This document shows positions 1 to 64,000 of a stretch of 64,000 nucleotides of DNA, piece after piece. The position numbers were made by a program, and so were the translations under genes. Every line of letters starts with the position of its first letter. Positions within the stretch are counted from its first letter, which is position 1. Source of the stretch: Uliginosibacterium gangwonense DSM 18521 (lineage in GTDB: Bacteria; Pseudomonadota; Gammaproteobacteria; Burkholderiales; Rhodocyclaceae); assembly GCF_000373965.1 (NCBI RefSeq), contig NZ_KB892835.1:131954-195953 (forward strand). The letters run 5' to 3'. The notes under the pieces are model-generated. The model saw only the letters and a program-made list of their open reading frames with translations, made no database searches and was not told the DNA's origin.

Positions 1-1
1 C

Positions 2-388
2 ACCCGCCGCAATCCACGCGTGGGTGTTGAGCCCAAGGATTTCCTCTTCCGTATGGATGGCAAGGCCGTTTTCAGGTTGGCCAGCCAGACCATGCCGAGG
101 TTGCTGGATGATGTGCTGTATGAAGCGGGCATCTCTCGTCAACAGCTTGACGTGGTGGTGCCACACCAAGCCAGCCATCTGGGCATGGCGCATCTGATCA
201 AGCGCTTGGATTTGTCCAAGGAACGGGTCGTCAACATCTATCCAACCCATGGCAATCAGGTGGCAGCATCTATTCCCACGGCATTGCACTACGCCTATGA
301 TCAGGGGTTGGCCAAGCCGGGAAAATCCGCCTTGTTGCTGGGGACCGCAGCGGGCTTTACCGCTGGCGCTGCGGTGCTGACGCTATGA
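2..388 (+). CDS. 3-oxoacyl-ACP synthase III / OleA-like condensing enzyme, C-terminal part (5' partial)
   Basis: The reading frame is open to the left edge, so only the last ~128 residues are present. They match the C-terminal half of FabH/OleA-type thiolases. The catalytic histidine sits in VVPHQAS and the catalytic asparagine in HGNQVAASIP; the nucleophilic cysteine would lie outside the window. Such enzymes join two acyl thioesters by Claisen condensation. The stop codon overlaps the start of the next gene (ATGA), so the two are translationally coupled. The reductase and adenylating enzyme downstream favour an OleA-like or secondary-lipid role over primary fatty acid synthesis. The fold is secure; the substrate is unknown. 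Confidence 0.85.
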   Translation, partial: TRRNPRVGVEPKDFLFRMDGKAVFRLASQTMPRLLDDVLYEAGISRQQLDVVVPHQASHLGMAHLIKRLDLSKERVVNIYPTHGNQVAASIPTALHYAYDQGLAKPGKSALLLGTAAGFTAGAAVLTL

Positions 389-1389
389 TGAAAATTCTGG
401 TAACGGGGGCGACCAGTGGCCTGGGGCGCAACGCCGTGGAAGCCTTGCTGCAGCGGGGTATTGAGGCGATTGCACTGGGGCGTGATCGTGCGGTACTGGA
501 TGCAATCGCCCAACGCGGCATCAAGGTATGCCAAGCGGATCTTGCTGCTGTAACGCTTGAAGAAGCGCGTGCACTGGTGCGCGGCATGGATGCCGTCTGG
601 CACTGCGCGGCACTGTCTTCTCCTTGGGGGGCATACCAAGCCTTCTACGAAGCCAATGTGCAAGCCAGCGAAACCTTGTTTCAGGCCTGTGCGGCAGAGG
701 GGGTTGGGCGCTTTGTGCACATATCGACCCCCGCCTTGTACTTTGATTTCAATCATCGCCTGAATATCCGCGAAGATTTCAAGCCTGATCGTCATGTCAA
801 TCATTATGCGGCGACCAAAGCCCTGGCAGAACAGCGCCTGCAATCTTACGCGGCCAGGGCTCCTGACACGCATCTGTGTATTCTGCGGCCCCGTGCGATA
901 TTTGGTCCGCATGACCGGGTGCTCTTCCCCCGTCTGCTCAAGGTGATTGACCCGGCAACAGGTAAATTGACCCTCCCGCGTGCCGGGCGCACCATGCTTG
1001 ATCTGACTTATGCGGCCAATGTGGTACACGCCATGTGGCGGGCTACGGTGGCGGATTATCCCTCTGGATCAGTCTTCAATATCACCAATGGCGAGCCCAT
1101 CCGCGTGGTGGATGCACTGGAGCTATTGCTGGTGCGGGAACTTCAGCGGCCGTTGTATGTCAATGGTTTGCCCTATCCATTGTTGGCAACGGTGGCCTGG
1201 GGAATGGAGCAGGCCGCCCGTGTGACCGGTGTGGAACCTCGCCTGACGCGTTATAGCCTGGGTGCGCTGGCGTTTGATATGACGTTGGATATCACCGAGG
1301 CCAAATCCATGCTGGGGTATGTGCCGGTTGTGTCGCTTGAGCAGGGCATTGCGCATACCGCACGCTGGTTGCAGGAGCATCATGGCTGA
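385..1389 (+). CDS. NAD(P)-dependent epimerase/dehydratase, OleD-like 3-beta-HSD family reductase
   Basis: This 334-residue extended short-chain dehydrogenase starts with a Rossmann motif, LVTGATSGLGRNA, right after the initiator. The catalytic Tyr-x3-Lys is in HYAATKALAEQ. The segment VHISTPALYF resembles the active-site serine strand of OleD and 3-beta-hydroxysteroid dehydrogenase relatives. OleD reduces the beta-keto acid made by OleA to a beta-hydroxy acid, and the same step is plausible here because a condensing enzyme lies directly upstream with a 4-base overlap. Another oxidoreductase or epimerase role is possible; only the fold and catalytic residues can be seen. Confidence 0.82.
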   Translation: MMKILVTGATSGLGRNAVEALLQRGIEAIALGRDRAVLDAIAQRGIKVCQADLAAVTLEEARALVRGMDAVWHCAALSSPWGAYQAFYEANVQASETLFQACAAEGVGRFVHISTPALYFDFNHRLNIREDFKPDRHVNHYAATKALAEQRLQSYAARAPDTHLCILRPRAIFGPHDRVLFPRLLKVIDPATGKLTLPRAGRTMLDLTYAANVVHAMWRATVADYPSGSVFNITNGEPIRVVDALELLLVRELQRPLYVNGLPYPLLATVAWGMEQAARVTGVEPRLTRYSLGALAFDMTLDITEAKSMLGYVPVVSLEQGIAHTARWLQEHHG

Positions 1390-2176
1390 AATTCACGCCT
1401 TCAAGGTTGGTTATTGTACGCATCCCGCCTGCATGGCAGTCAAGGGGGCAGGCTTGCGCCCGCGTCCCTTTCCTTCGCGTGCCTATCTGCTGATGACGCA
1501 ATCCGGCCCCTATCTTTGGGACACGGGTTATTCCGAGCATTTCAGCGAAGAGGCACGCGGCATCTATACTCCGTACCGCTGGGTGACGCCCGTTCATTAC
1601 CAGCATGATGCGGATTGCCTGGAAACGCAGCTCGCCCGCTTTGGCGTGTGGCCGCGTGATATCCGCGCTATCCTCATTTCTCATTTTCATGCTGATCACG
1701 TATCCGGTCTGCGTGATTATCCAGGGGTGCCCATGATGGCATCCCGATTTGCGCTAGACGCCATCCGCAAGCTGCAAGGCTTGGCCGCTCTGCGTAGAGC
1801 CTTTATTCCTGCACTATTGCCAAAGGATTTTGAAGAGCGCATCCAGGCGTTTGAAAGCACGCCGGCGCGAGACCTGCCTGCCGCCTTGCATCCGTTCAAG
1901 CAAGGGTGGCCGATTGATGCGGGTGGCGAACTCTGGGCTGTTGCTTTGCCCGGCCACGCAGAAGGGCACATGGGGGCTTTTGTGCAAACGGAATCAGGCT
2001 GGCAACTGCTCGCTGCGGACGCTGCCTGGGCGCCGGAAGCCTACCGTGAATTGCGTGGCCCGGCAGAGTTGTCTTTCCTGATCCAGCATAGCCGCAAGGA
2101 ATACTACAAGACACTGGCAAAGCTCCATGCGCTGGATGGCAATGGCATCAAGATTCACCTGAGCCATGAGATGTAA
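1382..2176 (+). CDS. MBL-fold metallo-hydrolase
   Basis: This 264-residue protein belongs to the metallo-beta-lactamase superfamily. The metal-binding signature HFHADH is at about residues 101-106, and a later Gly-His (LPGHAEGHMG) supplies further ligands. The ATG at 1382 was chosen because it gives a normal family N-terminus and overlaps the previous gene by 8 bases, as elsewhere in this cluster. Members of the fold hydrolyse lactones, thioesters and other esters. By context it could release or open an acyl intermediate made by the neighbouring condensing and reducing enzymes; that is inference. Confidence 0.85.
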   Translation: MAEIHAFKVGYCTHPACMAVKGAGLRPRPFPSRAYLLMTQSGPYLWDTGYSEHFSEEARGIYTPYRWVTPVHYQHDADCLETQLARFGVWPRDIRAILISHFHADHVSGLRDYPGVPMMASRFALDAIRKLQGLAALRRAFIPALLPKDFEERIQAFESTPARDLPAALHPFKQGWPIDAGGELWAVALPGHAEGHMGAFVQTESGWQLLAADAAWAPEAYRELRGPAELSFLIQHSRKEYYKTLAKLHALDGNGIKIHLSHEM

Positions 2177-2222
2177 TGCCATGTGCAACTGCTTCCGGTG
2201 ATCTGGAATAGGATATTACTTG

Positions 2223-3512
2223 ATGTTCAGCGTTCTCTCTTTGTTGCATCACTATTACTCAGCCCGGCGTCTGCGGTTCAAGGATCGGGCTGCACTGGAA
2301 GCGCATCAGGCACAGGCCTTGTCACGCCATCTCAATTGGCTTTCCGCGCATAGTCCTTATTACGCAGCGTATGCCGGGCTGCCTTTGGCGCAGTGGCCTA
2401 TGGTGGACAAGGCAGCGTGTCTGGCGCATTTCGATACAATGAATACCGCCGGATTGCAACTGGCCGCCGTCAAGGCTGCGGCCCTGCGTGCCGAGCATGA
2501 GCGGGATTTTTCACCGACGCTCGGGAAATATACCGTTGGCCTGTCTTCTGGCACCAGTGGCATGCGTGGCGTGTTTGTGGCAAGCCCTGCCGAGCGCGCC
2601 AAATGGGCGGGGCTGATACTGGCAAAGCTGCTGCCCGATGGATTTTTCCGCCGCGAACGGATTGCCTTCTTTTTGCGGGCCAATAGCAATCTCTACAAAA
2701 GCGTGCAGACCCCATGGATCGGGTTTCGCTTTTTCGATCTGACCGCTGCTTTTGAGCCACAACTCGAAGCGCTGACGCAATACCAACCCAGCATTATCGT
2801 CGCGCCCGCCCAGGTTTTGCGTGCGTTTGCGCTTGCCCAGCGGGAAGGGCGCCTGACCATTGCGCCCAAGCGTGTTATATCGGTGGCAGAGGTGCTGGAA
2901 CCGGGGGACCGTCAGCTGATCGAATCCTTGTGGGTGCCACCTTCAGAAGTGTATCAGGCAACAGAGGGGTTTCTGGGATGTTCATGTTCTCATGGCAATC
3001 TGCATCTGAACGAAGAATATCTGCATATCGAGCCGGAATGGCTGGATGCGGACAAGACCCGCATGGTGCCGATCATCACCGATTTTACGCGTACCACCCA
3101 GCCCATCATCCGTTATCGCCTCAATGATGTGCTGGCGGTGCGCAAGGAGCCTTGCCCCTGCGGCAATCCAACGCTTACCTTGGCGCACATTGAGGGGCGC
3201 TGTGACGATCAATTGCAACTTCCTGCGCAAGCGGGCGGGCAGATGGCGGTGTTTGCCGATGCCATTTCACGTGCTTTGCTGCGGGTCTTGCCGCTTGAAT
3301 TGGATTATCGCCTGACGCAAACAGCCCCAGGTGCCTTGCGATTGGCATGTCCGCTGGAATCGGCACAGGTTCCGGCGGTGTTTTCTGCCCTTGGGCGGGA
3401 GCTTGAACAACTGGGGGTGAATACTGCATTACTCAAATGGGATTGGACGCCACAATTGCCGGTGTTTGACCCCAGTGCAAAACGTCGGCGCATCATACGG
3501 AGCATTACTTGA
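2223..3512 (+). CDS. F390-synthetase/PaaK-like adenylate-forming enzyme
   Basis: About 429 residues, related to phenylacetate-CoA ligase and coenzyme F390 synthetase within the adenylate-forming (ANL) superfamily. A phosphate-binding loop, LSSGTSGMRG, lies near residues 107-116, an A5-like motif YQATEG in the middle, and RYRLNDVL in the position of the usual Tyr-Arg-Thr-Gly-Asp motif. A CPCGNP segment is typical of the PaaK branch. ATG 2223 is preferred over the TTG one codon upstream. It probably activates a carboxylic acid as an adenylate; whether the acceptor is CoA, an amine or an internal hydroxyl (as in OleC) cannot be told. The 3' end overlaps the ATP-grasp gene. Confidence 0.8.
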   Translation: MFSVLSLLHHYYSARRLRFKDRAALEAHQAQALSRHLNWLSAHSPYYAAYAGLPLAQWPMVDKAACLAHFDTMNTAGLQLAAVKAAALRAEHERDFSPTLGKYTVGLSSGTSGMRGVFVASPAERAKWAGLILAKLLPDGFFRRERIAFFLRANSNLYKSVQTPWIGFRFFDLTAAFEPQLEALTQYQPSIIVAPAQVLRAFALAQREGRLTIAPKRVISVAEVLEPGDRQLIESLWVPPSEVYQATEGFLGCSCSHGNLHLNEEYLHIEPEWLDADKTRMVPIITDFTRTTQPIIRYRLNDVLAVRKEPCPCGNPTLTLAHIEGRCDDQLQLPAQAGGQMAVFADAISRALLRVLPLELDYRLTQTAPGALRLACPLESAQVPAVFSALGRELEQLGVNTALLKWDWTPQLPVFDPSAKRRRIIRSIT

Positions 3513-4639
3513 ACATCTTGATCACCGGCGCACGTGCGCCGATCAGCGCCGATCTTGCCCGCGTGCTGGCGGGTGCGGGCCAGCGCATCTGGCTGACGGA
3601 CAGTCTGCGCTGGCCGATTGGCCGTTTTTCGCCGCATATCCAGGGCTTTTGCCAAACACCACCCCCTGTCGGTCAATTCGAGGCCTTTTCACAGGCCATG
3701 GCCGAGCTGGTGGCCGCACACGGCATTGAATGCATCATCCCCACCTCGGAAGAGGTGTTCTGGCTGGCCCAGGTGCCCGCCTTGCAGCCCTTGTTGTTTG
3801 CGCCACCTTTTGAGGTGCTGGATGCACTCCACAACAAGGCGCAATTTGCTCACTTTGCGCAAAGAATGGGTTACGGGGCACCCCAGAATTTTGTTCTGCG
3901 CTCGCAGGACGAAGCGCGTGCCTTTGTGCATGAACATGCCCCGCAGGATTTTGTGTTCAAACCTGTGTACTCGCGCTTTGGCACGTCTGTGCATGTCGAG
4001 CCTTTGCCGCCAACGGTACTCAATCTGGATTTTTCGCGTCCGTGGCTCGCGCAAACCCGCATCAAGGGGCAGGAGGTCTGTTTGTATAATGTTGCCAAGC
4101 AGGGGCGATTGCTCTTGCATCGCGCCTACCTACCCCGGTATCGGGCCGGGCAGGGGGCGAGCATCTATTTTGAGCCGTTTTATGACGATAAACTGTTTGT
4201 GCTGTGTGAAAAGATCATCTCCGCACTGGAATTGAGTGGGCAGATCAGTTTTGATGTGATTCAGGGCGATAGTGGGCCGGTGGTACTCGAATGCAATCCG
4301 CGTGGCACCAGTGGGGTTCATCTTGCAGCCCTGCAGCCGCAAGCTTTTGCCGCTGCCCTGCTGGGCGAATCCGCTTGCGCCGATCATCTGGCACATCAAC
4401 CCAGTGTGCTCGGCCTGCCGTTCTTGATGTATCACGGCCACCAGCTTTGGCGAGATGAGGTCCGTGAGGATCTGGCGCGCGCCCAGGATGCCATGCGGGC
4501 AGCGGGTGTTCCGCGTTGGGCACCTGTTGTTTCCACTGTCGAGGTGCTGGGCCGGGCCTGCCGTTTGATGTGCAACCCGCTGGCTGCCTGTACGCGCGAT
4601 ATCGAATGGAACGGAGTGGTTGATGTTCTTGATGCCTGA
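3509..4639 (+). CDS. ATP-grasp domain ligase
   Basis: About 376 residues with a TTG start that overlaps the upstream stop (TTGA) and follows an ACGGAG-like ribosome site. The N-terminus (ILITGARAP) is a Rossmann-like pre-ATP-grasp fold. The ATP-grasp core follows, with DFVFKPVYSRFGTSV as the nucleotide-binding lysine strand and LECNPRGTSG as the metal-binding Glu/Asn motif. Such enzymes couple carboxylates to amines or thiols through acyl-phosphates. Beside an adenylating enzyme and a GNAT-like protein, it suggests that the product carries an amide or peptide bond. The substrate is unknown. Confidence 0.82.
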   Translation: MNILITGARAPISADLARVLAGAGQRIWLTDSLRWPIGRFSPHIQGFCQTPPPVGQFEAFSQAMAELVAAHGIECIIPTSEEVFWLAQVPALQPLLFAPPFEVLDALHNKAQFAHFAQRMGYGAPQNFVLRSQDEARAFVHEHAPQDFVFKPVYSRFGTSVHVEPLPPTVLNLDFSRPWLAQTRIKGQEVCLYNVAKQGRLLLHRAYLPRYRAGQGASIYFEPFYDDKLFVLCEKIISALELSGQISFDVIQGDSGPVVLECNPRGTSGVHLAALQPQAFAAALLGESACADHLAHQPSVLGLPFLMYHGHQLWRDEVREDLARAQDAMRAAGVPRWAPVVSTVEVLGRACRLMCNPLAACTRDIEWNGVVDVLDA

Positions 4640-5735
4640 GGTATGTGATCCCTGGCAGGCTTTTTTGCATACGGCCCTGCTGCCCCGGCGCTTGGCGAGC
4701 AACTTGAGCGTGGATACCCATCTGGTATTGGCAGGAGGGCAGAATATGCCTGTGACACTCAATCTGGATGGGCAGGCTATGACCAGCTGGGTAGCAAGTT
4801 TGCGCAACAGTTACGGCCCCTATGCACGTGCCGAGACTGATCTGGTGGGTATGTCCCCTTGGCTCAAGCCCTTGTACCAAGGGGCGTCACAATTTGCCGA
4901 GCGGCTTTTGTGCATGGGGGGCTTGAAGGGTGGTTTGTTTCTGAACAACTGGTTGCTGGCAACCAATCTGTATTCGCAGGCGTTTGACTGCGCATCCATT
5001 TTGCATGCGTGTGCTGAACTGGAAAAGACATATCCTGACGTGCCCGTTGTGGTGCGTTCGCTGGTGGCGCCACTGCATGCACGCCTGATGGCGGAGCTGG
5101 CGCAAGCCGATTTTGTCTTTCTGCCTACGCGGCAGGTCTGGTTGCAGCATGAAATCCAGACGGGCGGTTGGCGCCACCATTCGGACGTTAAAAAGGATCT
5201 GGCACTTGAGCACCGCAAGGCGGCCACTACCGAGTGGGTGCCTGGGGCGCAGTTTTGCGATGCAGATTTCTCCCGTGCCTGTAGCCTTTATAATGCATTG
5301 TATCGTGGCCGCTATCCGGTTCATAACCCGGATTACCAGGACGCTTTCTTTCGCCTAGGGGTACAATCCGGATGGTTGCGCCTGTACGGGCTACGCGAGC
5401 CGGGCAAGCCTTTATGTGGCGTGGTGGGGGTGATCGAACGTGAAGGGGTGTATGCCACACCGGTATTGGGTTACGACCTGACCGCAAGCACGGCGGAGGG
5501 GCTCTATCGGCGCCTGATGCTGAAGGCATTTCTAGAAGTGGAGGAGGGCCGGGGGATTTTGCATTGTAGCGGTGGTGCCGGGCATTTCAAACGCCAGCGT
5601 GGGGCATGTAGCGCGGTGGAATTTGCGGCCATCCATGTTGCCCGTCTTTCCAGGCCCCAGCGTGCTGCCTTGCGCAGCTTGGCGGGATTGCTGCACAAGC
5701 TGGCTGTGCCCTATCTGCAGGAGAAAGTGTTGTGA
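4623..5735 (+). CDS. Uncharacterised protein, probable GNAT-fold acyltransferase
   Basis: About 370 residues with no clear signal peptide or membrane segment. I do not recognise the family firmly. The C-terminal half resembles acyl-CoA N-acyltransferase folds of the FemAB/GNAT type: a central strand with GVVGVIEREG, then GLYRRLMLKAFLEVEE as a possible acyl-donor-binding helix, then a conserved-looking SGGAGHFKRQRGA motif. The start overlaps the ATP-grasp gene by about 17 bases and the stop overlaps the PAP2 gene (GTGA), so it is part of the same transcript. An amine- or hydroxyl-acylating role in the cluster is a guess. Confidence 0.5.
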   Translation: MFLMPEVCDPWQAFLHTALLPRRLASNLSVDTHLVLAGGQNMPVTLNLDGQAMTSWVASLRNSYGPYARAETDLVGMSPWLKPLYQGASQFAERLLCMGGLKGGLFLNNWLLATNLYSQAFDCASILHACAELEKTYPDVPVVVRSLVAPLHARLMAELAQADFVFLPTRQVWLQHEIQTGGWRHHSDVKKDLALEHRKAATTEWVPGAQFCDADFSRACSLYNALYRGRYPVHNPDYQDAFFRLGVQSGWLRLYGLREPGKPLCGVVGVIEREGVYATPVLGYDLTASTAEGLYRRLMLKAFLEVEEGRGILHCSGGAGHFKRQRGACSAVEFAAIHVARLSRPQRAALRSLAGLLHKLAVPYLQEKVL

Positions 5736-6358
5736 GTGCAAGGGAGCGCGTGCTGCGCTGGTGGCTGGCTTTGCTGGGAAATACCATCCTGTACGGCGGC
5801 ACGGGCTATTTTGCCGGGAATCCGATCCATGCCGTGCCCCCTGTTATGCTGGATGAGTGGATTGGTTTTAGCCCTCACGCCATATGGGGATATATGTCGT
5901 TTTTTGTGTTGATCGGCTGGACCTTTCTGCGCGTACCAGCGGCGGTGGCCCGTTGCCTGACCTGGCTGATTCCGGCAACTTCCGCTTTTGCGGCGATTTT
6001 TTTCTGGCTGTATCCAACCCGCATTGGTGTGGCCCAGCCCTGCGGGATGGAGAACCTGAGTGCGTGGGCGTGTCACGTCTTGCAATCGACGGACACCCCC
6101 TATAACTGTCTGCCGTCCTTGCATGCGGCCATCAGTGTGTTGTGTGTGGGCGCGCTGTGGTCTGCCGTCGGGCGTTATGCGAGGATGGTTTATCTGGTTT
6201 GGGCTGTGTGGATCTGCTGGTCTGCCATCGCGCTACGCCAGCATCTGAGTGCCGATATTTTGGCGGGCGCCGTTTTGGGGGCTGTGGCAGTCTGGCTTGC
6301 GTGGGATCAATTCCAGGCGCAGCGCTTGCCCAAGGCGGGGCTGGGAAGAACGGCCTGA
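5732..6358 (+). CDS. PAP2-family membrane phosphatase
   Basis: 208 residues with about six hydrophobic segments. Two of the three PAP2 signature motifs are visible: PSLHAA near the middle, and RQHLSADILAG carrying the second catalytic histidine and its aspartate. The first Lys/Arg-Pro motif is not obvious, which is common in the inositolphosphotransferase-like branch. It starts at GTG overlapping the previous stop. PAP2 enzymes remove phosphate from lipid phosphates or transfer phospho-headgroups. As the last gene of the cluster it points to a membrane-lipid product or precursor. Confidence 0.78.
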   Translation: MSARERVLRWWLALLGNTILYGGTGYFAGNPIHAVPPVMLDEWIGFSPHAIWGYMSFFVLIGWTFLRVPAAVARCLTWLIPATSAFAAIFFWLYPTRIGVAQPCGMENLSAWACHVLQSTDTPYNCLPSLHAAISVLCVGALWSAVGRYARMVYLVWAVWICWSAIALRQHLSADILAGAVLGAVAVWLAWDQFQAQRLPKAGLGRTA

Positions 6359-6413
6359 TTGGCGGATAATCTATCGCTTCTGTCGTGGGGCGTGTTCAAG
6401 TGCAGCAGGCCCC

Positions 6414-6429
6414 ATGCACGTCTGTGCAT
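6414..6429 (+). terminator. Small hairpin after the lipid cluster
   Basis: A 6-base-pair stem (ATGCAC/GTGCAT) with a 4-base loop, followed by TTTCCC, lies 55 bases past the PAP2 stop. It could end the cluster transcript, but the stem is short and the T run weak. Confidence 0.3.
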
Positions 6430-6507
6430 TTCCCTTGCGCCAAGCCTGTTGTGTAGTGTGACAGGCTGAGTTGCCAGGGGCTCCGTTCCTGTTTGAGGTT
6501 CCCCCGC

Positions 6508-7908
6508 GTGTTTCGCATTCCTAAACTTGTACTGATCCCCATGATCGTGGCCTGTGCGCTCTTCATGGAGAACATGGATTCCACTGTGATCGCCACCTCC
6601 TTGCCCACCATTGCGCGGGACTTGGGTGAGAATCCGATTGCGCTGAAACTGGCGCTGACGTCCTACTTGCTCAGTCTGGCTATCTTCATACCGATCAGTG
6701 GCTGGATGGCGGATCGGTTTGGTGCCCGCACGGTGTTCCGTACCGCCATCTGGGTGTTCATGGGCGGCTCCATGCTGTGCGCATTTTCAAATTCCCTGCT
6801 CGGTTTTGTGGCAGCCCGCTTTGTTCAGGGCATGGGCGGGGCGATGATGGTGCCGGTGGGGCGCCTGGTGGTGCTGCGTTCCGCTACCAAAGAAGAGTTG
6901 GTACGGGCGTTGAGCTACCTGACGATTCCCGCGCTGGTCGGCCCGGTGATCGGCCCGCCCCTTGGGGGCTTCATCAGTACCTATTTCCATTGGCGCTGGA
7001 TCTTTTTCATCAACATCCCGATCAGCATCATCGGCATCGTGATGGCAGGCATCCACATCGAAAACCTGAAGGAGGCGCAGACGCCTCCGCTGGATATCCC
7101 CGGCTTTATGCTGTCGGCAGTGAGCCTTTCACTGCTCATGATGGGGTTGGCAACTTTTGGGCGGCATCTGTTGCCGACCCCAATATCGGTGCTGTGCGTG
7201 GTCATTGGTGCCATCCTGCTTGCAGGCTATGTCTTCCAGGCCCGACGCACCGAGCACCCACTGCTCAATCTCGATTTGTTCCGGATTCCCTCCTTCAACG
7301 CAGGGGTGACCGGCGGGTTCTTCTTTCGCATTGGCATCGGGGCAATCCCTTTCCTGCTGCCCCTGATGCTGCAACTGGGGTTTGGCCTCAACTCCTTCGA
7401 GTCTGGCATGCTCACCTGTGCCTCGGCGATTGGTGCCATCTTCATGAAAACCATCGCCGCAAAAATCCTGCAGCGCTATGGTTTCCGTTCTGTGCTGGTG
7501 ACCAATACGGTGCTGGTCACGGCATCGTTGGCGGTGATCGGGCTGTTCACCCGCACCACCCCGGCCATGGTCATCATCAGCATCTTGCTGCTGGGGGGCT
7601 GTTTCCGTTCGCTGCAATTTACCAGTCTGAATGCTCTGTCATATGCCGACATCGACAAACCCGTGATGAGCCAAGCTACCAGCATGGCCAGCGTAGTCCA
7701 GCAACTGGCCGCCGGGATGGGGATTACCGTGGGTGCGCTGGCTTTGCAGGGCAGCAACTGGTTTCAGGGCCATGCCCAGATCGTGGCGGGGGACTTCCCG
7801 CCAGCCTTCCTGTTCGTGTCTTTGGTTTCTCTCTCGTCGCTCTTCTGGCTGAACCGCCTTGCCAAAGATGCAGGGGCCGAGATTTCTGGTCATCAGAGCG
7901 AGGGTTGA
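6508..7908 (+). CDS. MFS transporter, DHA2 (EmrB-like) family
   Basis: About 466 residues with some 14 hydrophobic segments, the topology of DHA2 drug:proton antiporters. Family landmarks are ENMDSTVIATSLPTIA in helix 1, GWMADRFGARTVF in the helix 2-3 loop, FVQGMGGAMMVPVGR in helix 4, and GPVIGPPLGGFI as the antiporter motif in helix 5. GTG 6508 was chosen because a GAGG lies about ten bases upstream; an ATG at 6541 is the alternative but would cut into helix 1. It is probably an inner-membrane exporter of drugs or metabolites. It may export the product of the upstream cluster, though 149 bases separate them. Confidence 0.82.
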   Translation: MFRIPKLVLIPMIVACALFMENMDSTVIATSLPTIARDLGENPIALKLALTSYLLSLAIFIPISGWMADRFGARTVFRTAIWVFMGGSMLCAFSNSLLGFVAARFVQGMGGAMMVPVGRLVVLRSATKEELVRALSYLTIPALVGPVIGPPLGGFISTYFHWRWIFFINIPISIIGIVMAGIHIENLKEAQTPPLDIPGFMLSAVSLSLLMMGLATFGRHLLPTPISVLCVVIGAILLAGYVFQARRTEHPLLNLDLFRIPSFNAGVTGGFFFRIGIGAIPFLLPLMLQLGFGLNSFESGMLTCASAIGAIFMKTIAAKILQRYGFRSVLVTNTVLVTASLAVIGLFTRTTPAMVIISILLLGGCFRSLQFTSLNALSYADIDKPVMSQATSMASVVQQLAAGMGITVGALALQGSNWFQGHAQIVAGDFPPAFLFVSLVSLSSLFWLNRLAKDAGAEISGHQSEG

Positions 7909-7976
7909 AGCCGGGGCTGCCGCCAGAGCGATGAGCCGTGTTAATGTATAAAAAAATCTTACCTAGGAGACAATAG

Positions 7977-9344
7977 ATGCCAGATCGTAACCGTTACTTC
8001 CTTGAAGAAGCCCAGATGCCGGGCAAGTGGTACAACATCGCGGCAGACCTGCCCACTCCGCAGGCGCCCCCGCTGCACCCGGCCACCGGCCAGCCGATTG
8101 GCCCGGATGATCTGGCCCCACTGTTCCCGCAGGCCATCATTGCGCAGGAAGTCTCCACCGAACGTTGGATCGACATCCCCGAACCTGTGCAGGAAGTCTT
8201 CAAGCTCTGGCGCCCTAGTCCCCTCTACCGTGCCCGCCGCCTCGAAAAAGCCCTCGACACCCCCGCCAAAATCTATTTCAAGTATGAAGGCGTGTCGCCC
8301 GCAGGGAGCCACAAACCCAATTCCGCGATTCCGCAAGCCTGGTACAACGCCCAGGAAGGGGTGAAGAAACTCGCCACCGAAACCGGGGCAGGGCAGTGGG
8401 GCTCGTCGCTGGCGTTTGCCGGTGGGCTGTTCGGGCTGGACGTGACGGTGTATCAGGTACGTGTCTCCTACGACCAAAAACCCTACCGCCGCGCCATGAT
8501 GGAAACCTGGGGGGCGCGCTGCATTCCCTCGCCATCGCCTACGACTGATGCAGGCCGGGCCATTCTGGCCGCGCATCCCGATCACATGGGTTCGCTGGGC
8601 ATTGCGATTTCTGAAGCGGTGGAAGTGGCAGCCAAGAATCCCGATACAAAATACGCCTTGGGTTCGGTGCTCAACCACGTATTGCTGCATCAGACCATTG
8701 TCGGCCAGGAAGCTATCCTACAGATGGAGATGGCAGGCGATGACCCGGATGTCATCATCGGTTGCACGGGTGGCGGCTCCAACTTCGCGGGGATTGCCTT
8801 CCCCTTTCTTGGCCAGCAACTACGCGGAGAGCATAACAAGCGCCGCTTTGTGGCCGTGGAACCCGCTGCCTGCCCGAGCCTGACGCGTGGCAAGTTCGCT
8901 TACGATTTTGGCGACACCTCGCATCTTACGCCGATGGTGAAGATGCATACCCTGGGTTCCACCTTTACGCCGCCAGGTTTTCATGCCGGTGGCCTGCGCT
9001 ACCATGGCATGGCGCCGATGCTCAGCCATATCGCCAATCTGGGCCTGATTGAAGCGCAAGCCTATCACCAAGGCCCGTGTTTTGAGGCGGGTGTGCTGTT
9101 TGCCCGCACCGAAGGCATCGTTCCCGCACCGGAAGCCACCCATGCGATCAAGGGTGTGGTGGAAGAAGCGTTGCGCTGCAAGCGTGAAGGGCGCGCCGAG
9201 ACTTTGCTGTTCTGCCTCTCCGGTCATGGTCATCTGGATATGGCTGCATATCAGGCGTACTTTGATGGCAAGCTCGTCGATCAGGATTATGACGAAAAGG
9301 AACTCGCCATGGCGCTGTCGATGCTGCCGCAAGTGGCAAGCTGA
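7977..9344 (+). CDS. TrpB2-type tryptophan synthase beta-like PLP enzyme
   Basis: 455 residues, the length of the TrpB2 branch and longer than ordinary TrpB. The PLP lysine is in PAGSHKPNSA (about Lys113), and the phosphate-binding glycine loop is GCTGGGSNFAG. The N-terminal extension with YNIAADLP is typical of TrpB2. A good ribosome site (TAGGAGA) precedes the ATG. No trpA, trpC or other tryptophan gene is adjacent, so it is an orphan. TrpB2 can make tryptophan from indole and serine without TrpA, perhaps as an indole-salvage enzyme; other PLP beta-replacement substrates are possible. Confidence 0.9.
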   Translation: MPDRNRYFLEEAQMPGKWYNIAADLPTPQAPPLHPATGQPIGPDDLAPLFPQAIIAQEVSTERWIDIPEPVQEVFKLWRPSPLYRARRLEKALDTPAKIYFKYEGVSPAGSHKPNSAIPQAWYNAQEGVKKLATETGAGQWGSSLAFAGGLFGLDVTVYQVRVSYDQKPYRRAMMETWGARCIPSPSPTTDAGRAILAAHPDHMGSLGIAISEAVEVAAKNPDTKYALGSVLNHVLLHQTIVGQEAILQMEMAGDDPDVIIGCTGGGSNFAGIAFPFLGQQLRGEHNKRRFVAVEPAACPSLTRGKFAYDFGDTSHLTPMVKMHTLGSTFTPPGFHAGGLRYHGMAPMLSHIANLGLIEAQAYHQGPCFEAGVLFARTEGIVPAPEATHAIKGVVEEALRCKREGRAETLLFCLSGHGHLDMAAYQAYFDGKLVDQDYDEKELAMALSMLPQVAS

Positions 9345-9359
9345 TTGATCGTGTGAAAG

Positions 9360-9379
9360 AAGGGGGCCGTGGCCCCCTT
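9360..9379. terminator. Bidirectional hairpin between trpB2 and ribB
   Basis: A perfect 9-base-pair stem (AAGGGGGCC/GGCCCCCTT) with a 2-base gap sits between the convergent trpB2 and ribB stops. Long uninterrupted T runs are absent; the minus-strand side continues CTTTC. Its position and stability fit a shared terminator. Confidence 0.65.
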
Positions 9380-9383
9380 GTGA

Positions 9384-10028
9384 TTACAGGCTGCGGCGAT
9401 ATTCCGCCAGTTCAGCAATGCTTAGGCAGACCAGATCGTGCATCTGGGCGTAGCGCCGGATGTCCTCCCCACGGGCCATGGTGCCATCCGGGTTCATCAA
9501 TTCACACAGCACGGCAGCCGGTTGCAGGCCTGCCAGCCTTGCCAGATCCACCGACCCCTCGGTATGCCCCCGGCGGCTGAGCACGCCACCGGGGCGCGCA
9601 CGCAAGGGGAATACATGACCGGGGCTGACGATCTGGGCGGGGTCTCCACTCAATGCAGCACGGATCGTGGTGACGCGGTCTGCGGCGCTGACTCCGGTGG
9701 TGATGCCATCGCGGGCTTCGATGCTCACGGTGAAGGCTGTGCCGAAGCGGCTCTCGTTCTGTGCCACCATGGGCGCCAGTTGCAACGCATGCAGGTGCTC
9801 ATCCGTGAGGCACAGGCAGACTATGCCACTGCAATCACGGATCAGCATCGCCATGGCGGCGACATCGATTTTCTCAGCGGCAAGGATCAGGTCCGCCTCG
9901 TTTTCGCGGTCAAAGTCGTCGCACAGGATGACCGGGCGGCCTGCCCGCATATCGCTTAACGCACGCTGGATGCGTTGGGCGAAGGGGAGGTCGGTGATGG
10001 CTGGAAGGGTGTTGACTGCTTGATTCAT
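9384..10028 (-). CDS. ribB: 3,4-dihydroxy-2-butanone-4-phosphate synthase
   Basis: 214 residues, the stand-alone RibB length with no GTP cyclohydrolase II domain. It converts ribulose 5-phosphate to 3,4-dihydroxy-2-butanone 4-phosphate plus formate for riboflavin synthesis. Signature segments are [12 protein letters not shown] (acidic metal and substrate loop) and [12 protein letters not shown]. The ATG at 10028 matches the family N-terminus; an in-frame extension upstream would run into the leader. An FMN riboswitch precedes it by about 115 bases, so it should be repressed when FMN is plentiful. No other rib gene is in the window. Confidence 0.95.
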
Positions 10029-10143
10029 GGTTGAAACGCTCTCGCATAAAAAAGTGGGCGAAAAACGTTTCAGGGCTGCGGACAGCCGAGCACAAATACC
10101 TGCGGACAGGCTCACGCCCGTGCAGGTTCATGCTGGCTGGCAC

Positions 10144-10288
10144 ATCTTCTCTCATCCGGACTTTAACCGTCGGCTCTGGATTCTCACCAAATCTGCTGAC
10201 CCTGCCACACATGGCAGGCGCTCGCGGGCTTGGCAGCCTGTTGCTGCCTTACCGCCGGTGGGGAGTTTCACCCCGCCCTGAAGACGTA
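10144..10288 (-). promoter_or_regulatory. FMN riboswitch (RFN element)
   Basis: Read on the minus strand, the segment carries the conserved RFN blocks in order: TCAGGGCGGGGTGAAACTCC, then CACCGGCGGTAA, AGCCCGCGAGCG, GGTCAGCAGATTTGGTGAGA, CCAGAGCCGACGGTTAAAGT and CCGGATGAGAGAAGATG. This is the FMN aptamer found upstream of riboflavin genes, here controlling ribB. About 115 bases of leader separate the aptamer from the start codon and would contain the expression platform. With the leader it accounts for most of the 345-base gap between ribB and the AlkD-like gene. Confidence 0.97.
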
Positions 10289-10373
10289 CTCCTTGTGCCG
10301 GTTTCCCGGCAGCCCCCATTCTATAGGAATGAGGGCTGTAATAAAATGCTGCGTACTGCCCTGTGCAACGGAT

Positions 10374-11066
10374 ATGCCTATGCCCACCCGAACCCAAGTC
10401 GCCACGGCGCACGCCTTGCAGCTGCTTTTTGCAGATGCTGCGGACCCGGAACGTGCCATCGGCATGGCTGCATACATGAAGGGACTGTTCCCTTTTTTCG
10501 GTATCCCTACGCCTCAAAGGCGTGAGCTGATGCGCCCGTGGCTGGCTGAAATCGGGCGTGAGCCTGCGGCCGGGGAACTGCTGGGGGTTGCCGAATCTCT
10601 GTGGAAATGTGCGCAGCGGGAGTGCCAGTACGCTGCCGTGGACATGCTCGTCAAACACGCCAAGCGTTTTGAACCTCAGTATGAGGCTAGGTTGGCAGCA
10701 TTGATCTGCAAAAAATCCTGGTGGGATACGGTGGATCTGCTGGCTGCACACGTGTACGGCAAGCTGGCGCAGGATTCAGAATCCGTGCGGCAAACACTGG
10801 ATGGGTATGCCGAGCACGAGAATCTGTGGCTGCGGCGCGTGGCGGTCCTCTACCAACTCAATTACGCAGAGCAGACGGACCTGGAACGCCTGACGAGGAT
10901 ACTGGAAGCCAATCTCGCGCATCCGGATTTCTTCATCCGCAAGGCCATGGGCTGGGCGCTGCGCCAATATGCGCGTACTGATGCGGATTGGGTAAGGCGA
11001 TGGTTGCAGGCACATGGAGATGCTGTACCTGCATTGACCCGACGGGAAGCGGGGAAGCATTTGTGA
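10374..11066 (+). CDS. DNA alkylation repair protein, AlkD-like HEAT-repeat glycosylase
   Basis: About 230 residues of alpha-helical HEAT-like repeats. Landmarks match the AlkC/AlkD family: WKCAQRECQYAAVDML, then KSWWDTVDLLA with the aspartate expected to be catalytic, LWLRRVAVLYQL, and FFIRKAMGWALRQYA. AlkD excises N3- and N7-alkylated purines without base flipping. ATG 10374 is used; ATG 10380, two codons later, is almost as good. The gene is divergent from ribB and shares its intergenic region with the riboswitch leader. Confidence 0.88.
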   Translation: MPMPTRTQVATAHALQLLFADAADPERAIGMAAYMKGLFPFFGIPTPQRRELMRPWLAEIGREPAAGELLGVAESLWKCAQRECQYAAVDMLVKHAKRFEPQYEARLAALICKKSWWDTVDLLAAHVYGKLAQDSESVRQTLDGYAEHENLWLRRVAVLYQLNYAEQTDLERLTRILEANLAHPDFFIRKAMGWALRQYARTDADWVRRWLQAHGDAVPALTRREAGKHL

Positions 11067-11132
11067 GAACCTGCTCATAATCTTGCTGCAAGGCCGTGAT
11101 CGCGGCTTATGCGCTACAGATTCTGAGCAGGT
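11067..11132. repeat. Dispersed imperfect inverted repeat, copy 1
   Basis: The element begins with AACCTGCTCATAATCTTGCTGC and ends with CTACAGATTCTGAGCAGGT, so ACCTGCTCA (11069-11077) can pair with TGAGCAGGT (11124-11132). A closely similar element lies at 44953-45052. It sits between two converging genes and may serve as a transcript end. Confidence 0.6.
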
Positions 11133-11156
11133 ACTAAGACTTCCCTGCGATGCGGT

Positions 11157-12509
11157 TTAAATGACTTTCAAGCCGTGCAGCAAGATGATTGCAATCGACA
11201 GCGGGGCAATGAAACGCACCAGGAAGAACACAATTTTGATCAGCGCTGTGTTCTTGAGCGCGCCATCATTGCTCAACTGCTTTTGCAATTGGGGCAGGCC
11301 ATAGACCCAGCCTACGAACAGGCAGATCAGGATGCCGCCCACCGGCAGCAGGATGTTGGAGCTGAGGAAGTCAAACAGGTCAAAGGCATTCATGCCAAAC
11401 AGTTTGACGTCGGCCATCGTGCTTTGCGACAGCGCGGCGGGAATCCCCATCAGCAGGATTGCCAGCACGGTGAGGGCGGCGGCCTTCTTGCGCCCCATGC
11501 TGTAGCGTTCAGAGAGAATGGCGACCGGCACTTCCAGCAGGGACAGGATGGCGCCGACGCTGGCGACTGCGGTGAGTACGAAGAAGGTGGTCATGAAGAT
11601 GACGCCGCCGGGCATGCTGGTAAACACCGCCGGAATGGTCATGAACACCAGCGAGGGGCCTGCCGCCGGGGCAAAACCGAAGGCGAACACGGCCGGGAAG
11701 ATCGCCATCCCCGCGAGCAGCGAGACCGAGAGGTCGGCAAACATCACTCGTGTGGTGGTGGCGGGAATGTTCTGATCTTCGCGGAAATAGCTGCCATAAG
11801 TCATCATTGTGCCCATCCCGAGTGAGAGCTTGAAGAAGGCGAGCCCTAGGGCGGTGAGGATGACGGCGGGGGTGATCTTGGACAGATCCGGCTTGAAGAG
11901 GAATTCCAGCCCGGCCATGGCACCCGGCAGGGTGAGGCTGCGGATGCACAGGATCACCAGCAGGATGAAGAGCAGGGGCATGAGCTTGCGGGCCACGGCT
12001 TCAATCCCCTTCGAGACCCCCATCATGATGATGGAGCCGGTCAGCCCCAACACCACCCATTGCCATACGAGTGAGGAGATGGGGTCGGAAACCAGCTTGC
12101 CGAACACCTCCTGCGCGACCTTGGGGTCGGTCGTGGCAATTGAGCCGGTGGCCGCCTTGAAAATATAGGCATATACCCAGCCTGCTACTTCCGAATAGAA
12201 GGCGGTAATCAGCAAGGCGGCGCAAAAGCCCATCCAGCCGATGATCTTCCAGCCTTTTTGCTGGGTGACGCGGTCAAATACCGTCACAGCGTTGGCGCGT
12301 GCCGCCCGCCCCAGCATGGTTTCCACCATCATCAGAGGAAGCCCGACCAATAGGGTGGCCAGCAGGTAGACCAGCAGGAAACCTGCGCCGCCGTTGCTGC
12401 CGGTCAGCGACGGGAACTTCCAGATATTGCCCAGGCCGACGGCGGAGCCCAGGGTTGCCAGCAGCACGCCAAAGCTGCTGGTAAAGCCGTCACGTGTGGA
12501 TTGAGTCAT
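11157..12509 (-). CDS. Sodium-dependent transporter, NSS (SNF) family
   Basis: 450 residues with 11-12 hydrophobic helices, the size of bacterial neurotransmitter:sodium symporters such as LeuT, TnaT and MhsT. The first helix carries the sodium- and substrate-binding signature GSAVGLGNIWKFP, followed by GGAGFLLVYLLATLLVGLP. It should couple uptake of an amino acid or related compound to Na+. It is monocistronic: a 150-base AT-rich gap separates it from cheB upstream, and the inverted repeat lies beyond its stop. The substrate cannot be read from sequence. Confidence 0.9.
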   Translation of the reverse strand: MTQSTRDGFTSSFGVLLATLGSAVGLGNIWKFPSLTGSNGGAGFLLVYLLATLLVGLPLMMVETMLGRAARANAVTVFDRVTQQKGWKIIGWMGFCAALLITAFYSEVAGWVYAYIFKAATGSIATTDPKVAQEVFGKLVSDPISSLVWQWVVLGLTGSIIMMGVSKGIEAVARKLMPLLFILLVILCIRSLTLPGAMAGLEFLFKPDLSKITPAVILTALGLAFFKLSLGMGTMMTYGSYFREDQNIPATTTRVMFADLSVSLLAGMAIFPAVFAFGFAPAAGPSLVFMTIPAVFTSMPGGVIFMTTFFVLTAVASVGAILSLLEVPVAILSERYSMGRKKAAALTVLAILLMGIPAALSQSTMADVKLFGMNAFDLFDFLSSNILLPVGGILICLFVGWVYGLPQLQKQLSNDGALKNTALIKIVFFLVRFIAPLSIAIILLHGLKVI

Positions 12510-12600
12510 ATTCTTGTCCGATCTGCATGGAAATGCCAGAACGTCCGATTAAAAAGAGCGCAAGTTTGCCATGTTGCGCACAAAATATGCACTGATATGC

Positions 12601-12621
12601 GCAAAAATCGTTGATTTTTGC
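12601..12621. repeat. AT-rich perfect inverted repeat upstream of the NSS transporter
   Basis: GCAAAAATC and GATTTTTGC flank a 3-base loop, giving a 9-base-pair stem in an unusually AT-rich gap between cheB and the transporter. It could be an operator for the transporter or a weak terminator of the chemotaxis operon. Confidence 0.4.
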
Positions 12622-12659
12622 AAAATAAAGTCGGGTTTTTGCGTTTTGTCGAGCATGGC

Positions 12660-13709
12660 TCAGGCAAGTGAGAGCAGGCGGCGGCCAATCTGCTCCAGTG
12701 GCAGTTCTTCATCTACGCCGCCGGCCAGCACGGCCTCCTTGGGCATGCCATACACGATGCAGGTATCCTTGTTCTGGGAGATGGTGAAAGCTCCGGCTTC
12801 GTGCATCTCACGCATACCGGTTGCTCCGTCGCGCCCCATGCCGGTGAGGATGATGCCGATGGCACTTTTGCCCACCACATTGGCGGCGGAGCGGAACAGC
12901 ACGTCAACGGAAGGACGGTGGCGATTGACAGGTAGGCCTTGATTCAGGCTCACCACATAGTGGTTGCCCACCCGCTTGACCATCATGTGGGAATGGCCCG
13001 GCGCAATATATGCGTGGCCACGCTGGATGCGGTCACCTTCCTCTGCTTCCTTGACCGAGATCTTGCACAGCGAATCCAGGCGCTGGGCATAGGATTTGGT
13101 GAAACCTTCCGGCATGTGCTGGGTGACAAGTATGCCGGGCAGGCTGGTGGGCAGATTCAGCAGAACCGCCTTGATGGCTTCGGTGCCACCGGTTGAAGCA
13201 CCGATGAAGATCAGCGGATCTCCATTGCCGATGGGGCGGGGCGTTGCAGGCAGGATCGCATCGGCGGTATAGCGCTCGGTCGGCGAGGGTAGGTTACGCC
13301 GGATCTTGGCAGCGGCGGCGGTACGGATTTTCTCGGCTATGAGGAGTGCATACTCTTCTAATCCGGTGCCAACGTTGGTGCGCGGCTTGCTGATGAAGTC
13401 TACCGCGCCCAGTTCGAGCGCACGCAAGGTGGTGTCGGAGCCACGCTCGGTCATGGTGGAGATCATCACCACGGGCATGGGGCGCAGCCGCATCAGGCGA
13501 CCGAGAAAATCCAACCCATCCATCTTGGGCATTTCCACATCCAGCGTGAGTACGTCTGGATTCAGGCTGCGGATCATCTCGCGCGCAACCAGCGGATCGG
13601 GGGCTGCCCCCACTACTTCCAGATCGGGCTGACGATTGATGATCTCCGTGAGCAGATGCCGAATCAATGCAGAGTCATCAATGACCAGGACGCGGATTTT
13701 CGGGTTCAT
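12660..13709 (-). CDS. cheB: Chemotaxis protein-glutamate methylesterase/glutamine deamidase CheB
   Basis: 349 residues. A receiver domain at the N-terminus has IDDS and the phosphoacceptor Asp57 in [12 protein letters not shown]. The C-terminal methylesterase has [11 protein letters not shown] (nucleophile serine), TQHMPEGFT (histidine) and [11 protein letters not shown] (aspartate). It removes methyl groups from chemoreceptors and deamidates glutamines when phosphorylated by CheA. The ATG overlaps the cheD stop (ATGA). Its partner CheR is not in this operon. Confidence 0.97.
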
Positions 13710-14386
13710 CAAAACAGCTCCACATCGCCTTCAATGCGTGTAACGCGTAGGCGATGTTCATATTCTCGTTCTCGATCGACAATCGTATTGTTGTGCACAG
13801 AGCGCAATTTTTTAAGTAGCACACGCCCTGTTTTGGGGAAGTAATATACCTTGCGTGGGTAAATGTCCAGCAGATCACTGGCGAGTACCCGGATGCCCTC
13901 TGTATTGAGGTAACGCATTACGAATTCGGCATTGCGCTCACCTACCGTGGTGGTGGTGAAACCGCGCAGCACCAAGCCGCCACCGAAGACCTTGGCTTCC
14001 AGATTGGGGCGTTCCGCGCCCAGGCCGATGAGCTTGTTGATGAGGAGTTCCATGGCGAATGCGCCATACCGGGCGGATTGCGACACGCCTTCTGCCGCCT
14101 CATCACCCGGCAGCATAAAGTGGTTCATGCCGCCCACCCCGGCTTTGCGATCCCGGATGCACGCAGATACACAGGAGCCCAGTACCGTCACGATGACCAT
14201 GTCACGCTGGGTGACATAGTATTCACCGGGCAGAATCTTGGCTGCCTCAATATCGTGTGTACGATCATAGTAGATCGTTGGAGAGATGTGGGGGGTATAG
14301 CCATCCTCATCCAGTTTGCTCACCACTGGGCCCCCGTTGTCGCTTTTTTTGTGTGCATGGGTGAGATGACTTCCGTGCTGTTTCAT
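13709..14386 (-). CDS. cheD: Chemoreceptor glutamine deamidase CheD
   Basis: About 225 residues with the CheD catalytic features: [12 protein letters not shown] carries the nucleophilic cysteine and GGMNHFMLP the histidine. It deamidates receptor glutamines to glutamates. The protein is somewhat longer than typical CheD because of an N-terminal extension of about 40 residues ([13 protein letters not shown]) and a basic C-terminal tail. ATG 14386 is preferred to a GTG one codon upstream. It overlaps cheB and follows the mcp gene by about 73 bases, where cheR is usually found in related operons. Confidence 0.93.
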
Positions 14387-14419
14387 CACGCGTGGATGCA
14401 GATTGCATCACGCGGTGGC

Positions 14420-14448
14420 GGACGGGGCTTTGGCTATTCGCCCCGTCC
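14420..14448 (-). terminator. Hairpin between mcp and cheD
   Basis: GGACGGGGC (14420-14428) pairs perfectly with GCCCCGTCC (14440-14448), 12 bases past the mcp stop. No T run follows on the minus strand, so it may lower cheD-cheB expression or stabilise the upstream message instead of fully ending transcription. Confidence 0.45.
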
Positions 14449-14459
14449 AGAACAAGTTT

Positions 14460-16430
14460 TTAGAACTCATTCCATTCGTCTTCATCCGCAGCGGGTTTTA
14501 CCCTGGCGGGTAGTTTGGGTGTGGCTTTGTGGGCAGCGGGTTTGCTGCGTGCAACGGGGTGTGCTGCGCTGCGTGTAATGACACTTGAGCCTTGGAAGCC
14601 ACCTTGTTCCATCTTGAATACCGCAACAGCTTCGGCCAGATTGCGGGCCTGCCCCGAGAGGGAATCTGCCGCCGCAGCGGCTTCCTCCACCAGCGCGGCG
14701 TTTTGTTGGGTGACCTGATCCATCTGGGCGATGGCCTGGTTGACCTGCTCGATCCCCGCGCTTTGTTCCAGTGAGGCCGACGAGATTTCACTGATGATGC
14801 CGGTGACGCGTTTAACCGAGCCGACGATATCTTCCATCGTATGCCCGGCTTCTTCCACCAGCCGGGTGCCGTTGCTGACCTTTTCAACCGAATCATTGAT
14901 CAGCGATTTGATCTCTTTGGCGGCGGCTGCCGAGCGCTGTGCCAGGTTGCGGACCTCTCCGGCCACCACGGCAAAGCCACGCCCCTGTTCGCCTGCACGT
15001 GCGGCTTCCACGGCTGCGTTCAGGGCCAGGATATTCGTCTGGAAGGCGATGCCGTCGATTACCGAGATGATCTCCACGATCTTGCGCGAAGCGTCGTTGA
15101 TACCCGTCATGGTGAGCACGACATTGCCCACCACATCGCCGCCCTTGCCAGCGATTTCGGAGGCGCCCAATGCCAGTTGATTGGCCTGATTGGCATTTTC
15201 GGCATTCTGTTTGACGGTGGCGGTCAGTTCTTCAATGCTTGAAGCGGTTTCCTCAAGATTGGATGCCTGCTCCTCTGTACGCTGTGACAAATCCGCATTA
15301 CCTGCAGCGATTTCCTGGGCCGCCGTGTTGATGGTGTCGACCGACACCTTGATCTGCTGCACCAGCTCTTTGAGGTTGGCTACTGTTGCGTTGATGCCGT
15401 TGCGCACTTCACCAAATGTGCCAGGGTATTCATGCTCAATGGATTGGGTCAGGTCTCCTTTGGCCAGTGCGTTGGCCACGCGGAGCACATCTTTCAGACC
15501 GGTTTCGGTGACATCGGAGAGTTGGTTCAGCCCCGAGCCGATCTCCTGATTGAATCCGGTTTTACCCGTCAAGGGGATTTTTTTGCTGAAATCTCCGGCC
15601 AATGCAGCATTAACGGTGTTCTGGATTTCTTCAACCGTATGCTTGAGTGCGATTTGCATGTTCTTCATTGACGCGAGCAGGCTGGTGTTGTCGTTATGCT
15701 TGATCTGGATATTTTCCGACAGATCTCCCTCAGCAATCCGCTTGACGACGTTAGCGGCATAGGTGGGTTCCCCGCCCAGCTGCTTGCTGATGTTGCGAAT
15801 GATCAGCGCTGCCAGCAAGGTGGCAGCCAATGCCGCGATAATCGTGACGGTGACAATCAGGGTGGTTGTCGAGCTGACTTCCACGGCTGTATCCGCCCCT
15901 GTTTGTTTCATGAGTTCCGTTTGATGATCAATGAGTTTTTGGATGGAGTCAAAGTAGGTGACACGCACGGGAACCACTTTACTGTTCAGGAATTCGACTG
16001 CCTTGTCACGATCACCTGAAATGGCAATTTTCAAAAAATCATCCATTGTGGTGGTATAGATTTTGCGATTGTCCATGAGCTTGGACAACAGCATTCGCCC
16101 CTCGTTGGACTTGACCATGGTGTCAAGTTTCTCAAGCGATTTTGCGGTTTGAGTACGGACGTCTGTAATTTCGTCCGAAGATTTCTTGATGGCATTGGTA
16201 TCGCGTGTCAAGGCGATGTCACGTGCCAGAATGGCGACCCTGTTGTTGCCGTCAATGATCTCTCCCGCATAAAGCACTTTCGGGAATTTGTCGTTGATCA
16301 GACCATCGATTTCGCCACGCAACGAAGACAGACGCAAAATACCGATGCTGGAAATAATCAGCAAGAGAATGACAATTGAGCCAAACCCCAGGCCAAGCCG
16401 GACGGCAAGTCTCATGTTGGATGCATGCAT
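14460..16430 (-). CDS. Methyl-accepting chemotaxis protein with tandem HAMP-like region and xWxxF tail
   Basis: 656 residues. A first membrane helix (about 10-30) leads into a periplasmic four-helix-bundle ligand domain (about 35-185). A second membrane helix (about 190-213) is followed by HAMP ([12 protein letters not shown] onward) and a second HAMP-like stretch near residues 300-350, then the signalling hairpin with [32 protein letters not shown]. The C-terminus has a flexible Pro/Lys-rich linker ending EDEWNEF, which fits the xWxxF tether that recruits CheR/CheB. A strong ribosome site (AGGAGGT) precedes the ATG. It is co-transcribed with cheA and cheW, so it is likely a main receptor for this array. 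Confidence 0.93.
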
Positions 16431-16470
16431 GGTGTACCTCCTGTTTGATTGCTTGCGCAGAATCGCCGAC

Positions 16471-16977
16471 TCAAGCAGTTGTTTCTTCCATCAGTTCCAT
16501 ATCGCGGCTACTAATGAGTTTTTCGATATCCATCAAAATAATCATGCGTTGATCCACGGTGCCCAACCCGATGATGTAACGCGTGTCGAGTGCGGCACCA
16601 AATTCCGGCGCGTCACGAATCTGTTCCGGCGGCAGGGCGATCACATCCGAGACGCCGTCTACAACGATGCCGACGACACGCCCCAGCACATTGAGGATAA
16701 TGACAACGGTGAATTGATCGTAGCTGGCTTGCCCAACGCTGAATTTGATGCGCATGTCGACAATTGGCACGATGACCCCGCGCAGATTGATCACTCCTTT
16801 GATGAATTCCGGGGCGTTTGCGATAGCGGTAACTGCATCGTATCCACGGATTTCCTGTACTTTTAATATATCAACGGCATATTCTTCAGCCCCCAGCGTA
16901 AAGGTCAGGTACTGGGCTGCACCCGCCACGATTGCGTTGGCTTCGGCGATGCTGCGGGTTTCGGCAGTGTCGTTCAT
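16471..16977 (-). CDS. cheW: Chemotaxis coupling protein CheW
   Basis: 168 residues forming a single CheW SH3-like double-barrel domain ([48 protein letters not shown]). It links receptors to CheA. A good AAGGAG ribosome site precedes the ATG, and the gene lies 18 bases after cheA and 40 bases before mcp. Nothing unusual was seen. Confidence 0.97.
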
Positions 16978-16995
16978 GGAATGCTCCTTGCACAG

Positions 16996-19107
16996 TTACC
17001 TGCGCCCCAGTTGAATCAGACTGGGGATGTCCAAAATGAAGGCGACCCGGCCATCCCCCATGATGGTTGCGCCTGACGCGCCGGGCACCTTTCTGTAGTT
17101 GGTTTCCAGGCTCTTGATCACAACCTGATGCTGGCCGAGTAACTGGTCGACAAACAGTGCCGCACGCCCGTCTTCCAGTTCCAGAATGATGACAATGCCC
17201 TGAGTCGGGTCCGTTGTTTGCGGCTGGATCTTGAAAATCTCATAGAGTGCGAGCAGGGGTAGGTATTCGCCACGCACATGAATAACGCGGCCCTTGCCGG
17301 AGATCGTGGAAATCTCGCTGGCCTGTGGCTGGAGCGATTCGACGATCAGGTTCAGCGGCAGGATGAAGACCTGTGTGCCCACACCAATGTACATGCCATC
17401 CAGGATGGCGAGTGTGAGTGGCAGGCGAATCGTGATGCGGGTTCCGAATCCGGGGGCTGAATTCAACTCCACGCGCCCGCCCATGCTTTCGATATTGCGC
17501 TTGACCACGTCCATGCCTACACCACGGCCAGAGATATCCGTGACGATGGCGGCTGTCGAGAAACCGGGGGCAAAGATGAGTTGCCAGACATCGTGATCGG
17601 CCGCATCGTCCGCAATGGCAATTCCTCGCTCACGTGCCTTGGCGATGATGCGTGCGCGATCCAGCCCCGCACCATCGTCGATGACTTCCACGATGATGTT
17701 GCCGCCCTGTTGCGAGGCTTCCAACGTCAATGTGCCTTTGGCATTCTTGCCTGCAGCGGTGCGTACTTCGGGTGTTTCGATGCCGTGATCCAGACTGTTG
17801 CGTACCAAATGGGTCAGCGGGTCGGCCAGTTTTTCGATGACGCCCTTGTCCAGCTCCGTATGTTCGCCAACGAGCCGTAGCTCCACCTGCTTGCCAAATT
17901 TGTTGGCCAGGTCACGTACCATACGGGGGAAACGGCTGAACACGAAGCTGATCGGCAGCATCCGGATGGACATCACCGCCTCTTGCAGATTGCGGCTGTC
18001 CCGCTCCAGTTGAACCATACCGTTGAACAGTTTTTCGTTCTGCACCGGGTCCAGTTCCGACACGGTTTGGGCTAGCATGGCCTGCGTGATCACCAGTTCG
18101 CCCACCAGATTGATGAGCTGGTCAACCTTCTCAATATTCACCCGGATGGAGGATTCATTGTCCTTGTCGGCAGTGCGCCGGGTGGGGGGCTCTTTGGCCG
18201 CAGGTGTGAGCGTTGCGGGTGAGGGGGCCGGATCGGTTCCCAGGCCTGTTGGTGTGTGCGCGGTCGGTGAGGTGAAAAAGCCATAGCCCTGTTCGTCACC
18301 GCTACTGTTGGGGGCCGGAGGCGCTGGATCGGTGAAGAAGCCAAAGCCTTCGTCTTCAGGCGCACTGGCTGTTTGTAGTGAGCTGATTGCGGGGGCAGGG
18401 GACAGCGATTGCTCAGCGGAGGGCTGGATTGCGCGAATGTCATAACGCTCCGGCTGCATGATGAAAGCGAAGATTCCCTCGATTTCTTGGCGTGTGGCAT
18501 GGCCGTGCAACTCAAAGCAGTGTTCGGTAGCGGGTGCGTCCCCTGCGGGCTCCAGATCTTTGATGCTTCCGAGATATTCCAACTCGCTGCGCAGGGCCTC
18601 CTGCACTTCCGTGGAAAGACCTTTGAAGTCGCAGCGGAGCAGCCAACTGCGTGTGCCGTCAGCCTGAATGCAGGCGTCATCCGGCACAGGGTTGGGTTCG
18701 ACGCTGAATGTGCCACGGCTCTGGAGCAGGGCGCTAAGCGTGAGCTTGATGGCTTGCGCATCTTCGGTCGGAACCTCCACACCATCACGATGCCCTTGCA
18801 ATTGTTTGCCGATCACGTCTCCCGCGTGCAGGCAGGCTTCGACAATTTCGTTGTTGAGCGCGATCTCATGGTTGCGTACCTGATCCAGCAGGGATTCCAG
18901 TACGTGGGTCAGATCGGCCATGTCGGAGAAACCAAAAGTGCCCGCGCCTCCCTTGATGGAGTGTGCGGCACGGAAGATGGCGTTCAGGTCATCGCTGCTG
19001 GGGGCCGTTAGGTCGGCCGACAGCAGGATGTGTTCCATCTCTTCCAGGTGCTCCTGAGTCTCGTCGAAAAAGGCTTGATGGAACTGACTGAGGTCAATGT
19101 CCTTCAT
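16996..19107 (-). CDS. cheA: Chemotaxis histidine kinase CheA
   Basis: 703 residues with the normal P1-P5 layout. P1 has the phosphorylated His49 in AAHSIKGGAGTFGF. A P2-like region and a long Pro/Ala/Ser-rich linker (about 225-320) follow, then P3 dimerisation, and P4 ATPase with LVRNSLDHGIE (N box), DDGAGLDR (G1) and ISGRGVGMDVV (G2). The CheW-like P5 is at the end. It autophosphorylates in response to receptors and phosphorylates CheY and CheB. The start overlaps the cheY stop by 4 bases. The linker contains two similar GFGFFTDP/GYGFFTSP segments, a small internal duplication. Confidence 0.97.
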   Translation of the reverse strand: MKDIDLSQFHQAFFDETQEHLEEMEHILLSADLTAPSSDDLNAIFRAAHSIKGGAGTFGFSDMADLTHVLESLLDQVRNHEIALNNEIVEACLHAGDVIGKQLQGHRDGVEVPTEDAQAIKLTLSALLQSRGTFSVEPNPVPDDACIQADGTRSWLLRCDFKGLSTEVQEALRSELEYLGSIKDLEPAGDAPATEHCFELHGHATRQEIEGIFAFIMQPERYDIRAIQPSAEQSLSPAPAISSLQTASAPEDEGFGFFTDPAPPAPNSSGDEQGYGFFTSPTAHTPTGLGTDPAPSPATLTPAAKEPPTRRTADKDNESSIRVNIEKVDQLINLVGELVITQAMLAQTVSELDPVQNEKLFNGMVQLERDSRNLQEAVMSIRMLPISFVFSRFPRMVRDLANKFGKQVELRLVGEHTELDKGVIEKLADPLTHLVRNSLDHGIETPEVRTAAGKNAKGTLTLEASQQGGNIIVEVIDDGAGLDRARIIAKARERGIAIADDAADHDVWQLIFAPGFSTAAIVTDISGRGVGMDVVKRNIESMGGRVELNSAPGFGTRITIRLPLTLAILDGMYIGVGTQVFILPLNLIVESLQPQASEISTISGKGRVIHVRGEYLPLLALYEIFKIQPQTTDPTQGIVIILELEDGRAALFVDQLLGQHQVVIKSLETNYRKVPGASGATIMGDGRVAFILDIPSLIQLGRR

Positions 19108-19472
19108 TCCCGGAATACCTTGCCAATGACTTCTAGCAATTTGGTGGGATTGAAGGGTTTTACCATCCAGCCTGTTGCGCCTACGGCGCGCCCCTGTGTT
19201 TTCATGGCTTCGCTGCTCTCGGTAGTGAGAACCAGGATCGGGGTGCTGTGGTATTCAGGCAGTGCTCTCAGGGTTTTGATGAGCGTGAAGCCATCCATCT
19301 TGGGCATGTTCTGATCAGTGAGGATCAGGTCGAATTTCTCGGCACGCGCCTTGGCTACACCTTCTGCACCATCGGCAGCCTCCACAACGGTGTGGCCTTC
19401 GCTTTTGAGCGTGAAAGCAACCATTTGGCGAATGGAGGGCGAATCGTCAACGGCAAGAATCTTACGAGCCAT
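19104..19472 (-). CDS. cheY: Chemotaxis response regulator CheY
   Basis: 122 residues, a single receiver domain. Acidic-pocket residues are in AVDDSPS, the phosphoacceptor is Asp53 in LTDQNMPKMDG, and the conserved Thr and Lys are in VLTTESS and VKPFNP. Phospho-CheY binds the flagellar switch. ATG 19472 was chosen because it begins the receiver fold and has a GGGGAG ribosome site; longer in-frame upstream sequence is leader. It is the first gene of cheY-cheA-cheW-mcp-cheD-cheB. Confidence 0.96.
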   Translation of the reverse strand: MARKILAVDDSPSIRQMVAFTLKSEGHTVVEAADGAEGVAKARAEKFDLILTDQNMPKMDGFTLIKTLRALPEYHSTPILVLTTESSEAMKTQGRAVGATGWMVKPFNPTKLLEVIGKVFRE

Positions 19473-19700
19473 GAATGTGCTCCCCAGGTGTCGTCGTGGT
19501 GGGGTTGATCCCCTCACCCATTTGCGTGGTTGGCTATATTGAAAAAGCGACAAGACAGACGTGTCTGCGTACTCTGCATTGTCGGATGCAGGTGCAGTGC
19601 ATGAGGGATCGCCGCCCGAATGTGTATAACGGACGGGATGTTTGATGGCTTCAGTGCCCATAAGGGCCAGATTTGCAACGCGCAAAACCCCATCAAGCAT

Positions 19701-19730
19701 AGGGCCTCGCATGTTGCCATGCGAGGCCCT
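19701..19730 (-). terminator. Strong hairpin downstream of cphA
   Basis: AGGGCCTCGCAT and ATGCGAGGCCCT form a perfect 12-base-pair stem around a 6-base loop. It lies 26 bases after the cphA stop, and GGGGTTTTG follows a few bases later on the minus strand. It probably separates the cyanophycin genes from the chemotaxis operon, whose promoter should lie in the remaining ~230 bases before cheY. Confidence 0.75.
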
Positions 19731-19755
19731 ATGGAATCAGTGCGACAGGGGGTGC

Positions 19756-22326
19756 TCAGCCTTCCTGAATACGTTGGGCAATGTGGCCCAGCGCCTCTTC
19801 CACCTGATCGACCAGAATCAGGCACAGGTCCCCTGCCTGCAGGCGCCCCAGTGCGGTATCGATGGCGACGAATTCGCCCCGAATTTCCTCAATCTGGTGT
19901 GTACGCGAAGCGTTTTGCAGCCCTTCGCGCAGCAAGGCGATGACTTCACCATCGGCCCGGCCACGTTGACACGCATCCTGGTAGAGAATGACTTCGTCAA
20001 AGGCTTTACCCAGAATTTCCGTCTGCTGACGAATGTCCTCATCGCGCCGGTCGCCTGCGCCACTGATGACGACCGAGCGACGCTTGGCCGGCATGGCTTC
20101 CACCGCCTGGACCAGGGCCTGCATGGCATCCGGGTTGTGGCCGTAGTCAGCAATCAGGGTGGCTCCACGATAGTCCATCACGTTGAAGCGCCCAGGGGCG
20201 TTGTCCGAATCGTTGCGGAAACTGGAAAGGCCCTTGAGGATCGTGTCCCGATCAAAACCCAGCGCCCAGGCGGCGGCTACCGACGCCATGGCGTTATCGA
20301 CCTGGAAGCTGATGGTTCCACTACGGGTCAAGGGCACTTGGGCCAGCGGCAGCGTGAACCGCGTATTGCCTTGCACGCAGACGATTTCCCCGTTCTCGAC
20401 ATAGACCACGCGTTGGCCTTGGGCACGATGGGTCGCCATCACCGGGTGGTGGCGGTCTGCAGTGAAGAAAGTGATCTCGCCAGGGCAGTTTTCAGCCATT
20501 CCGGCCACGATGGGGTCAGCCGCGTTCAAAACAGCCATCCCGCTCGCTGTAACGTTCTGCACGATCACCCGCTTGAGCACAGCCAGATCTTCCAGCGTGG
20601 TGATGTAGTTCAGGCCGAGGTGGTCGCCCATCCCGATATTGGTGACCACGGCCACCTTGCAGCGGTCAAAGGCCAAGCCTTCACGGAGCAGGCCCCCACG
20701 GGCGGTTTCAAACACCGCCGCGTCTACTTCCGGGTGCATCAATACATTGCGGGCACTGCGTGGGCCGCTGCAATCGCCCGAGTCGGTACGCTTACCGTTG
20801 ATGTAGACGCCATCGGTATTGGTCATGCCTACGCGCAGACCGCTAGTGACGATCAGGTGGGCAATCAGGCGCACCGTGGTCGTCTTGCCATTGGTACCGG
20901 TCACGGCAACCACGGGAATGCGTCCGTCATCTGCATTGGGGTACATGCTGGAAATGATGGCTTCGCCCACATTGCGACCCTTGCCAAAGGAGGGTGACAA
21001 ATGCATACGCAGCCCCGGCGCGGCATTGACTTCAACGATGCCGCCGTTCTGTTCTTCCAGCGGACGCAGCACGCTGTCACACACCACGTCGACCCCGGCG
21101 ATATCCAAGCCGATCATTTGCGCGGCAGCCACCGCCCGCATGGCAACGTCCGGGTGCACGTCATCGGTCACGTCCGTGGCGGTGCCGCCGGTCGACAGGT
21201 TGGCGTTGTTGCGCAACACCACGCGCTGGCCTTTCGGGGGAATGCTATCGGCATTCATGCCCTGTGCGTGCAGGCGGGCGAGTGCGATATCGTCAAAACG
21301 GATCTTGGTCAGCGACGTGGCATGGCCCACGCCCCGGCGCGGATCGCTGTTGACCTGATCGACCAGTTGCCGCACGGTGTGCACCCCATCGCCAATCACC
21401 AGGGGCGGGTCACGGCGGGCGGCTGCCACGACCTTGTTACCCACCACCAGCAGGCGGAAATCGTGGCCGGGCAGATAACGCTCGACCAGGATGTTGGAGC
21501 TGATCTCTTCGGCAGCCTTGTAGCCTGCCTCCAGTTGCTCACGGGTTTCGATGTTGACCGTTACCCCCTTGCCCTGGTTGCCATCTTGCGGCTTGACCAC
21601 AACGGGCAGACCAATTTCGCAAGCGGCCTGCCAGGCATCTTCTACGCTGTCAGCCGGGCGTCCCTTCGGGACTGGCACTCCGGCGGCTTCGAGCAGAATC
21701 TTGGTCAGTTCCTTGTCCTGTGCGATGGATTCGGCAATCGCACTGGTGGTATCCATTTCTGCGGCCTGGATGCGGCGCTGCTTGCTGCCCCAGCCCAGCT
21801 GTACCAGACTGCCGGTGGTCAAGCGCCGGAACGGCAGGCCACGCACCACGGCGGCCTGCACAATGGAGCCGGTGGAGGGCCCCAGGCGCACGTCTTCGTC
21901 CAATTCGCGCAGACGGGCCTGCGCGGCGGCCAGATCAAAAGGCTTGTCTTCCAGCGCTGCCGCGAGCAGTTCCTGGGCCAGCGTCAGCGCCAGACGGCCA
22001 ACTTCCTCTTCGCTGTATTCCACCACTACCTGATAGGTGCCTTCTTCAAACGTGGCCGAAGTGCGGCTGAAGGTCACCGGGCAGCCTGCCTGGGCCTGCA
22101 GGCCCAGGGTGGCGTATTCCAGGGCATGTGCCAGCGAGATCTGCTCGGCATGGCTGGCGGCCTGGATCAGCCCGATTTCGGGGAACAAGGCGCGCAGGCG
22201 GGATTCAAACCCTGGCAAGGATTGGATCGAACGCTCTGCTTCAGTGCAGGCAACTATGGCCTCTATGGCGGTATGGCGGCTCCAGAGGTTCGGGCCACGC
22301 AGGACGCGGATGCGAGAGACTTCCAT
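19756..22326 (-). CDS. cphA: Cyanophycin synthetase
   Basis: 856 residues, a typical CphA length. The N-terminal domain carries VLRGPNLWS. An ATP-grasp domain (about 200-430: VVVKPQDGNQGKGV, VEVNAAPGLRMH) adds aspartate to the backbone. A Mur-ligase-like domain has an intact Walker A, GTNGKTTTVRL (Lys481), and adds arginine side chains. The product is multi-L-arginyl-poly-L-aspartate, a cytoplasmic nitrogen reserve. ATG 22326 gives the family N-terminus and has an AGGAA site. The gene follows cphA' by 40 bases, so both are likely on one transcript. Confidence 0.96.
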   Translation of the reverse strand: MEVSRIRVLRGPNLWSRHTAIEAIVACTEAERSIQSLPGFESRLRALFPEIGLIQAASHAEQISLAHALEYATLGLQAQAGCPVTFSRTSATFEEGTYQVVVEYSEEEVGRLALTLAQELLAAALEDKPFDLAAAQARLRELDEDVRLGPSTGSIVQAAVVRGLPFRRLTTGSLVQLGWGSKQRRIQAAEMDTTSAIAESIAQDKELTKILLEAAGVPVPKGRPADSVEDAWQAACEIGLPVVVKPQDGNQGKGVTVNIETREQLEAGYKAAEEISSNILVERYLPGHDFRLLVVGNKVVAAARRDPPLVIGDGVHTVRQLVDQVNSDPRRGVGHATSLTKIRFDDIALARLHAQGMNADSIPPKGQRVVLRNNANLSTGGTATDVTDDVHPDVAMRAVAAAQMIGLDIAGVDVVCDSVLRPLEEQNGGIVEVNAAPGLRMHLSPSFGKGRNVGEAIISSMYPNADDGRIPVVAVTGTNGKTTTVRLIAHLIVTSGLRVGMTNTDGVYINGKRTDSGDCSGPRSARNVLMHPEVDAAVFETARGGLLREGLAFDRCKVAVVTNIGMGDHLGLNYITTLEDLAVLKRVIVQNVTASGMAVLNAADPIVAGMAENCPGEITFFTADRHHPVMATHRAQGQRVVYVENGEIVCVQGNTRFTLPLAQVPLTRSGTISFQVDNAMASVAAAWALGFDRDTILKGLSSFRNDSDNAPGRFNVMDYRGATLIADYGHNPDAMQALVQAVEAMPAKRRSVVISGAGDRRDEDIRQQTEILGKAFDEVILYQDACQRGRADGEVIALLREGLQNASRTHQIEEIRGEFVAIDTALGRLQAGDLCLILVDQVEEALGHIAQRIQEG

Positions 22327-22366
22327 CAAACAGATTCCTGTAAATGCACAAGTGCGAGGGGGGCCA

Positions 22367-24583
22367 TCAGCGTACAGTTTGCTTGTAGAGCCGGGCATCG
22401 GGCGAGGATACCGCCTGGCTCAGTTCAAAGGTTTCCAAACCCGCGCGGATCAGGTCCACATCAATGCCCAGCGCCCAGGCTGCGGCCACGGCAATCAGCA
22501 CGCTGGTTGCAAAATGCTCAGGCGCCCCCTTCTTGACCTGGGCCAATTTGGCCAGTGCGATCAGCTCATCCTCCTGCCCACCTTGTGTCAGCACTACTGT
22601 GTCATTGCGCAGCAGCACGGCACGACCACCTTGGCGGCAATGCTCAACCAGTGCCTCACCTTCGCCCAGGTGGCTGAAGAGCACGGTTTCACCGTCGCAC
22701 AAATCGGCCATCTTGGCAATTTGTGGTTCATCTGCATTCAATACGGCTGCGCCGCTATCGAGTACCACATCAACCTGGGTACGCAGCACGTTGTAGCACT
22801 GCTCCGGGGTCTGGATGTAGTAGGGATGCAGGCTTTCGGCATCCGCCATGTCGGCGACCACACCAATCTGGCAACGGTCATAGGCCAACCCATCGCTCAG
22901 AATCTGGGTGCCACGATTCTCAAACACGGCGGCGCCAATGCTGCGGTTCATGAGCAGGCGTTGCTGCGCCGTCCAGTTGGCACAATCGTTCTTTTCCACC
23001 CGGCGGCGGTCCAGGAACATGCCATCACGGCAGGCCAGCCCCACATGCAGGCCAGAGAGATTCATCAGGCGGGCGATCAGGCGGGCCGCCACGGTTGTCC
23101 CCAGGCTACCCGCCACCCCCACGATGGGGATGCGCCCGGATTCGCCTTCGGGGAATAAGTGATTGACGATGGCCTGACCCACGGGGCGGGGTTTGCCGCC
23201 CGCAGGCTTCAGGTGCATCAGCAGCCCCGGGCCGGCGTTGACTTCGACAATCGCGCCACGCTGTTCTTCCAGCGGGCGGGAGATGTCTTCGGCCACCAGA
23301 TCGATCCCTGCGATATCCAGGCCGATCACACGGGCGGCGAGGCTGACGGCTTCTGCCACCTCGGGGTGGACTTCGTCCGTAACGTCGATGGCCACGTTGC
23401 CATTGCGCTGGATCAGGGCACGTTGTCCGTCGGCCAGAACCGTCTCCGGGCGCATGCCCTGGCGGGTGAGTTCCAGCACCACGGCCTGATCTTCGTCGAT
23501 CAGGATTCTATTCAGCGGGAAATCCTCGGTCAGACCACGGCGGGGGTCTGTGTTGATCTGCTGATCAATGAGTTCGCGCACGGTGGCTGTGCCGTTACCG
23601 CTGACCCAGGCTTCTTCGCCCTTGGCTGCGGCCACCATCTTGTAGCCCACCACCAGCAGGCGGTGTTCAGTACCACGGATGAAGCGTTCAACCATCACGT
23701 CGCTGCCTTCTGCGGCGGCAATGTGGAACGCGGCTTCAATGTCGGCCTGGGTGTTCAGGTCCAGCGATACGCCACGGCCATGGTTGGCGTCGGTGGGTTT
23801 GAGCACGACGGGCAGGCCGATGTCCTGCGCGGCTTCCCAAGCCTCATCAGGCGTGGTGACGATCTGGCCTTCGGGGATCGGGATGCCGCAGCTTGCCAGG
23901 AGCTGCTTGGTCAGGTCCTTGTCGCTGGCAATCCCTTCGGCAATCGCACTGGTGCGGTCGGTTTCGGCTGTCCAGATCCGGCGCAGGGTGTTGCCGTAAC
24001 CCAGCTGCACGAGGTTACCGCTGGTCAGGCGGATCGAGGGGATGCGGCGGGCGGTGGCGGCATCCACAATGCACGCTGTGCTGGGGCCGAGGTGATGGTC
24101 GTCGACCATCTCGCGCAGCACGTAGATGGCGTTGGCAACGTCGAAACTGGTGTCATTGATGGCGGCCATCAGCAGTTGCCGACCATACTCAAAGGCGGCG
24201 CGGCAAACCTGCTCGTTGCGGGCACGCACGGCAACCTTGTACAGAGAATGTTCGCCCGGGGCCTGCCGCGTCTGGCCAAAGCCAGTCTGCATGCCTGCAA
24301 GGTTCTGCAATTCGATGACGATGTGTTCCAGGATGTGACCCGCCCAGGTCCCTTCCTGCAGGCGCTGGATGAAGCCGCCCCGTTCGCCAACCCCGCAATG
24401 ATGCTCGATCAGGCCGGGCAGCCAGGTGGTCAGCCGCTCGTACAGGCCGGGTAGCTTGTTGGAGGGGTATTCTTCCAACTCCCCGATGTCCACCCAGACT
24501 TCAATGACTGGGCGGTAGGTCCAGATATTGGGCCCACGCAGGTAGGTGATCCGGCGAAACTCGATGTCTCGTTTGTTGTCCAT
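22367..24583 (-). CDS. cphA': Cyanophycin synthetase paralogue with degenerate Mur-ligase P-loop
   Basis: 738 residues, about 120 shorter than its neighbour and missing much of the C-terminal Mur-ligase lobe. The N-terminal domain (YLRGPNIWTY) and ATP-grasp domain (VLKPTDANHGRGV, VEVNAGPGLLMH) are intact. At the Walker A site it reads VGVAGSLGTTVAARL, so the lysine and the Asn-Gly-Lys-Thr core are lost (Lys to Thr near 496). Paired cphA/cphA' genes are known in betaproteobacteria, and cyanobacterial CphA2 lost the same ATP site and polymerises beta-Asp-Arg dipeptides. This copy may act likewise or as a partner of CphA. Confidence 0.88.
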   Translation of the reverse strand: MDNKRDIEFRRITYLRGPNIWTYRPVIEVWVDIGELEEYPSNKLPGLYERLTTWLPGLIEHHCGVGERGGFIQRLQEGTWAGHILEHIVIELQNLAGMQTGFGQTRQAPGEHSLYKVAVRARNEQVCRAAFEYGRQLLMAAINDTSFDVANAIYVLREMVDDHHLGPSTACIVDAATARRIPSIRLTSGNLVQLGYGNTLRRIWTAETDRTSAIAEGIASDKDLTKQLLASCGIPIPEGQIVTTPDEAWEAAQDIGLPVVLKPTDANHGRGVSLDLNTQADIEAAFHIAAAEGSDVMVERFIRGTEHRLLVVGYKMVAAAKGEEAWVSGNGTATVRELIDQQINTDPRRGLTEDFPLNRILIDEDQAVVLELTRQGMRPETVLADGQRALIQRNGNVAIDVTDEVHPEVAEAVSLAARVIGLDIAGIDLVAEDISRPLEEQRGAIVEVNAGPGLLMHLKPAGGKPRPVGQAIVNHLFPEGESGRIPIVGVAGSLGTTVAARLIARLMNLSGLHVGLACRDGMFLDRRRVEKNDCANWTAQQRLLMNRSIGAAVFENRGTQILSDGLAYDRCQIGVVADMADAESLHPYYIQTPEQCYNVLRTQVDVVLDSGAAVLNADEPQIAKMADLCDGETVLFSHLGEGEALVEHCRQGGRAVLLRNDTVVLTQGGQEDELIALAKLAQVKKGAPEHFATSVLIAVAAAWALGIDVDLIRAGLETFELSQAVSSPDARLYKQTVR

Positions 24584-24649
24584 GTTTCAATCTTCAACTG
24601 CTTGGGTCTGTCCACCCAGTGGGAGAGTCCGCCTCTTGGAAGCCGACCC

Positions 24650-24690
24650 TTCATCATCCTCTTGCTACAGATGATAAACAGGTTCTGAAA
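24650..24690. repeat. Partial copy of the dispersed GAACCTGTT repeat
   Basis: TCTTGCTACAGAT (24660-24672) is identical to 13 bases of the copy near 45026, and AACAGGTTCTGAA reads as the reverse complement of the GAACCTGTT end. It lies in the 253-base divergent gap between cphA' and the ABC transporter, which must also hold both promoters; a TATACT at 24701 is a possible -10 box without a clear -35. Confidence 0.45.
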
Positions 24691-24836
24691 TCCCATCCTG
24701 TATACTGCCTGACAAGTTGTGCGGGATTCATCACAAAAATGCCCGCCCGAGAATACCGTAAATAGCCCTTTTCCGGGGCAAGATTGATACAGAGTCCTGC
24801 TTGCGGGGCTTTCATCAGGGTCTGGGTATCCAATAA

Positions 24837-27116
24837 ATGAGCAAGAATGTTTCTACGATAGAGCCGCTTCCAACCTCGCCTGTCAGCCTGCTGCCAGCAG
24901 GTCTGGGCCTGGAAATGCCTGCGGTGCTGCATGCAGAGGAAAACGTGTTGGCAGGGGTTGAAGTTGACCTCGACGCCCAACTGCATTTTGCCCCGAGTGG
25001 TTTGGTGTTGACCACCCAGCGCATCTTGAGCCGTGCTGCCGGGGCCTCCGACTGGCAGTCTTGGTCCCTGCATGCCGGGCTGAGCCTGGAGCATTTCGAC
25101 CACGCCGGAGTGGCCACCCTTGAGCTGATGGATGCCCAATCCTGCCTTGCCTGTTGGCGCTATACCTTGGGGCAGAATCTGGCTGCACTACGCCTGATCA
25201 GCGAATTCGAGCAGCAGATCGATATTCTGAAAAATGGGCAGACGCCCGTGCGTGAGACTGAAGCCATCTGCGCCACCTGCAAGGCCCCGCTGCCACCGGG
25301 AGAGGACGAGTGCCCGATCTGCAACCGCGAACTCTACACCCCGCCTTCTACCTGGACGCTGTTCCGCCTCTGGCGCTTTGCCAGACCTTATCAGGGGCGC
25401 CTCTTGATCGGTTTTCTGCTGATGATGGGAGCGACTGCCGCCACACTGGTGTCGCCCTACCTCTACATGCCCCTGATGGACAATGTGCTGATCCCTTTCC
25501 AGAACGGCAAGCACATCGAGCCCACGACCGTGGCGACCTATCTGGGTGCCCTGTTTGCTGCAGCCCTGGTGTCATGGAGCCTGGGCTGGGCCAAGACCTA
25601 TATCCTGGCGCTGGTGTCTGAGCGGATCAGTGCCGACTTGCGCACAACGACCTATGAACATTTGTTGCAGCTCTCGCTTGAATACTTCGGCGGCAAGCGT
25701 ACCGGCGACCTGATGGCGCGAATCGGCTCGGAGTCTGACCGCATCAGCGTCTTCCTCTCGCTGCATGCGCTGGACTTCATCACCGATGTGCTCATGATCA
25801 CCATGACGGCGGTGATCCTCTTCTCCATCAACCACTGGCTGGCGTTGGTGACGCTGCTGCCCCTGCCGGTGATCGCCTGGATGATCCACATCGTGCGGGA
25901 CCGCCTGCGCACCGGCTTCGAGAAGATCGACCGGGTGTGGGGCGAAGTCACCAATGTGCTGGCTGATACCATCCCCGGCATCCGCGTGGTCAAGGCCTTT
26001 GCCCAGGAAAAGCGCGAGGCCCAGCGCTTCCGCGAGGCCAACCGCCACAATCTGGCGGTCAACGACAAGCTCAACCGCACGTGGTCGCTGTTCTCGCCCA
26101 CCGTCACCCTGCTGACCGAAATCGGCCTGCTGGTGGTGTGGGCCTTTGGCGTGTGGCAGGTGTCGCGCAGCGACATTACTGTGGGGGTGCTCACGGCCTT
26201 CCTGGCCTATATCGGCCGCTTCTACGCCCGGCTGGATTCGATGAGCCGTATTGTTTCGGTGACGCAGAAGGCCGCCGCCGGCGCCAAGCGCATCTTTGAC
26301 ATTCTGGATCACGTCTCTAGCGTGCCGGAACCCACCAATCCGCAGCCCCTGCCGACTGTGCAAGGCAGCATCCAGTTGCGCGACATCGGTTTCCGCTATG
26401 GCAACCGTTCGGTGATCCGTGGGCTGTCGCTGGATATTCGCCCGGGCGAGATGATCGGTTTGGTGGGCCACAGCGGCTCAGGCAAGAGTACGCTCGTCAA
26501 TCTGATCTGCCGCTTCTACGATGTGTCCGAAGGCGCCATCATGGTTGACGGCGTGGACATCCGTTCGGTGGCGGTGGCCGATTTTCGCCGCAACATCGGC
26601 CTGGTGCTGCAGGAACCCTTCCTGTTCTTCGGCACGATTGCCGAGAACATCGCCTATGGTCGTCCGGATGCCAGCCGTGAAGAGATCGTGGCTGCCGCCC
26701 GTGCTGCCCATGCGCACGAATTCATCCTGCGCCTGCCGCAGGGCTACGACTCGATTGTGGGTGAGCGCGGGCAGGGCCTCTCCGGTGGCGAGCGCCAGCG
26801 CATCTCGATTGCGCGGGCCTTGCTGATTGATCCGCGCATCCTGATCATGGATGAGGCGACTTCCGCCGTGGATACCGAAACCGAGAAGGAAATCCAGCGG
26901 GCGCTGGATAATCTTGTGAAAGGCCGCACTACCATCGCCATCGCCCACCGCCTGTCAACCTTGCGCAAGGCGGATCGTTTGGTGGTGATGGACAAGGGCC
27001 AGATTGTCGAAGTGGGCAACCATGACGAACTCATGGTCCGCGAGGGTGCATATTGGCGCTTGTATCAGGCGCAGTTGCGCAACGCCGAAAACGGACAACA
27101 GGAGGGGCAGGAGTGA
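24837..27116 (+). CDS. Cyanophycin-associated ABC transporter (fused permease-ATPase with zinc ribbon)
   Basis: 759 residues. An unusual N-terminal soluble part (about 1-140) ends in a four-cysteine zinc ribbon, CATCKAPLPPGEDECPIC (about 145-162). Next are a six-helix exporter membrane domain (about 180-470) and an ATPase domain with Walker A GHSGSGKSTLV, signature LSGGERQRISIARAL and Walker B ILIMDEATSA. The fused layout is that of type IV (MsbA-like) exporters. I recall transporters of this kind being described as cyanophycin-metabolism associated, and here it is divergent from cphA'. The substrate is unknown; arginine or beta-Asp-Arg dipeptide export is only a guess. Its stop overlaps the DUF1854 start. 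Confidence 0.88.
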   Translation: MSKNVSTIEPLPTSPVSLLPAGLGLEMPAVLHAEENVLAGVEVDLDAQLHFAPSGLVLTTQRILSRAAGASDWQSWSLHAGLSLEHFDHAGVATLELMDAQSCLACWRYTLGQNLAALRLISEFEQQIDILKNGQTPVRETEAICATCKAPLPPGEDECPICNRELYTPPSTWTLFRLWRFARPYQGRLLIGFLLMMGATAATLVSPYLYMPLMDNVLIPFQNGKHIEPTTVATYLGALFAAALVSWSLGWAKTYILALVSERISADLRTTTYEHLLQLSLEYFGGKRTGDLMARIGSESDRISVFLSLHALDFITDVLMITMTAVILFSINHWLALVTLLPLPVIAWMIHIVRDRLRTGFEKIDRVWGEVTNVLADTIPGIRVVKAFAQEKREAQRFREANRHNLAVNDKLNRTWSLFSPTVTLLTEIGLLVVWAFGVWQVSRSDITVGVLTAFLAYIGRFYARLDSMSRIVSVTQKAAAGAKRIFDILDHVSSVPEPTNPQPLPTVQGSIQLRDIGFRYGNRSVIRGLSLDIRPGEMIGLVGHSGSGKSTLVNLICRFYDVSEGAIMVDGVDIRSVAVADFRRNIGLVLQEPFLFFGTIAENIAYGRPDASREEIVAAARAAHAHEFILRLPQGYDSIVGERGQGLSGGERQRISIARALLIDPRILIMDEATSAVDTETEKEIQRALDNLVKGRTTIAIAHRLSTLRKADRLVVMDKGQIVEVGNHDELMVREGAYWRLYQAQLRNAENGQQEGQE

Positions 27117-27589
27117 TGAGCGAGGCTTTGTCTTTTAATCTGCATCGCAACAGCTTTGGGCGCCTGATGCTGGTTGATGCGGATGGCGTGGAGCATGAAA
27201 ACGTGTTGCCGGTGCGTGCCCATCCGATCACCGCGCCGCTTGAAGGGGTGTCCATCCTGAGTCAGGACGGGCACGAACTCATATGGATCGAGCATCTGGA
27301 TACCTTGCTGCCCGAGCTGCGCCGCCTGCTGGAAGAAGCACTCGGGGCGCGTGAATTCATGCCGGAGATCGAGCGCCTGGAAAGTGTTTCCACCTTCGCT
27401 ACCCCCAGTACCTGGCACGTGCACACCAATCGTGGTAGCACTCGTTTTGTCCTCAAGGGTGAAGAAGATATTCGGCGCCTGCCCGGTGGCATCTTGTTGA
27501 TTGCTGATGCGCATGGCATCCAGTTCATGGTACGTGATGTGTTGGCGCTTGATCGCCACTCCCGCAAACTGTTGGATCGCTTCCTATGA
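27116..27589 (+). CDS. DUF1854 protein, cyanophycin-associated
   Basis: 157 residues, soluble, with no signal peptide. It matches the DUF1854 family: RLMLVDADGVEHENVLPVRA, a central WHVHTNRGSTRF, and the C-terminal GIQFMVRDVLALD. Its start overlaps the transporter stop (TGATG), so the two are translationally coupled. In other genomes this family is found next to the same ABC transporter and cyanophycin synthetases, to my knowledge without an assigned function. It may regulate or assemble the transporter. Confidence 0.85.
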   Translation: MSEALSFNLHRNSFGRLMLVDADGVEHENVLPVRAHPITAPLEGVSILSQDGHELIWIEHLDTLLPELRRLLEEALGAREFMPEIERLESVSTFATPSTWHVHTNRGSTRFVLKGEEDIRRLPGGILLIADAHGIQFMVRDVLALDRHSRKLLDRFL

Positions 27590-27975
27590 AATATGGGTTA
27601 TTTGCCCTGCTGCTGATCCACGCCGGGCTTGCCCAGGCGGGCGAACAGCTTGCCTGCCACTACACCTATGGTGGCGAGACGCAAACCGTATTCGCCAAGC
27701 CGGGCATCTCTCCCTACGAAGTGGCACCCGTGGCCGTGGGTTCCTACTTCCTGTTCCGGGTGGTTTTTGAAAGCCAGCCCAAGGAATTGGCGGCGGCCAA
27801 GATTTACACCTATGTCGATCTTTCCACCGGTCCGGCGCTTATCCATCAGGCAAGCTACCCCTATCCATCGGCCACCTCGGGCAAAGGGCAATATGGATTC
27901 ACCGGGATGCAAAGTGTATATGAGCCGGTGCGCGACAGTGAATTGCAGTATTGGTGCGAGATGGTGAAATCATGA
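27586..27975 (+). CDS. Small exported protein of unknown function
   Basis: 129 residues with a clear signal peptide (FALLLIHAGLAQAG, cleavage after AQA). The mature part is about 110 residues, rich in aromatics, with two cysteines (LACHYTYGG and QYWCEM) that could form a disulfide between its ends. I recognise no family. It overlaps DUF1854 at its start and the CapA-like gene at its end (ATGA), so it belongs to the same operon and probably acts in the periplasm. Confidence 0.75.
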   Translation: MKYGLFALLLIHAGLAQAGEQLACHYTYGGETQTVFAKPGISPYEVAPVAVGSYFLFRVVFESQPKELAAAKIYTYVDLSTGPALIHQASYPYPSATSGKGQYGFTGMQSVYEPVRDSELQYWCEMVKS

Positions 27976-28937
27976 AAATGGCGTTTTGGCGCGGTGCAGT
28001 CACAATCGCTGCGCTGCTGTGTTGCCAGTGGGCGGGTGCGCAAAGTGTGCGCCTGATCTTCGCAGGGGATCTGATGCTTGACGACGGCCCTGGCAGGGTT
28101 GTGGCGGCAGGGGGGGACCCCTTGAGTGATGTGGCCCCCATCCTTGCAGATGCTGATTTCCGCATTGCCAATCTGGAGACCCCGGTGGCGACCAGGGGCG
28201 AGGCCAATGCCAATAAGATTTACACCTTCCGCGCCGTACCCAGGGTACTCTCGATTGTGAAGGGGCGCTTTGATGCGGTGTCGGTTGCCAACAACCATTC
28301 TGGCGATTTTGGCCATGCGGCCTTTGTGGAAACCCTGCAACTGCTTGATGCTAATGGGATCGCCCGTTTTGGCGGCGGGCTGAATCTGAAGGAGGCGCAT
28401 GCGCCTTTGTGGATCAGGAAGAATGGTTTGAAAATCGCCGTACTTGGTTACAACGAATTCAAACCGCGCAGTTTCGAAGCCGGTGCCAACTGGCCCGGCG
28501 TGGCCTGGAGCGAAGACAGCCAGGTGGTGGCGGATATCCAGGCTGCGCGTGCAGCTGGCGCTGATCTGGTGATCCCCTTTATGCATTGGGGCTGGGAGCG
28601 CGAGCCGGAGCCTAGCCCACGCCAGCGCCAGCTTGCCCGCCTGATGATCGACAAGGGGGCTGACATGGTGGTAGGCGGGCATCCGCACGTCACGCAAGGC
28701 ACTGAAATCTATCACGGCAAGCCCATTATCTATAGCCTGGGCAACTTCGTTTTTGACGGGTTTGAACTCCCCGCCGCCAAGGTGGGTTGGATACTGCGGG
28801 TACGGCTCGACAAAAAGGGTGTAGTCGCTTGGGATCTGAAAGAGGTACACATGGATGAAGACGGTGTGCCTCACCCTGCTCAAGCGAGCTTACCCGGCGG
28901 TGGGCGTAAGTCAGACGGTAATCTTGCCGTGTATTGA
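27972..28937 (+). CDS. CapA/PgsA-family exported protein
   Basis: About 321 residues with an N-terminal signal sequence (AVTIAALLCCQWAGAQ). It has the landmarks of the CapA family, a metallophosphatase-like fold: FAGDLMLDD, NLETPV, ANNHSGDFG, FMHWGWERE and GGHPHV, then SLGNFVFDG. CapA/PgsA proteins take part in poly-gamma-glutamate production or export. This one has no poly-glutamate synthetase beside it and follows a cyanophycin-linked transporter. It may handle an exported amino-acid polymer; that is speculative. Confidence 0.85.
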   Translation: MKMAFWRGAVTIAALLCCQWAGAQSVRLIFAGDLMLDDGPGRVVAAGGDPLSDVAPILADADFRIANLETPVATRGEANANKIYTFRAVPRVLSIVKGRFDAVSVANNHSGDFGHAAFVETLQLLDANGIARFGGGLNLKEAHAPLWIRKNGLKIAVLGYNEFKPRSFEAGANWPGVAWSEDSQVVADIQAARAAGADLVIPFMHWGWEREPEPSPRQRQLARLMIDKGADMVVGGHPHVTQGTEIYHGKPIIYSLGNFVFDGFELPAAKVGWILRVRLDKKGVVAWDLKEVHMDEDGVPHPAQASLPGGGRKSDGNLAVY

Positions 28938-29035
28938 AACCCGGCAGGGGGTTCCTTGCTTGCCAATGCGTGTCCGCACGGTAAGATGCTGAACAGATTC
29001 TGGGTGGGGCAATTTTCTTTCTGGAGGGCTGGCAT

Positions 29036-30202
29036 ATGAGCATGAACCCTGTGATTGCCCTGCTTGGGCGCAGGTTGCGGCTGGCGGTTATCGGAGGTGG
29101 GCCGGGTTCCTTCATCGGTGCCATGCACAGGATGGCGGCGCAACTGGATAACCGCTATGAGTTGGTTGCCGCTGCTTTGTCCTCCAACCCGGAAAGGGCG
29201 CTTGCGGCAGGGCTGGAGCTTGGTCTGGCGGCCGACCGCGTGTATGGCTCTGGTGAAGCCCTGCTGGATGGCGAGCATTTGCACCCGCAGGGGGCGGATG
29301 TCGTTGCGATCATGACGCCCAACGACAGCCATTTTGCGCTTGCCAGCGCGGCTCTTGAACGCGGGTTTGATGTGATCTGCGACAAGCCCATGACCAACAC
29401 CCTGGATGAAGCCGAGCATCTGCTGGCCACGGTGAAGGCCACCGGGCAGGTGTTCTGCCTCACCCACAACTACACCGGCTATCCCATGGTGCGCCAGGCC
29501 AAGGCCATGATTGCGGCAGGCGAACTGGGGACGATCCGGTTAGTGCAGGTGGAATATGTGCAGGGCGGTAATGCCGAAGGCGTACCCGTCAAACCCGGTG
29601 CATGGCGGCACGACCCGCTCAAGGGCGGGCCATCGCTGGTGCTGGGGGATATTGGCTCCCATGCCCATAACCTGTTGCGCTTCATGACCGGGCTGGAAGT
29701 TGCAGAGCTTGCTGCCGAGGTCGGGGCCATTGTGCCTGGGCGCATGGTGCATGATTATGCAGGCGCCTTACTGCGCTTGAGCAATGGGGCGCGTGGCAAT
29801 TTTTGGGTGACTCAGGCCGCTGCCGGGGTAGAGAATTGCCTGCGCATCCGCGTGAGTGGCTCATTGGGCAGCCTAGAATGGGAACAGGAGCACCCCCAGG
29901 TGCTCCATTTCAAGCCGCAGACTGGCCCCGCGCAGATCCGCACCCCCAATGGGCCGGGCACTTTACCCTTGGCGGCGCGATCCTCTCGCATCGTGAAGGG
30001 GCATCCCGAGGGCTTCCCCGAAGCTTTTGCCAATCTTTACTCCGATGCGGCCGAGGCGATTGCGGCCCGGCGTGCCCAGGTGAAGCCCGACCCCTTGGCC
30101 TTGTTCTTCCCGAATGCAACAGATGGGTTGGCCGGGGTGCGATTTGTGGCCGCCATGATGGAATCGGCCACGGCCAACGGTGCCTGGGTGATGCTTGACT
30201 GA
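29036..30202 (+). CDS. Gfo/Idh/MocA-family oxidoreductase
   Basis: 388 residues. The N-terminal Rossmann domain starts LRLAVIGGGPGSFIGAMH, with the usual DVICDKPMTNT (family Glu/Asp-Lys-Pro motif) near residue 118. The C-terminal alpha/beta domain has GDIGSHAHNLLRFM, carrying the aspartate and histidine seen in sugar dehydrogenases of this family. It probably oxidises a sugar, inositol or sugar nucleotide with NAD(P). A good GGAGGG ribosome site precedes the ATG. It lies 78 bases before the glycosyltransferase, which suggests a sugar-lipid context. Confidence 0.88.
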   Translation: MSMNPVIALLGRRLRLAVIGGGPGSFIGAMHRMAAQLDNRYELVAAALSSNPERALAAGLELGLAADRVYGSGEALLDGEHLHPQGADVVAIMTPNDSHFALASAALERGFDVICDKPMTNTLDEAEHLLATVKATGQVFCLTHNYTGYPMVRQAKAMIAAGELGTIRLVQVEYVQGGNAEGVPVKPGAWRHDPLKGGPSLVLGDIGSHAHNLLRFMTGLEVAELAAEVGAIVPGRMVHDYAGALLRLSNGARGNFWVTQAAAGVENCLRIRVSGSLGSLEWEQEHPQVLHFKPQTGPAQIRTPNGPGTLPLAARSSRIVKGHPEGFPEAFANLYSDAAEAIAARRAQVKPDPLALFFPNATDGLAGVRFVAAMMESATANGAWVMLD

Positions 30203-30280
30203 CACTTGGCAGGTGGCAGACAGAGCATTGTCGGCTAATATCCCGGGACTGGCTCTAAAAACCATTCTCTGGGGTAGCTA

Positions 30281-31402
30281 ATGACAAAGAAAAGAATCCT
30301 GTTGCTGAGCGTCTCTGCCGGGGCAGGGCATATGCGGGCGGCTGAGGCGATCCGTGCGCACGCCGCCATGCATGGTGAAGACTTGGTGGTCACCCATCTG
30401 GATGCAATGGATTACGTCTCTGGCGGTTTTCGCAAGCTCTATGCGGATTACTACATCACGCTGGTTAACAAGTTGCCTGCCGTATGGGGTTATCTCTATC
30501 AGGTCACCAATGACGCGATGCCTGACAGCCCCATGCAGAAGCTGCGCCGTGCGATCGAACGCCTAAGCACACGGGAGCTGCGCAAGGAAATTAAGGCGTT
30601 TGAGCCTGATGCCATTATCTGCACCCACTTTCTACCTGCTGAAATGCTCTCGCGCATGATTCGCAAGGGCAAAATCGATTGCCCCGTGTGGGTGCAGGTA
30701 ACAGACTTCGATCTACATCGCATGTGGGTGCAGGATCATATAGCAGGGTATTTTGCTGCCAATGAAGAAGTGGCCTTCCGCATGCGCGCCCAAGGGATTC
30801 CGGCGGAAAACATTCATGTCACCGGCATTCCAATCATGCCCGCCTTTGGCCAGGCGCTTGATCGCAAGGCCTGTGCTGCCGAATACGGGCTGGACCCGGC
30901 GCGCCCCACGGTATTGCTGATGGGCGGTGGCGCCGGTTTGGGGAGCTTGGATGCCGTGGCAGAACGCCTGTTGAGCGTAGCAGGGGATTATCAGCTCATT
31001 GCACTGGCCGGCAAGAACAAGGCCGCGCTGGAAGCCTTACAGGGGCTCACCGCACGCTATCCTGGCCGTCTCTTCCCCCAAGGTTTTACCAACAAGGTCG
31101 AACACCTGATGGCCTGTGCCGATCTGGTGATTACCAAGCCGGGCGGGCTGACCGCATCGGAGTGTCTGGCCGTGGGGTTGCCGATGATTGTCAATTCCCC
31201 CATTCCTGGGCAGGAAGAGCGCAACGCAGACTTCCTGCTTGAGCAGGGGGCGGCGCTGAAGGCTTGCGACCCGGTGACCCTGGAATACCGTGTCCTCTAT
31301 CTGCTTGGCAACCCGGCACGGCTGGCTGAAATGCGTGCCAAGGCCCGCGCCTTGGGGCGTCCTGATGCGGCTGCCCAAGTGCTGGCCCGGGTATTGGCAT
31401 GA
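30281..31402 (+). CDS. GT28 glycosyltransferase, MGDG-synthase/UgtP-like
   Basis: 373 residues of a GT-B fold. The N-terminal LLLSVSAGAGHMRAAEAI is the signature of monogalactosyl- and glucosyl-diacylglycerol synthases. The C-terminal donor site has LLMGGGAGLGS and TKPGGLTASECLAVGLPMIV. Such enzymes move a sugar from UDP-sugar to diacylglycerol or another lipid at the inner membrane. MurG is related but has other neighbours and motifs. With the START-like and phosphatase genes downstream, it hints at glycolipid synthesis or membrane remodelling. The donor and acceptor are unknown. Confidence 0.85.
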   Translation: MTKKRILLLSVSAGAGHMRAAEAIRAHAAMHGEDLVVTHLDAMDYVSGGFRKLYADYYITLVNKLPAVWGYLYQVTNDAMPDSPMQKLRRAIERLSTRELRKEIKAFEPDAIICTHFLPAEMLSRMIRKGKIDCPVWVQVTDFDLHRMWVQDHIAGYFAANEEVAFRMRAQGIPAENIHVTGIPIMPAFGQALDRKACAAEYGLDPARPTVLLMGGGAGLGSLDAVAERLLSVAGDYQLIALAGKNKAALEALQGLTARYPGRLFPQGFTNKVEHLMACADLVITKPGGLTASECLAVGLPMIVNSPIPGQEERNADFLLEQGAALKACDPVTLEYRVLYLLGNPARLAEMRAKARALGRPDAAAQVLARVLA

Positions 31403-31423
31403 TCATTCTGGCAAGGAGCTGAA

Positions 31424-31924
31424 GTGGATTCCGGTTTTCGTTTTGGTCGTCTCGTATTGATGCTGGCCTGGGTCGTGTTGCTGAGCTATTTCTTTGCTCA
31501 GGTGGAAATCCAGATCGAGGGAGGCGTTGGTTGGGCGGGGAATTTGCCGACGTGGCGGATTGAAAAGCACTGGCTGCTGGATATCTTCTGGGGCGGGCGT
31601 GCCATGACGGGGTATCACGCCTGGGTATTCTCCTTTATGGCGCTGATCTTCCATTTCCCCTTGGCTGCCTATGGGCAGTGGTCGTGGCGTGCCGAATGCC
31701 GGGTGATTGCCTGCATCCAGATTTTCTGGATTGTGGAAGATTACCTATGGTTCGTGTGCAACCCCGCCTATGGGGTGGATCGCTTTGTGCCTGCCAATGT
31801 ACCCTGGCATAAACACTGGCTGCTTGGAGCGCCTACGGATTATTGGACCTTCCTGCTCTGCGCTGCCGTGTTATTGGTTTTGTCATATAAAAGGAAACGT
31901 GAGCAGCTATGGTTTCATCCCTGA
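31424..31924 (+). CDS. Small integral membrane protein of unknown function
   Basis: 166 residues with a GTG start and a good AAGGAG site. There are about four hydrophobic helices (LVLMLAWVVLLSYFFA; YHAWVFSFMALIFHFPL; VIACIQIFWIVEDYLW; FLLCAAVLLVLSY) with many tryptophans and histidines in the loops. I do not recognise the family. It follows the glycosyltransferase by 21 bases and overlaps the phosphatase by 16 bases, so it is likely translated from the same message. Confidence 0.75.
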   Translation: MDSGFRFGRLVLMLAWVVLLSYFFAQVEIQIEGGVGWAGNLPTWRIEKHWLLDIFWGGRAMTGYHAWVFSFMALIFHFPLAAYGQWSWRAECRVIACIQIFWIVEDYLWFVCNPAYGVDRFVPANVPWHKHWLLGAPTDYWTFLLCAAVLLVLSYKRKREQLWFHP

Positions 31925-32526
31925 GTTTGTTTGTGGGCCGCGCGGGCCGTATCTTCGCCATTTGCCTGTTGGCCGCCGCTTCCCTGTGCGTGCAGGCGGC
32001 AGAGCCTGTACGCAAGCCGGAGTGGGCGACGCCGATTGCGACGACGCAAAATCTGTATCAGGTCACCCCGAGCTTTTATCGCAGCGCCAAACTCAGCACT
32101 GAAAGCCTCGCCACCCTGCACAAGCTGGGTATTCGCACTGTAGTGAGTCTGCGTGCATTCCATACGGATAACGAGGTGCTCGACAAGAGTGGCATCCGCA
32201 TGGTGCGCATCCCCATCTATACCTGGGACATCGATGACAAGGACGTGATAGCGGCACTGCGTGCCATCCATCAAGCCGAAGCCGAGGGCCCGGTGTTGTT
32301 GCACTGCCTGCATGGGGCCGACCGTACCGGGCTGGTCACTGCAATGTACCGCATCGTCTATCAGGGTTGGAGCCGCGAACAGGCGCTTGATGAGCTGGAA
32401 CATGGTGGCTATGGCTATCATGCCATCTGGAAGAACATCCCCAAGTACCTGAAGAATGTGGATGTGGAACGCATCAGGCAGGCTGTGCAAGCATCGGATG
32501 AGTCAGATATTCAGGCTACTCATTGA
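31909..32526 (+). CDS. Exported dual-specificity/tyrosine phosphatase-like protein
   Basis: 205 residues with a signal sequence (ICLLAAASLCVQAAEP). The catalytic P-loop is HCLHGADRT (Cys133, Arg139), matching the Cys-x5-Arg motif of DSP/PTP enzymes, and Asp107 in TWDIDD is a candidate general acid. Bacterial relatives act on phosphoinositides, other lipid phosphates or phosphoproteins. Export to the periplasm and the neighbouring lipid-handling genes favour a lipid or sugar-phosphate substrate; this is inference. Confidence 0.83.
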   Translation: MVSSLSLFVGRAGRIFAICLLAAASLCVQAAEPVRKPEWATPIATTQNLYQVTPSFYRSAKLSTESLATLHKLGIRTVVSLRAFHTDNEVLDKSGIRMVRIPIYTWDIDDKDVIAALRAIHQAEAEGPVLLHCLHGADRTGLVTAMYRIVYQGWSREQALDELEHGGYGYHAIWKNIPKYLKNVDVERIRQAVQASDESDIQATH

Positions 32527-32545
32527 TTTGACAGGAAGAGTGCCA

Positions 32546-33157
32546 ATGAATCGAGCAGCCTTTGTATCCATCGCGCTGGCAGGCTTCGGCTTATGCCAGA
32601 CGACCTCCGCCGTGCAGGATATTGATGCCAAGAGCCTGTCGGAAGACAAGATCTCCATCATCGACCTGAGCCGTCCCGGTGTGGCGGGCAAGACCTATCT
32701 GGCGGCCACCCTCATGGCCGCCCCCATGCAGAAGGTCTGTGCCACGATTCAGAATTACCCCGCCTATCCAAAGTTTATGCCCAATACCGACAAGGCCGAG
32801 CTTGTCAAAACAGCGAGTGGAGACACTCAGGTTGATATGACGCTCAAGTTGCCGCTGGGCAAGATCAAGAAATACCGTTTGCAGATGGAGCCCCGGCTTA
32901 GCGCCCAATCCTGCAAGCTGGCCTGGAAGATGCTCCCCCGCCCGGAACTCACGCCGGAAGAGACGATTGCCGACACCACGGGGTACTGGTTGCTCACCCC
33001 CTGGGAAGCCGACCCTGCCAAGACGGTGGTCAAATATCACGTCTATTCAGACCCCGGCCCCGTGCCCGTTGGTCTGGGCTGGATTGTCGATGCCATGGGC
33101 AAGGACAGTCTGCCCAAAGCGCTTGAAGCATTGCGTGGGCAGGTGCAGAAACGCTGA
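32546..33157 (+). CDS. Exported START/SRPBCC-like protein
   Basis: 203 residues with an N-terminal signal (FVSIALAGFGLCQTTSA). The body reads as a START/polyketide-cyclase-like fold: AAPMQKVCATIQNYPAYPKFMP near the start, a central repeated-strand region, and a C-terminal helix GLGWIVDAMGKDSLPKALEALRGQ that would close the pocket. Proteins of this fold bind lipids and other hydrophobic ligands. It lies 19 bases after the phosphatase and has an AGGAAGAG site. Periplasmic lipid binding or transfer is the simplest reading. Confidence 0.75.
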   Translation: MNRAAFVSIALAGFGLCQTTSAVQDIDAKSLSEDKISIIDLSRPGVAGKTYLAATLMAAPMQKVCATIQNYPAYPKFMPNTDKAELVKTASGDTQVDMTLKLPLGKIKKYRLQMEPRLSAQSCKLAWKMLPRPELTPEETIADTTGYWLLTPWEADPAKTVVKYHVYSDPGPVPVGLGWIVDAMGKDSLPKALEALRGQVQKR

Positions 33158-33292
33158 ACGCAACAGGCGGTGCAAGCGTGGCGGTCAAGCTGCGCTTGCC
33201 CGCTTGGGCAGTTCAGGATGGTGCCACCGCTTCCGAAGATCACTGTATTGCCATGGATGGTTTCCACAAGGCCAATCGTGTTCGGAGGAAAA

Positions 33293-33745
33293 ATGAAAAC
33301 ATTTACCGTGCTCTTCGCCTGCCTGCTGCTCAACGCAACAGCCGTTTTTGCAGCGGATGAATTCGCTACGGCCAAGGATGCCGAAGCTATGGTCAAAAAG
33401 GCGGTGGCCGCACTCAAGACCAACCGGGAGGCCACGCTGGGCGAGATTACCGCCAAGGATGCCAAGTGGATCAACCGGGATCTTTACCCCGTTGTGGTGG
33501 ATATGACGGCGAAAATTCTGGCTCACGGCCAGAATCCCAAAATGGTGGGCAAGGAACTCATCGATTTCAAAGACCCGGATGGCAAAGCGTTCTACAAGGA
33601 ACGGATTGATCTTGCCAACAGCAAAGGCAAGTTCTGGCAGGACTACAAATTTACCGATCCCATCACCAAGAAGGTGCTCCCCAAGCAGGCCTACTGTGAA
33701 AAGGCTGGCGATGTGGTGGTCTGTGCCGGCATCTACAAGCGCTAA
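33293..33745 (+). CDS. Exported single-Cache (sCache_2) domain protein
   Basis: 150 residues: a signal peptide (FACLLLNATAVFA) followed by one Cache domain and nothing else. Cache landmarks include YPVVVDMTAKILAHGQNPKM, the DPDGKAFYKERIDLA segment, and a terminal CEKAGDVVVCAGIY with two cysteines. It looks like the ligand-binding half of a receptor made as a free periplasmic protein. A good CGGAGGAAA site precedes the ATG. An MCP gene follows 42 bases later, so it may present ligands to that receptor. Confidence 0.82.
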   Translation: MKTFTVLFACLLLNATAVFAADEFATAKDAEAMVKKAVAALKTNREATLGEITAKDAKWINRDLYPVVVDMTAKILAHGQNPKMVGKELIDFKDPDGKAFYKERIDLANSKGKFWQDYKFTDPITKKVLPKQAYCEKAGDVVVCAGIYKR

Positions 33746-33787
33746 GGGCTGATCACAGGCTTGTTGCGGCAATTCAGTGGGGGACGT

Positions 33788-35404
33788 ATGCGGATTATTC
33801 ACCGGGTGCTGGCCGCGCCGTTGATATGCGTATTGCTGATGCTGGTGATGGGCGGTGTTGCCTACTCAGGGCTGAGTACCGTAGGGGAGGCTTTGCGCCA
33901 GCTGTTTGAGCAGCGCTTCGACCATGTTCTGCAGGTCAAGAATGTGGAAACAGGCTTGCTTTCCGTGCACGCCGAATCCTATAGGCTGTTTACGCAAATG
34001 GATGGTGCAAGCGCCGAAAAGGTTTCTGTACAGATGGCGCACATCAACGCTTCGCTCGATAAACTTGGCAAACAGGTGGATGGGCTGGCCAACGCAACGG
34101 GTATTGCCGCTGAAGACAAGCCCATGCTGATCAAGGTGGGCCAGGGGATCGCCCAGTATCAGAAGGCGACCAATACCGCCTTGGATATGGCGACGGTAGA
34201 CCCGGCCATGGGGCGCTCCGGCATGCAGACAGCGGATGACCGCTTCAAGGACGTTTCACAGGCTGTCGCCCAGGCGGTCGTGGCGCAAACCGAGGCCGCA
34301 CGTGCCAGTTACCAGCATGCCCGCACAAGTTGGAGCCGAGCCATCCTGGGAAGTGTGGTGATGCTTTTAGCATCTCTTGGACTTGCCCTGGTGGTGGGGA
34401 TCATCACCACACGCAGCATTGTCCGTCCTGTGGCCGAAGCCGTGCGTATTGCAGAGCGTGTGGCCGATGGGGATTTGAGCGAGACGATTACGCCGCGCTC
34501 CAAAGACGAGATCGGCCAGTTGCTGAGTGCCTTGATGCGTATGCAGATGGGCTTGAAAGGTCTGGTGGGCGAGGTTTTGGCCTCATCTAACAATGTAGGC
34601 ACTGCGGCGCATTCCATGAGTGCTGTGGTGGGCGGCATGTCGGGCGGGGTCATCCAGCAGACCGAAACACTGGATCATATTTCATCGATGGTTGATGGTC
34701 TTGTCAGTAGCGTATTCAGTGCCGCCGAGCGTACCGAAGCCGTGGTGCGCATGGTGCGCGAAACGTCCGAGACCGCCACTCATGGTAATGACATGGTGGT
34801 AGAGTCTGCCAAGGGTGTGCGCAATATCGTTGGCACCGTTGATGCCACGGTTGCCTCCATGAACGCCTTGGTGGCCAGTGCAGAAGAAATCACAGGGTTT
34901 GCCAATGTCATTCACGAGATTGCAGACCAGACCAATCTGCTTGCACTCAATGCCGCCATTGAGGCAGCCCGGGCCGGAGAGCAAGGCAGAGGCTTTGCCG
35001 TGGTGGCGGACGAGGTGCGCAAGCTGGCTGAAAAAACTGCCCTGGCCACCGCGCAGATCCAGAAGATGATTGAACAGATCCAGCAGCAGGCACGGGTTGC
35101 GGCCCGTGAGATGGGGGAGGCCAAAATCATGGTTGAAGTGGGGGTTACGGGCGTGGAAGGATTATGCCAACCACTTAAAACGCTGGATGAAAGCGCCCAT
35201 CAGGCCCTGCTCAATCTGAGCGAACTCAATGAAGTGGCGCGCAACCAAAGTAGCATGTCCAACGACATCAGCCAGAGTGTGGAGCGTGTGGCTGTGACCA
35301 GCAAAAACAATCTTGCCGCTGTTGAAGAAGGGCGCCAAGCCGCAGAAAAACTGGACGAACTAGCCAATACGTTGACGCAGACTGTTGCCCACTTCAAGTG
35401 CTAG
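33788..35404 (+). CDS. Methyl-accepting chemotaxis protein
   Basis: 538 residues. A membrane helix lies near residues 8-30, then a periplasmic helical domain of about 150 residues, a second membrane helix ([20 protein letters not shown]), HAMP, and the signalling domain with [36 protein letters not shown]. There is no C-terminal xWxxF tether (it ends VAHFKC). The periplasmic domain resembles a four-helix bundle. ATG 33788 is preferred over a TTG nine codons upstream. The gene is paired with a free Cache protein and converges with a LysR gene, overlapping it by 11 bases. Confidence 0.92.
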
Positions 35405-36314
35405 CGGAGCCAGTTTCGCTTGATAGTGCCGTCAATCGTTCGCTGAGCCATTGTTTGAGCGATATGACAGATGGCGAGAGTATGCTGCGGTGGGGGCATA
35501 CAAAATGCAAGGGCGTGCGCTCGCCTTGCCAGTCTGGCAGCAGCCATACAAGGCGTCCAGCCAGAATGTCTCGTATGACATCGATCTGCGACAGGCAGGC
35601 TATGCCGTGTCCATCCAGCGCCCAACGGCGCACTACTTCGCCATCATCCGCAATGCGGCGCCCCTGAACAAGCACGGTTTGCGCTTCGTCTCCCCGCAGG
35701 AACTTCCAACGGTCGTCTGCGCGCTCTTCCACCGTGTAGAGCACACAGGTGTGTTGAGCCAAATCATGGGGACGCACGGGCTTGCCCATGCGCCCCAGAT
35801 AAGCGGGGGAGGCTACAGGCACGCGACGATTGGCGGGCAGAAGTGGTGAGGCTACCAGCGACTCATCACGCACCTTACCGTAACGCAGGGCCACATCTAC
35901 CGGTTCGCGGAACAGATTGCTCAGCCGATCACCAACCTGTAGCCGCAGTTCCAATGCGGGATGCTCGGTCGTGAATTCATCCAGCCATTCGCGTAGCGTG
36001 TTACGCCCGAGGTCTGATGGTGCGCCGATGCGCAGTTGGCCACGCAAAGTGCTGCTTTCACCAGACAGGCTGGCTCTGCCTGCTTCTAGGACACGAAGTG
36101 CTTCAAGGGCGTGCGGCAGATAGCGCTCACCAGCGGGAGAGAGGCGCATGTTCCGGGTTGTCCGCAACAGCAGGCATTGACCAAGTGTTTTCTCAAGCCG
36201 AACCAAAGCTGCGCTGGCAGAGGCAGGGGAGTACCCCAGGATCTTGGCGGCCGCAGATAGGCTGCCTGCCTTGGCAGTATGGATGAAGACGTTGAGATCC
36301 TCAAGGTGTAGCAT
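35394..36314 (-). CDS. LysR-family transcriptional regulator
   Basis: About 306 residues. The N-terminal winged helix-turn-helix is at about 4-60 ([22 protein letters not shown]) and the substrate-binding domain at about 90-300. It is divergent from a quinone reductase gene, the usual arrangement in which such a regulator controls its neighbour. ATG 36314 fits the family N-terminus. TATCAAT direct repeats in the shared promoter gap could be its operator. Its 3' end overlaps the convergent MCP gene by 11 bases. Confidence 0.92.
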
Positions 36315-36336
36315 TTTCAAAAATATCTTGAATATC

Positions 36337-36363
36337 TATCAATTTTATACACGTTTTATCAAT
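36337..36363. promoter_or_regulatory. Candidate LysR operator: TATCAAT direct repeats
   Basis: TATCAAT occurs at 36337-36343 and again at 36357-36363, exactly 20 bases (two helical turns) apart, in the AT-rich gap between the divergent LysR and oxidoreductase genes. The position suits a regulator site; no experiment supports it. Confidence 0.4.
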
Positions 36364-36418
36364 AAGCAAATCGTTCCAGAATGTACATGTGTTTTCTATT
36401 GTCATAATGGAGCGTTCG

Positions 36419-37435
36419 ATGAAAGCAGTAGGGTTCTTCCAGTCATTACCCCTCGGTCATCCAGAAGCACTGATGGATCTGGAACTTCCAGCGCCTGAGC
36501 CACTGCAGAACGACCTGCTTGTGGAAGTCCGGGCCGTGTCTGTCAATCCTGTGGACTGCTGGATTCGTGCCTCTTCGCGGCCACAGACCGGGGCGCCATA
36601 CGTGCTGGGGATGGATGCGGCAGGTATCGTGCATGAGATTGGCACAGGGGTTGAGGGATTCAAACCCGGGGACCGGGTCTGGTATTCAGGCTCGTTTCTG
36701 CGCCAAGGCTGCAGCAGTGAATTAAGTGTGGTTGATGCGCGTCTGGCGGCGCACATGCCTGATCGGCTCGGTTTTGCCGAGGCGGCGGCAATCCCGCTGA
36801 CGGCCATCACAGCCTGGGAGTTGCTGTTTGAGCGTCTTGAGCTTGCCACTAAGGGTGTCGCAGGCTCTGCGGTGCTGCTTGTTGCGGGGGCCGCAGGTGG
36901 AGTGGGTTCCGTGCTGATCCAACTCGTCCGTGCGCTGACCGACCTGACCGTGATCGGTACTGCTTCGCGCCCAGACACTGCAGATTGGGTCAGGCGGATG
37001 GGGGCGCATCATGTCATAAATCACAGAGAGTCCTTGTTGCCGCAGTTGGCTGCACTCGGTATCAAGGAGGCTGATTATGTGGCGAGCCTGAGTCATACCG
37101 ATCGCAACCTTGCGCAGCTAATCGAAGTGTTGAAACCGCGCGGCCATTTCGGCTTGATTGATGCGTCAGGCCCGATGGATCTGCGTCTATTCATGCCCAA
37201 GAATCACACTGTTCATTATCAGGACATGGGCATGGTCACCAAACTTGGGCCTGAGGCGGAATACAACAGGCACCAGCGTATCCTCAAGCGGATAGCGGGT
37301 CTGTTTGATCAGAATGTGTTGCAAAGCACCTTACGTTGCCATCTTGGCACCATCAATGCCAAAAACATGCTGACGGCGCATGAAATCATTGAAGGTGGGC
37401 ACAGTTACGGAAAAGTTGTGCTGGAAGGATTCTAG
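36419..37435 (+). CDS. Zinc-type alcohol dehydrogenase / quinone oxidoreductase family protein
   Basis: 338 residues of the MDR superfamily. The N-terminal catalytic domain has GMDAAGIVHEIGTGVEGFKPGDRVWY, and the nucleotide-binding domain has LLVAGAAGGVGSVLIQL. The metal-binding cysteine cluster is absent, as expected for zinc-less NADPH:quinone reductases (QOR/ZDH branch). ATG 36419 has a GGAG nine bases upstream and starts at the family methionine; ATG 36407 is an alternative. It is probably controlled by the divergent LysR protein. Its role may be detoxification of quinones or enals. Confidence 0.88.
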   Translation: MKAVGFFQSLPLGHPEALMDLELPAPEPLQNDLLVEVRAVSVNPVDCWIRASSRPQTGAPYVLGMDAAGIVHEIGTGVEGFKPGDRVWYSGSFLRQGCSSELSVVDARLAAHMPDRLGFAEAAAIPLTAITAWELLFERLELATKGVAGSAVLLVAGAAGGVGSVLIQLVRALTDLTVIGTASRPDTADWVRRMGAHHVINHRESLLPQLAALGIKEADYVASLSHTDRNLAQLIEVLKPRGHFGLIDASGPMDLRLFMPKNHTVHYQDMGMVTKLGPEAEYNRHQRILKRIAGLFDQNVLQSTLRCHLGTINAKNMLTAHEIIEGGHSYGKVVLEGF

Positions 37436-37504
37436 CTACGGAGTGCTGAAGTTATACGCGGAGCAAAGAATCCTTGGGTTTCGTGCCGACTGCACTTCTG
37501 CTAA

Positions 37505-38986
37505 TTACAGTCCCAGCTCATCCCACATGGCATCTACCCGCTGCTTGACCGCCTGATCCATCACAATCGGGCGGCCCCATTCGCGCTGGGTTTCGCCGGG
37601 CCATTTGTTGGTGGCATCCAGCCCCATTTTGCTGCCCAGCCCGGCAACGGGCGAGGCGAAGTCAAGGTAATCAATAGGGGTGTTGTCGACCATCGTGGTG
37701 TCGCGGGTGGCGTCGAACCGGGTGGTCAGGGCCCAGATCACTTCTTTCCAGTCGCGGATGTCTACGTCATCATCCACCACGATGATGATCTTGGTATACA
37801 TGAACTGGCGCAGAAAACTCCAGATGCCGAACATCACGCGTTTGGCGTGCCCTGGGTAGGCCTTTTTGATGCTTACCACGGCGAGCCGGTAGCTGCAGCC
37901 TTCCGGGGGCAGATAGAAATCGGTGATTTCGGTGAATTGCTTTTGCAGCAGTGGCACGAAGACTTCGTTAAGCGCCAGCCCGAGCATGGCAGGTTCGTCG
38001 GGCGGCTTGCCGGTGTAAGTGCTGTGGTAGATTGGCTCGCGGCGCATGGTGATGCGCTCGACGGTGAATACCGGGAATTCCGCCGTTTCGTTGTAATAGC
38101 CGGTGTGGTCGCCGTAAGGGCCTTCGGTGGCGGTTTCGTTGGGGTGGATCACGCCTTCGAGCACGATTTCGGCGCTGGCTGGCACTTGCAGATCAGACCC
38201 CAGGCATTTGACCAGTTCGGTTTTGGCGCCCCGCAGCAGTCCTGCAAACTGATATTCCGATAGGCTATCCGGTACCGGGGTGACTGCGCCCAGAATCGTG
38301 GCCGGGTCACAGCCTAGCACTACGGCGATCGGGAAAGGCTGGCCAGGATTGGCAGCCTGGAATTCGCGGAAATCCAGCGCACCACCGCGATGCGCCAGCC
38401 AGCGCATGATGAGCTTGTTCGGCCCCAGCACCTGCTGGCGGTAGATGCCCAGGTTCTGGCGGCTTTTGTGAGGGCCACGGGTGACGACGAGTCCCCAGGT
38501 GACCAATGGCGCCACATCCCCCGGCCAGCAATGCTGAATGGGTAGGCGGGTGAGATCCACATCCTGGCCTTCCCACACCACTTCCTGGCACGGGGCGGAA
38601 CCCAGAACCTTGGGTGACATGTTCATCACCTGCTTGAGGATGGGGAGCTTGTCCCAGGCATCCTTCAGCCCCTTGGGCGGTTCAGGCTCTTTGAGATAGG
38701 CGAGCAGCTTGCCCACTTCGCGCAACACCGTGCGCCAATCGCCTTCCTCCCCCATGCCATAAGCCACACGTTGCGGCGTGCCAAATAGGTTGGCCAGCAC
38801 CGGCATGTTGTGTGGCACACCACGGGTATGCGGTTTTTCAAACAGCAGGGCCGGGCCGCCTTGCCGCAAGACGCGGTCGGCAATCTCGGTCATCTCCAGA
38901 TGAGTGTCGACCGCGAGCGTGATGCGTTTGAGTTCGCCACGTGCTTCCAGTTGCCTGATAAAGTCGCGCAAATCCTTGTATTTCAT
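37505..38986 (-). CDS. ubiD: 4-hydroxy-3-polyprenylbenzoate decarboxylase UbiD
   Basis: 493 residues, the full UbiD length. The prFMN/metal-binding and catalytic region includes [12 protein letters not shown] and the preceding conserved ENRP-like core. It decarboxylates the polyprenyl-hydroxybenzoate made by UbiA, using prenylated FMN supplied by UbiX, which is not in the window. It follows ubiA on the same strand by 78 bases, so the two consecutive ubiquinone steps are probably co-transcribed. Confidence 0.95.
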
Positions 38987-39064
38987 ACCATCCCGTTCCG
39001 AAGGCGCAACGCAGGCAAGGCTCGCGCTACGTTCAATATTGTATGGGGCCGTTCTGCTTTGCCG

Positions 39065-39967
39065 TTAGTGCAAGATGGCGCTGCCTGCCTTGGTGTATGT
39101 CTGCACCACATAGTCCAGCATCAGCCCCAGGAAGATGACGCCTCCGAGCCAATTGTTGTGCATGAATGCCTTGAAGCACTTCTCGCGCCCACGCTCGCGG
39201 ATCAGCGTCCAGTGGTAGCAGGCCATGCCCGCAGCAGTCACAAGCCCGCTGTAGTAGCAAAGCCCTCGCCCCACGCTCATGCCCACTACCATCATCAGGG
39301 CGAGAAACGCGGCATAGCAGAGCATGATGGCGGCTACGTCGAAGCGCCCGAAAGTGATGGCAGAGGTCTTGATGCCGATGCGCAAATCGTCATTGCGATC
39401 TACCATGGCATACTCCGTGTCATAGGCGATGGCCCAGAACACATTTGCCAGCAGCATGATCCAGGCAATCGGAGGAACAGCATCGAGCAGTGCGGCAAAT
39501 GCCATGGGGATGCCAAAGCCGAATGCAATGCCAAGATATGCTTGCGGAATCGCCAGGAAACGTTTGGTGAATGGGTAGCTGATGGCAAGTGCCAGCGCGG
39601 GGATGCTTAAAAGGATTGCCATCCGGTTGAGTGTGAGCACAAGTAGAAAGGCGCAAAAAGCCAAGCCTGCTGCCAGATATAGTGCTTCTCGTGGGGTGAC
39701 GATGCCGGTGACCAGCGGGCGTCCTCGGGTGCGCTCAACTTCTCCATCAAAATTGCGGTCAGCCCAATCGTTGATCACGCATCCAGCTGAACGCATCAAT
39801 ACTGTACCCAGGAAGAAGACCCACGCTACCCACATGTTGGGATGCCCCCAGCCTGCGATCCACAAGGCCCATAAGGTGGGCCAGAGCAGAAGGAGGATGC
39901 CGATGGGTTTATCCAGACGCATCAGTTTTTCGTAGGCATCAAGTTTTTGCGTGAGTTTTGGGGGCAC
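39065..39967 (-). CDS. ubiA: 4-hydroxybenzoate polyprenyltransferase UbiA
   Basis: About 300 residues with eight to nine membrane helices. The two prenyl-diphosphate/Mg2+ sites are visible: [15 protein letters not shown] and [35 protein letters not shown] is the usual N-terminal segment. The GTG at 39967 was chosen because GGAG lies about nine bases upstream and it gives the normal family length; an in-frame ATG at 40096 would add 43 unusual residues. It joins 4-hydroxybenzoate to a polyprenyl tail in ubiquinone synthesis. Confidence 0.93.
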
Positions 39968-40228
39968 AGCGAGTTTCTCCGGTCTATCGGCCAAGCATCC
40001 GGTGGCGATGATAGCGCGAATCCTCAACCGTTGCGCGTACAGCCAGACCGCCACTTTTCTGCCCAAAAGAGCGGAGGCACGCGGGGGGAGAGACATGGGG
40101 GCTGCACAATGTGGTGTTAGGCTCTAAAGCAGGGGCGGCTTGGGCGTTGCAGATTTTTTTACGCAAAGAGCCCATTTCTATATCTTTGGGGCTATTTTTA
40201 AGTAAATAAAGACGTGGGAGATAACAAA

Positions 40229-41845
40229 ATGAGTATCCGGCAAAAGTTCCAGCTCATGATCAGTATCTTCATTGCGTTGATACTATTTCAGACCGGGGTG
40301 GGGTATTGGAGTTCCTCGCGTGCGCAGGAGCACATGCAGGCCATGTATCAGCAGCAGACCCAGACTTTGGCGAAGCTTGGCAGCATGCTGGATGATGCCA
40401 ATGTGATCCGGGTGCGGATGCTGCGGGCAACCCTGGCGGCTACGCCCGATGCAGCCAAGAGCGAATTGAGCCAGATCCCGACCTTGGTTGGCAATATCGA
40501 TACCGCCTGGGGCGAGGTGAAGAGCAAGGCCAGCACGCCAGAAGAACGCGCCTTGGTGGAGAAATACGAGGCCAATCAGGGCAAATTCATTCAGCAGCGT
40601 GATGCGTGGCTGGGAGCCTTGCGTGCAGGGGATTTTGACAAGGCCAAGGAGGTGGCGGGCAACAAGCTGACCACGGAAGCCTTCCGCGATTCGCGTAATG
40701 CCGTCCGCGATCTCTTTGGGGTGGAAGACGTGTTGGCGCAGAAGAGTTTTGCCAGTGCGCAGACGGATTTTCGCCGCTCACTCATCGTCAGCCTTGGTAT
40801 GGTGGCCTTGAGCATAGTGGTGGCTATTTTTGCTGCCCGCCTGATCATGGGGCCGGTGTTGCTGCTCCTACAAGGGGCGGTGCGGATTGCGGGTGAGGTC
40901 GCCAAGGGGAATCTGACCGAGAAGATCGTGGTCAAGGGGCGCGATGAGGTCAACCGTCTGCTTTCCGCGCTGGATGCGATGCAGGCCAATCTGCGCGAAT
41001 CCATCCAGACCATGCGTCGGGTTTCCGAACAGTTGGGGACGCAATCGGGCCAGCTTTCCCATGGTGCCAAAGAAATGAATACCCAGGCCTCCACTCAGGG
41101 GGATGCCATGAACTCGGCCGCCGCTGCGATTGAGGAACTGACGGTGTCGATCCATGTGCTGTCTGGCAACGCCAGTGACGCGAACTCGACCACGGCCCAG
41201 TCCGGGCAGCGCGCACGCGATGGTGGTGACATCATCATGAAGACCACCGAACAGATCCACAGTGTGGCCGATACGGTGAACCGGGCCTCCCAAACCTTGC
41301 AGGGGATGGGGGCCAAATCCAAGCAGATCAGCCAGATTGTGGATGTGATCCGCGATATTGCCGACCAGACCAATCTGCTCGCGTTGAATGCGGCCATTGA
41401 AGCTGCCCGCGCAGGTGAACAGGGGCGCGGGTTTGCCGTGGTGGCTGACGAAGTACGTAAGCTGGCCGAACGTACCGGGCAGTCTACGCAGCAGATTGCC
41501 AAGGTGATTGATGAAGTGTTGCGTGAGACCAGCACAGCCATCCATGAGATGGATGAAGGCGTGACCAAGGTGCAGGAAGGCTCCAAGATGGCTGAGACGG
41601 CGGGCGAATCTATCCGCGAGATCGTCAAGGGCACCGATCAGGTCATGACCATGGTGACGGATATCTCGTCCGCTATTCATGAGCAGACTACGGCGGCGCA
41701 GGATATTGCCAAGAGCGTAGAGCATGTTGCGCAGATGACCGAGGAGGCGATTGCCGTGGCCAACGCCAATTCCGCCACGGCGCAGGTGCTGGCCAAGCTC
41801 TCGGATGAACTGCAGGCTGCGGTCGGGCACTTCCAAGTGGAATAA
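40229..41845 (+). CDS. Methyl-accepting chemotaxis protein
   Basis: 538 residues. A first membrane helix ([21 protein letters not shown]) is followed by a periplasmic four-helix-bundle domain like Tar/Tsr (about 35-190), a second helix ([19 protein letters not shown]), HAMP, and a signalling domain with [32 protein letters not shown]. It ends VGHFQVE with no CheR tether. GGGAG precedes ATG 40229. The 261-base gap before it holds its promoter and the ubiA leader. It stands alone; the ligand is unknown. Confidence 0.93.
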
Positions 41846-41881
41846 TTTGGGTCTGCCCCTGCGTATTCTGGTCGAAGGGAT

Positions 41882-43969
41882 TTATGCCCGCAGCAATTGC
41901 GAACGCCCGCCATACCAGCGGGTGTGCAAAGCTTCTGCTGCATCCGGGAAGCGGGCGAGCATTTCGTCCGCTGCCTGACGGGCTGATTCAACCAGATCAA
42001 TATCCATTTCCAGATCGGCATAACGCAGCAGGGGTACGCCACTTTGCCGGGCGCCGATGAATTCGCCGGGGCCGCGCAGATGCAGATCGCGGCGGGCGAT
42101 TTCGAAGCCGTCGTTGGTTTCGTAGATGGCTTTCAGGCGTGCGCGCCCGTTTTCCGACAAAGGCGAAGCGTAGATCAGTACGCAGCTTGAGGCAGCAGCC
42201 CCCCTGCCTACGCGTCCGCGCAACTGGTGCAATTGCGCCAGCCCGAATCGCTCGGCATGTTCAATCACCATCAGGCTGGCGTTGGGCACATCCACGCCCA
42301 CTTCGATCACCGTGGTGGCCACCAATACCTGGGTTTCATTGCGGATGAAGGCATCCATCACCTCAGCCTTCTCAGTGGGTTTGAGGCGACCATGCACCAG
42401 CCCGACTTTGAGTTCCGCCAACTCAGTGGCGAGCACCTCATAGGTATCGACGGCGGTCTGCAATTGCAGCGCCTCGCTTTCCTCAATGAGCGGGCAAACC
42501 CAATAGGCTTGACGCCCTTCACGGCAGGCATCACGGATGCGTTCGATCACCTGATCACGGCGGGTATCGGCCACCAGTTTGGTGACGATGGGGGTGCGCC
42601 CGGGGGGGAGTTCGTCGAGTACGCTCACATCCAGGTCGGCCATATAGCTCATCGCCAGGGTGCGTGGGATGGGGGTGGCGCTCATCATCAGCATATGCGG
42701 CAGGCGTCCGTTGACCTTTTCACGGAGCGCCAGACGTTGCCGCACACCAAAGCGGTGCTGCTCATCGACGACGGCCAGCCCCAGCTTGTCGAGTGCAACG
42801 GAATCCTCAATCAGTGCGTGGGTGCCAACAATCAGCAGGGCGTCTCCTGCATCGAGTTTCTCCAGCATCACCTTGCGCTCGCGTTTTTTCTGCGAGCCGG
42901 AAAGCCACACCACCTCTAGCCCTAGCGGGCGCAGCCAGCTATCGAGCTTGCGGTAGTGCTGTTCGGCGAGGATCTCGGTGGGTGCCATCAATGCCGCCTG
43001 CATGCCGTTTTCAGCCGCCTGCAACATTGCCAAGGCCGCCACGATGGTTTTGCCGCTGCCTACATCGCCTTGCAGCAGGCGCTGCATCGGGTAGTTCTGG
43101 GCCAGATCCCGGGCGATCTCATCCACGGCGCGGGCCTGGGCGCCAGTCAGGGCAAAGGGGAGCACTTCAAGCAGGCGGCCGCACAGCGTGCCTTGGGCGA
43201 GCAGGGGCGAGGCGGCATGCGCGCGGCGCTCCATGTAAGCCTTGCGCAACGAAATCTGCTGGGCGAGCAATTCTTCAAACTTGATCCGCCGCCATGCCGG
43301 GTGGCTGCGATCTTCCAGCGCCATGAGGCTGGCATTGGGCGGGGGTTGATGCAGAAACCGCAGGCTGCGTTCCCAACCCGGTAGTTTCAGGCTGGCACGC
43401 AATTCCTTGGGAAGCAGGTCGTTCAGGTTGGCACGCTCCAGCGCGCGCACCACCAGTTTGCGCAGGGCGGATTGCACCAGCCCGGCTGTGGTGGGGTAGA
43501 CCGGCGTAAGTGCCTGGGGCAACTCTGCACTGTCCGTCACGCCCTGGATGCGGGGGTGGATCATCTCCTCCCCCCAGAAGCCGCTGCGCACTTCACCAAA
43601 GGCGCGCACGCGCTTGCCGCTTTCCAGTGCCTTCTGAATGGAAGGATAGAAATTCAGGAAGCGCAGGATGAGCATGCCGGAGTCATCACGCAGCTTTACC
43701 ACCAACTGGCGGCGCGGGCGCAGTACGATTTCGGCATGTTCCACCTCGCCCTCGACCTGTACCGGCGTGCCGGGGGCCGCTTCACGGATCGGGGTGAGCT
43801 GGGTTTCGTCCTCGTAGCGCAGTGGCAGATGCAACAATATATCGGCATCACAATAGAGGCCGAGTTTGTGCAGGCGTCCGGTCAGCGCAGAAGGCTTTTT
43901 CTTTGGCGGGGCTTCAGGCGTAGTCATAGGCTGCATGGCAGATCCAAGCATGCCAGCATTGGACCGCAT
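41882..43969 (-). CDS. recG: ATP-dependent DNA helicase RecG
   Basis: About 695 residues, the RecG length. The N-terminal wedge OB domain is at about 20-150. The helicase motor has Walker A GDVGSGKTIVA, the DEQH box VVDEQHRFG, and the later motifs RVGRGAAAS and GFEIARRDLHLRGPGEF, the RecG C-terminal signature. It rewinds stalled forks and processes Holliday junctions. ATG 43969 has a CGGGG site; ATGs 11 and 14 codons later are possible. It lies 28 bases after ridA on the same strand. Confidence 0.96.
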   Translation of the reverse strand: MRSNAGMLGSAMQPMTTPEAPPKKKPSALTGRLHKLGLYCDADILLHLPLRYEDETQLTPIREAAPGTPVQVEGEVEHAEIVLRPRRQLVVKLRDDSGMLILRFLNFYPSIQKALESGKRVRAFGEVRSGFWGEEMIHPRIQGVTDSAELPQALTPVYPTTAGLVQSALRKLVVRALERANLNDLLPKELRASLKLPGWERSLRFLHQPPPNASLMALEDRSHPAWRRIKFEELLAQQISLRKAYMERRAHAASPLLAQGTLCGRLLEVLPFALTGAQARAVDEIARDLAQNYPMQRLLQGDVGSGKTIVAALAMLQAAENGMQAALMAPTEILAEQHYRKLDSWLRPLGLEVVWLSGSQKKRERKVMLEKLDAGDALLIVGTHALIEDSVALDKLGLAVVDEQHRFGVRQRLALREKVNGRLPHMLMMSATPIPRTLAMSYMADLDVSVLDELPPGRTPIVTKLVADTRRDQVIERIRDACREGRQAYWVCPLIEESEALQLQTAVDTYEVLATELAELKVGLVHGRLKPTEKAEVMDAFIRNETQVLVATTVIEVGVDVPNASLMVIEHAERFGLAQLHQLRGRVGRGAAASSCVLIYASPLSENGRARLKAIYETNDGFEIARRDLHLRGPGEFIGARQSGVPLLRYADLEMDIDLVESARQAADEMLARFPDAAEALHTRWYGGRSQLLRA

Positions 43970-43997
43970 TTGCCCCGTTTATGCAAAGTGTGGCGAT

Positions 43998-44384
43998 TTA
44001 CTTGCCCAGGTAGAGGATGGCATCGGCCTCCACCACGGCGCCCTTCGGGAGTGCGGAAACCCCCACCGCTGCACGGGCCGGGAAGGGTTCCGGGCAGTAT
44101 TGGGCCATGATCTCATTGACCTTGGGGAAGTTGGCCAGATCGGTCAGATAGATCGTCAGCTTGACGGCATCAGCCAGCGAGCCACCGGCTGCTTCGGCAA
44201 TGGCCGCAAGGTTTTTGAATACCTGTACCGCTTGCGCTTCAAAGCCGCCCTGCAACTGCCCGCTGGCCGGGTCCAGCCCGATCTGGCCGGAGACGTACAC
44301 CGTATCGCCGGTGCGTACTGCCTGCGAGTAGGTGCCAATCGCAGCAGGCGCCTTGGGGGTTGAAACCGGTGTTTTTGAGGACAT
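43998..44384 (-). CDS. ridA: RidA-family reactive intermediate deaminase
   Basis: 128 residues, the exact family size. [23 protein letters not shown] and the C-terminal [23 protein letters not shown] (with the arginine that binds imine acids) are diagnostic. RidA hydrolyses 2-aminoacrylate and related enamines to ketoacids and ammonia. ATG 44384 was picked because GGAG lies seven bases upstream; an ATG two codons earlier is too close to it. It is probably co-transcribed with recG. Confidence 0.95.
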
Positions 44385-44411
44385 TGTCATTCTCCGTCGA
44401 TACAAAACAAA

Positions 44412-44433
44412 AGCGCCTGCATGCGCAGGCGCT
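44412..44433 (-). terminator. Rho-independent terminator after fliW
   Basis: AGCGCCTGC and GCAGGCGCT form a perfect 9-base-pair stem with a 4-base loop. On the minus strand it is followed directly by TTTTGTTTTGTATCG. It ends the fliW transcript 24 bases past the stop codon and separates it from ridA-recG. Confidence 0.85.
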
Positions 44434-44456
44434 GGCAAAAACAGGGTGTGGCCGGG

Positions 44457-44900
44457 CTAGTCGGCTGCGCGCAGGGTAACCTCGCAGCCAAGCTTGGCGA
44501 TGACCTTTTGCAAACCGATCCAGCTTTGTGCGTTGATGACCAATGGGGCCATCAGATTGGCCTTGACCGGGGCGTCGACCTCTCGCCGATGGGGCGAATC
44601 GTCTTCCCGCAGGATCAGCATCACCGCAATGTCTTCGGCACGGGTGGCCTTGAGGATTTTCGCCTCATCTTCGGTTAGGGTGAATTCATAGTGCAGGCCA
44701 AGCAGGTCCGGGGTGGTGACTGAAAAGGCCACTTCGGGTTTATCCACACTTTGCAAAATCGCCAATACCTGCTGGCTGGAGTCGACTTCCACCAGGGTGA
44801 AATGCTTGCATTCTTCAAAGCCCGGCAAGCCTGCGGGAAACTCAATGATCTTGTTGCTGGCTACTTCCAGACTGCCAAAATGCGGACTATCGACTTTCAT
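44457..44900 (-). CDS. fliW: Flagellar assembly factor FliW
   Basis: 147 residues, the usual FliW size, with IIEFPAGLPGFEECKHF near the start and the C-terminal LMAPLVINAQSWIGLQ motif. FliW binds flagellin and the regulator CsrA, tying flagellin levels to its translation. A GGAGGAAA site precedes the ATG. It stands alone here: no csrA or flagellin gene is adjacent, unlike in many flagellar loci. Confidence 0.95.
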   Translation of the reverse strand: MKVDSPHFGSLEVASNKIIEFPAGLPGFEECKHFTLVEVDSSQQVLAILQSVDKPEVAFSVTTPDLLGLHYEFTLTEDEAKILKATRAEDIAVMLILREDDSPHRREVDAPVKANLMAPLVINAQSWIGLQKVIAKLGCEVTLRAAD

Positions 44901-44952
44901 GGTTTCCTCCTGAATGCAGTGCCGCTCTGCAGCGGTAGGCGTATTGTTGTAG

Positions 44953-45090
44953 GAAGCTGCTCATCATCTTACTGCGAGGCCGTGATCAGGGCTCATGTGC
45001 TGCTCTTCACCCTGCGCTGACGGTCTCTTGCTACAGATTCTGAACAGTTTCCAAGAATCTATTCATGATCTTACTGCGAGCTTGCCCCTT
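44953..45090. repeat. Dispersed inverted repeat, copy 2 with adjoining half-copy
   Basis: The segment starts GAAGCTGCTCATCATCTTACTGC, close to the copy at 11067, and reaches CTACAGATTCTGAACAGTTTC near 45052, so its ends can pair. A second partial unit (AATCTATTCATGATCTTACTGCGAG) follows at once. It fills most of the 218-base gap between the SPOR gene and fliW. Confidence 0.6.
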
Positions 45091-45118
45091 CGTGCCAAGG
45101 CTGGCTGCGTGCCAGAGG

Positions 45119-45901
45119 TTATTTGCCCACATGTTCAGCATTGCGGGGGGGCACCAGCAAGCCTTGGGCAACTCCCAGGGTGCGTAGCGTTTGCTGGGCT
45201 TTGAGGGCCTCCTCCCTGGTTTTGAAGGGGCCGAGCTGCACGCGCGTCTCAACCTGGGTGGGAATCCCCGCCAGGGCGAGTTTGGTCCGTAATTCTTCCG
45301 CATTGCTTTGATTGTTGAAAACGCCAAGCTGCACCATGAAGCCCGTGGCATGCGGGATGGCAGGGGCTACCGGGGGAGCGACTACAACGGGTTGTGGTGC
45401 GGCCGCCGGTGGCGGATTCTTGTTGGGAGCGGCGGGTTTGGTTGGAGGCTGCGCCTGCTTGGTGGTGTCGACCACCAGCCGGTCATTACCTTTTGGAGCT
45501 GTGGCGGGCTGGGGGGGCGGCGGAGTGACTACCGCGACCGGGGCGGGGCGCTTGACGGGCTCGGACTGTACGTCTTCATGCGGCTGTGGCTTGGTTTCTT
45601 CCGTGGCAGTGGCAACGGGGGCCGACATGTTGGCCACGGTGGCCTGGGTGGCATCCGGTGCTTCGCGCACGGCCCGGCTGATTTCTTCAGGCAGGGCCGG
45701 GGTGGAGACTGCGGCGGTGATAATCGAGTTGCCGATAGGCGAGCTGACGTGTGCAATGGGGGCGGCAGGGGTGTCTTTGCGCTCTTCGTAGATCAATAGC
45801 CCAGCCACCAGCACCACGATCAACCCCACGACTACGGCAGCGCGTATCACCAGTTGGCGACGTGATTCGGCGCGATTGCTGTTCCTGTCCTCTCCGGCCA
45901 T
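45119..45901 (-). CDS. SPOR-domain membrane protein
   Basis: 260 residues: a short basic cytoplasmic N-terminus, one membrane helix (AAVVVGLIVVLVAGLLIY, about 25-42), a long Pro/Ala-rich periplasmic linker, and a C-terminal SPOR domain (about 185-255: FMVQLGVFNNQSNAEELRTKL, VQLGPFKTREEALK). SPOR domains bind denuded peptidoglycan at division sites. The layout resembles FtsN-, DedD- or DamX-like proteins. It follows the DUF2802 gene by 3 bases. Confidence 0.88.
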   Translation of the reverse strand: MAGEDRNSNRAESRRQLVIRAAVVVGLIVVLVAGLLIYEERKDTPAAPIAHVSSPIGNSIITAAVSTPALPEEISRAVREAPDATQATVANMSAPVATATEETKPQPHEDVQSEPVKRPAPVAVVTPPPPQPATAPKGNDRLVVDTTKQAQPPTKPAAPNKNPPPAAAPQPVVVAPPVAPAIPHATGFMVQLGVFNNQSNAEELRTKLALAGIPTQVETRVQLGPFKTREEALKAQQTLRTLGVAQGLLVPPRNAEHVGK

Positions 45902-45904
45902 CGC

Positions 45905-46492
45905 TTATCCTTGTGTCTGGTTGGGTGTTGCACTCAAAGAATGAACCATCTCTGCTTCGGCAATCGAGATGCCACAGCGCTCGGCGATTGCCTGCACATC
46001 ATAACCGCGTTGGGCAAGCTCGACCGCCTCGCTGTAGAAAGACGATACCCGTGAGGATGAGCGTACATTTGCCAGATCCCGCCGCATGGTATCGAGTTCG
46101 GTCCGTAGCTCGGCCAACTGGCGTTGCAGATCATCCACGATATGGCGCGTCTGGCGCATTTCAAGCAGGGCGTCGAAGCCGAAGCCGCTTGCATCAGGTT
46201 CGGGGGGCGGGCGGAAACGGCGATCCGATTCATCCAGCCGCATAGGTTTGAACTCTCCTTGTGCCGAGCCGTCGCTATGGAAGGTGTCGCTTGAGGAGCT
46301 ATCGCCTTCTCCGCCAACGATGCGCGACTGGATCGTGTCGCCTGGTGCCTGGGTGTTGGGTGACAAGCGCGGCATTTCACTGAGCGAGGTTTTTTTCTTC
46401 TTGCGCAGTGTTGCCAGGAACTGCAGACACAGCCAGCACAGGTAGGCCAGCAGAACTACAATTAGCCCCAGAATGATTTCTTTGACAGTCAC
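45905..46492 (-). CDS. DUF2802 membrane-anchored protein
   Basis: 195 residues with a GTG start behind a GGGAGGAAA site. An N-terminal membrane helix (IILGLIVVLLAYLCWLCLQFL) is followed by basic residues, a low-complexity Ser/Gly/Pro region, a coiled coil (about 110-145), and a C-terminal helix-turn-helix-like DUF2802 segment: SFYSEAVELAQRGYDVQAIAERCGISIAEAEMV. In other proteobacteria this family is often found near flagellar or polarity genes; its function is unknown. It is probably co-transcribed with the SPOR gene. Confidence 0.82.
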   Translation of the reverse strand: MTVKEIILGLIVVLLAYLCWLCLQFLATLRKKKKTSLSEMPRLSPNTQAPGDTIQSRIVGGEGDSSSSDTFHSDGSAQGEFKPMRLDESDRRFRPPPEPDASGFGFDALLEMRQTRHIVDDLQRQLAELRTELDTMRRDLANVRSSSRVSSFYSEAVELAQRGYDVQAIAERCGISIAEAEMVHSLSATPNQTQG

Positions 46493-46666
46493 CTTTCCTC
46501 CCGGATGATGGCTCTGAGGGCGTTCGTAACCTGAACGGCTACGATATACCGCCTCTCATGCCCCGCAGGGCACAGCCATGAAGGACGATGATACTCACAG
46601 CGTCGAGCAAATTGAAGGGTGGGCGCCCTAAAGCGCCATTCCTGTTGGACAAGCGGAGCGTGTTGT

Positions 46667-47668
46667 TCAGTCTCCGGGGGCGCGTGTGGCGTGGAAGTCC
46701 TGGATGATCTGCGCTGTGGGGAGCAGGCGCCCGATCAGCACGATCCGGCTTTCACGGGCTTCATCTTCAGTCCAGGGGCGACCGTAGTCGAACCCGGCAA
46801 TGCGATGCACACCCTGGAAAATCAGGCGGCGTTCTTCTCCGGCAATTGCCAGGATGCCCTTGTAGCGCAATAGATCGTTGGCGTGACGTTCGAGCAGTTG
46901 ATCAACAAAAGCCGAGATGGCAGCCAGATCCACGGCACCTGGGCATTCCAGCACGACGGACTCAATTGCATCGTCCCAAGATTGTTTGGCTTTGCCGCCC
47001 AGTGGGGCGGCCGCCGGTGTTTTCTGCGCCCAGATCGAGTGGGGCAGACCCCGTTCATTCAGGCTGAAACCGCCTGTGTCCAGCAGGCGCGGCCAGTGTT
47101 GGGCCAAATCGCGTGAGTCCAGCATTTCTGCACGGGCATTGATGGCCCGCAGGCGTTCGGGTAGATCACCGGGGTCGGCCAGATCGGCCTTGCTCAGAAC
47201 CAGCCAGTCTGCAAAGGCAACCTGTGAGGCGGCGACGGCTTCACGATCCAACTGGCTGGCCGCGTGGCAGATGTCGACCAGGGTGATGACCGCATCCAGG
47301 CGGAAAGCCTCACGCAAGGCATCCTCCCAGAAAAAGGTCTGTACCACTGGGGCCGGATCGGCTAGCCCGGTTGTTTCGATGACCAGGCGGTCGAAGGCGA
47401 TTTCCCCCCGCTCGCGGCGTGCCAGCAGATCAAGCAGGGCAGCGCTCAGCTCGCCACGTACGCTGCAACAGATGCAGCCATTCGAGAGTTCCACGATGCT
47501 GGCGGCACTCGGGGCGATCAGGCTGGCGTCAATGCCCACTGCGCCAAACTCGTTTTCAACAATGGCGATGCGCTCGTTGGGCCTTGCTGCCAGAAGGCCA
47601 TTGAGCAGGGTGGTTTTGCCCGCACCCAGAAAACCGGTGAGGAGCGTGACAGGGGTTTGCTGGAACAT
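46667..47668 (-). CDS. COG0523 (CobW/YjiA-like) metal-related GTPase
   Basis: 333 residues. Walker A GFLGAGKTTLL at the start, ENEFGAVGID, the metal-binding GCICCSVR motif, guanine-specificity LSKADL, and the C-terminal CobW domain with LLRYKGILAIAGEERRLIFQGV. Members deliver zinc, cobalt or other metals to target proteins. A zinc-uptake regulator site or metallochaperone client is not evident nearby. It lies beside the cstA-ybdD operon, as YjiA does near YjiX-YjiY in enteric bacteria. Confidence 0.9.
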   Translation of the reverse strand: MFQQTPVTLLTGFLGAGKTTLLNGLLAARPNERIAIVENEFGAVGIDASLIAPSAASIVELSNGCICCSVRGELSAALLDLLARRERGEIAFDRLVIETTGLADPAPVVQTFFWEDALREAFRLDAVITLVDICHAASQLDREAVAASQVAFADWLVLSKADLADPGDLPERLRAINARAEMLDSRDLAQHWPRLLDTGGFSLNERGLPHSIWAQKTPAAAPLGGKAKQSWDDAIESVVLECPGAVDLAAISAFVDQLLERHANDLLRYKGILAIAGEERRLIFQGVHRIAGFDYGRPWTEDEARESRIVLIGRLLPTAQIIQDFHATRAPGD

Positions 47669-47715
47669 GGGCGCTTGAGCGTGGATAAGTTGTCAGTGCT
47701 GTCTTTGTATCAAAA

Positions 47716-47743
47716 AAACAACCCGGTATGAACCGGGTTGTTT
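47716..47743 (-). terminator. Rho-independent terminator after cstA-ybdD
   Basis: AAACAACCCGGT pairs perfectly with ACCGGGTTGTTT around a 4-base loop. The stem is followed on the minus strand by a run of T (TTTTGATAC). It lies 12 bases past the ybdD stop. Confidence 0.92.
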
Positions 47744-47754
47744 CCTCTATGACT

Positions 47755-47949
47755 TCAGCAACATTTGCCAACGCTTGAGGCGTAGCGTGCGTCCTGACGT
47801 TCTCGGAAGAATTCCTCGTAGGTCATGGGTGTCCTGTCCGGGTGCTTCAGGCGCGTGTGCTGTACGTAGGCATCGTAATCGGGCACGCCGACCATCATTT
47901 TGGCGGCTTGCCCGAGGTACTGCCCCATTTTGGCAAGGTTGTTGAACAT
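47755..47949 (-). CDS. ybdD: YbdD/YjiX-family small protein
   Basis: 64 residues, the family size, with the typical [16 protein letters not shown] and [15 protein letters not shown] motifs. It is nearly always encoded right after a CstA-type pyruvate transporter; here its ATG overlaps the cstA stop (TAATG). It is required for full transport activity in some bacteria, though its molecular role is not settled. Confidence 0.93.
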
Positions 47950-50015
47950 TACACCCTGATACCTTCAGGCATTTGTTCGCGTTGCGATTCCAGCGTAGTC
48001 GGATGGTTGGCGGCATATGCCTTGGCGCAGGCGCGGATGCCAAACACGAGTACCGACAGCACCACCAGTACAAAGATGGCAGACAAGGCCGCATCGATGT
48101 AGTTGTTGAGGATCACCTGTTGCATCTGCGCTGCGCTCTTGGCCGGAGCGAGGATTTCGCCCCGCTCGGCGGCATTGCTGAAGCGGGCCGCGTTGGCCAG
48201 GAAGCCGATCTTCGGGTTGGTGTGGAAGATCTTCTGCCAGCCAGCCGTCAGCGTGCAGATCAACAGCCAAGTGGTGGGCAGGATGGTGACCCAAGCGTAA
48301 CGCTCGCGCTTCATCTTGAACAGCACCACGGTACACAGGATCAGGGCGACTGCTGCCAGCATCTGGTTGGAGACACCGAACAGCGGCCACAAGGTGTTGA
48401 TGCCACCGAGCGGATCGACTACGCCCTGATACAGGAAGTAACCCCAGCATGCCACGCATAGTGCGGTGGCAACGAGGTTGGGCACCAGCTTTTCTGTGCG
48501 CTTGAAGCCGGGGACGATCACCCCGATCATGTCTTGCAGCATGAAGCGGCAGACCCGTGTGCCAGCATCCACGGCGGTGAGGATGAAGAGGGCTTCGAAC
48601 AGGATGGCGAAGTGATACCAGAAGGCCATCATGCCCTTGGAACCCAAGGCGTTGGCGAGGATATGTGCCATCCCTACAGCGAGCGTCGGAGCCCCCCCCG
48701 CACGGGCGATGATGGTCTTCTCGCCCACATCCTGTGCGATCTGCGTCAACGCATCTGGTGTGACCACAAAGCCCATCTTGGTGATGGCATCGGCAGCCGA
48801 GACGGCATCCTTGCCCAGCAAGGCAAGCGGGCTGTTCATGCCGAAGTAGATGCCTGGGTCGATCACCGAGGCGGCCACCAGGGCCATCACGGCGACGAAG
48901 GATTCCATCAGCATGCCACCGTAACCGATGAAGGCGGCATTCTTCTCATTGTCGAGCAGCTTGGGCGTGGTCCCCGAGGAAATCAGGGCATGGAAGCCGG
49001 AAACCGAGCCGCAGGCAATGGTGATGAAGAGGAAGGGGAACAGGTTCCCCGACCAGACCGGGCCGGAGCCATCAATGAACTTGGTGACGTGCGGCATCTG
49101 CATCGTCGGGGCCAGGATGAGGATGCCCAGGGCCAAGGCGGTGATGGTGCCGATCTTCAGGAAGGTCGACAGATAGTCACGCGGGGCCAGCAGCAGCCAC
49201 ACCGGCAGCACGGAAGCCACAAAACCGTAGCCCATGAGCATCCAGGTCAGTTGCGTGCCGGTGAAGGTAAACATCGGTGCCCAGGTGGGGCTGGCGGCAA
49301 TCTGCCCGCCCAACAAGATGGCGCCGATCAGCAATGCAAAGCTGATGATGGAGATTTCCCCAATGCGCCCAGGGCGGATATAGCGCATGTACAGGCCCAT
49401 GAAGATGGCAATCGGCATGGTAGCGAAGACGGTGAAGGTCCCCCAGGGTGAATCAGCCAGGGCCTTGACCACGATCAGCGCCAACACGGCCAGCAGGATG
49501 ATCATGATGAGGAAGGTGCCCACCAGCGCGATTACGCCAGGGAGTGTGCCCAGTTCGGACTTGATCATCTCGCCCAGCGAGCGCCCATCACGCCGCGTGG
49601 AGATGAAGAGCACGATGAAATCCTGCACCGCACCGGCCAGCACCACCCCGGCAACGATCCACAACAGGCCGGGCAGATAGCCCATCTGCGCAGCCAGCAC
49701 GGGCCCGACCAGCGGCCCTGCGCCGGCGATGGCCGCAAAGTGGTGACCATAGAGCACATACTTGTTGGTAGGGACGTAGTCCAGGCCATCGTTGTGCTTG
49801 ACCGAAGGCGTCATGCGATTGGCATCAATTCCTAATACCTTGTCGGCGATGTACAAGGCATAGTAGCGATAACCCGCCAGATAGATGCAGACTGCGGCAA
49901 TCACAACCCACATTGCATTGATGGTTTCGCCGCGCGAGAGCGCCACATAAGCCAGCGAGCAGGCGCCAAGCAGCGCCACCAGCCCCCAGGCCAGGCGAGG
50001 TAGAGTTTTGTTCAT
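47949..50015 (-). CDS. cstA: CstA-family carbon starvation / pyruvate transporter
   Basis: 688 residues with about 16-18 hydrophobic helices. Family motifs include YKYFA-type [28 protein letters not shown] near residue 90 and [17 protein letters not shown] in the middle. CstA and BtsT (YjiY) take up pyruvate or peptides during carbon limitation. A strong GGGGGAG site precedes the ATG. A Cache-domain kinase and LuxR-type regulator are divergently encoded and probably control it, as BtsS/BtsR control btsT in Escherichia coli, although those belong to a different kinase type. Confidence 0.94.
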
Positions 50016-50147
50016 GAAGTCTCCCCCTAATGTCGTCTTGGCCCAGGCAGGCCATGACGCAAGGTGTGTAGTGTGTGAACTTGGTTGGGCCCGGAAAACG
50101 GGCCAATGTCAGTATGGGTCTGACATGCGCGTTAGGCATCAGGATGA

Positions 50148-50177
50148 CTACGCACATTTGTTACGTAGAATTACGTG
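50148..50177. promoter_or_regulatory. Candidate response-regulator sites, TACG repeats
   Basis: CTACGCA (50148), TTACGTA (50161) and TTACGTG (50171) cluster within 30 bases in the 223-base divergent gap between cstA and the kinase gene. TACGTA-like half sites are common for NarL/LuxR-type regulators, and one is encoded here. This is a candidate operator only. Confidence 0.45.
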
Positions 50178-50238
50178 GTGCTCTCGGAATCGGTTAGCAT
50201 GTACGCTGGTGCGTTTCTTATATGCGGGTGGAGGGTTC

Positions 50239-51603
50239 ATGCAACTGCGCATGAAGGTGTTTCTGCTTGCCGTGTTTCCGCTGTTGCTCGCCGTGGCAGC
50301 CATTGCGGCGGTGGTGCAGCTGGAGGCCCAGGCTTTGGCCGAAGCGGAGATGGCGGCTGTGCAGCCGGTGCTGGTGGCATCCCAGCGTGAGCAGTTGCAG
50401 CACTACGTCAATCTTGCGCTGGGGGCCGTGGAGCACCTGCATAGCCGGGGCGATGACGAGGCCGCGCGTAGCGAGGCGCTCTCCATTTTGCGACGGATGG
50501 ATTTTGGCGAAGACAACTACTTCTTCGTCTATGACCTCTCGGGGCGCAGCCTGATGCACCCGCGCCAGCCCGAACTGGTAGGGCAGAATCTGTGGAACCT
50601 GCGTGACCCGGATGGCGAACTGGTCATCCAGAAGCTCATTGATGCCGCCCGCAGGGGAGGCGACTACGTTGAATTCAAATGGGTGCGGCCCTCCACGGGC
50701 AAGGTCGTCCGCAAGCTCGGGTATGTGGGCATCGAACCCAAATGGAACTGGGTGATCGGCACCGGGCTGTATCTGGATGAACTCGATGAAGCCAAGGGGC
50801 GCATTGACCGTGAGGCTTCACGCGCAATCAGCACCACCATGGGCATCATTGTGGTGATTGCAGGGGTCGCTGCGCTGATCGTGGCGGTGTGCGGCTTGGC
50901 GCTCAACTTCTCGGAGCAGCGGGTGGCGGACGCCAAGATGCGCGCCCTCGCGCATCAGGTGGTGCTCTCACAGGAACGCGAACGGGCACGGGTCGCCAGT
51001 GAATTGCATGATGGGGTCAGCCAGTTGCTGGTCGCCGTCAAATTTATCTTCGAGTCTGCCCAGGCGCGTGTTGCCATGTTGGGTAGTGAGGCAGGGCAGA
51101 CTATCGACAAAACCATGGAGCAGGGGCTGGAGCGCATCAACGAGGTGTTGCGCGAAGTCCGGCGCATCTCCCACGGCCTGCGTCCGACGGCACTGGATGA
51201 CCTGGGGCTGGTCGCCGCCCTGTCCCAGATGCTGGAAGAATTCGAACTGCGCAGCCACCTCCAGGTGCGCCTGAAGGCGGAAGACAACCCCAGCATGCCC
51301 GAAGCGGTTGCCACCGCACTCTTCCGTGTGGTACAGGAGGCTTTGAACAATATCGAGCGTCACTCCGGGGCAACCGAAGTCACCGTCACCCTCATGAATC
51401 GCCAGCAGGCCCTGCGCCTGAGCATTACCGATAATGGCATGGGCTTCGACCCAACGGATATCCTGGAGCAACCCCGCAGTGGCCTGGGCCTGTCAAGCAT
51501 GCGTGAGCGCATCGAAACGCTGGGCGGGCTGCTCACCATCCGCTCTGGCACAGGGGGGACGAGCATCGAAATCGTGCTTCCCGCCAATGCGCTCAAAGCC
51601 TGA
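50239..51603 (+). CDS. Cache-domain sensor histidine kinase (NarL-partner type)
   Basis: 454 residues. Membrane helix 1 (about 7-26), a periplasmic sCache_2 ligand domain (about 35-190: NYFFVYDLSGRSLMHP, GYVGIEPKWNWVIGTGLY), helix 2 (about 202-222), and a HisKA_3 domain with His257 in ERARVASELHDGVSQ. The HATPase domain follows (ALNNIERHSG, NGMGFDP, GLGLSSMRERIE). Its phosphoryl group should go to the LuxR-type regulator downstream. Facing cstA, it may sense pyruvate or another small carboxylate. ATG 50239 has a GGAGGG site; upstream in-frame sequence is promoter region. Confidence 0.92.
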   Translation: MQLRMKVFLLAVFPLLLAVAAIAAVVQLEAQALAEAEMAAVQPVLVASQREQLQHYVNLALGAVEHLHSRGDDEAARSEALSILRRMDFGEDNYFFVYDLSGRSLMHPRQPELVGQNLWNLRDPDGELVIQKLIDAARRGGDYVEFKWVRPSTGKVVRKLGYVGIEPKWNWVIGTGLYLDELDEAKGRIDREASRAISTTMGIIVVIAGVAALIVAVCGLALNFSEQRVADAKMRALAHQVVLSQERERARVASELHDGVSQLLVAVKFIFESAQARVAMLGSEAGQTIDKTMEQGLERINEVLREVRRISHGLRPTALDDLGLVAALSQMLEEFELRSHLQVRLKAEDNPSMPEAVATALFRVVQEALNNIERHSGATEVTVTLMNRQQALRLSITDNGMGFDPTDILEQPRSGLGLSSMRERIETLGGLLTIRSGTGGTSIEIVLPANALKA

Positions 51604-51616
51604 GAACCTGTTCAGG
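51602..51616 (+). repeat. End fragment of the GAACCTGTTCA repeat
   Basis: GAGAACCTGTTCAGG at the kinase stop codon matches the end of the dispersed repeat (compare GAGAACCTGCTCA at 11066). Only this short end is recognisable. Confidence 0.3.
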
Positions 51617-51675
51617 TGGCGTATCATGGCAGGATACGTGTTTCAAAAGCTGTGGGCCTGAAGTGGGATGCAAAG

Positions 51676-52302
51676 ATGAGTGACAAAGTTCGCCTGATGC
51701 TGATTGACGATCATCCCTTGGTGCGTGACGGCTTGCGCGTGCGCCTAGAGACCGTACCGGGCTTCAAGGTGGTGGGTGAGGCCGGAGACGGGCCGTCTGC
51801 GCTGGAGGCAGTGCCGCACTGTGTGCCCGACGTGGCGCTGATGGACATTGCTATGCGCGGCACGAATGGCATCGAGTTGGCAAAGGTGTTCCACGAACGG
51901 TTTCCGCAGGTCAGGGTCATCATGCTAACCATGCATGACCAGCCTCAATATGTGCTGGAAGCCTTTCGCCATGGTGCGCGGGGTTACGTGCTCAAAGACA
52001 GCCCGGCGCAGGAGATTGTGGCTGCGGTACATGCGGTGATGGCGGGCAAGCGTTACTACTCTGCCGGGGTGGCTGACGCCCTGGCGATCGCCAGTGCTGC
52101 CGAGCCGCAGGTGACTCAGCGCGAGCGGGAGGTGCTGGCCTTGCTGGCCGAGGGACTCTCTAGCAAGGAAATCGCCCAGCGCCTAGATCTGTCAGTGCGC
52201 ACTGTCGAGACGCATCGCCTGAACATCAAACGCAAGCTGGAGCTGGATGGTTCTGCTGCCTTGGTCAAATTTGCCGTGGAGCACAAATTCACCAAGCTCT
52301 AA
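51676..52302 (+). CDS. NarL/LuxR-family response regulator
   Basis: 208 residues: a receiver domain (DDHPLVRDGL, phosphoacceptor Asp57 in LMDIAMRGTNG, MLTMHDQ, VLKDSPAQE) and a C-terminal LuxR helix-turn-helix (TQREREVLALLAEGLSSKEIAQRL, SVRTVETHRLNIKRKL). ATG 51676 follows a GTGGGATG segment. It pairs with the kinase 72 bases upstream. The likely targets are cstA-ybdD and its own operon through the TACG sites between them. Confidence 0.94.
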   Translation: MSDKVRLMLIDDHPLVRDGLRVRLETVPGFKVVGEAGDGPSALEAVPHCVPDVALMDIAMRGTNGIELAKVFHERFPQVRVIMLTMHDQPQYVLEAFRHGARGYVLKDSPAQEIVAAVHAVMAGKRYYSAGVADALAIASAAEPQVTQREREVLALLAEGLSSKEIAQRLDLSVRTVETHRLNIKRKLELDGSAALVKFAVEHKFTKL

Positions 52303-52311
52303 CGGGGGAGG

Positions 52312-54504
52312 CTAGTGCACCGGGTTTGAATGCCGTGCCGGGGCACTACGCTGGGACAGATAGCTACCCAAGGTCTTGTCCGTCTTGAGGATGTGATTGA
52401 CCAGCCACTCGCGGAAGAACTGCATCATCTCCGCGCCAATCTGCTCGCCTGCATCAAAGCGGCGTTTGTATTCCACGGCCTTGTCGATGAGGGCGGCGTG
52501 TTTGGCCAGATGGTCGCGTTGTTCCGGGTAATGGGCACGCTCCATCAACTCGCCCTCGTGCTTGAAGTGGTATTGCGTATAGGCAAGCAATTCCTCAAGC
52601 ACCTTTGCAATGTCCGCTTTGTCGTTGACGTGGTACAGCGCAGCATGGAGTTGATTGAAAATGGCGATCAGCTTCTGGTGTTGGGCGTCGATGGATTCCA
52701 CGCCGACTGCAAAACGTGGCGACCATTCCAGATTGGTACTCGCTCCCAGCGTGGGGGAGGAAATCTCTCCTTCATCGGAAGGGTGACGAGTCTGGAAGCG
52801 TTCCGAGATATGTGCCAGCTCGGCTGAAGTCTTGTCCGCCCGGGTTGCCATCTGGGTGGTGGTGTCGACCATCTGCACGGCCTGTTTGGTGATCGAAAGC
52901 GTCTGGTTGACAGTCTCCACCACGGTATCGGCTGCGCTGGCCTGTTCAACAGCCACTTTGGCGAGGCGACTCATCTGCGAGACGACCTTCTCGGAGGTCT
53001 CGCGGAACTCCAGAAGCAGCGCTGCCATCTGCTCCACACTCTGAACACCACGCTCGACAATGGGCTTGGCACCATTCATGGTGGTAACCACTTTGTTGAT
53101 ACTGTTGCGGGTGGTGTCGATCATGCGGGTGATCTCTTCGGTGGCCGAGGAGGTGCGCACCGCCAGCTTGCGTACTTCGTCAGCGACCACGGCAAAACCG
53201 CGCCCCTGCTCTCCCGCGCGGGCAGCCTCAATGGCGGCATTCAATGCCAGCAGGTTGGTCTGATCGGCAATCTCCCGGATGGCTGACACGATGGAATTGA
53301 TGCTCTCCGCCTGATGGGCGAGGTCTTGCACCTCACCTGCCGAATCGTGGATGTTCTGTGAGATGAGCAGGATGTTTTCGGTGGTGTGGGCCATCATGTC
53401 GGCGCCGCTGATGGAGCTTTGCTCAATGGTATGGGCGCCTTCTTCTGTCTGGCGGGCCAATTCGGCCATCTGCTGCACGATGTCGCGCATGGTGTGCACA
53501 GAAGTCAGTACTTCATCTGAGGAGGTTTTCTGGAGCGAGAGTTGAACCCCCATGTTGGAAGCCTCTGCACTGAGAATCTTCATGTCGATTGCCAGTCGTT
53601 TGGCATGACCGACAATAATGCCCAGCAGTTGTTCAAGCTGGTGACGCATGACGTCCAGATTGCCCAGCAAGCTTTTCTCCTGGCCCGCAAGGTAGTGGAA
53701 TGTGGTGACCAGATCGCCATTGGCAATCCGTTGGACGGCTTCGGTCGCTGTCGATATCTCACCCCCCAGGGCACGCAACACCCAGCGATGGATGTAGGTG
53801 GCCGACAGCATGATGAGTACGACCCCCAGTGCAGCCGTGACGAGGATGATGCTTGCCAGTTTGAGGTAGGTACTTTGCAGGTCATCAATATAGACGCCAG
53901 AGCCGATGACCCAGCCCCAGGGCTCGAATTTTTTGACGAACGACAGCTTGGGATAGAGCGTCTTGCTCACGCCCCCCTCTTTGAGCGGCTTGGGCCATTC
54001 ATAGCTGACAAAGCCCTGGCCGCTGGCGCTCACGAGGTCAACAAAACTCGCAAAGAGGTTGTGCTCCTCATAGCTTATGGATTCTTTGTGCGCGATATCG
54101 TATTGGCCGGTGGCACGATTGAAGTTCGGACTGTCGAGCACTTTGCCGTCCAGGGCCGGTACGGTAGGGTGCATGATCATCTTCGGGTAAGGGCGCCCAA
54201 GGTCGTTGATCCAAATGTACTCATTGCCGGCGTAGCGCAAGGTTTTGATGGCTTGGCGGGCGGCTTCCTGCGCGGCTTCGTGACTGAGCGTGCCAGCTTG
54301 CTCGCGCTGCTGGAAGCCTGCCACAACACCGTGGGCAAGCTCGACCACGGTGATGAGCTGCGCTTCCTTGTCCTGGCGGATGTTGCTCTCCAGCATCCAT
54401 AAGGCGATGCCGCCAAGCAGGGCAAAACCCAGCAGGGATACCAAGGGAACCAGCAGGAGGCGAACCTTGAGCGATCCCGATTGGATGGCATGCATGATCT
54501 TCAT
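52312..54504 (-). CDS. Methyl-accepting chemotaxis protein fused to a C-terminal hemerythrin domain
   Basis: 730 residues. Membrane helix 1, a periplasmic sCache_2 domain (YIWINDLGRPYPKMIMHP, FVKKFEPWGWVIGSGVYI), helix 2, HAMP, and a signalling domain ([32 protein letters not shown]). A C-terminal bacteriohemerythrin (about 595-720) carries diiron ligands in IDAQHQKL, YHFKHEGELM, HLAKHAAL and NHILKTDKTLG. The fusion suggests a receptor that reads a periplasmic ligand and cytoplasmic oxygen or redox state together. ATG 54504 has GAGGG upstream. A GCCGATAA box (54592-54585) resembles a flagellar sigma-28 -10 element but lacks a good -35. Confidence 0.92.
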   Translation of the reverse strand: MKIMHAIQSGSLKVRLLLVPLVSLLGFALLGGIALWMLESNIRQDKEAQLITVVELAHGVVAGFQQREQAGTLSHEAAQEAARQAIKTLRYAGNEYIWINDLGRPYPKMIMHPTVPALDGKVLDSPNFNRATGQYDIAHKESISYEEHNLFASFVDLVSASGQGFVSYEWPKPLKEGGVSKTLYPKLSFVKKFEPWGWVIGSGVYIDDLQSTYLKLASIILVTAALGVVLIMLSATYIHRWVLRALGGEISTATEAVQRIANGDLVTTFHYLAGQEKSLLGNLDVMRHQLEQLLGIIVGHAKRLAIDMKILSAEASNMGVQLSLQKTSSDEVLTSVHTMRDIVQQMAELARQTEEGAHTIEQSSISGADMMAHTTENILLISQNIHDSAGEVQDLAHQAESINSIVSAIREIADQTNLLALNAAIEAARAGEQGRGFAVVADEVRKLAVRTSSATEEITRMIDTTRNSINKVVTTMNGAKPIVERGVQSVEQMAALLLEFRETSEKVVSQMSRLAKVAVEQASAADTVVETVNQTLSITKQAVQMVDTTTQMATRADKTSAELAHISERFQTRHPSDEGEISSPTLGASTNLEWSPRFAVGVESIDAQHQKLIAIFNQLHAALYHVNDKADIAKVLEELLAYTQYHFKHEGELMERAHYPEQRDHLAKHAALIDKAVEYKRRFDAGEQIGAEMMQFFREWLVNHILKTDKTLGSYLSQRSAPARHSNPVH

Positions 54505-54637
54505 GATGGAGAATCCCTCGCAGCACATGGCAGTAGCCATGGACAGAAAGCATTGTGCCCTATCATGCAATGACCAATAGGGCTTTATCGGCTCAAAGGA
54601 CCATCAGGGCAGGCTTTTGAGGATCAGGCAGGTGCCA

Positions 54638-56062
54638 TCACCTGCCCGCGTAGAGCCATTGCAGCAAGGCTTCCACCGCCGGTTCGCCGTTCCCTGCCTT
54701 GGGGTGGTTGATGATCAGGGCGAATGCTTTCCACTGGCCTTGGGCATCCAGCAGATAACCGGCTGCACTTTTGACGCCATCCAGTGTGCCGGTCTTCACG
54801 TAGCCACGCCCGGCCAGCGGGGTGTTGGGCAGGCGAGAGCGCATGGTGCCGTCTGCCCCCACCACGGGTTGCGCGGCAACAAACTCCGGCATGCGCGGGC
54901 TGTGCCATGCAGCCTGCAACAAGGCGCCAAGCTGTGCCGTGGTAGTACGTTCGCTACGCGAGAGGCCTGAACCATTTTCAAAGACCCATTGTGTGGCGTC
55001 CAGGCCCTGCTGTGTCATCCAGGGCAGCAGCCGGGCCAGACTGCGCTCGGCCGTTAGGGGGGTGCCACTGTCATCGTTGCCCAGGGAGAGAAAGACCATG
55101 CGGGCCATGACGTTGTTGGACCACTTGTCCATGTCGCGCAGGACCTCAGGCAGCGTGGGTGACTGCCAGACCGAGAAGGGCTCGGGCAGCTCGGCGGGCA
55201 ATGCTTCGCTACGCACCTCCCCACTCCAGGTGCCCCCCAGCTCTTGCCATTGGGCCCGGATGACCGCGCCTGTCCAGCGCAGGCTGTCACCCACGGCCAG
55301 ATTGAAGATCTTTTCCCCGCAGCTGGCAGGCAGCTTGCCCTCCAGACTCAACATGAAGCCTTTGCCCTCGGCCCGGAAGCTGCCGCGCAGCCCACTGCGC
55401 CAGTCTACGCAGGGGCCGTTGCTGGCCCGGATGCGGTTCTGGATGCGCAGGGGGGCTGCCGGATTGAGGCTGACGACATCCACGCCACCATTGGCCAGCC
55501 CAGGACTCAGGCGTACCGATAAGGCGCCAAAGTTCGTCAGGAAGGCGTCGGGCAAGGCGTTGTAGGCACGGTGCGGCGCATCGTCAAATTGCGAAGCGGG
55601 TGTGGAGGGCAGCAGCAGGCTGCGGTCAATGACAATGTCACCCTGGATGTCACGCAGCCCCCGGGCGCGCCAGTCCCGCAGCCATTGGCCGAGGCGGTCC
55701 CAGGACATATCAGGGTCGCCACTGGCTGCGATCAGCACGTTCCCGGTCAGGCGCCCATTGTTCAGCTCGCCGCCCAGCCAGGCGCGCGTTTTCCAGGTGT
55801 AGGCGCTGCCCAGCATATCCAGTGCGGCATAGCTGGTGATGAGCTTCATGACCGAAGCCGGATTCATCAACTGCTGGGCATTGTGCTGTATCAGTGGCTC
55901 GCCGCCGCTGGCGGGCGCTACCCACAGGGCCACCCCGTCGGGGGATATGCCTGCGTCACGCAAGGGTTGGTTGAGTGCATCAGGCAAGGCGGCCTGGGCA
56001 GAGAGCGAGATGGCGGCAAAGCCCGCCAGACTCAGGCGGTACAGGGAATGGATCAGCGTCAT
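54638..56062 (-). CDS. dacB: D-alanyl-D-alanine carboxypeptidase/endopeptidase (PBP4 type)
   Basis: 474 residues with a signal peptide (LAGFAAISLSAQA). The penicillin-binding motifs are SVMK (Ser70-Lys73), SNN (315-317) and KTG (423-425), with the large insert between the first two that marks class C PBP4. It trims or cleaves peptidoglycan cross-links in the periplasm. A hairpin, GGCAGGTG/CACCTGCC, straddles its stop codon. It is last in a run of minus-strand genes, 43 bases after a LysR gene. Confidence 0.95.
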   Translation of the reverse strand: MTLIHSLYRLSLAGFAAISLSAQAALPDALNQPLRDAGISPDGVALWVAPASGGEPLIQHNAQQLMNPASVMKLITSYAALDMLGSAYTWKTRAWLGGELNNGRLTGNVLIAASGDPDMSWDRLGQWLRDWRARGLRDIQGDIVIDRSLLLPSTPASQFDDAPHRAYNALPDAFLTNFGALSVRLSPGLANGGVDVVSLNPAAPLRIQNRIRASNGPCVDWRSGLRGSFRAEGKGFMLSLEGKLPASCGEKIFNLAVGDSLRWTGAVIRAQWQELGGTWSGEVRSEALPAELPEPFSVWQSPTLPEVLRDMDKWSNNVMARMVFLSLGNDDSGTPLTAERSLARLLPWMTQQGLDATQWVFENGSGLSRSERTTTAQLGALLQAAWHSPRMPEFVAAQPVVGADGTMRSRLPNTPLAGRGYVKTGTLDGVKSAAGYLLDAQGQWKAFALIINHPKAGNGEPAVEALLQWLYAGR

Positions 56063-56105
56063 GCCCTGATTGTAGCGTGGCGCAGAGCCTGGATGAATGT
56101 TGGTA

Positions 56106-56978
56106 TTAACCGATCATCGCTTCAAAGGCCAGCGCGCTCTGGCTCTGTGGGCGACGTGGCAGGCGCAGGCGGTACAGTTCGCGTGAGAGCGCGCCCTGTT
56201 CCAGCTCCAGCGCGGTAATCCGCCCCAAGGCAAGGGAATCGGCTGCTGCGACCTGCGGGACGATGGCAATGCCCAAGTTGGCCACCGCCATCTGCACAAT
56301 GATCTCGTTGCTGCCCGCTTCCAGGGTGCGCTTGGGGGCGATGCCTAGGCGGCTCAGTTCGCTTTCCACCACGTCGCGGCTGCCTGAGCCGGGTTCGCGC
56401 AGCAACCACAGTTCATCGGCCAGATCGACCGCGCGAATCTGCTTGCGCCCGGCAAGATGGGAATCCTTGGCGGCAATCACCACCAGGGCCTCGCGCCGCC
56501 AGGGGCGCACTTCCAGGCGTTCGTCCTCCACCGGGCCTTCCACCAGCGCTACATCCACATCGCAATCGAGCAGCCATTGCGCCACTCTTTGCGTGTTGCC
56601 CGAGAGCAGGCGTACTGCAATGCCTGGGTAGCGCTGCGAGAAATCTGCGATATATTTTGGGAGCCAATAGGCTGCAATGGTACTGCTCGCTCCGATGGTT
56701 AATCCACCGCGTTCCAGTTCGGAATAGGCCTGCACGGCTTCAACGGCGGCACGCTCCATGGCGAAAATGCCGCGCGCGTATTTGTAGAGCATCTGCCCGG
56801 CTTCCGATGGGCGAAAGCTGCGCCCGCCGCGCTCCAGCAGTATCACGTCAAGCTGGGATTCCAGTTCCCGCACCGCCTTGGAGACCGCAGGCTGGCTTAC
56901 CCCCAGCACTTCGGCAGCGCGGGAAAAGCTTTTCTGTTCAACGACAGCGGCATAGATGCGGAGCAGGTGCAGGTTCAT
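56106..56978 (-). CDS. LysR-family transcriptional regulator (CysB/CbbR-like branch)
   Basis: 290 residues: an N-terminal winged helix-turn-helix (YAAVVEQKSFSRAAEVLGVSQPAVSKAVREL) and a substrate-binding domain with SGNTQRVAQWLLDCDVDVALVEGP and ANLGIAIVPQVAA. It lies 7 bases after ubiH and on the same strand, not divergent from an obvious target, so its regulon cannot be guessed. It may be transcribed with the ubiH-pepP group. Confidence 0.92.
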   Translation of the reverse strand: MNLHLLRIYAAVVEQKSFSRAAEVLGVSQPAVSKAVRELESQLDVILLERGGRSFRPSEAGQMLYKYARGIFAMERAAVEAVQAYSELERGGLTIGASSTIAAYWLPKYIADFSQRYPGIAVRLLSGNTQRVAQWLLDCDVDVALVEGPVEDERLEVRPWRREALVVIAAKDSHLAGRKQIRAVDLADELWLLREPGSGSRDVVESELSRLGIAPKRTLEAGSNEIIVQMAVANLGIAIVPQVAAADSLALGRITALELEQGALSRELYRLRLPRRPQSQSALAFEAMIG

Positions 56979-56985
56979 GGCAGTA

Positions 56986-58122
56986 TCAGGGCAGGGCGCG
57001 GGCGCCGTAAATCATGCGGCGGGCGAGAAAACGCCGCAAGGGGGGCAGCGCATCCAGCGCAGCCAAGCCCAGCCCGCGCACAAACGGCAGGCCGGGGAGC
57101 GAACTGCCAAAGGTGCGGATCAGCGCATCGGAAAACCCCGCTGCTGCAAAGCGATCCAGTTGGCGGCCACGGCCATAGGCACGCAGCACGGAGGCCGCGC
57201 CAGGATCGCTAGCCTCCCGCAGGGCATCGGCGAGTTCCCAGGCATCGCGCAAAGCCAGATTGAGCCCTTGGCCTGCCACCGGGTGCAGGGTTTGCGCGGC
57301 GTTGCCAAGCCAGACGGTGCGCTCCCCCACTGTGTTGACGCGCATCTTGAGCGCCAGGGGATAGCTGGCCCGCTCGCTGATGCCGGTAAAACGTACACGC
57401 GTGCCAAAATGGGTCTGCAAAGCCGCGAGCCAATCTGCATCGGGGGCATCAAGCAGCGCATCGGCTTCGTCCAGCGCACGGGTCCAGACCACGGCGTAGT
57501 CCTGCCCCAGGGGCAGCAGGGCGACCGGGCCAGCGGGGGTGAAGCGCTCGTAGGCCAGATTGTTGTGGGGGGCTGCGATGCTGGCGCGGCAGAGCAGGGC
57601 GCGTTGCCGGTAATCATGCGTGAGCATGTCTTTGGCATTGCGCACGCTGCCCTCGCAGCACAGTGCCAGGCTGCAGTAATGTTCCTGTGGGCGGTCTTCG
57701 CCTGCAATGCGCAGCACAATGCCATGTGCATCCGGCAGCAGTGTCTCGACGGGCGAGGCAAAGTGCAGAGGAATGCCTTCGGCTTCGACCTTGCGCCGCA
57801 GCATGACAATGAGATCACGGGCGGGCAGCACGTAGCCTAGCGCAGCCAAGCCATGCTCGGCGGCATCCATCAAAGTGCGGCCCGGCGCTCCTTGTTGCGA
57901 GACATGGATGTGGCGGATCGGAGTGCACAGCCGTTCCGGCCAGGCATCAATGCTACGCAGGATCTGGCGGCTGCCTTCTGACAAGGCCAGTACACGCGAT
58001 TCTGTCAGGGGGGCGTCTGCGGCGCGGGCATCAAAGATGCGCACCGCCTGCCCCTGGCGATGAAGCAGCAATGCGGTGGCAAGGCCCAGCGGCCCGGCCC
58101 CGACGATGCCGATGTCAGCCAT
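56986..58122 (-). CDS. ubiH: UbiH-family FAD-dependent ubiquinone hydroxylase
   Basis: 378 residues. The dinucleotide motif GIVGAGPLGLATALLLHRQG opens the protein. The second FAD motif is WLGNAAQTLHPVAGQGLNLALRDAWELAD, the signature of UbiH/UbiF/VisC/COQ6 hydroxylases. It hydroxylates the ring of a ubiquinone precursor. It overlaps pepP by 8 bases, and the pepP-ubiH pairing is common in proteobacteria. Which ring position it acts on cannot be told from sequence. Confidence 0.88.
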   Translation of the reverse strand: MADIGIVGAGPLGLATALLLHRQGQAVRIFDARAADAPLTESRVLALSEGSRQILRSIDAWPERLCTPIRHIHVSQQGAPGRTLMDAAEHGLAALGYVLPARDLIVMLRRKVEAEGIPLHFASPVETLLPDAHGIVLRIAGEDRPQEHYCSLALCCEGSVRNAKDMLTHDYRQRALLCRASIAAPHNNLAYERFTPAGPVALLPLGQDYAVVWTRALDEADALLDAPDADWLAALQTHFGTRVRFTGISERASYPLALKMRVNTVGERTVWLGNAAQTLHPVAGQGLNLALRDAWELADALREASDPGAASVLRAYGRGRQLDRFAAAGFSDALIRTFGSSLPGLPFVRGLGLAALDALPPLRRFLARRMIYGARALP

Positions 58123-59467
58123 GTTCCCGGGCCTCGGCCATCAACGCTTCGATTTCGGCTACCTTGCTGGGTACGGCGGCAGTCAGGTTCTCATGCCCAT
58201 CGTTGGTGATCAGGATATTGTCTTCAATGCGCACCCCTACATTCCAGAAGGCCTCTGGCACATCGTCTGCGGCGCGGATGTAGCAGCCCGGCTCAATGGT
58301 CAGTACCATGCCTGGGCGCAGCGGGCGCCACAGGTTGTTGACCTTGTACTCGCCCGCGTCATGCACATCCAGGCCCAGCCAGTGGCTGGTTCGATGCATG
58401 TAGAAGCGGCGGAAGCTGCCGCTCTCCAGCACACTATCCAGGCTGCCTTGCAGCAGGCCTAGGTCCAGCATGCCTTGTACAAGCACCTTGACCGCAGCAT
58501 CGTGCGGCGCGCTGAACGAAGCGTTGGGCTGGCAGGCGGCGATGGCTGCGTCTTGCGAGGCCAGCACCAGTTCATAGACTGCTTTGGCGCCACCGCTGAA
58601 ACGTCCACCGATGGGGAAGGTGCGGGTGATGTCAGAAGCATAGCCATCGAGTTCGCAGCCTGCGTCGATCAGCAGGAGTTCCCCCTCCTGCATCTGGCGC
58701 GAATTGGCGTTGTAATGCAGTACGCAGGCATTGGGGCCACTGGCAACGATGGAGTTGTAGGCCACCGATTGGCTGCCATGACGGCGGAATTCGTGCAGCA
58801 GTTCGGCTTCGATCTCATACTCGAACATGCCGGGGCGGGTAGCGCGCATAGCGCGGCGATGAGCGCCGGTGTTGATGGCAGCCGAGCGGCGCATGATGTC
58901 GAGTTCATGCGCGTCTTTGAAAAGCCGCATTTCATCCAGCAAGGTGTGCACGTTGCGGATGTCCGCAGGGGCGCGCACCCCGCTGCGGGCATTGGCCCGT
59001 ACCGTGTTCAGACCGGCGAAGATACGGTCGTCAAACTCCTTGTCTTCGGCCAGGGCATACCAAAGCGCGTTCTGGTTGCCGAGTAGCTCCGGCAGGCGCT
59101 GATCAAATTCATCAATCGAATAGGCCTCATCCACACCCACCAGGGTGCAGGCAGCCTCGGGGCCGTGACGGAAACCGTCCCAAGTCTCACGTTCCAGATT
59201 CTTGGGCAGGCAGAACAGGATGCTGCGCGTGCTCTCACCCACCAGCATCACCAGCACGGCGCCGGGTTCGGTAAAGCCGGTCAGGTAGTGGAAATAACTG
59301 TCGAAACGATAGGGGTGATCGTTGTCACGGTTACGCATGCGCTCTGGCGCAGTCGGAACGATCACGACCCCTCCGCCACAACAACCGACTCGCTCAGCAA
59401 GGCGGGTACGGCGTGCTGAATGGGGGGCGAGAAGCGTGATTGCAGTCGGGCGGGTCGGATTATTCAT
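58115..59467 (-). CDS. pepP: Xaa-Pro aminopeptidase (aminopeptidase P)
   Basis: 450 residues, the PepP length. The N-terminal domain has NDHPYRFDSYFHYLTGF. The C-terminal pita-bread domain carries the dimetal ligands: LIDAGCELDGYASDITRTFP (two aspartates), MHRTSHWLGLDVHDAGEY (histidine), TIEPGCYI and GVRIEDN (glutamates). It removes N-terminal residues followed by proline. It overlaps murU by 4 bases and ubiH by 8. Confidence 0.96.
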   Translation of the reverse strand: MNNPTRPTAITLLAPHSARRTRLAERVGCCGGGVVIVPTAPERMRNRDNDHPYRFDSYFHYLTGFTEPGAVLVMLVGESTRSILFCLPKNLERETWDGFRHGPEAACTLVGVDEAYSIDEFDQRLPELLGNQNALWYALAEDKEFDDRIFAGLNTVRANARSGVRAPADIRNVHTLLDEMRLFKDAHELDIMRRSAAINTGAHRRAMRATRPGMFEYEIEAELLHEFRRHGSQSVAYNSIVASGPNACVLHYNANSRQMQEGELLLIDAGCELDGYASDITRTFPIGGRFSGGAKAVYELVLASQDAAIAACQPNASFSAPHDAAVKVLVQGMLDLGLLQGSLDSVLESGSFRRFYMHRTSHWLGLDVHDAGEYKVNNLWRPLRPGMVLTIEPGCYIRAADDVPEAFWNVGVRIEDNILITNDGHENLTAAVPSKVAEIEALMAEAREHG

Positions 59468-60198
59468 GATTCTTCTGCGGCAGGGGTTGTTGGAGGTTCT
59501 GGAGTAGGTTGTAACGCAAGGCTGAGTTCGTTGTCCAGCAAAGCGAGGCGTTCCGGGGTGCCCACGTCTTCCCAGCGGCCCGTGAAGCGCTCACCGCTGA
59601 CGTGTCCGGCACGAATGGCTTCCCTGAGCAAAGAAACGAGCTTGGCTTTTTCGCCTGGCTGCACCTTGGCAAAAAATTCAGGGCGATAGATGCCGATGCC
59701 CGAGAAGGTCAGACGCGAGCCTTCCTCGTCGGTCAGCTGTCCGCCCATGTCGAGCACGAAGTCACCTTCCGGGTGGTGTGGTGGATTGGGCACCAGCACG
59801 AGGTGTGCATGCTTGCCGTGGGTGACACGCGTGAGTGCGCGGGCAATGAAAGGGGCGTAATCAATGTCGCAGTACGCGTCCCCACTGACAACCAGGAAGG
59901 GGCCATCGCCCAGCAGCGGCAGGGCGTTGGCAACGCCCCCGGCAGTTTCCAGGGCCAGCACTTCTTCGGAATACTGGATGTGGACGCCATAACGGCAGCC
60001 ATCGCCCAAGGCGGTTTCAATGCGATGCCCCAGGTGAGCGTGGTTGATGACCAGCTCGGTAATGCCAGCCCGTGCCAAGCGCTCGATATGCCAGCCGATC
60101 AGTGACTTGTTGCCCACCCGCAGCAGGGGCTTGGGGGTGTGGTCGGTAAGCGGGCGCATGCGTTCGCCGCGCCCGGCGGCAAGGATCATGGCCTTCAT
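59464..60198 (-). CDS. murU: Sugar-phosphate nucleotidyltransferase, MurU-like
   Basis: 244 residues. The nucleotide-binding motif LAAGRGERMRPLTDHTPKPLL opens a Rossmann-like transferase fold, and the metal/substrate segment is VVSGDAYCDIDY. Closest by size and motifs to MurU, which makes UDP-MurNAc from MurNAc-1-phosphate in cell-wall recycling. Its usual partner amgK is not adjacent, so another sugar-1-phosphate is possible. The C-terminus has a Pro/Thr-rich tail. It overlaps phoH and pepP by 4 bases each. Confidence 0.82.
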   Translation of the reverse strand: MKAMILAAGRGERMRPLTDHTPKPLLRVGNKSLIGWHIERLARAGITELVINHAHLGHRIETALGDGCRYGVHIQYSEEVLALETAGGVANALPLLGDGPFLVVSGDAYCDIDYAPFIARALTRVTHGKHAHLVLVPNPPHHPEGDFVLDMGGQLTDEEGSRLTFSGIGIYRPEFFAKVQPGEKAKLVSLLREAIRAGHVSGERFTGRWEDVGTPERLALLDNELSLALQPTPEPPTTPAAEES

Positions 60199-61181
60199 TG
60201 CGGATTCTCCCGAGGCTGCTGGGCGTGCTCATACGCGTCAACGATGCGGGCGACCAGCGGGTGGCGTACCACATCTTCCTTGAGGAACTGGGTAAAGGCA
60301 ATGCCACGCACACCGGAGAGAATCTTTGCCGCGTCGACCAAGCCGCTGCGGTGGCCGCGTGGCAGGTCAACCTGAGTCACGTCCCCGGTCACCACGGCGC
60401 GGGCGCCGATGCCGATCCGGGTGAGGAACATCTTCATCTGCTCGGGCGTTGTGTTCTGCGCTTCATCCAATATGATGAAGGAATGATTCAGGGTACGCCC
60501 CCGCATGAAGGCCAAGGGCGCGATCTCAATGCACTGGCGCTCGAAGAGCTTGGCCACGCGGTCAAAACCCATCAGGTCGTAGAGCGCGTCATACAGGGGG
60601 CGCAGGTAGGGGTCTACCTTTTGTGCCAGATCGCCGGGCAAAAAGCCCAGGCGCTCCCCGGCCTCCACCGCAGGGCGGGTGAGGATGATGCGCTCGACCT
60701 GCTGGCGCTCAAAGGCATCCACGGCACAGGCCACGGCGAGGTAGGTTTTCCCTGTGCCTGCCGGGCCAATCCCGAAGGTGATGTCGTGTTCTTGGATGTT
60801 GCGGATGTATTCCACCTGCCGTGGCGTGCGCCCATGCAGATCGCCCTTGCGGGTGAGGAGCCCGGTGGCCAGATTGAGCGCCTGATTGGCGTTGTTCTGC
60901 TCAATCAGTCCCAGCTGGATCTGTGCCACATCCAGTGCGGAGGTGGCCTGCTCGTAGAACTTGCGCAGCGCCTGAGCGGCGCGCTGTACCTGCACGGCAT
61001 CCCCACGCAGTTTGAAGTGTTCGCCACGCCGCGAGATAATGATGTCAAATCCGGCCTCGATCTGGCGCAGATTTTCGTCCAGCACGCCACACAGGTTGGC
61101 GAGCCGGGCGTTGTCCGGCGGAGTCAGGGTGAGATCGATCGAGCGGAGTTTGCTCGGTGCAGCCGGGGCGTCTGTGGGCAT
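60195..61181 (-). CDS. phoH: PhoH-like ATPase (YbeZ)
   Basis: 328 residues. An N-terminal KH-like region (about 30-110) is followed by the PhoH ATPase with Walker A GPAGTGKTYLA and Walker B FIILDEAQNTTPEQMKMFLTRIG. It is thought to act with the RNase YbeY in RNA and ribosome quality control. ybeY usually follows it; here murU does, with a 4-base overlap. ATG 61181 fits the family start better than an in-frame upstream ATG. Confidence 0.92.
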   Translation of the reverse strand: MPTDAPAAPSKLRSIDLTLTPPDNARLANLCGVLDENLRQIEAGFDIIISRRGEHFKLRGDAVQVQRAAQALRKFYEQATSALDVAQIQLGLIEQNNANQALNLATGLLTRKGDLHGRTPRQVEYIRNIQEHDITFGIGPAGTGKTYLAVACAVDAFERQQVERIILTRPAVEAGERLGFLPGDLAQKVDPYLRPLYDALYDLMGFDRVAKLFERQCIEIAPLAFMRGRTLNHSFIILDEAQNTTPEQMKMFLTRIGIGARAVVTGDVTQVDLPRGHRSGLVDAAKILSGVRGIAFTQFLKEDVVRHPLVARIVDAYEHAQQPRENPQ

Positions 61182-61197
61182 AGTGGGGATTGAAGTC

Positions 61198-61962
61198 CTA
61201 TAGCATGTTCCGGAGGAATTCCCGGGTACGCGGGTGCTGTGGATCGGCAAAGAGTTCCTCAGCCGGGCGTTCTTCCAGGATCAGGCCATGATCCATGAAG
61301 ATCACGCGGCTGGCTACTTCGCGGGCAAAGGCCATTTCGTGGGTCACCACCAGCATGGTCATGTGCTCTTCGGCCAACTGGCGCATGGTGCGTAACACTT
61401 CGCCGGTCAGCTCAGGGTCTAGGGCCGAGGTCGGCTCGTCGAAGAGCATGATATCCGGCTCCATGGCCAGGGCCCGGGCAATGGCCACACGCTGCTTCTG
61501 CCCGCCCGAGAGGCGTGCGGGGTAGCTGTCGCGCTTGGCGGCGAGCCCCACCTTGTGGAGCAGCTCTTCGGCCTTGGGGATGATCTCGTCACGCTTGATG
61601 CCTTTGACCGTCATCGGCGCTTCGATGATGTTCTGCAATACGGTCAGGTGCGGGAACAGGTTGAACTGCTGGAATACCATGCCCATCTTGCGGCAAATAC
61701 GGCGAACATCGGCGTCTGGCATATAGTGGCAATGACCCTGCTCATCGGTGCGGGCCATGACTTCACCTTCGATGGCAATCTGCCCTCTGTTGATCAGCTC
61801 CAAGTGGTTCAGGCAGCGCAAAAAAGTGCTCTTGCCCGAACCGGAAGGGCCGATCATGGCGATCACCTCGCCTTTTTGCATGCTCAGCGAAACGCCCTTG
61901 AGCACCTCCACCGAACCAAAGCGTTTGTGGAGGTTGTCGGCGTGAATCATGGTCGAACTCAT
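61198..61962 (-). CDS. Polar amino-acid ABC transporter, ATP-binding subunit
   Basis: About 254 residues with Walker [20 protein letters not shown]-loop [13 protein letters not shown], signature [15 protein letters not shown] and Walker [15 protein letters not shown], all typical of GlnQ/HisP/ArtP. A strip around residues 60-75 ([18 protein letters not shown]) is slightly longer than usual. ATG 61962 gives the family length; an ATG at 62022, three bases after the permease stop, would add 20 residues. Neither has a strong ribosome site. It energises uptake through the adjacent permease. Confidence 0.92.
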
Positions 61963-62025
61963 ATCAATGTCGTGCGGTCCGGCTGCGATGAAGGGACTGG
62001 CTGGAAACGTAGAGGCTGGCATGGC

Positions 62026-62679
62026 TTATTCATCATAGACAGCATAGCGTTTTTCCAGGCGCTGGAAGCCCCAGGTCAGCACCAGCGTCATCAGCAGGTA
62101 GAACGCAGCGGCAACAATAAACGGGGTGGTGGTGAAATCGCGCTGCACCATGCCACGCGCGGCGCGCAGCAGGTCATTCATGGCCAGCACATAGATCAGC
62201 GAGGTGTCCTTGACGAGTGTGATCGTCTCGTTGCTCACCGGTGGCAGGATGCGCTTGATCACCTGTGGCAGCACGATGCGGCGCATGGTCTGGCCGTAGG
62301 TAAAGCCCAGTACCTTGGCGCCTTCATACTGGCCCCGGTCGATGGACTGGATGCCAGCGCGGAAAATCTCGGCAAAGTAGGCCGCATAGTTCAGCGCGAA
62401 CGCGACAATGGCAGCGGGGAAATCCGGCAGGCGCACGCCGATCACTGGCACGAAAGGCAGCGCGAAATAGATGAAGAGCATCTGCAGCATCAGCGGCGTG
62501 CCACGCATCAGCCAAATGTAGGCATTGACCAGACGGCCAACGATGCGATAGCGCGAAATGCGCAGCAAGGCCAGACATAGTCCCAGCGGGACGGACAGAA
62601 CAATGGTGACCAGAAACACTTGCAGGGTGACCGCCGTGCCCTGCAAAAGCGGGCCAAGCGTGCTGAGTAGATAGTCCAT
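62026..62679 (-). CDS. Polar amino-acid ABC transporter, permease subunit
   Basis: 218 residues with about five membrane helices. HisM/GlnP-type features are GTAVTLQVFLVTIVLSVPLGL near the start, WLMRGTPLMLQMLFIYFALP, and the ATPase-contact loop YEGAKVLGFTYGQTMRRIVLPQ. A GTG eight codons upstream (62703) is an alternative start. It carries a polar amino acid across the inner membrane with the binding protein and ATPase encoded on either side. Only one permease gene is present, so it probably forms a homodimer. Confidence 0.92.
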   Translation of the reverse strand: MDYLLSTLGPLLQGTAVTLQVFLVTIVLSVPLGLCLALLRISRYRIVGRLVNAYIWLMRGTPLMLQMLFIYFALPFVPVIGVRLPDFPAAIVAFALNYAAYFAEIFRAGIQSIDRGQYEGAKVLGFTYGQTMRRIVLPQVIKRILPPVSNETITLVKDTSLIYVLAMNDLLRAARGMVQRDFTTTPFIVAAAFYLLMTLVLTWGFQRLEKRYAVYDE

Positions 62680-62747
62680 GCGGTCGAATTCGTTGTGTGG
62701 CACCGGCCAAGCTGGCCGCGAGCTGATTCAGAGGTTTGATAAACAAC

Positions 62748-62777
62748 CAAGCCACGCCCGGTCAGGAGCGTGGCTTG
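62748..62777 (-). terminator. Hairpin between binding-protein and permease genes
   Basis: CAAGCCACGC pairs perfectly with GCGTGGCTTG across a 10-base loop, 20 bases after the binding-protein stop. GTTGTTTATC follows on the minus strand. Such hairpins often let the binding protein be made in excess over the membrane parts. Confidence 0.65.
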
Positions 62778-62796
62778 TTTTGCTGCATAGCGCGTG

Positions 62797-63603
62797 TTAC
62801 TTGACGATGTTGGAGCCAAACCACTGGGTGGAGATCTTGGCAGCCGTGCCGTCCTTCTTCATGTCTACCAGGGCTTTTTCAATCTTGCCCAGCAGTTCGG
62901 TGTCGTCCTTGCGGGTGCCGACACCATATTCCTCGGTGCCGAAGTTCTCTTCCAGCACCACGTATTCACCGGGCTTCTTGGTGGTGTAGTAGCGGCCGAC
63001 GACTTCGTCGACCACGATGGCATCCAGGCGGCCTACCGACAAATCCATCAGCGCAGTCACGTTGTCGCCAAACTTTTTGAGTTCCTTGATCGACTTGGCC
63101 GCAGCCTCATCTTTGCCGACCGCGTCGACGGCGCTGCTGCCGTCCTGCACGCCCACCACCTTGCCAGCCAGATCAGCCTTGGTCTTGATGGCGGATTTGC
63201 TGGTAACGATGATGATCTGGCGGTTTTCCAGATAGGGCGAGGTGAAGGCGATGTTCTTCTTGCGATCCTCGGTGATCGTCAGCCCGTTCCACAGCGCATC
63301 CACCCGCTTACCGTTGAGTTCGGCTTCCTTGGCGTTCCAGTCGATGGGCTTGAATTCAACTTCGGCACCTACGCGTTTGGCCGCTTCCTTGGCCATGTCG
63401 ATATCGAAGCCAACCAGTTGGTTCTTGTCGTCATGAAAGCCCATGGGCGGGAAGTTGTCGTCCAGGCCGATCACGATCTTGGTGCTCGCCGAGGCAGCAG
63501 GGGCCGATGCCGCCGCTTGGGTGGTGTCGTCCTTCTTGTTGCAGCCGGAAAGCAAAAGGCTTGCGGCCAGCAGAGTTGCCAGAAGTGCAGTCAGTTTATT
63601 CAT
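62797..63603 (-). CDS. Polar amino-acid ABC transporter, substrate-binding lipoprotein
   Basis: 268 residues. A lipoprotein signal with lipobox LLLSGC (Cys about 20) is followed by an Ala/Ser/Thr linker and a family 3 binding protein: KIVIGLDDNFPPMGFHDDKNQLVGFDIDMAKEAAKRVG, then ALWNGLTITEDRKKNIAFTSPY and the C-terminal AKISTQWFGSNIV. It captures a polar amino acid in the periplasm. It is the first gene of the transporter; the 193 bases upstream (63604-63796) should hold its promoter. Confidence 0.94.
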   Translation of the reverse strand: MNKLTALLATLLAASLLLSGCNKKDDTTQAAASAPAASASTKIVIGLDDNFPPMGFHDDKNQLVGFDIDMAKEAAKRVGAEVEFKPIDWNAKEAELNGKRVDALWNGLTITEDRKKNIAFTSPYLENRQIIIVTSKSAIKTKADLAGKVVGVQDGSSAVDAVGKDEAAAKSIKELKKFGDNVTALMDLSVGRLDAIVVDEVVGRYYTTKKPGEYVVLEENFGTEEYGVGTRKDDTELLGKIEKALVDMKKDGTAAKISTQWFGSNIVK

Positions 63604-63796
63604 GGTGTGATTTGAAAGATGCAAACAGATGTTGAAAGGTTTCAAAATAAGGCGCCGTGAGACCGTACTGCGTTTCGGCAAAGGTGGGATTGTCCTCTGC
63701 CTGCAGGCGCTGAGCAACTGGGAACGATGCTTCTATGCCGCCAGATGCTTGATACCGAGCAATTTTCGGGCCGAAGTCCGCGCCAAACGCCTGCGT

Positions 63797-64000
63797 TCAT
63801 GGGGTTTGGCGCAGCACTGGCGCCCGCAGTGCTTCGTCCAGGGTGGCAAGGCTTTCGCGCAAGTGTGCCTGGGTTTCCGTGCTGCCGCCCTTGCGTAGTG
63901 CCTGCCCGATGGCGGTGGACAAGGTTTGTGCTTCATTTCGGGCCAGGGCACGCGCATCCGATGGCGTGGAACCATTGGCCCGCAGAATCTGGGCACACAG
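63797..64000 (-). CDS. C-terminal fragment of an unidentified protein (partial at right edge)
   Basis: An open minus-strand frame of 67 codons enters from the right edge and ends with TGA at 63797. It reads as an Ala/Leu/Arg-rich helical tail, ending ESLATLDEALRAPVLRQTP. The helical pattern and fit to the gap suggest the true 3' end of a gene transcribed in the same direction as the transporter. The family cannot be told from this part. Confidence 0.5.
   Translation of the reverse strand: MCAQILRANGSTPSDARALARNEAQTLSTAIGQALRKGGSTETQAHLRESLATLDEALRAPVLRQTP

Follow-up and report, generated by a model that had tools for sequence, protein, structure and literature searches.

The PQS operon is made up of a KASIII, a ligase and an MBL-fold protein, and PAP2 lipid phosphatases are marked by the motifs KX6RP, PSGH and SRX5HX3D. 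Among condensing enzymes, OleA carries Glu117-Pro in all but two of the proteins surveyed, according to the portion of the survey available to us (PMC7064751). MxnB and CorB sit inside the FabH clade (available part of PMC4578411), and MxnB builds an alpha-pyrone out of two beta-ketoacyl chains (available parts of PMC5724707 and PMC4578411). In the open-access literature outside preprints, including the available portions of PMC2831201 and PMC5320621, we found no description of the gene cluster analysed here; a search of the same scope gave no described function for TIGR02304, the family of its adenylating enzyme. The cluster lies at the left edge of the window, the whole stretch of 64,000 nucleotides analysed, from Uliginosibacterium gangwonense DSM 18521.

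Seven overlapping genes at the left edge of the window

The seven co-directional ORFs that the original prediction had described as an overlapping cluster were all confirmed on the forward strand, and five of the six junctions overlap. The first (1–388) is the 3′ part, the last 128 codons with PF08541/PF08545, of a KASIII-type condensing enzyme. Its start had been expected left of the window and was found there: the full gene has 324 codons (L002:17368–18342) and begins 587 bases to the left of the window's first base, and the base just left of the window edge is an N, so that one codon reads X. An ATGA (385–388) joins it to an extended SDR reductase (385–1389, ATG 385 or 388), termed OleD-like from an NCBIfam model, which ends at 1389 within the gene of an AHL-lactonase-like MBL-fold hydrolase (1382–2176, ATG 1382) with its His/Asp metal-ligand set present. 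The sole gap separates the end of the latter at 2176 from a PaaK-like adenylating enzyme (2223–3512, ATG 2223 or alternatively TTG 2220), assigned to TIGR02304 by family score. A TTGA (3509–3512) then leads into an ATP-grasp ligase-like, PRK06849-like protein (3509–4639), recognized by profile scores and an E-x-N-[PA]-R motif. Its end at 4639 overlaps a GNAT/Acetyltransf_6-like gene with a weak family match (4620–5735, TTG 4620 or ATG 4623), and a GTGA (5732–5735) links this to a PAP2-superfamily membrane protein (5732–6358), identified by its PAP2 score and SMS/AUR1-like by model. No serine palmitoyltransferase is encoded among the window's seven genes, and no PKS or ACP gene is present in the operon.

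The G+C content of the cluster (0.583) was compared with that of its flanks (0.588 and 0.593); the base composition gives no sign of recent import, and transfer is possible all the same. An 8+8 bp palindrome lies left of the operon, a pattern picked post hoc and not counted as evidence, and a search for it at L052, the congener locus, gave no hit with up to three mismatches allowed.

A four-gene core recurs in distant genomes

The locus set comprised the window and 30 others, of which 29 were found via the adenylase and one, that of Escherichia coli Nissle (L054), via its resemblance at the DNA level to locus L048 of Escherichia whittamii. Its plasmid part holds 13 of 65 matching records, picked from the 20 best rows for genus spread; among seven named genome loci, L048 and L052 were excluded as near copies of others, and near relatives are included (L040/L041, L047/L055, L049/L054 and L044/L045). 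All four core genes (KASIII, SDR, MBL and adenylase) were present in 28 of these 31 loci, across four phyla. Conservation of the neighbourhood thus holds for the first four genes (27 of the 30 other loci) but not for the full seven, which occur together in none of the 30. After the core, ATP-grasp/GNAT or PAP2 genes follow in separate lineages, and the window is, as judged from sequence, a hybrid of two putative tailoring sets.

In each of the four core trees, the protein of the window groups with architecture A. The sets containing the window have 11 rows for KAS (100/100), SDR (98) and adenylase (99), and in the MBL tree the smallest supported set has 11 rows (99) and the window's five nearest rows all belong to architecture A, the SDR, adenylase and MBL trees, like that of the ATP-grasp protein, being quick trees without bootstrap and with some rows omitted. 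When plasmid matches were ranked by KASIII, an adenylase lay at most 4 kb away in 22 of the 24 best rows, five near-identical Ketogulonicigenium records included. The clusters are patchy across genomes and sometimes plasmid-borne.

The adenylase scored 481.6 bits against TIGR02304 ('F390 synthetase-related', cut-off 251.9), and in its structural model (pLDDT 82.1) a PaaK-type fold spans the whole protein, with PaaK-type ligases as the nearest PDB folds (best E 8e-18). The MBL-fold protein is nearest to AHL lactonases, its score for the NCBIfam AHL lactonase AiiA being 55.9 bits against a cut-off of 375. In the alignments, Lys421 of the adenylase (numbered from TTG 2220) is kept in 31 of 31 copies, Ser114, Tyr141 and Lys145 of the SDR, presumably the catalytic residues, in 30 of 30, and the metal-ligand residues of the MBL protein likewise in 30 of 30. 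Because the core block recurs in distant genomes and its active-site residues are kept in every aligned copy, the cluster is more than a chance arrangement.

In E. coli Nissle and CFT073, narI and purU flank a seven-gene version. Of 5,426 complete genomes of E. coli, 671 (about one in eight) contain at least 80% of this version, among them those of the probiotic Nissle 1917 and the reference strain ATCC 25922; an ST131 strain also carries a version. The E. coli core is adjoined by an FA_desaturase gene and by an FA_hydroxylase gene whose best NCBIfam match is OlsE (66.6 bits, under the cut-off of 475).

Neighbours of the core often resemble lipid head-group enzymes

The ATP-grasp protein matched ATP-grasp_3 (32.2 bits, cut-off 23.2) and, below the cut-off of 406, PRK06849 (276.6 bits). 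The E-x-N-[PA]-R motif is present in all 11 aligned copies, and a profile search of the PDB matched 2pn1 and AMdnB; PDB searches with a single ATP-grasp or GNAT sequence, or with a GNAT profile, gave nothing useful. Acetyltransf_6 scored 20.5 bits for the next protein, just under the cut-off of 22, and matched (E up to 1) four of the five members scanned; we regard the GNAT assignment as weak. The last protein had been predicted to be a PAP2 phosphatase, of which the superfamily is supported and the activity is not: PF01569 scored 43.8 bits (cut-off 27.2), slightly above PF14378 (39.8 bits), but none of the three phosphatase motifs was found in any of six sequences (alignment A5). Its sole NCBIfam match, PgpB, was weak (15.6 bits, E 0.008). 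PSLH and HxxxD are kept, as are the residues of the His-His-Asp site typical of SMS/AUR1 transferases, and the top three Foldseek matches of the model (pLDDT 85.1), 8ijq, 9vj4 and 9ivc, have SMS/AUR1-type folds with a modest margin over LPP1, PgpB and LpxE, suggesting from the model that the protein is nearest in fold to SMS/AUR1-type proteins. The NCBIfam phosphoinositol dihydroceramide synthase model gave 20.6 of 480 bits for the E. coli copy and left the window copy unmatched.

The genes beside the core vary by lineage and in many cases resemble lipid head-group enzymes, namely an SMS/AUR1-like protein, DUF3419, a GT21-like glycosyltransferase, a sulfotransferase, or ATP-grasp plus GNAT. 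DUF3419, which we take to be the BtaA-type family, scored 346.9 and 145.8 bits (cut-off 28.2) at two loci unrelated to each other, and a divergent sulfotransferase gene stands beside the core in three Rhodobacterales. The GT21-like gene next to a Fusobacterium core (69.9 bits, cut-off 21.7) would belong to what we assume is the ceramide-glucosyltransferase-type family, and the best NCBIfam match of its protein is the hopanoid enzyme HpnI (48.5 bits, below the cut-off of 310). No head-group family was found in the one or two flanking ORFs scanned at each of L070, L072 and L074; a flanking ORF of L072 matched a 2H-phosphodiesterase. Adjacency to the core is not proof of participation, and the putative head-group roles follow from family resemblance.

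We propose, with a probability of roughly 0.55, that the operon makes an uncharacterised lipid, the core providing a hydroxylated backbone and the variable modules the head group. From the genes, their order and overlaps, the conserved residues, the recurrent core and the two modelled folds, we infer the product, substrates and order of steps as follows. The KASIII, without the residue of the OleA mechanism, would take up an acyl chain at its Cys and condense it with another thioester, which may be malonyl-ACP or an activated beta-ketoacyl thioester as reported for MxnB. The SDR would reduce the new ketone to an alcohol, the MBL enzyme would convert a thioester or lactone into the free hydroxy acid, and the PaaK-like enzyme would activate this acid by adenylation, with an amine, alcohol or thiol as the acceptor, so that the four steps of the core would yield a hydroxylated lipid backbone. 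The polar group would come from the lineage-specific module, which in the window consists of the ATP-grasp ligase and GNAT-like protein, likely for amide or acyl transfer, and the SMS/AUR1-like membrane protein, which may shift a phospho-head group to a lipid hydroxyl. The original prediction is supported in its operon of condensing, reducing and adenylating steps, and its 'new lipid class' is fair as a hypothesis. A more specific reading, tentative and with the odds against it, is that these are widespread undescribed ceramide-like lipids made without serine palmitoyltransferase. Their hydroxylated backbone would be two-chain or long-chain, and exchangeable modules would add phospho, amino-acid-like, betaine-like, glycosyl or sulfate heads; E. 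coli Nissle 1917, CFT073 and the ST131 strain would then carry one version, and the window bacterium would join two modules.

Among the alternatives, the one that survives best, although we consider it unlikely, is a diffusible signal or small natural product (a secreted acyl amide, pyrone or quinolone-like compound), with the membrane genes serving export or protection. It would suit the patchy clusters, some of them on plasmids, and the KASIII, ligase and MBL protein match the make-up of the PQS operon. The FabH/MxnB-like enzyme would fit as well, alpha-pyrone being the product of MxnB in the available parts of PMC5724707 and PMC4578411. However, the SMS/AUR1-like, OlsE-like, desaturase, DUF3419 and GT21-like neighbours favour lipids over a signal.

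The condensing enzyme and reductase are distinct from OleA and OleD

The original prediction saw in the cluster a rewired OleABCD pathway, in which two fatty acyl-CoAs would give a 2-alkyl-3-keto acid followed by OleD-type reduction, with OleC and OleB replaced. Among NCBIfam models OleD (NF042422) matches the reductase best, and the protein shares 30 to 32% identity with four OleD-type references; the score of 164.8 bits is, however, far under the cut-off of 580, and in the tree the four OleD rows are set apart from the cluster on a single supported side, leading us to reject an OleD identity. The condensing enzyme of the window has a Cys-His-Asn triad, and the column of OleA Glu117 is Leu or Ile in all 27 aligned cluster enzymes (Leu in the window), against Glu in three OleA-type references, which were named by adjacency to OleD-type genes plus Glu-Pro rather than by family search; the OleD-type neighbour of the third reference scores below the OleD cut-off. 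In the PDB search FabH was best (177.7 bits), followed by 4v2p, presumably MxnB (165.9 bits), and chains 3row, 3s21 and 3fk5, which we take to be Xanthomonas OleA, scored ~60 bits. Two OleA rows lie on a branch of length 4.07 in the KASIII tree, from which five far rows had been dropped beforehand. An OleA identity was rejected from the residue, the PDB scores and the tree position. Since Glu117 is absent, the OleD score of the reductase falls well short of the cut-off, and unrelated families (PaaK-like TIGR02304 and the MBL fold) stand in the cluster in place of OleC and OleB, we conclude that the cluster is not the Ole pathway, and even a rewired form of it is very improbable.

As to FabH, the broad model PRK09352 ('beta-ketoacyl-ACP synthase 3', cut-off 249) was passed by the window enzyme (252.9 bits) and missed by the E. 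coli (209.3) and Paenibacillus (238.2) copies, and PRK07204 (beta-ketoacyl-ACP synthase III, cut-off 402) was reached by the Paenibacillus copy (424.9) but not by the window (323.5) or E. coli (331) copies. The window enzyme stayed below the FabH model TIGR00747 (249.1 bits, cut-off 292.1), and a separate FabH elsewhere in the genome scored 394.5 bits. In the tree, 10 of the 11 FabH rows form their own clade (support 98/95) with the window enzyme outside, as is one Fusobacterium FabH; MxnB is placed among the cluster enzymes or next to them, and a single cluster clade was not rejected (p-AU 0.225). The first gene thus stands apart from housekeeping FabH, an identity that we rejected, even though its top PDB match is a FabH and PRK09352 was passed; judged by sequence similarity, the nearest characterised condensing enzymes appear to be FabH and MxnB/CorB. 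A duplicate FabH-type operon that only feeds an unusual primer or a 3-hydroxy acid into the ordinary pathways of phospholipids or lipid A agrees with the PDB and PRK09352 scores and with the FabH-clade position of the closest characterised relatives, MxnB/CorB (available part of PMC4578411), but is hardly probable given the TIGR00747 score, the position outside the FabH clade and the genome's own FabH.

Comparison with known systems

If the lipid reading is right, a lipid pathway has been overlooked in one of the best studied bacteria, and TIGR02304 and the co-travelling condensing-enzyme, MBL and ATP-grasp families would gain a function. The cluster resembles OleABCD in combining condensation, OleD-like reduction and an adenylating enzyme, but its core has a PaaK-like TIGR02304 adenylase and an MBL hydrolase and is without OleC, OleB and Glu117. 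The adenylase shares the fold of PaaK-type ligases (PaaK1, NatL2, AjiA1 and ClxA) with only 14 to 19% identity to the structures, and the nearest folds of the PAP2-like protein, sphingomyelin synthase-related protein and the AUR1 inositol phosphorylceramide synthase, show 12 to 18% identity. Relatives of the ornithine-lipid hydroxylase OlsE, below its cut-off, and of DUF3419 adjoin the core elsewhere, outside the window's seven genes. With MxnB and CorB, of myxopyronin and corallopyronin, the condensing enzyme shares the KASIII type, the C-H-N triad and, in the column where OleA has Glu117, a hydrophobic residue, which is Val in MxnB; the MxnB stretch TYxxGxxxxE(I/V)RxGG(T/S)R is common to many cluster KASIII rows. 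However, MxnB and CorB terminate modular polyketide assembly lines, whereas the cluster KASIII, with no PKS or ACP in its operon, precedes reductase, hydrolase and adenylase genes.

The seven-gene operon and its flanks

In the 5.02 Mb host genome, the window (G000:C2:131954-195953) carries seven genes, all on the + strand, for a KASIII condensing enzyme, an SDR reductase, an MBL-fold protein, a PaaK-like adenylase, an ATP-grasp protein, a GNAT-like protein and a PAP2-like protein. The genes overlap at five of the six junctions, which bears out the prediction of a cluster in which nearly all genes overlap. An MFS transporter-like ORF (window 6493-7908, + strand) lies 134 bases after the operon, with a TrpB-like ORF at 7977-9344 (+ strand); both are named from a reading of their translations by eye. 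On the left side, 192 bases separate the operon from a divergent HTH gene (family match to HTH_3). This gap contains a perfect, operator-like 8+8 bp palindrome (17185-17205 of L002, the contig stretch holding the full first gene), 163 bases before the condensing enzyme begins.

A four-gene core across genomes

We compared 31 loci: the window, 29 found via the adenylase, and the Escherichia coli Nissle locus found via DNA similarity. The original prediction treated the seven genes as a unit; what is kept is a core of the first four, present in 28 of the 31 loci, and the ATP-grasp, GNAT and PAP2 combination of the window, with neither oxidative gene (hydroxylase or desaturase), occurs in none of the other 30. 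The order KAS-SDR-MBL-ADEN was found in 23 loci (including L046, whose condensing gene is split between ORFs). Two Bacillota loci have KAS-GRASP-SDR-MBL-ADEN, and three loci have SDR-MBL-ADEN-KAS: those of Microbacterium and Fusobacterium, and L071 from the window's taxonomic order. The core is incomplete in L051, where the contig begins inside the reductase, and in two Pseudomonas plasmid loci: L057, with the condensing-enzyme gene about 8 kb off, and L073, with adenylase and ATP-grasp present and a KASIII about 18 kb off. On these plasmids (pBASL58 and pMPPla107 respectively), core-type genes are spread over about 8 to 18 kb with mostly hypothetical genes between. Alignments showed conserved active-site residues: the MBL His/Asp set and the SDR Ser/Tyr/Lys are kept in 30/30 copies each, adenylase Thr112, Glu249, Asp303 and Lys421 in 31/31, and the ATP-grasp E-x-N in 11/11.

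A control search started from the condensing enzyme and covered the best 40 of 106 matching plasmid records, with adenylase positions taken from 60 of 65 records. Among the best 24 of the 106, the adenylase was at most 4 kb away in 22 and about 8 kb off in one; the remaining enzyme, from Paracoccus sp. TOH, was an orphan. Among records 25-40, an adenylase lay within 4 kb in one and about 18 kb off in another, and six were annotated fabH. The Paracoccus gene (plasmid p3, L137:6986-7972) adjoins a TetR gene, with no reductase, MBL or adenylase genes alongside.

The adenylase family is rare, with a patchy distribution. Counting the centre genome itself in every case, it scored above the family cut-off in 2/61 relatives, 7/398 genomes of the phylum, 4/399 of the order and 2/369 of the class, and in 1/236 of the phylum of the Microbacterium genome. 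A cluster of the E. coli type, KAS-SDR-MBL-ADEN-PAP2-FA_hydroxylase-FA_desaturase, lies between narI and purU in Nissle 1917 and CFT073; 672 of 5,426 complete E. coli genomes matched this stretch, and in 671 of them a single site covers 80% or more of its length. A related cluster (L046/L005) in a genome assigned to the same genus, very probably Candidatus Dactylopiibacterium carminicum, an insect symbiont, looks disrupted, whether genuinely or by assembly error: its condensing-enzyme ORFs are split, its adenylase has a 19-residue gap relative to the window copy, and its ATP-grasp frame continues into unrelated sequence. A table from a transposon screen in Pseudomonas syringae pv. actinidiae lists a 'Coenzyme F390 synthetase' among the mutated genes (PMC9823363), a possible member of this family.

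Exchangeable modules around the core

Nine loci (architecture A) have PAP2, hydroxylase and desaturase genes and lack ATP-grasp and GNAT; L051, counted with them, has PAP2 and hydroxylase before its contig ends, and L043, an A-clade member on sequence, shows the core alone. Ten other loci (architecture B) have ATP-grasp without PAP2, six of them also with GNAT. In the trees, the window KASIII, SDR and adenylase each fell inside an architecture A clade of 11 rows, and its MBL protein inside a supported 11-row set, the five rows nearest to the window protein all being architecture A. The window cluster therefore looks like an architecture A core joined to the ATP-grasp and GNAT pair of architecture B; its ATP-grasp copy was not firmly placed by the ATP-grasp tree.

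Further families adjoin the core. Among loci other than L053, three from Rhodobacterales carry a TetR gene and a sulfotransferase gene, both divergent; DUF3419 adjoins the core in L071 and L139, a GT21-like glycosyltransferase plus an SDR lies upstream in Fusobacterium, and a Rieske protein is a neighbour in Shinella, Rhizobium and Roseateles. That head-group-like genes are repeatedly exchanged around one core would be best explained if the core makes a hydroxylated lipid backbone. The thioesters joined, a one- or two-chain product, the acceptor of the adenylate and the additions made by ATP-grasp and GNAT are matters that we infer. In a search of the open-access literature, excluding preprints, we found neither the cluster nor its product described.

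Structure models of the adenylase and the PAP2-like protein

The adenylase model (seven sequences, pLDDT 82.1) matched PaaK-type ligases over its full length (best E 8e-18), with TM-scores of 0.5 to 0.6 and large rmsd, as expected of an enzyme whose two domains move between open and closed states. The last gene had been predicted to encode a PAP2 phosphatase, a description that its motifs do not support: none of the three phosphatase motifs was found in any of six family members, all of which have PSLH and HxxxD. The PAP2-like model (six sequences, pLDDT 85.1) best matched ceramide-containing structures of a sphingomyelin synthase-related protein (E 7.7e-4) and of inositol phosphorylceramide synthase (1.7e-3), followed by Aur1 (8.2e-3), with LPP1 (2.6e-2), PgpB (3.3e-2) and LpxE (6.5e-2) later. 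Against an SMS/AUR1-like reading, the window protein scored slightly higher with PF01569 than with PF14378, and its sole NCBIfam match was a weak one to PgpB.

The condensing enzyme and reductase compared with known systems

Our alignment comprised 27 KASIIIs from the clusters, 11 FabH above the TIGR00747 cut-off, three OleA-type enzymes, six others and MxnB. Two of the OleA-type references adjoin OleD genes passing the OleD cut-off and the third an OleD-like gene below it. The first gene did not group with housekeeping FabH, the cluster enzymes lying outside a clade of 10 of the 11 FabH (support 98/95). Several observations nevertheless argue against too sharp a line between the two: PMC4578411 assigns MxnB and CorB to the FabH clade, and in the PDB the window enzyme matched a FabH best (177.7 bits; 165.9 for 4v2p, 154 for CorB and about 60 for OleA) and it passes the broad PRK09352 cut-off.

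The proposal of a rewired Ole pathway was not supported. OleA sits on a long branch, the four OleD-type reductases, 30 to 32% identical to the window reductase, are set apart from it by a supported split in their tree, and the column of OleA Glu117 holds Leu or Ile in all 27 cluster enzymes. PMC7064751 describes this Glu as essential in OleA, and PMC4578411 says the same of the corresponding Glu105 in PpyS and gives the position as Val94 in MxnB and CorB, where the alpha carbon sits between two carbonyls; PMC5724707 describes MxnB as joining two beta-ketoacyl chains. The Cys-His-Asn triad is common to all rows aligned, and Phe occupies the Glu117 column in nine of the 11 FabH. All three OleA-type rows have Glu in that column. 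MxnB, with Val there, forms one group with the cluster enzymes in the tree (83/84).
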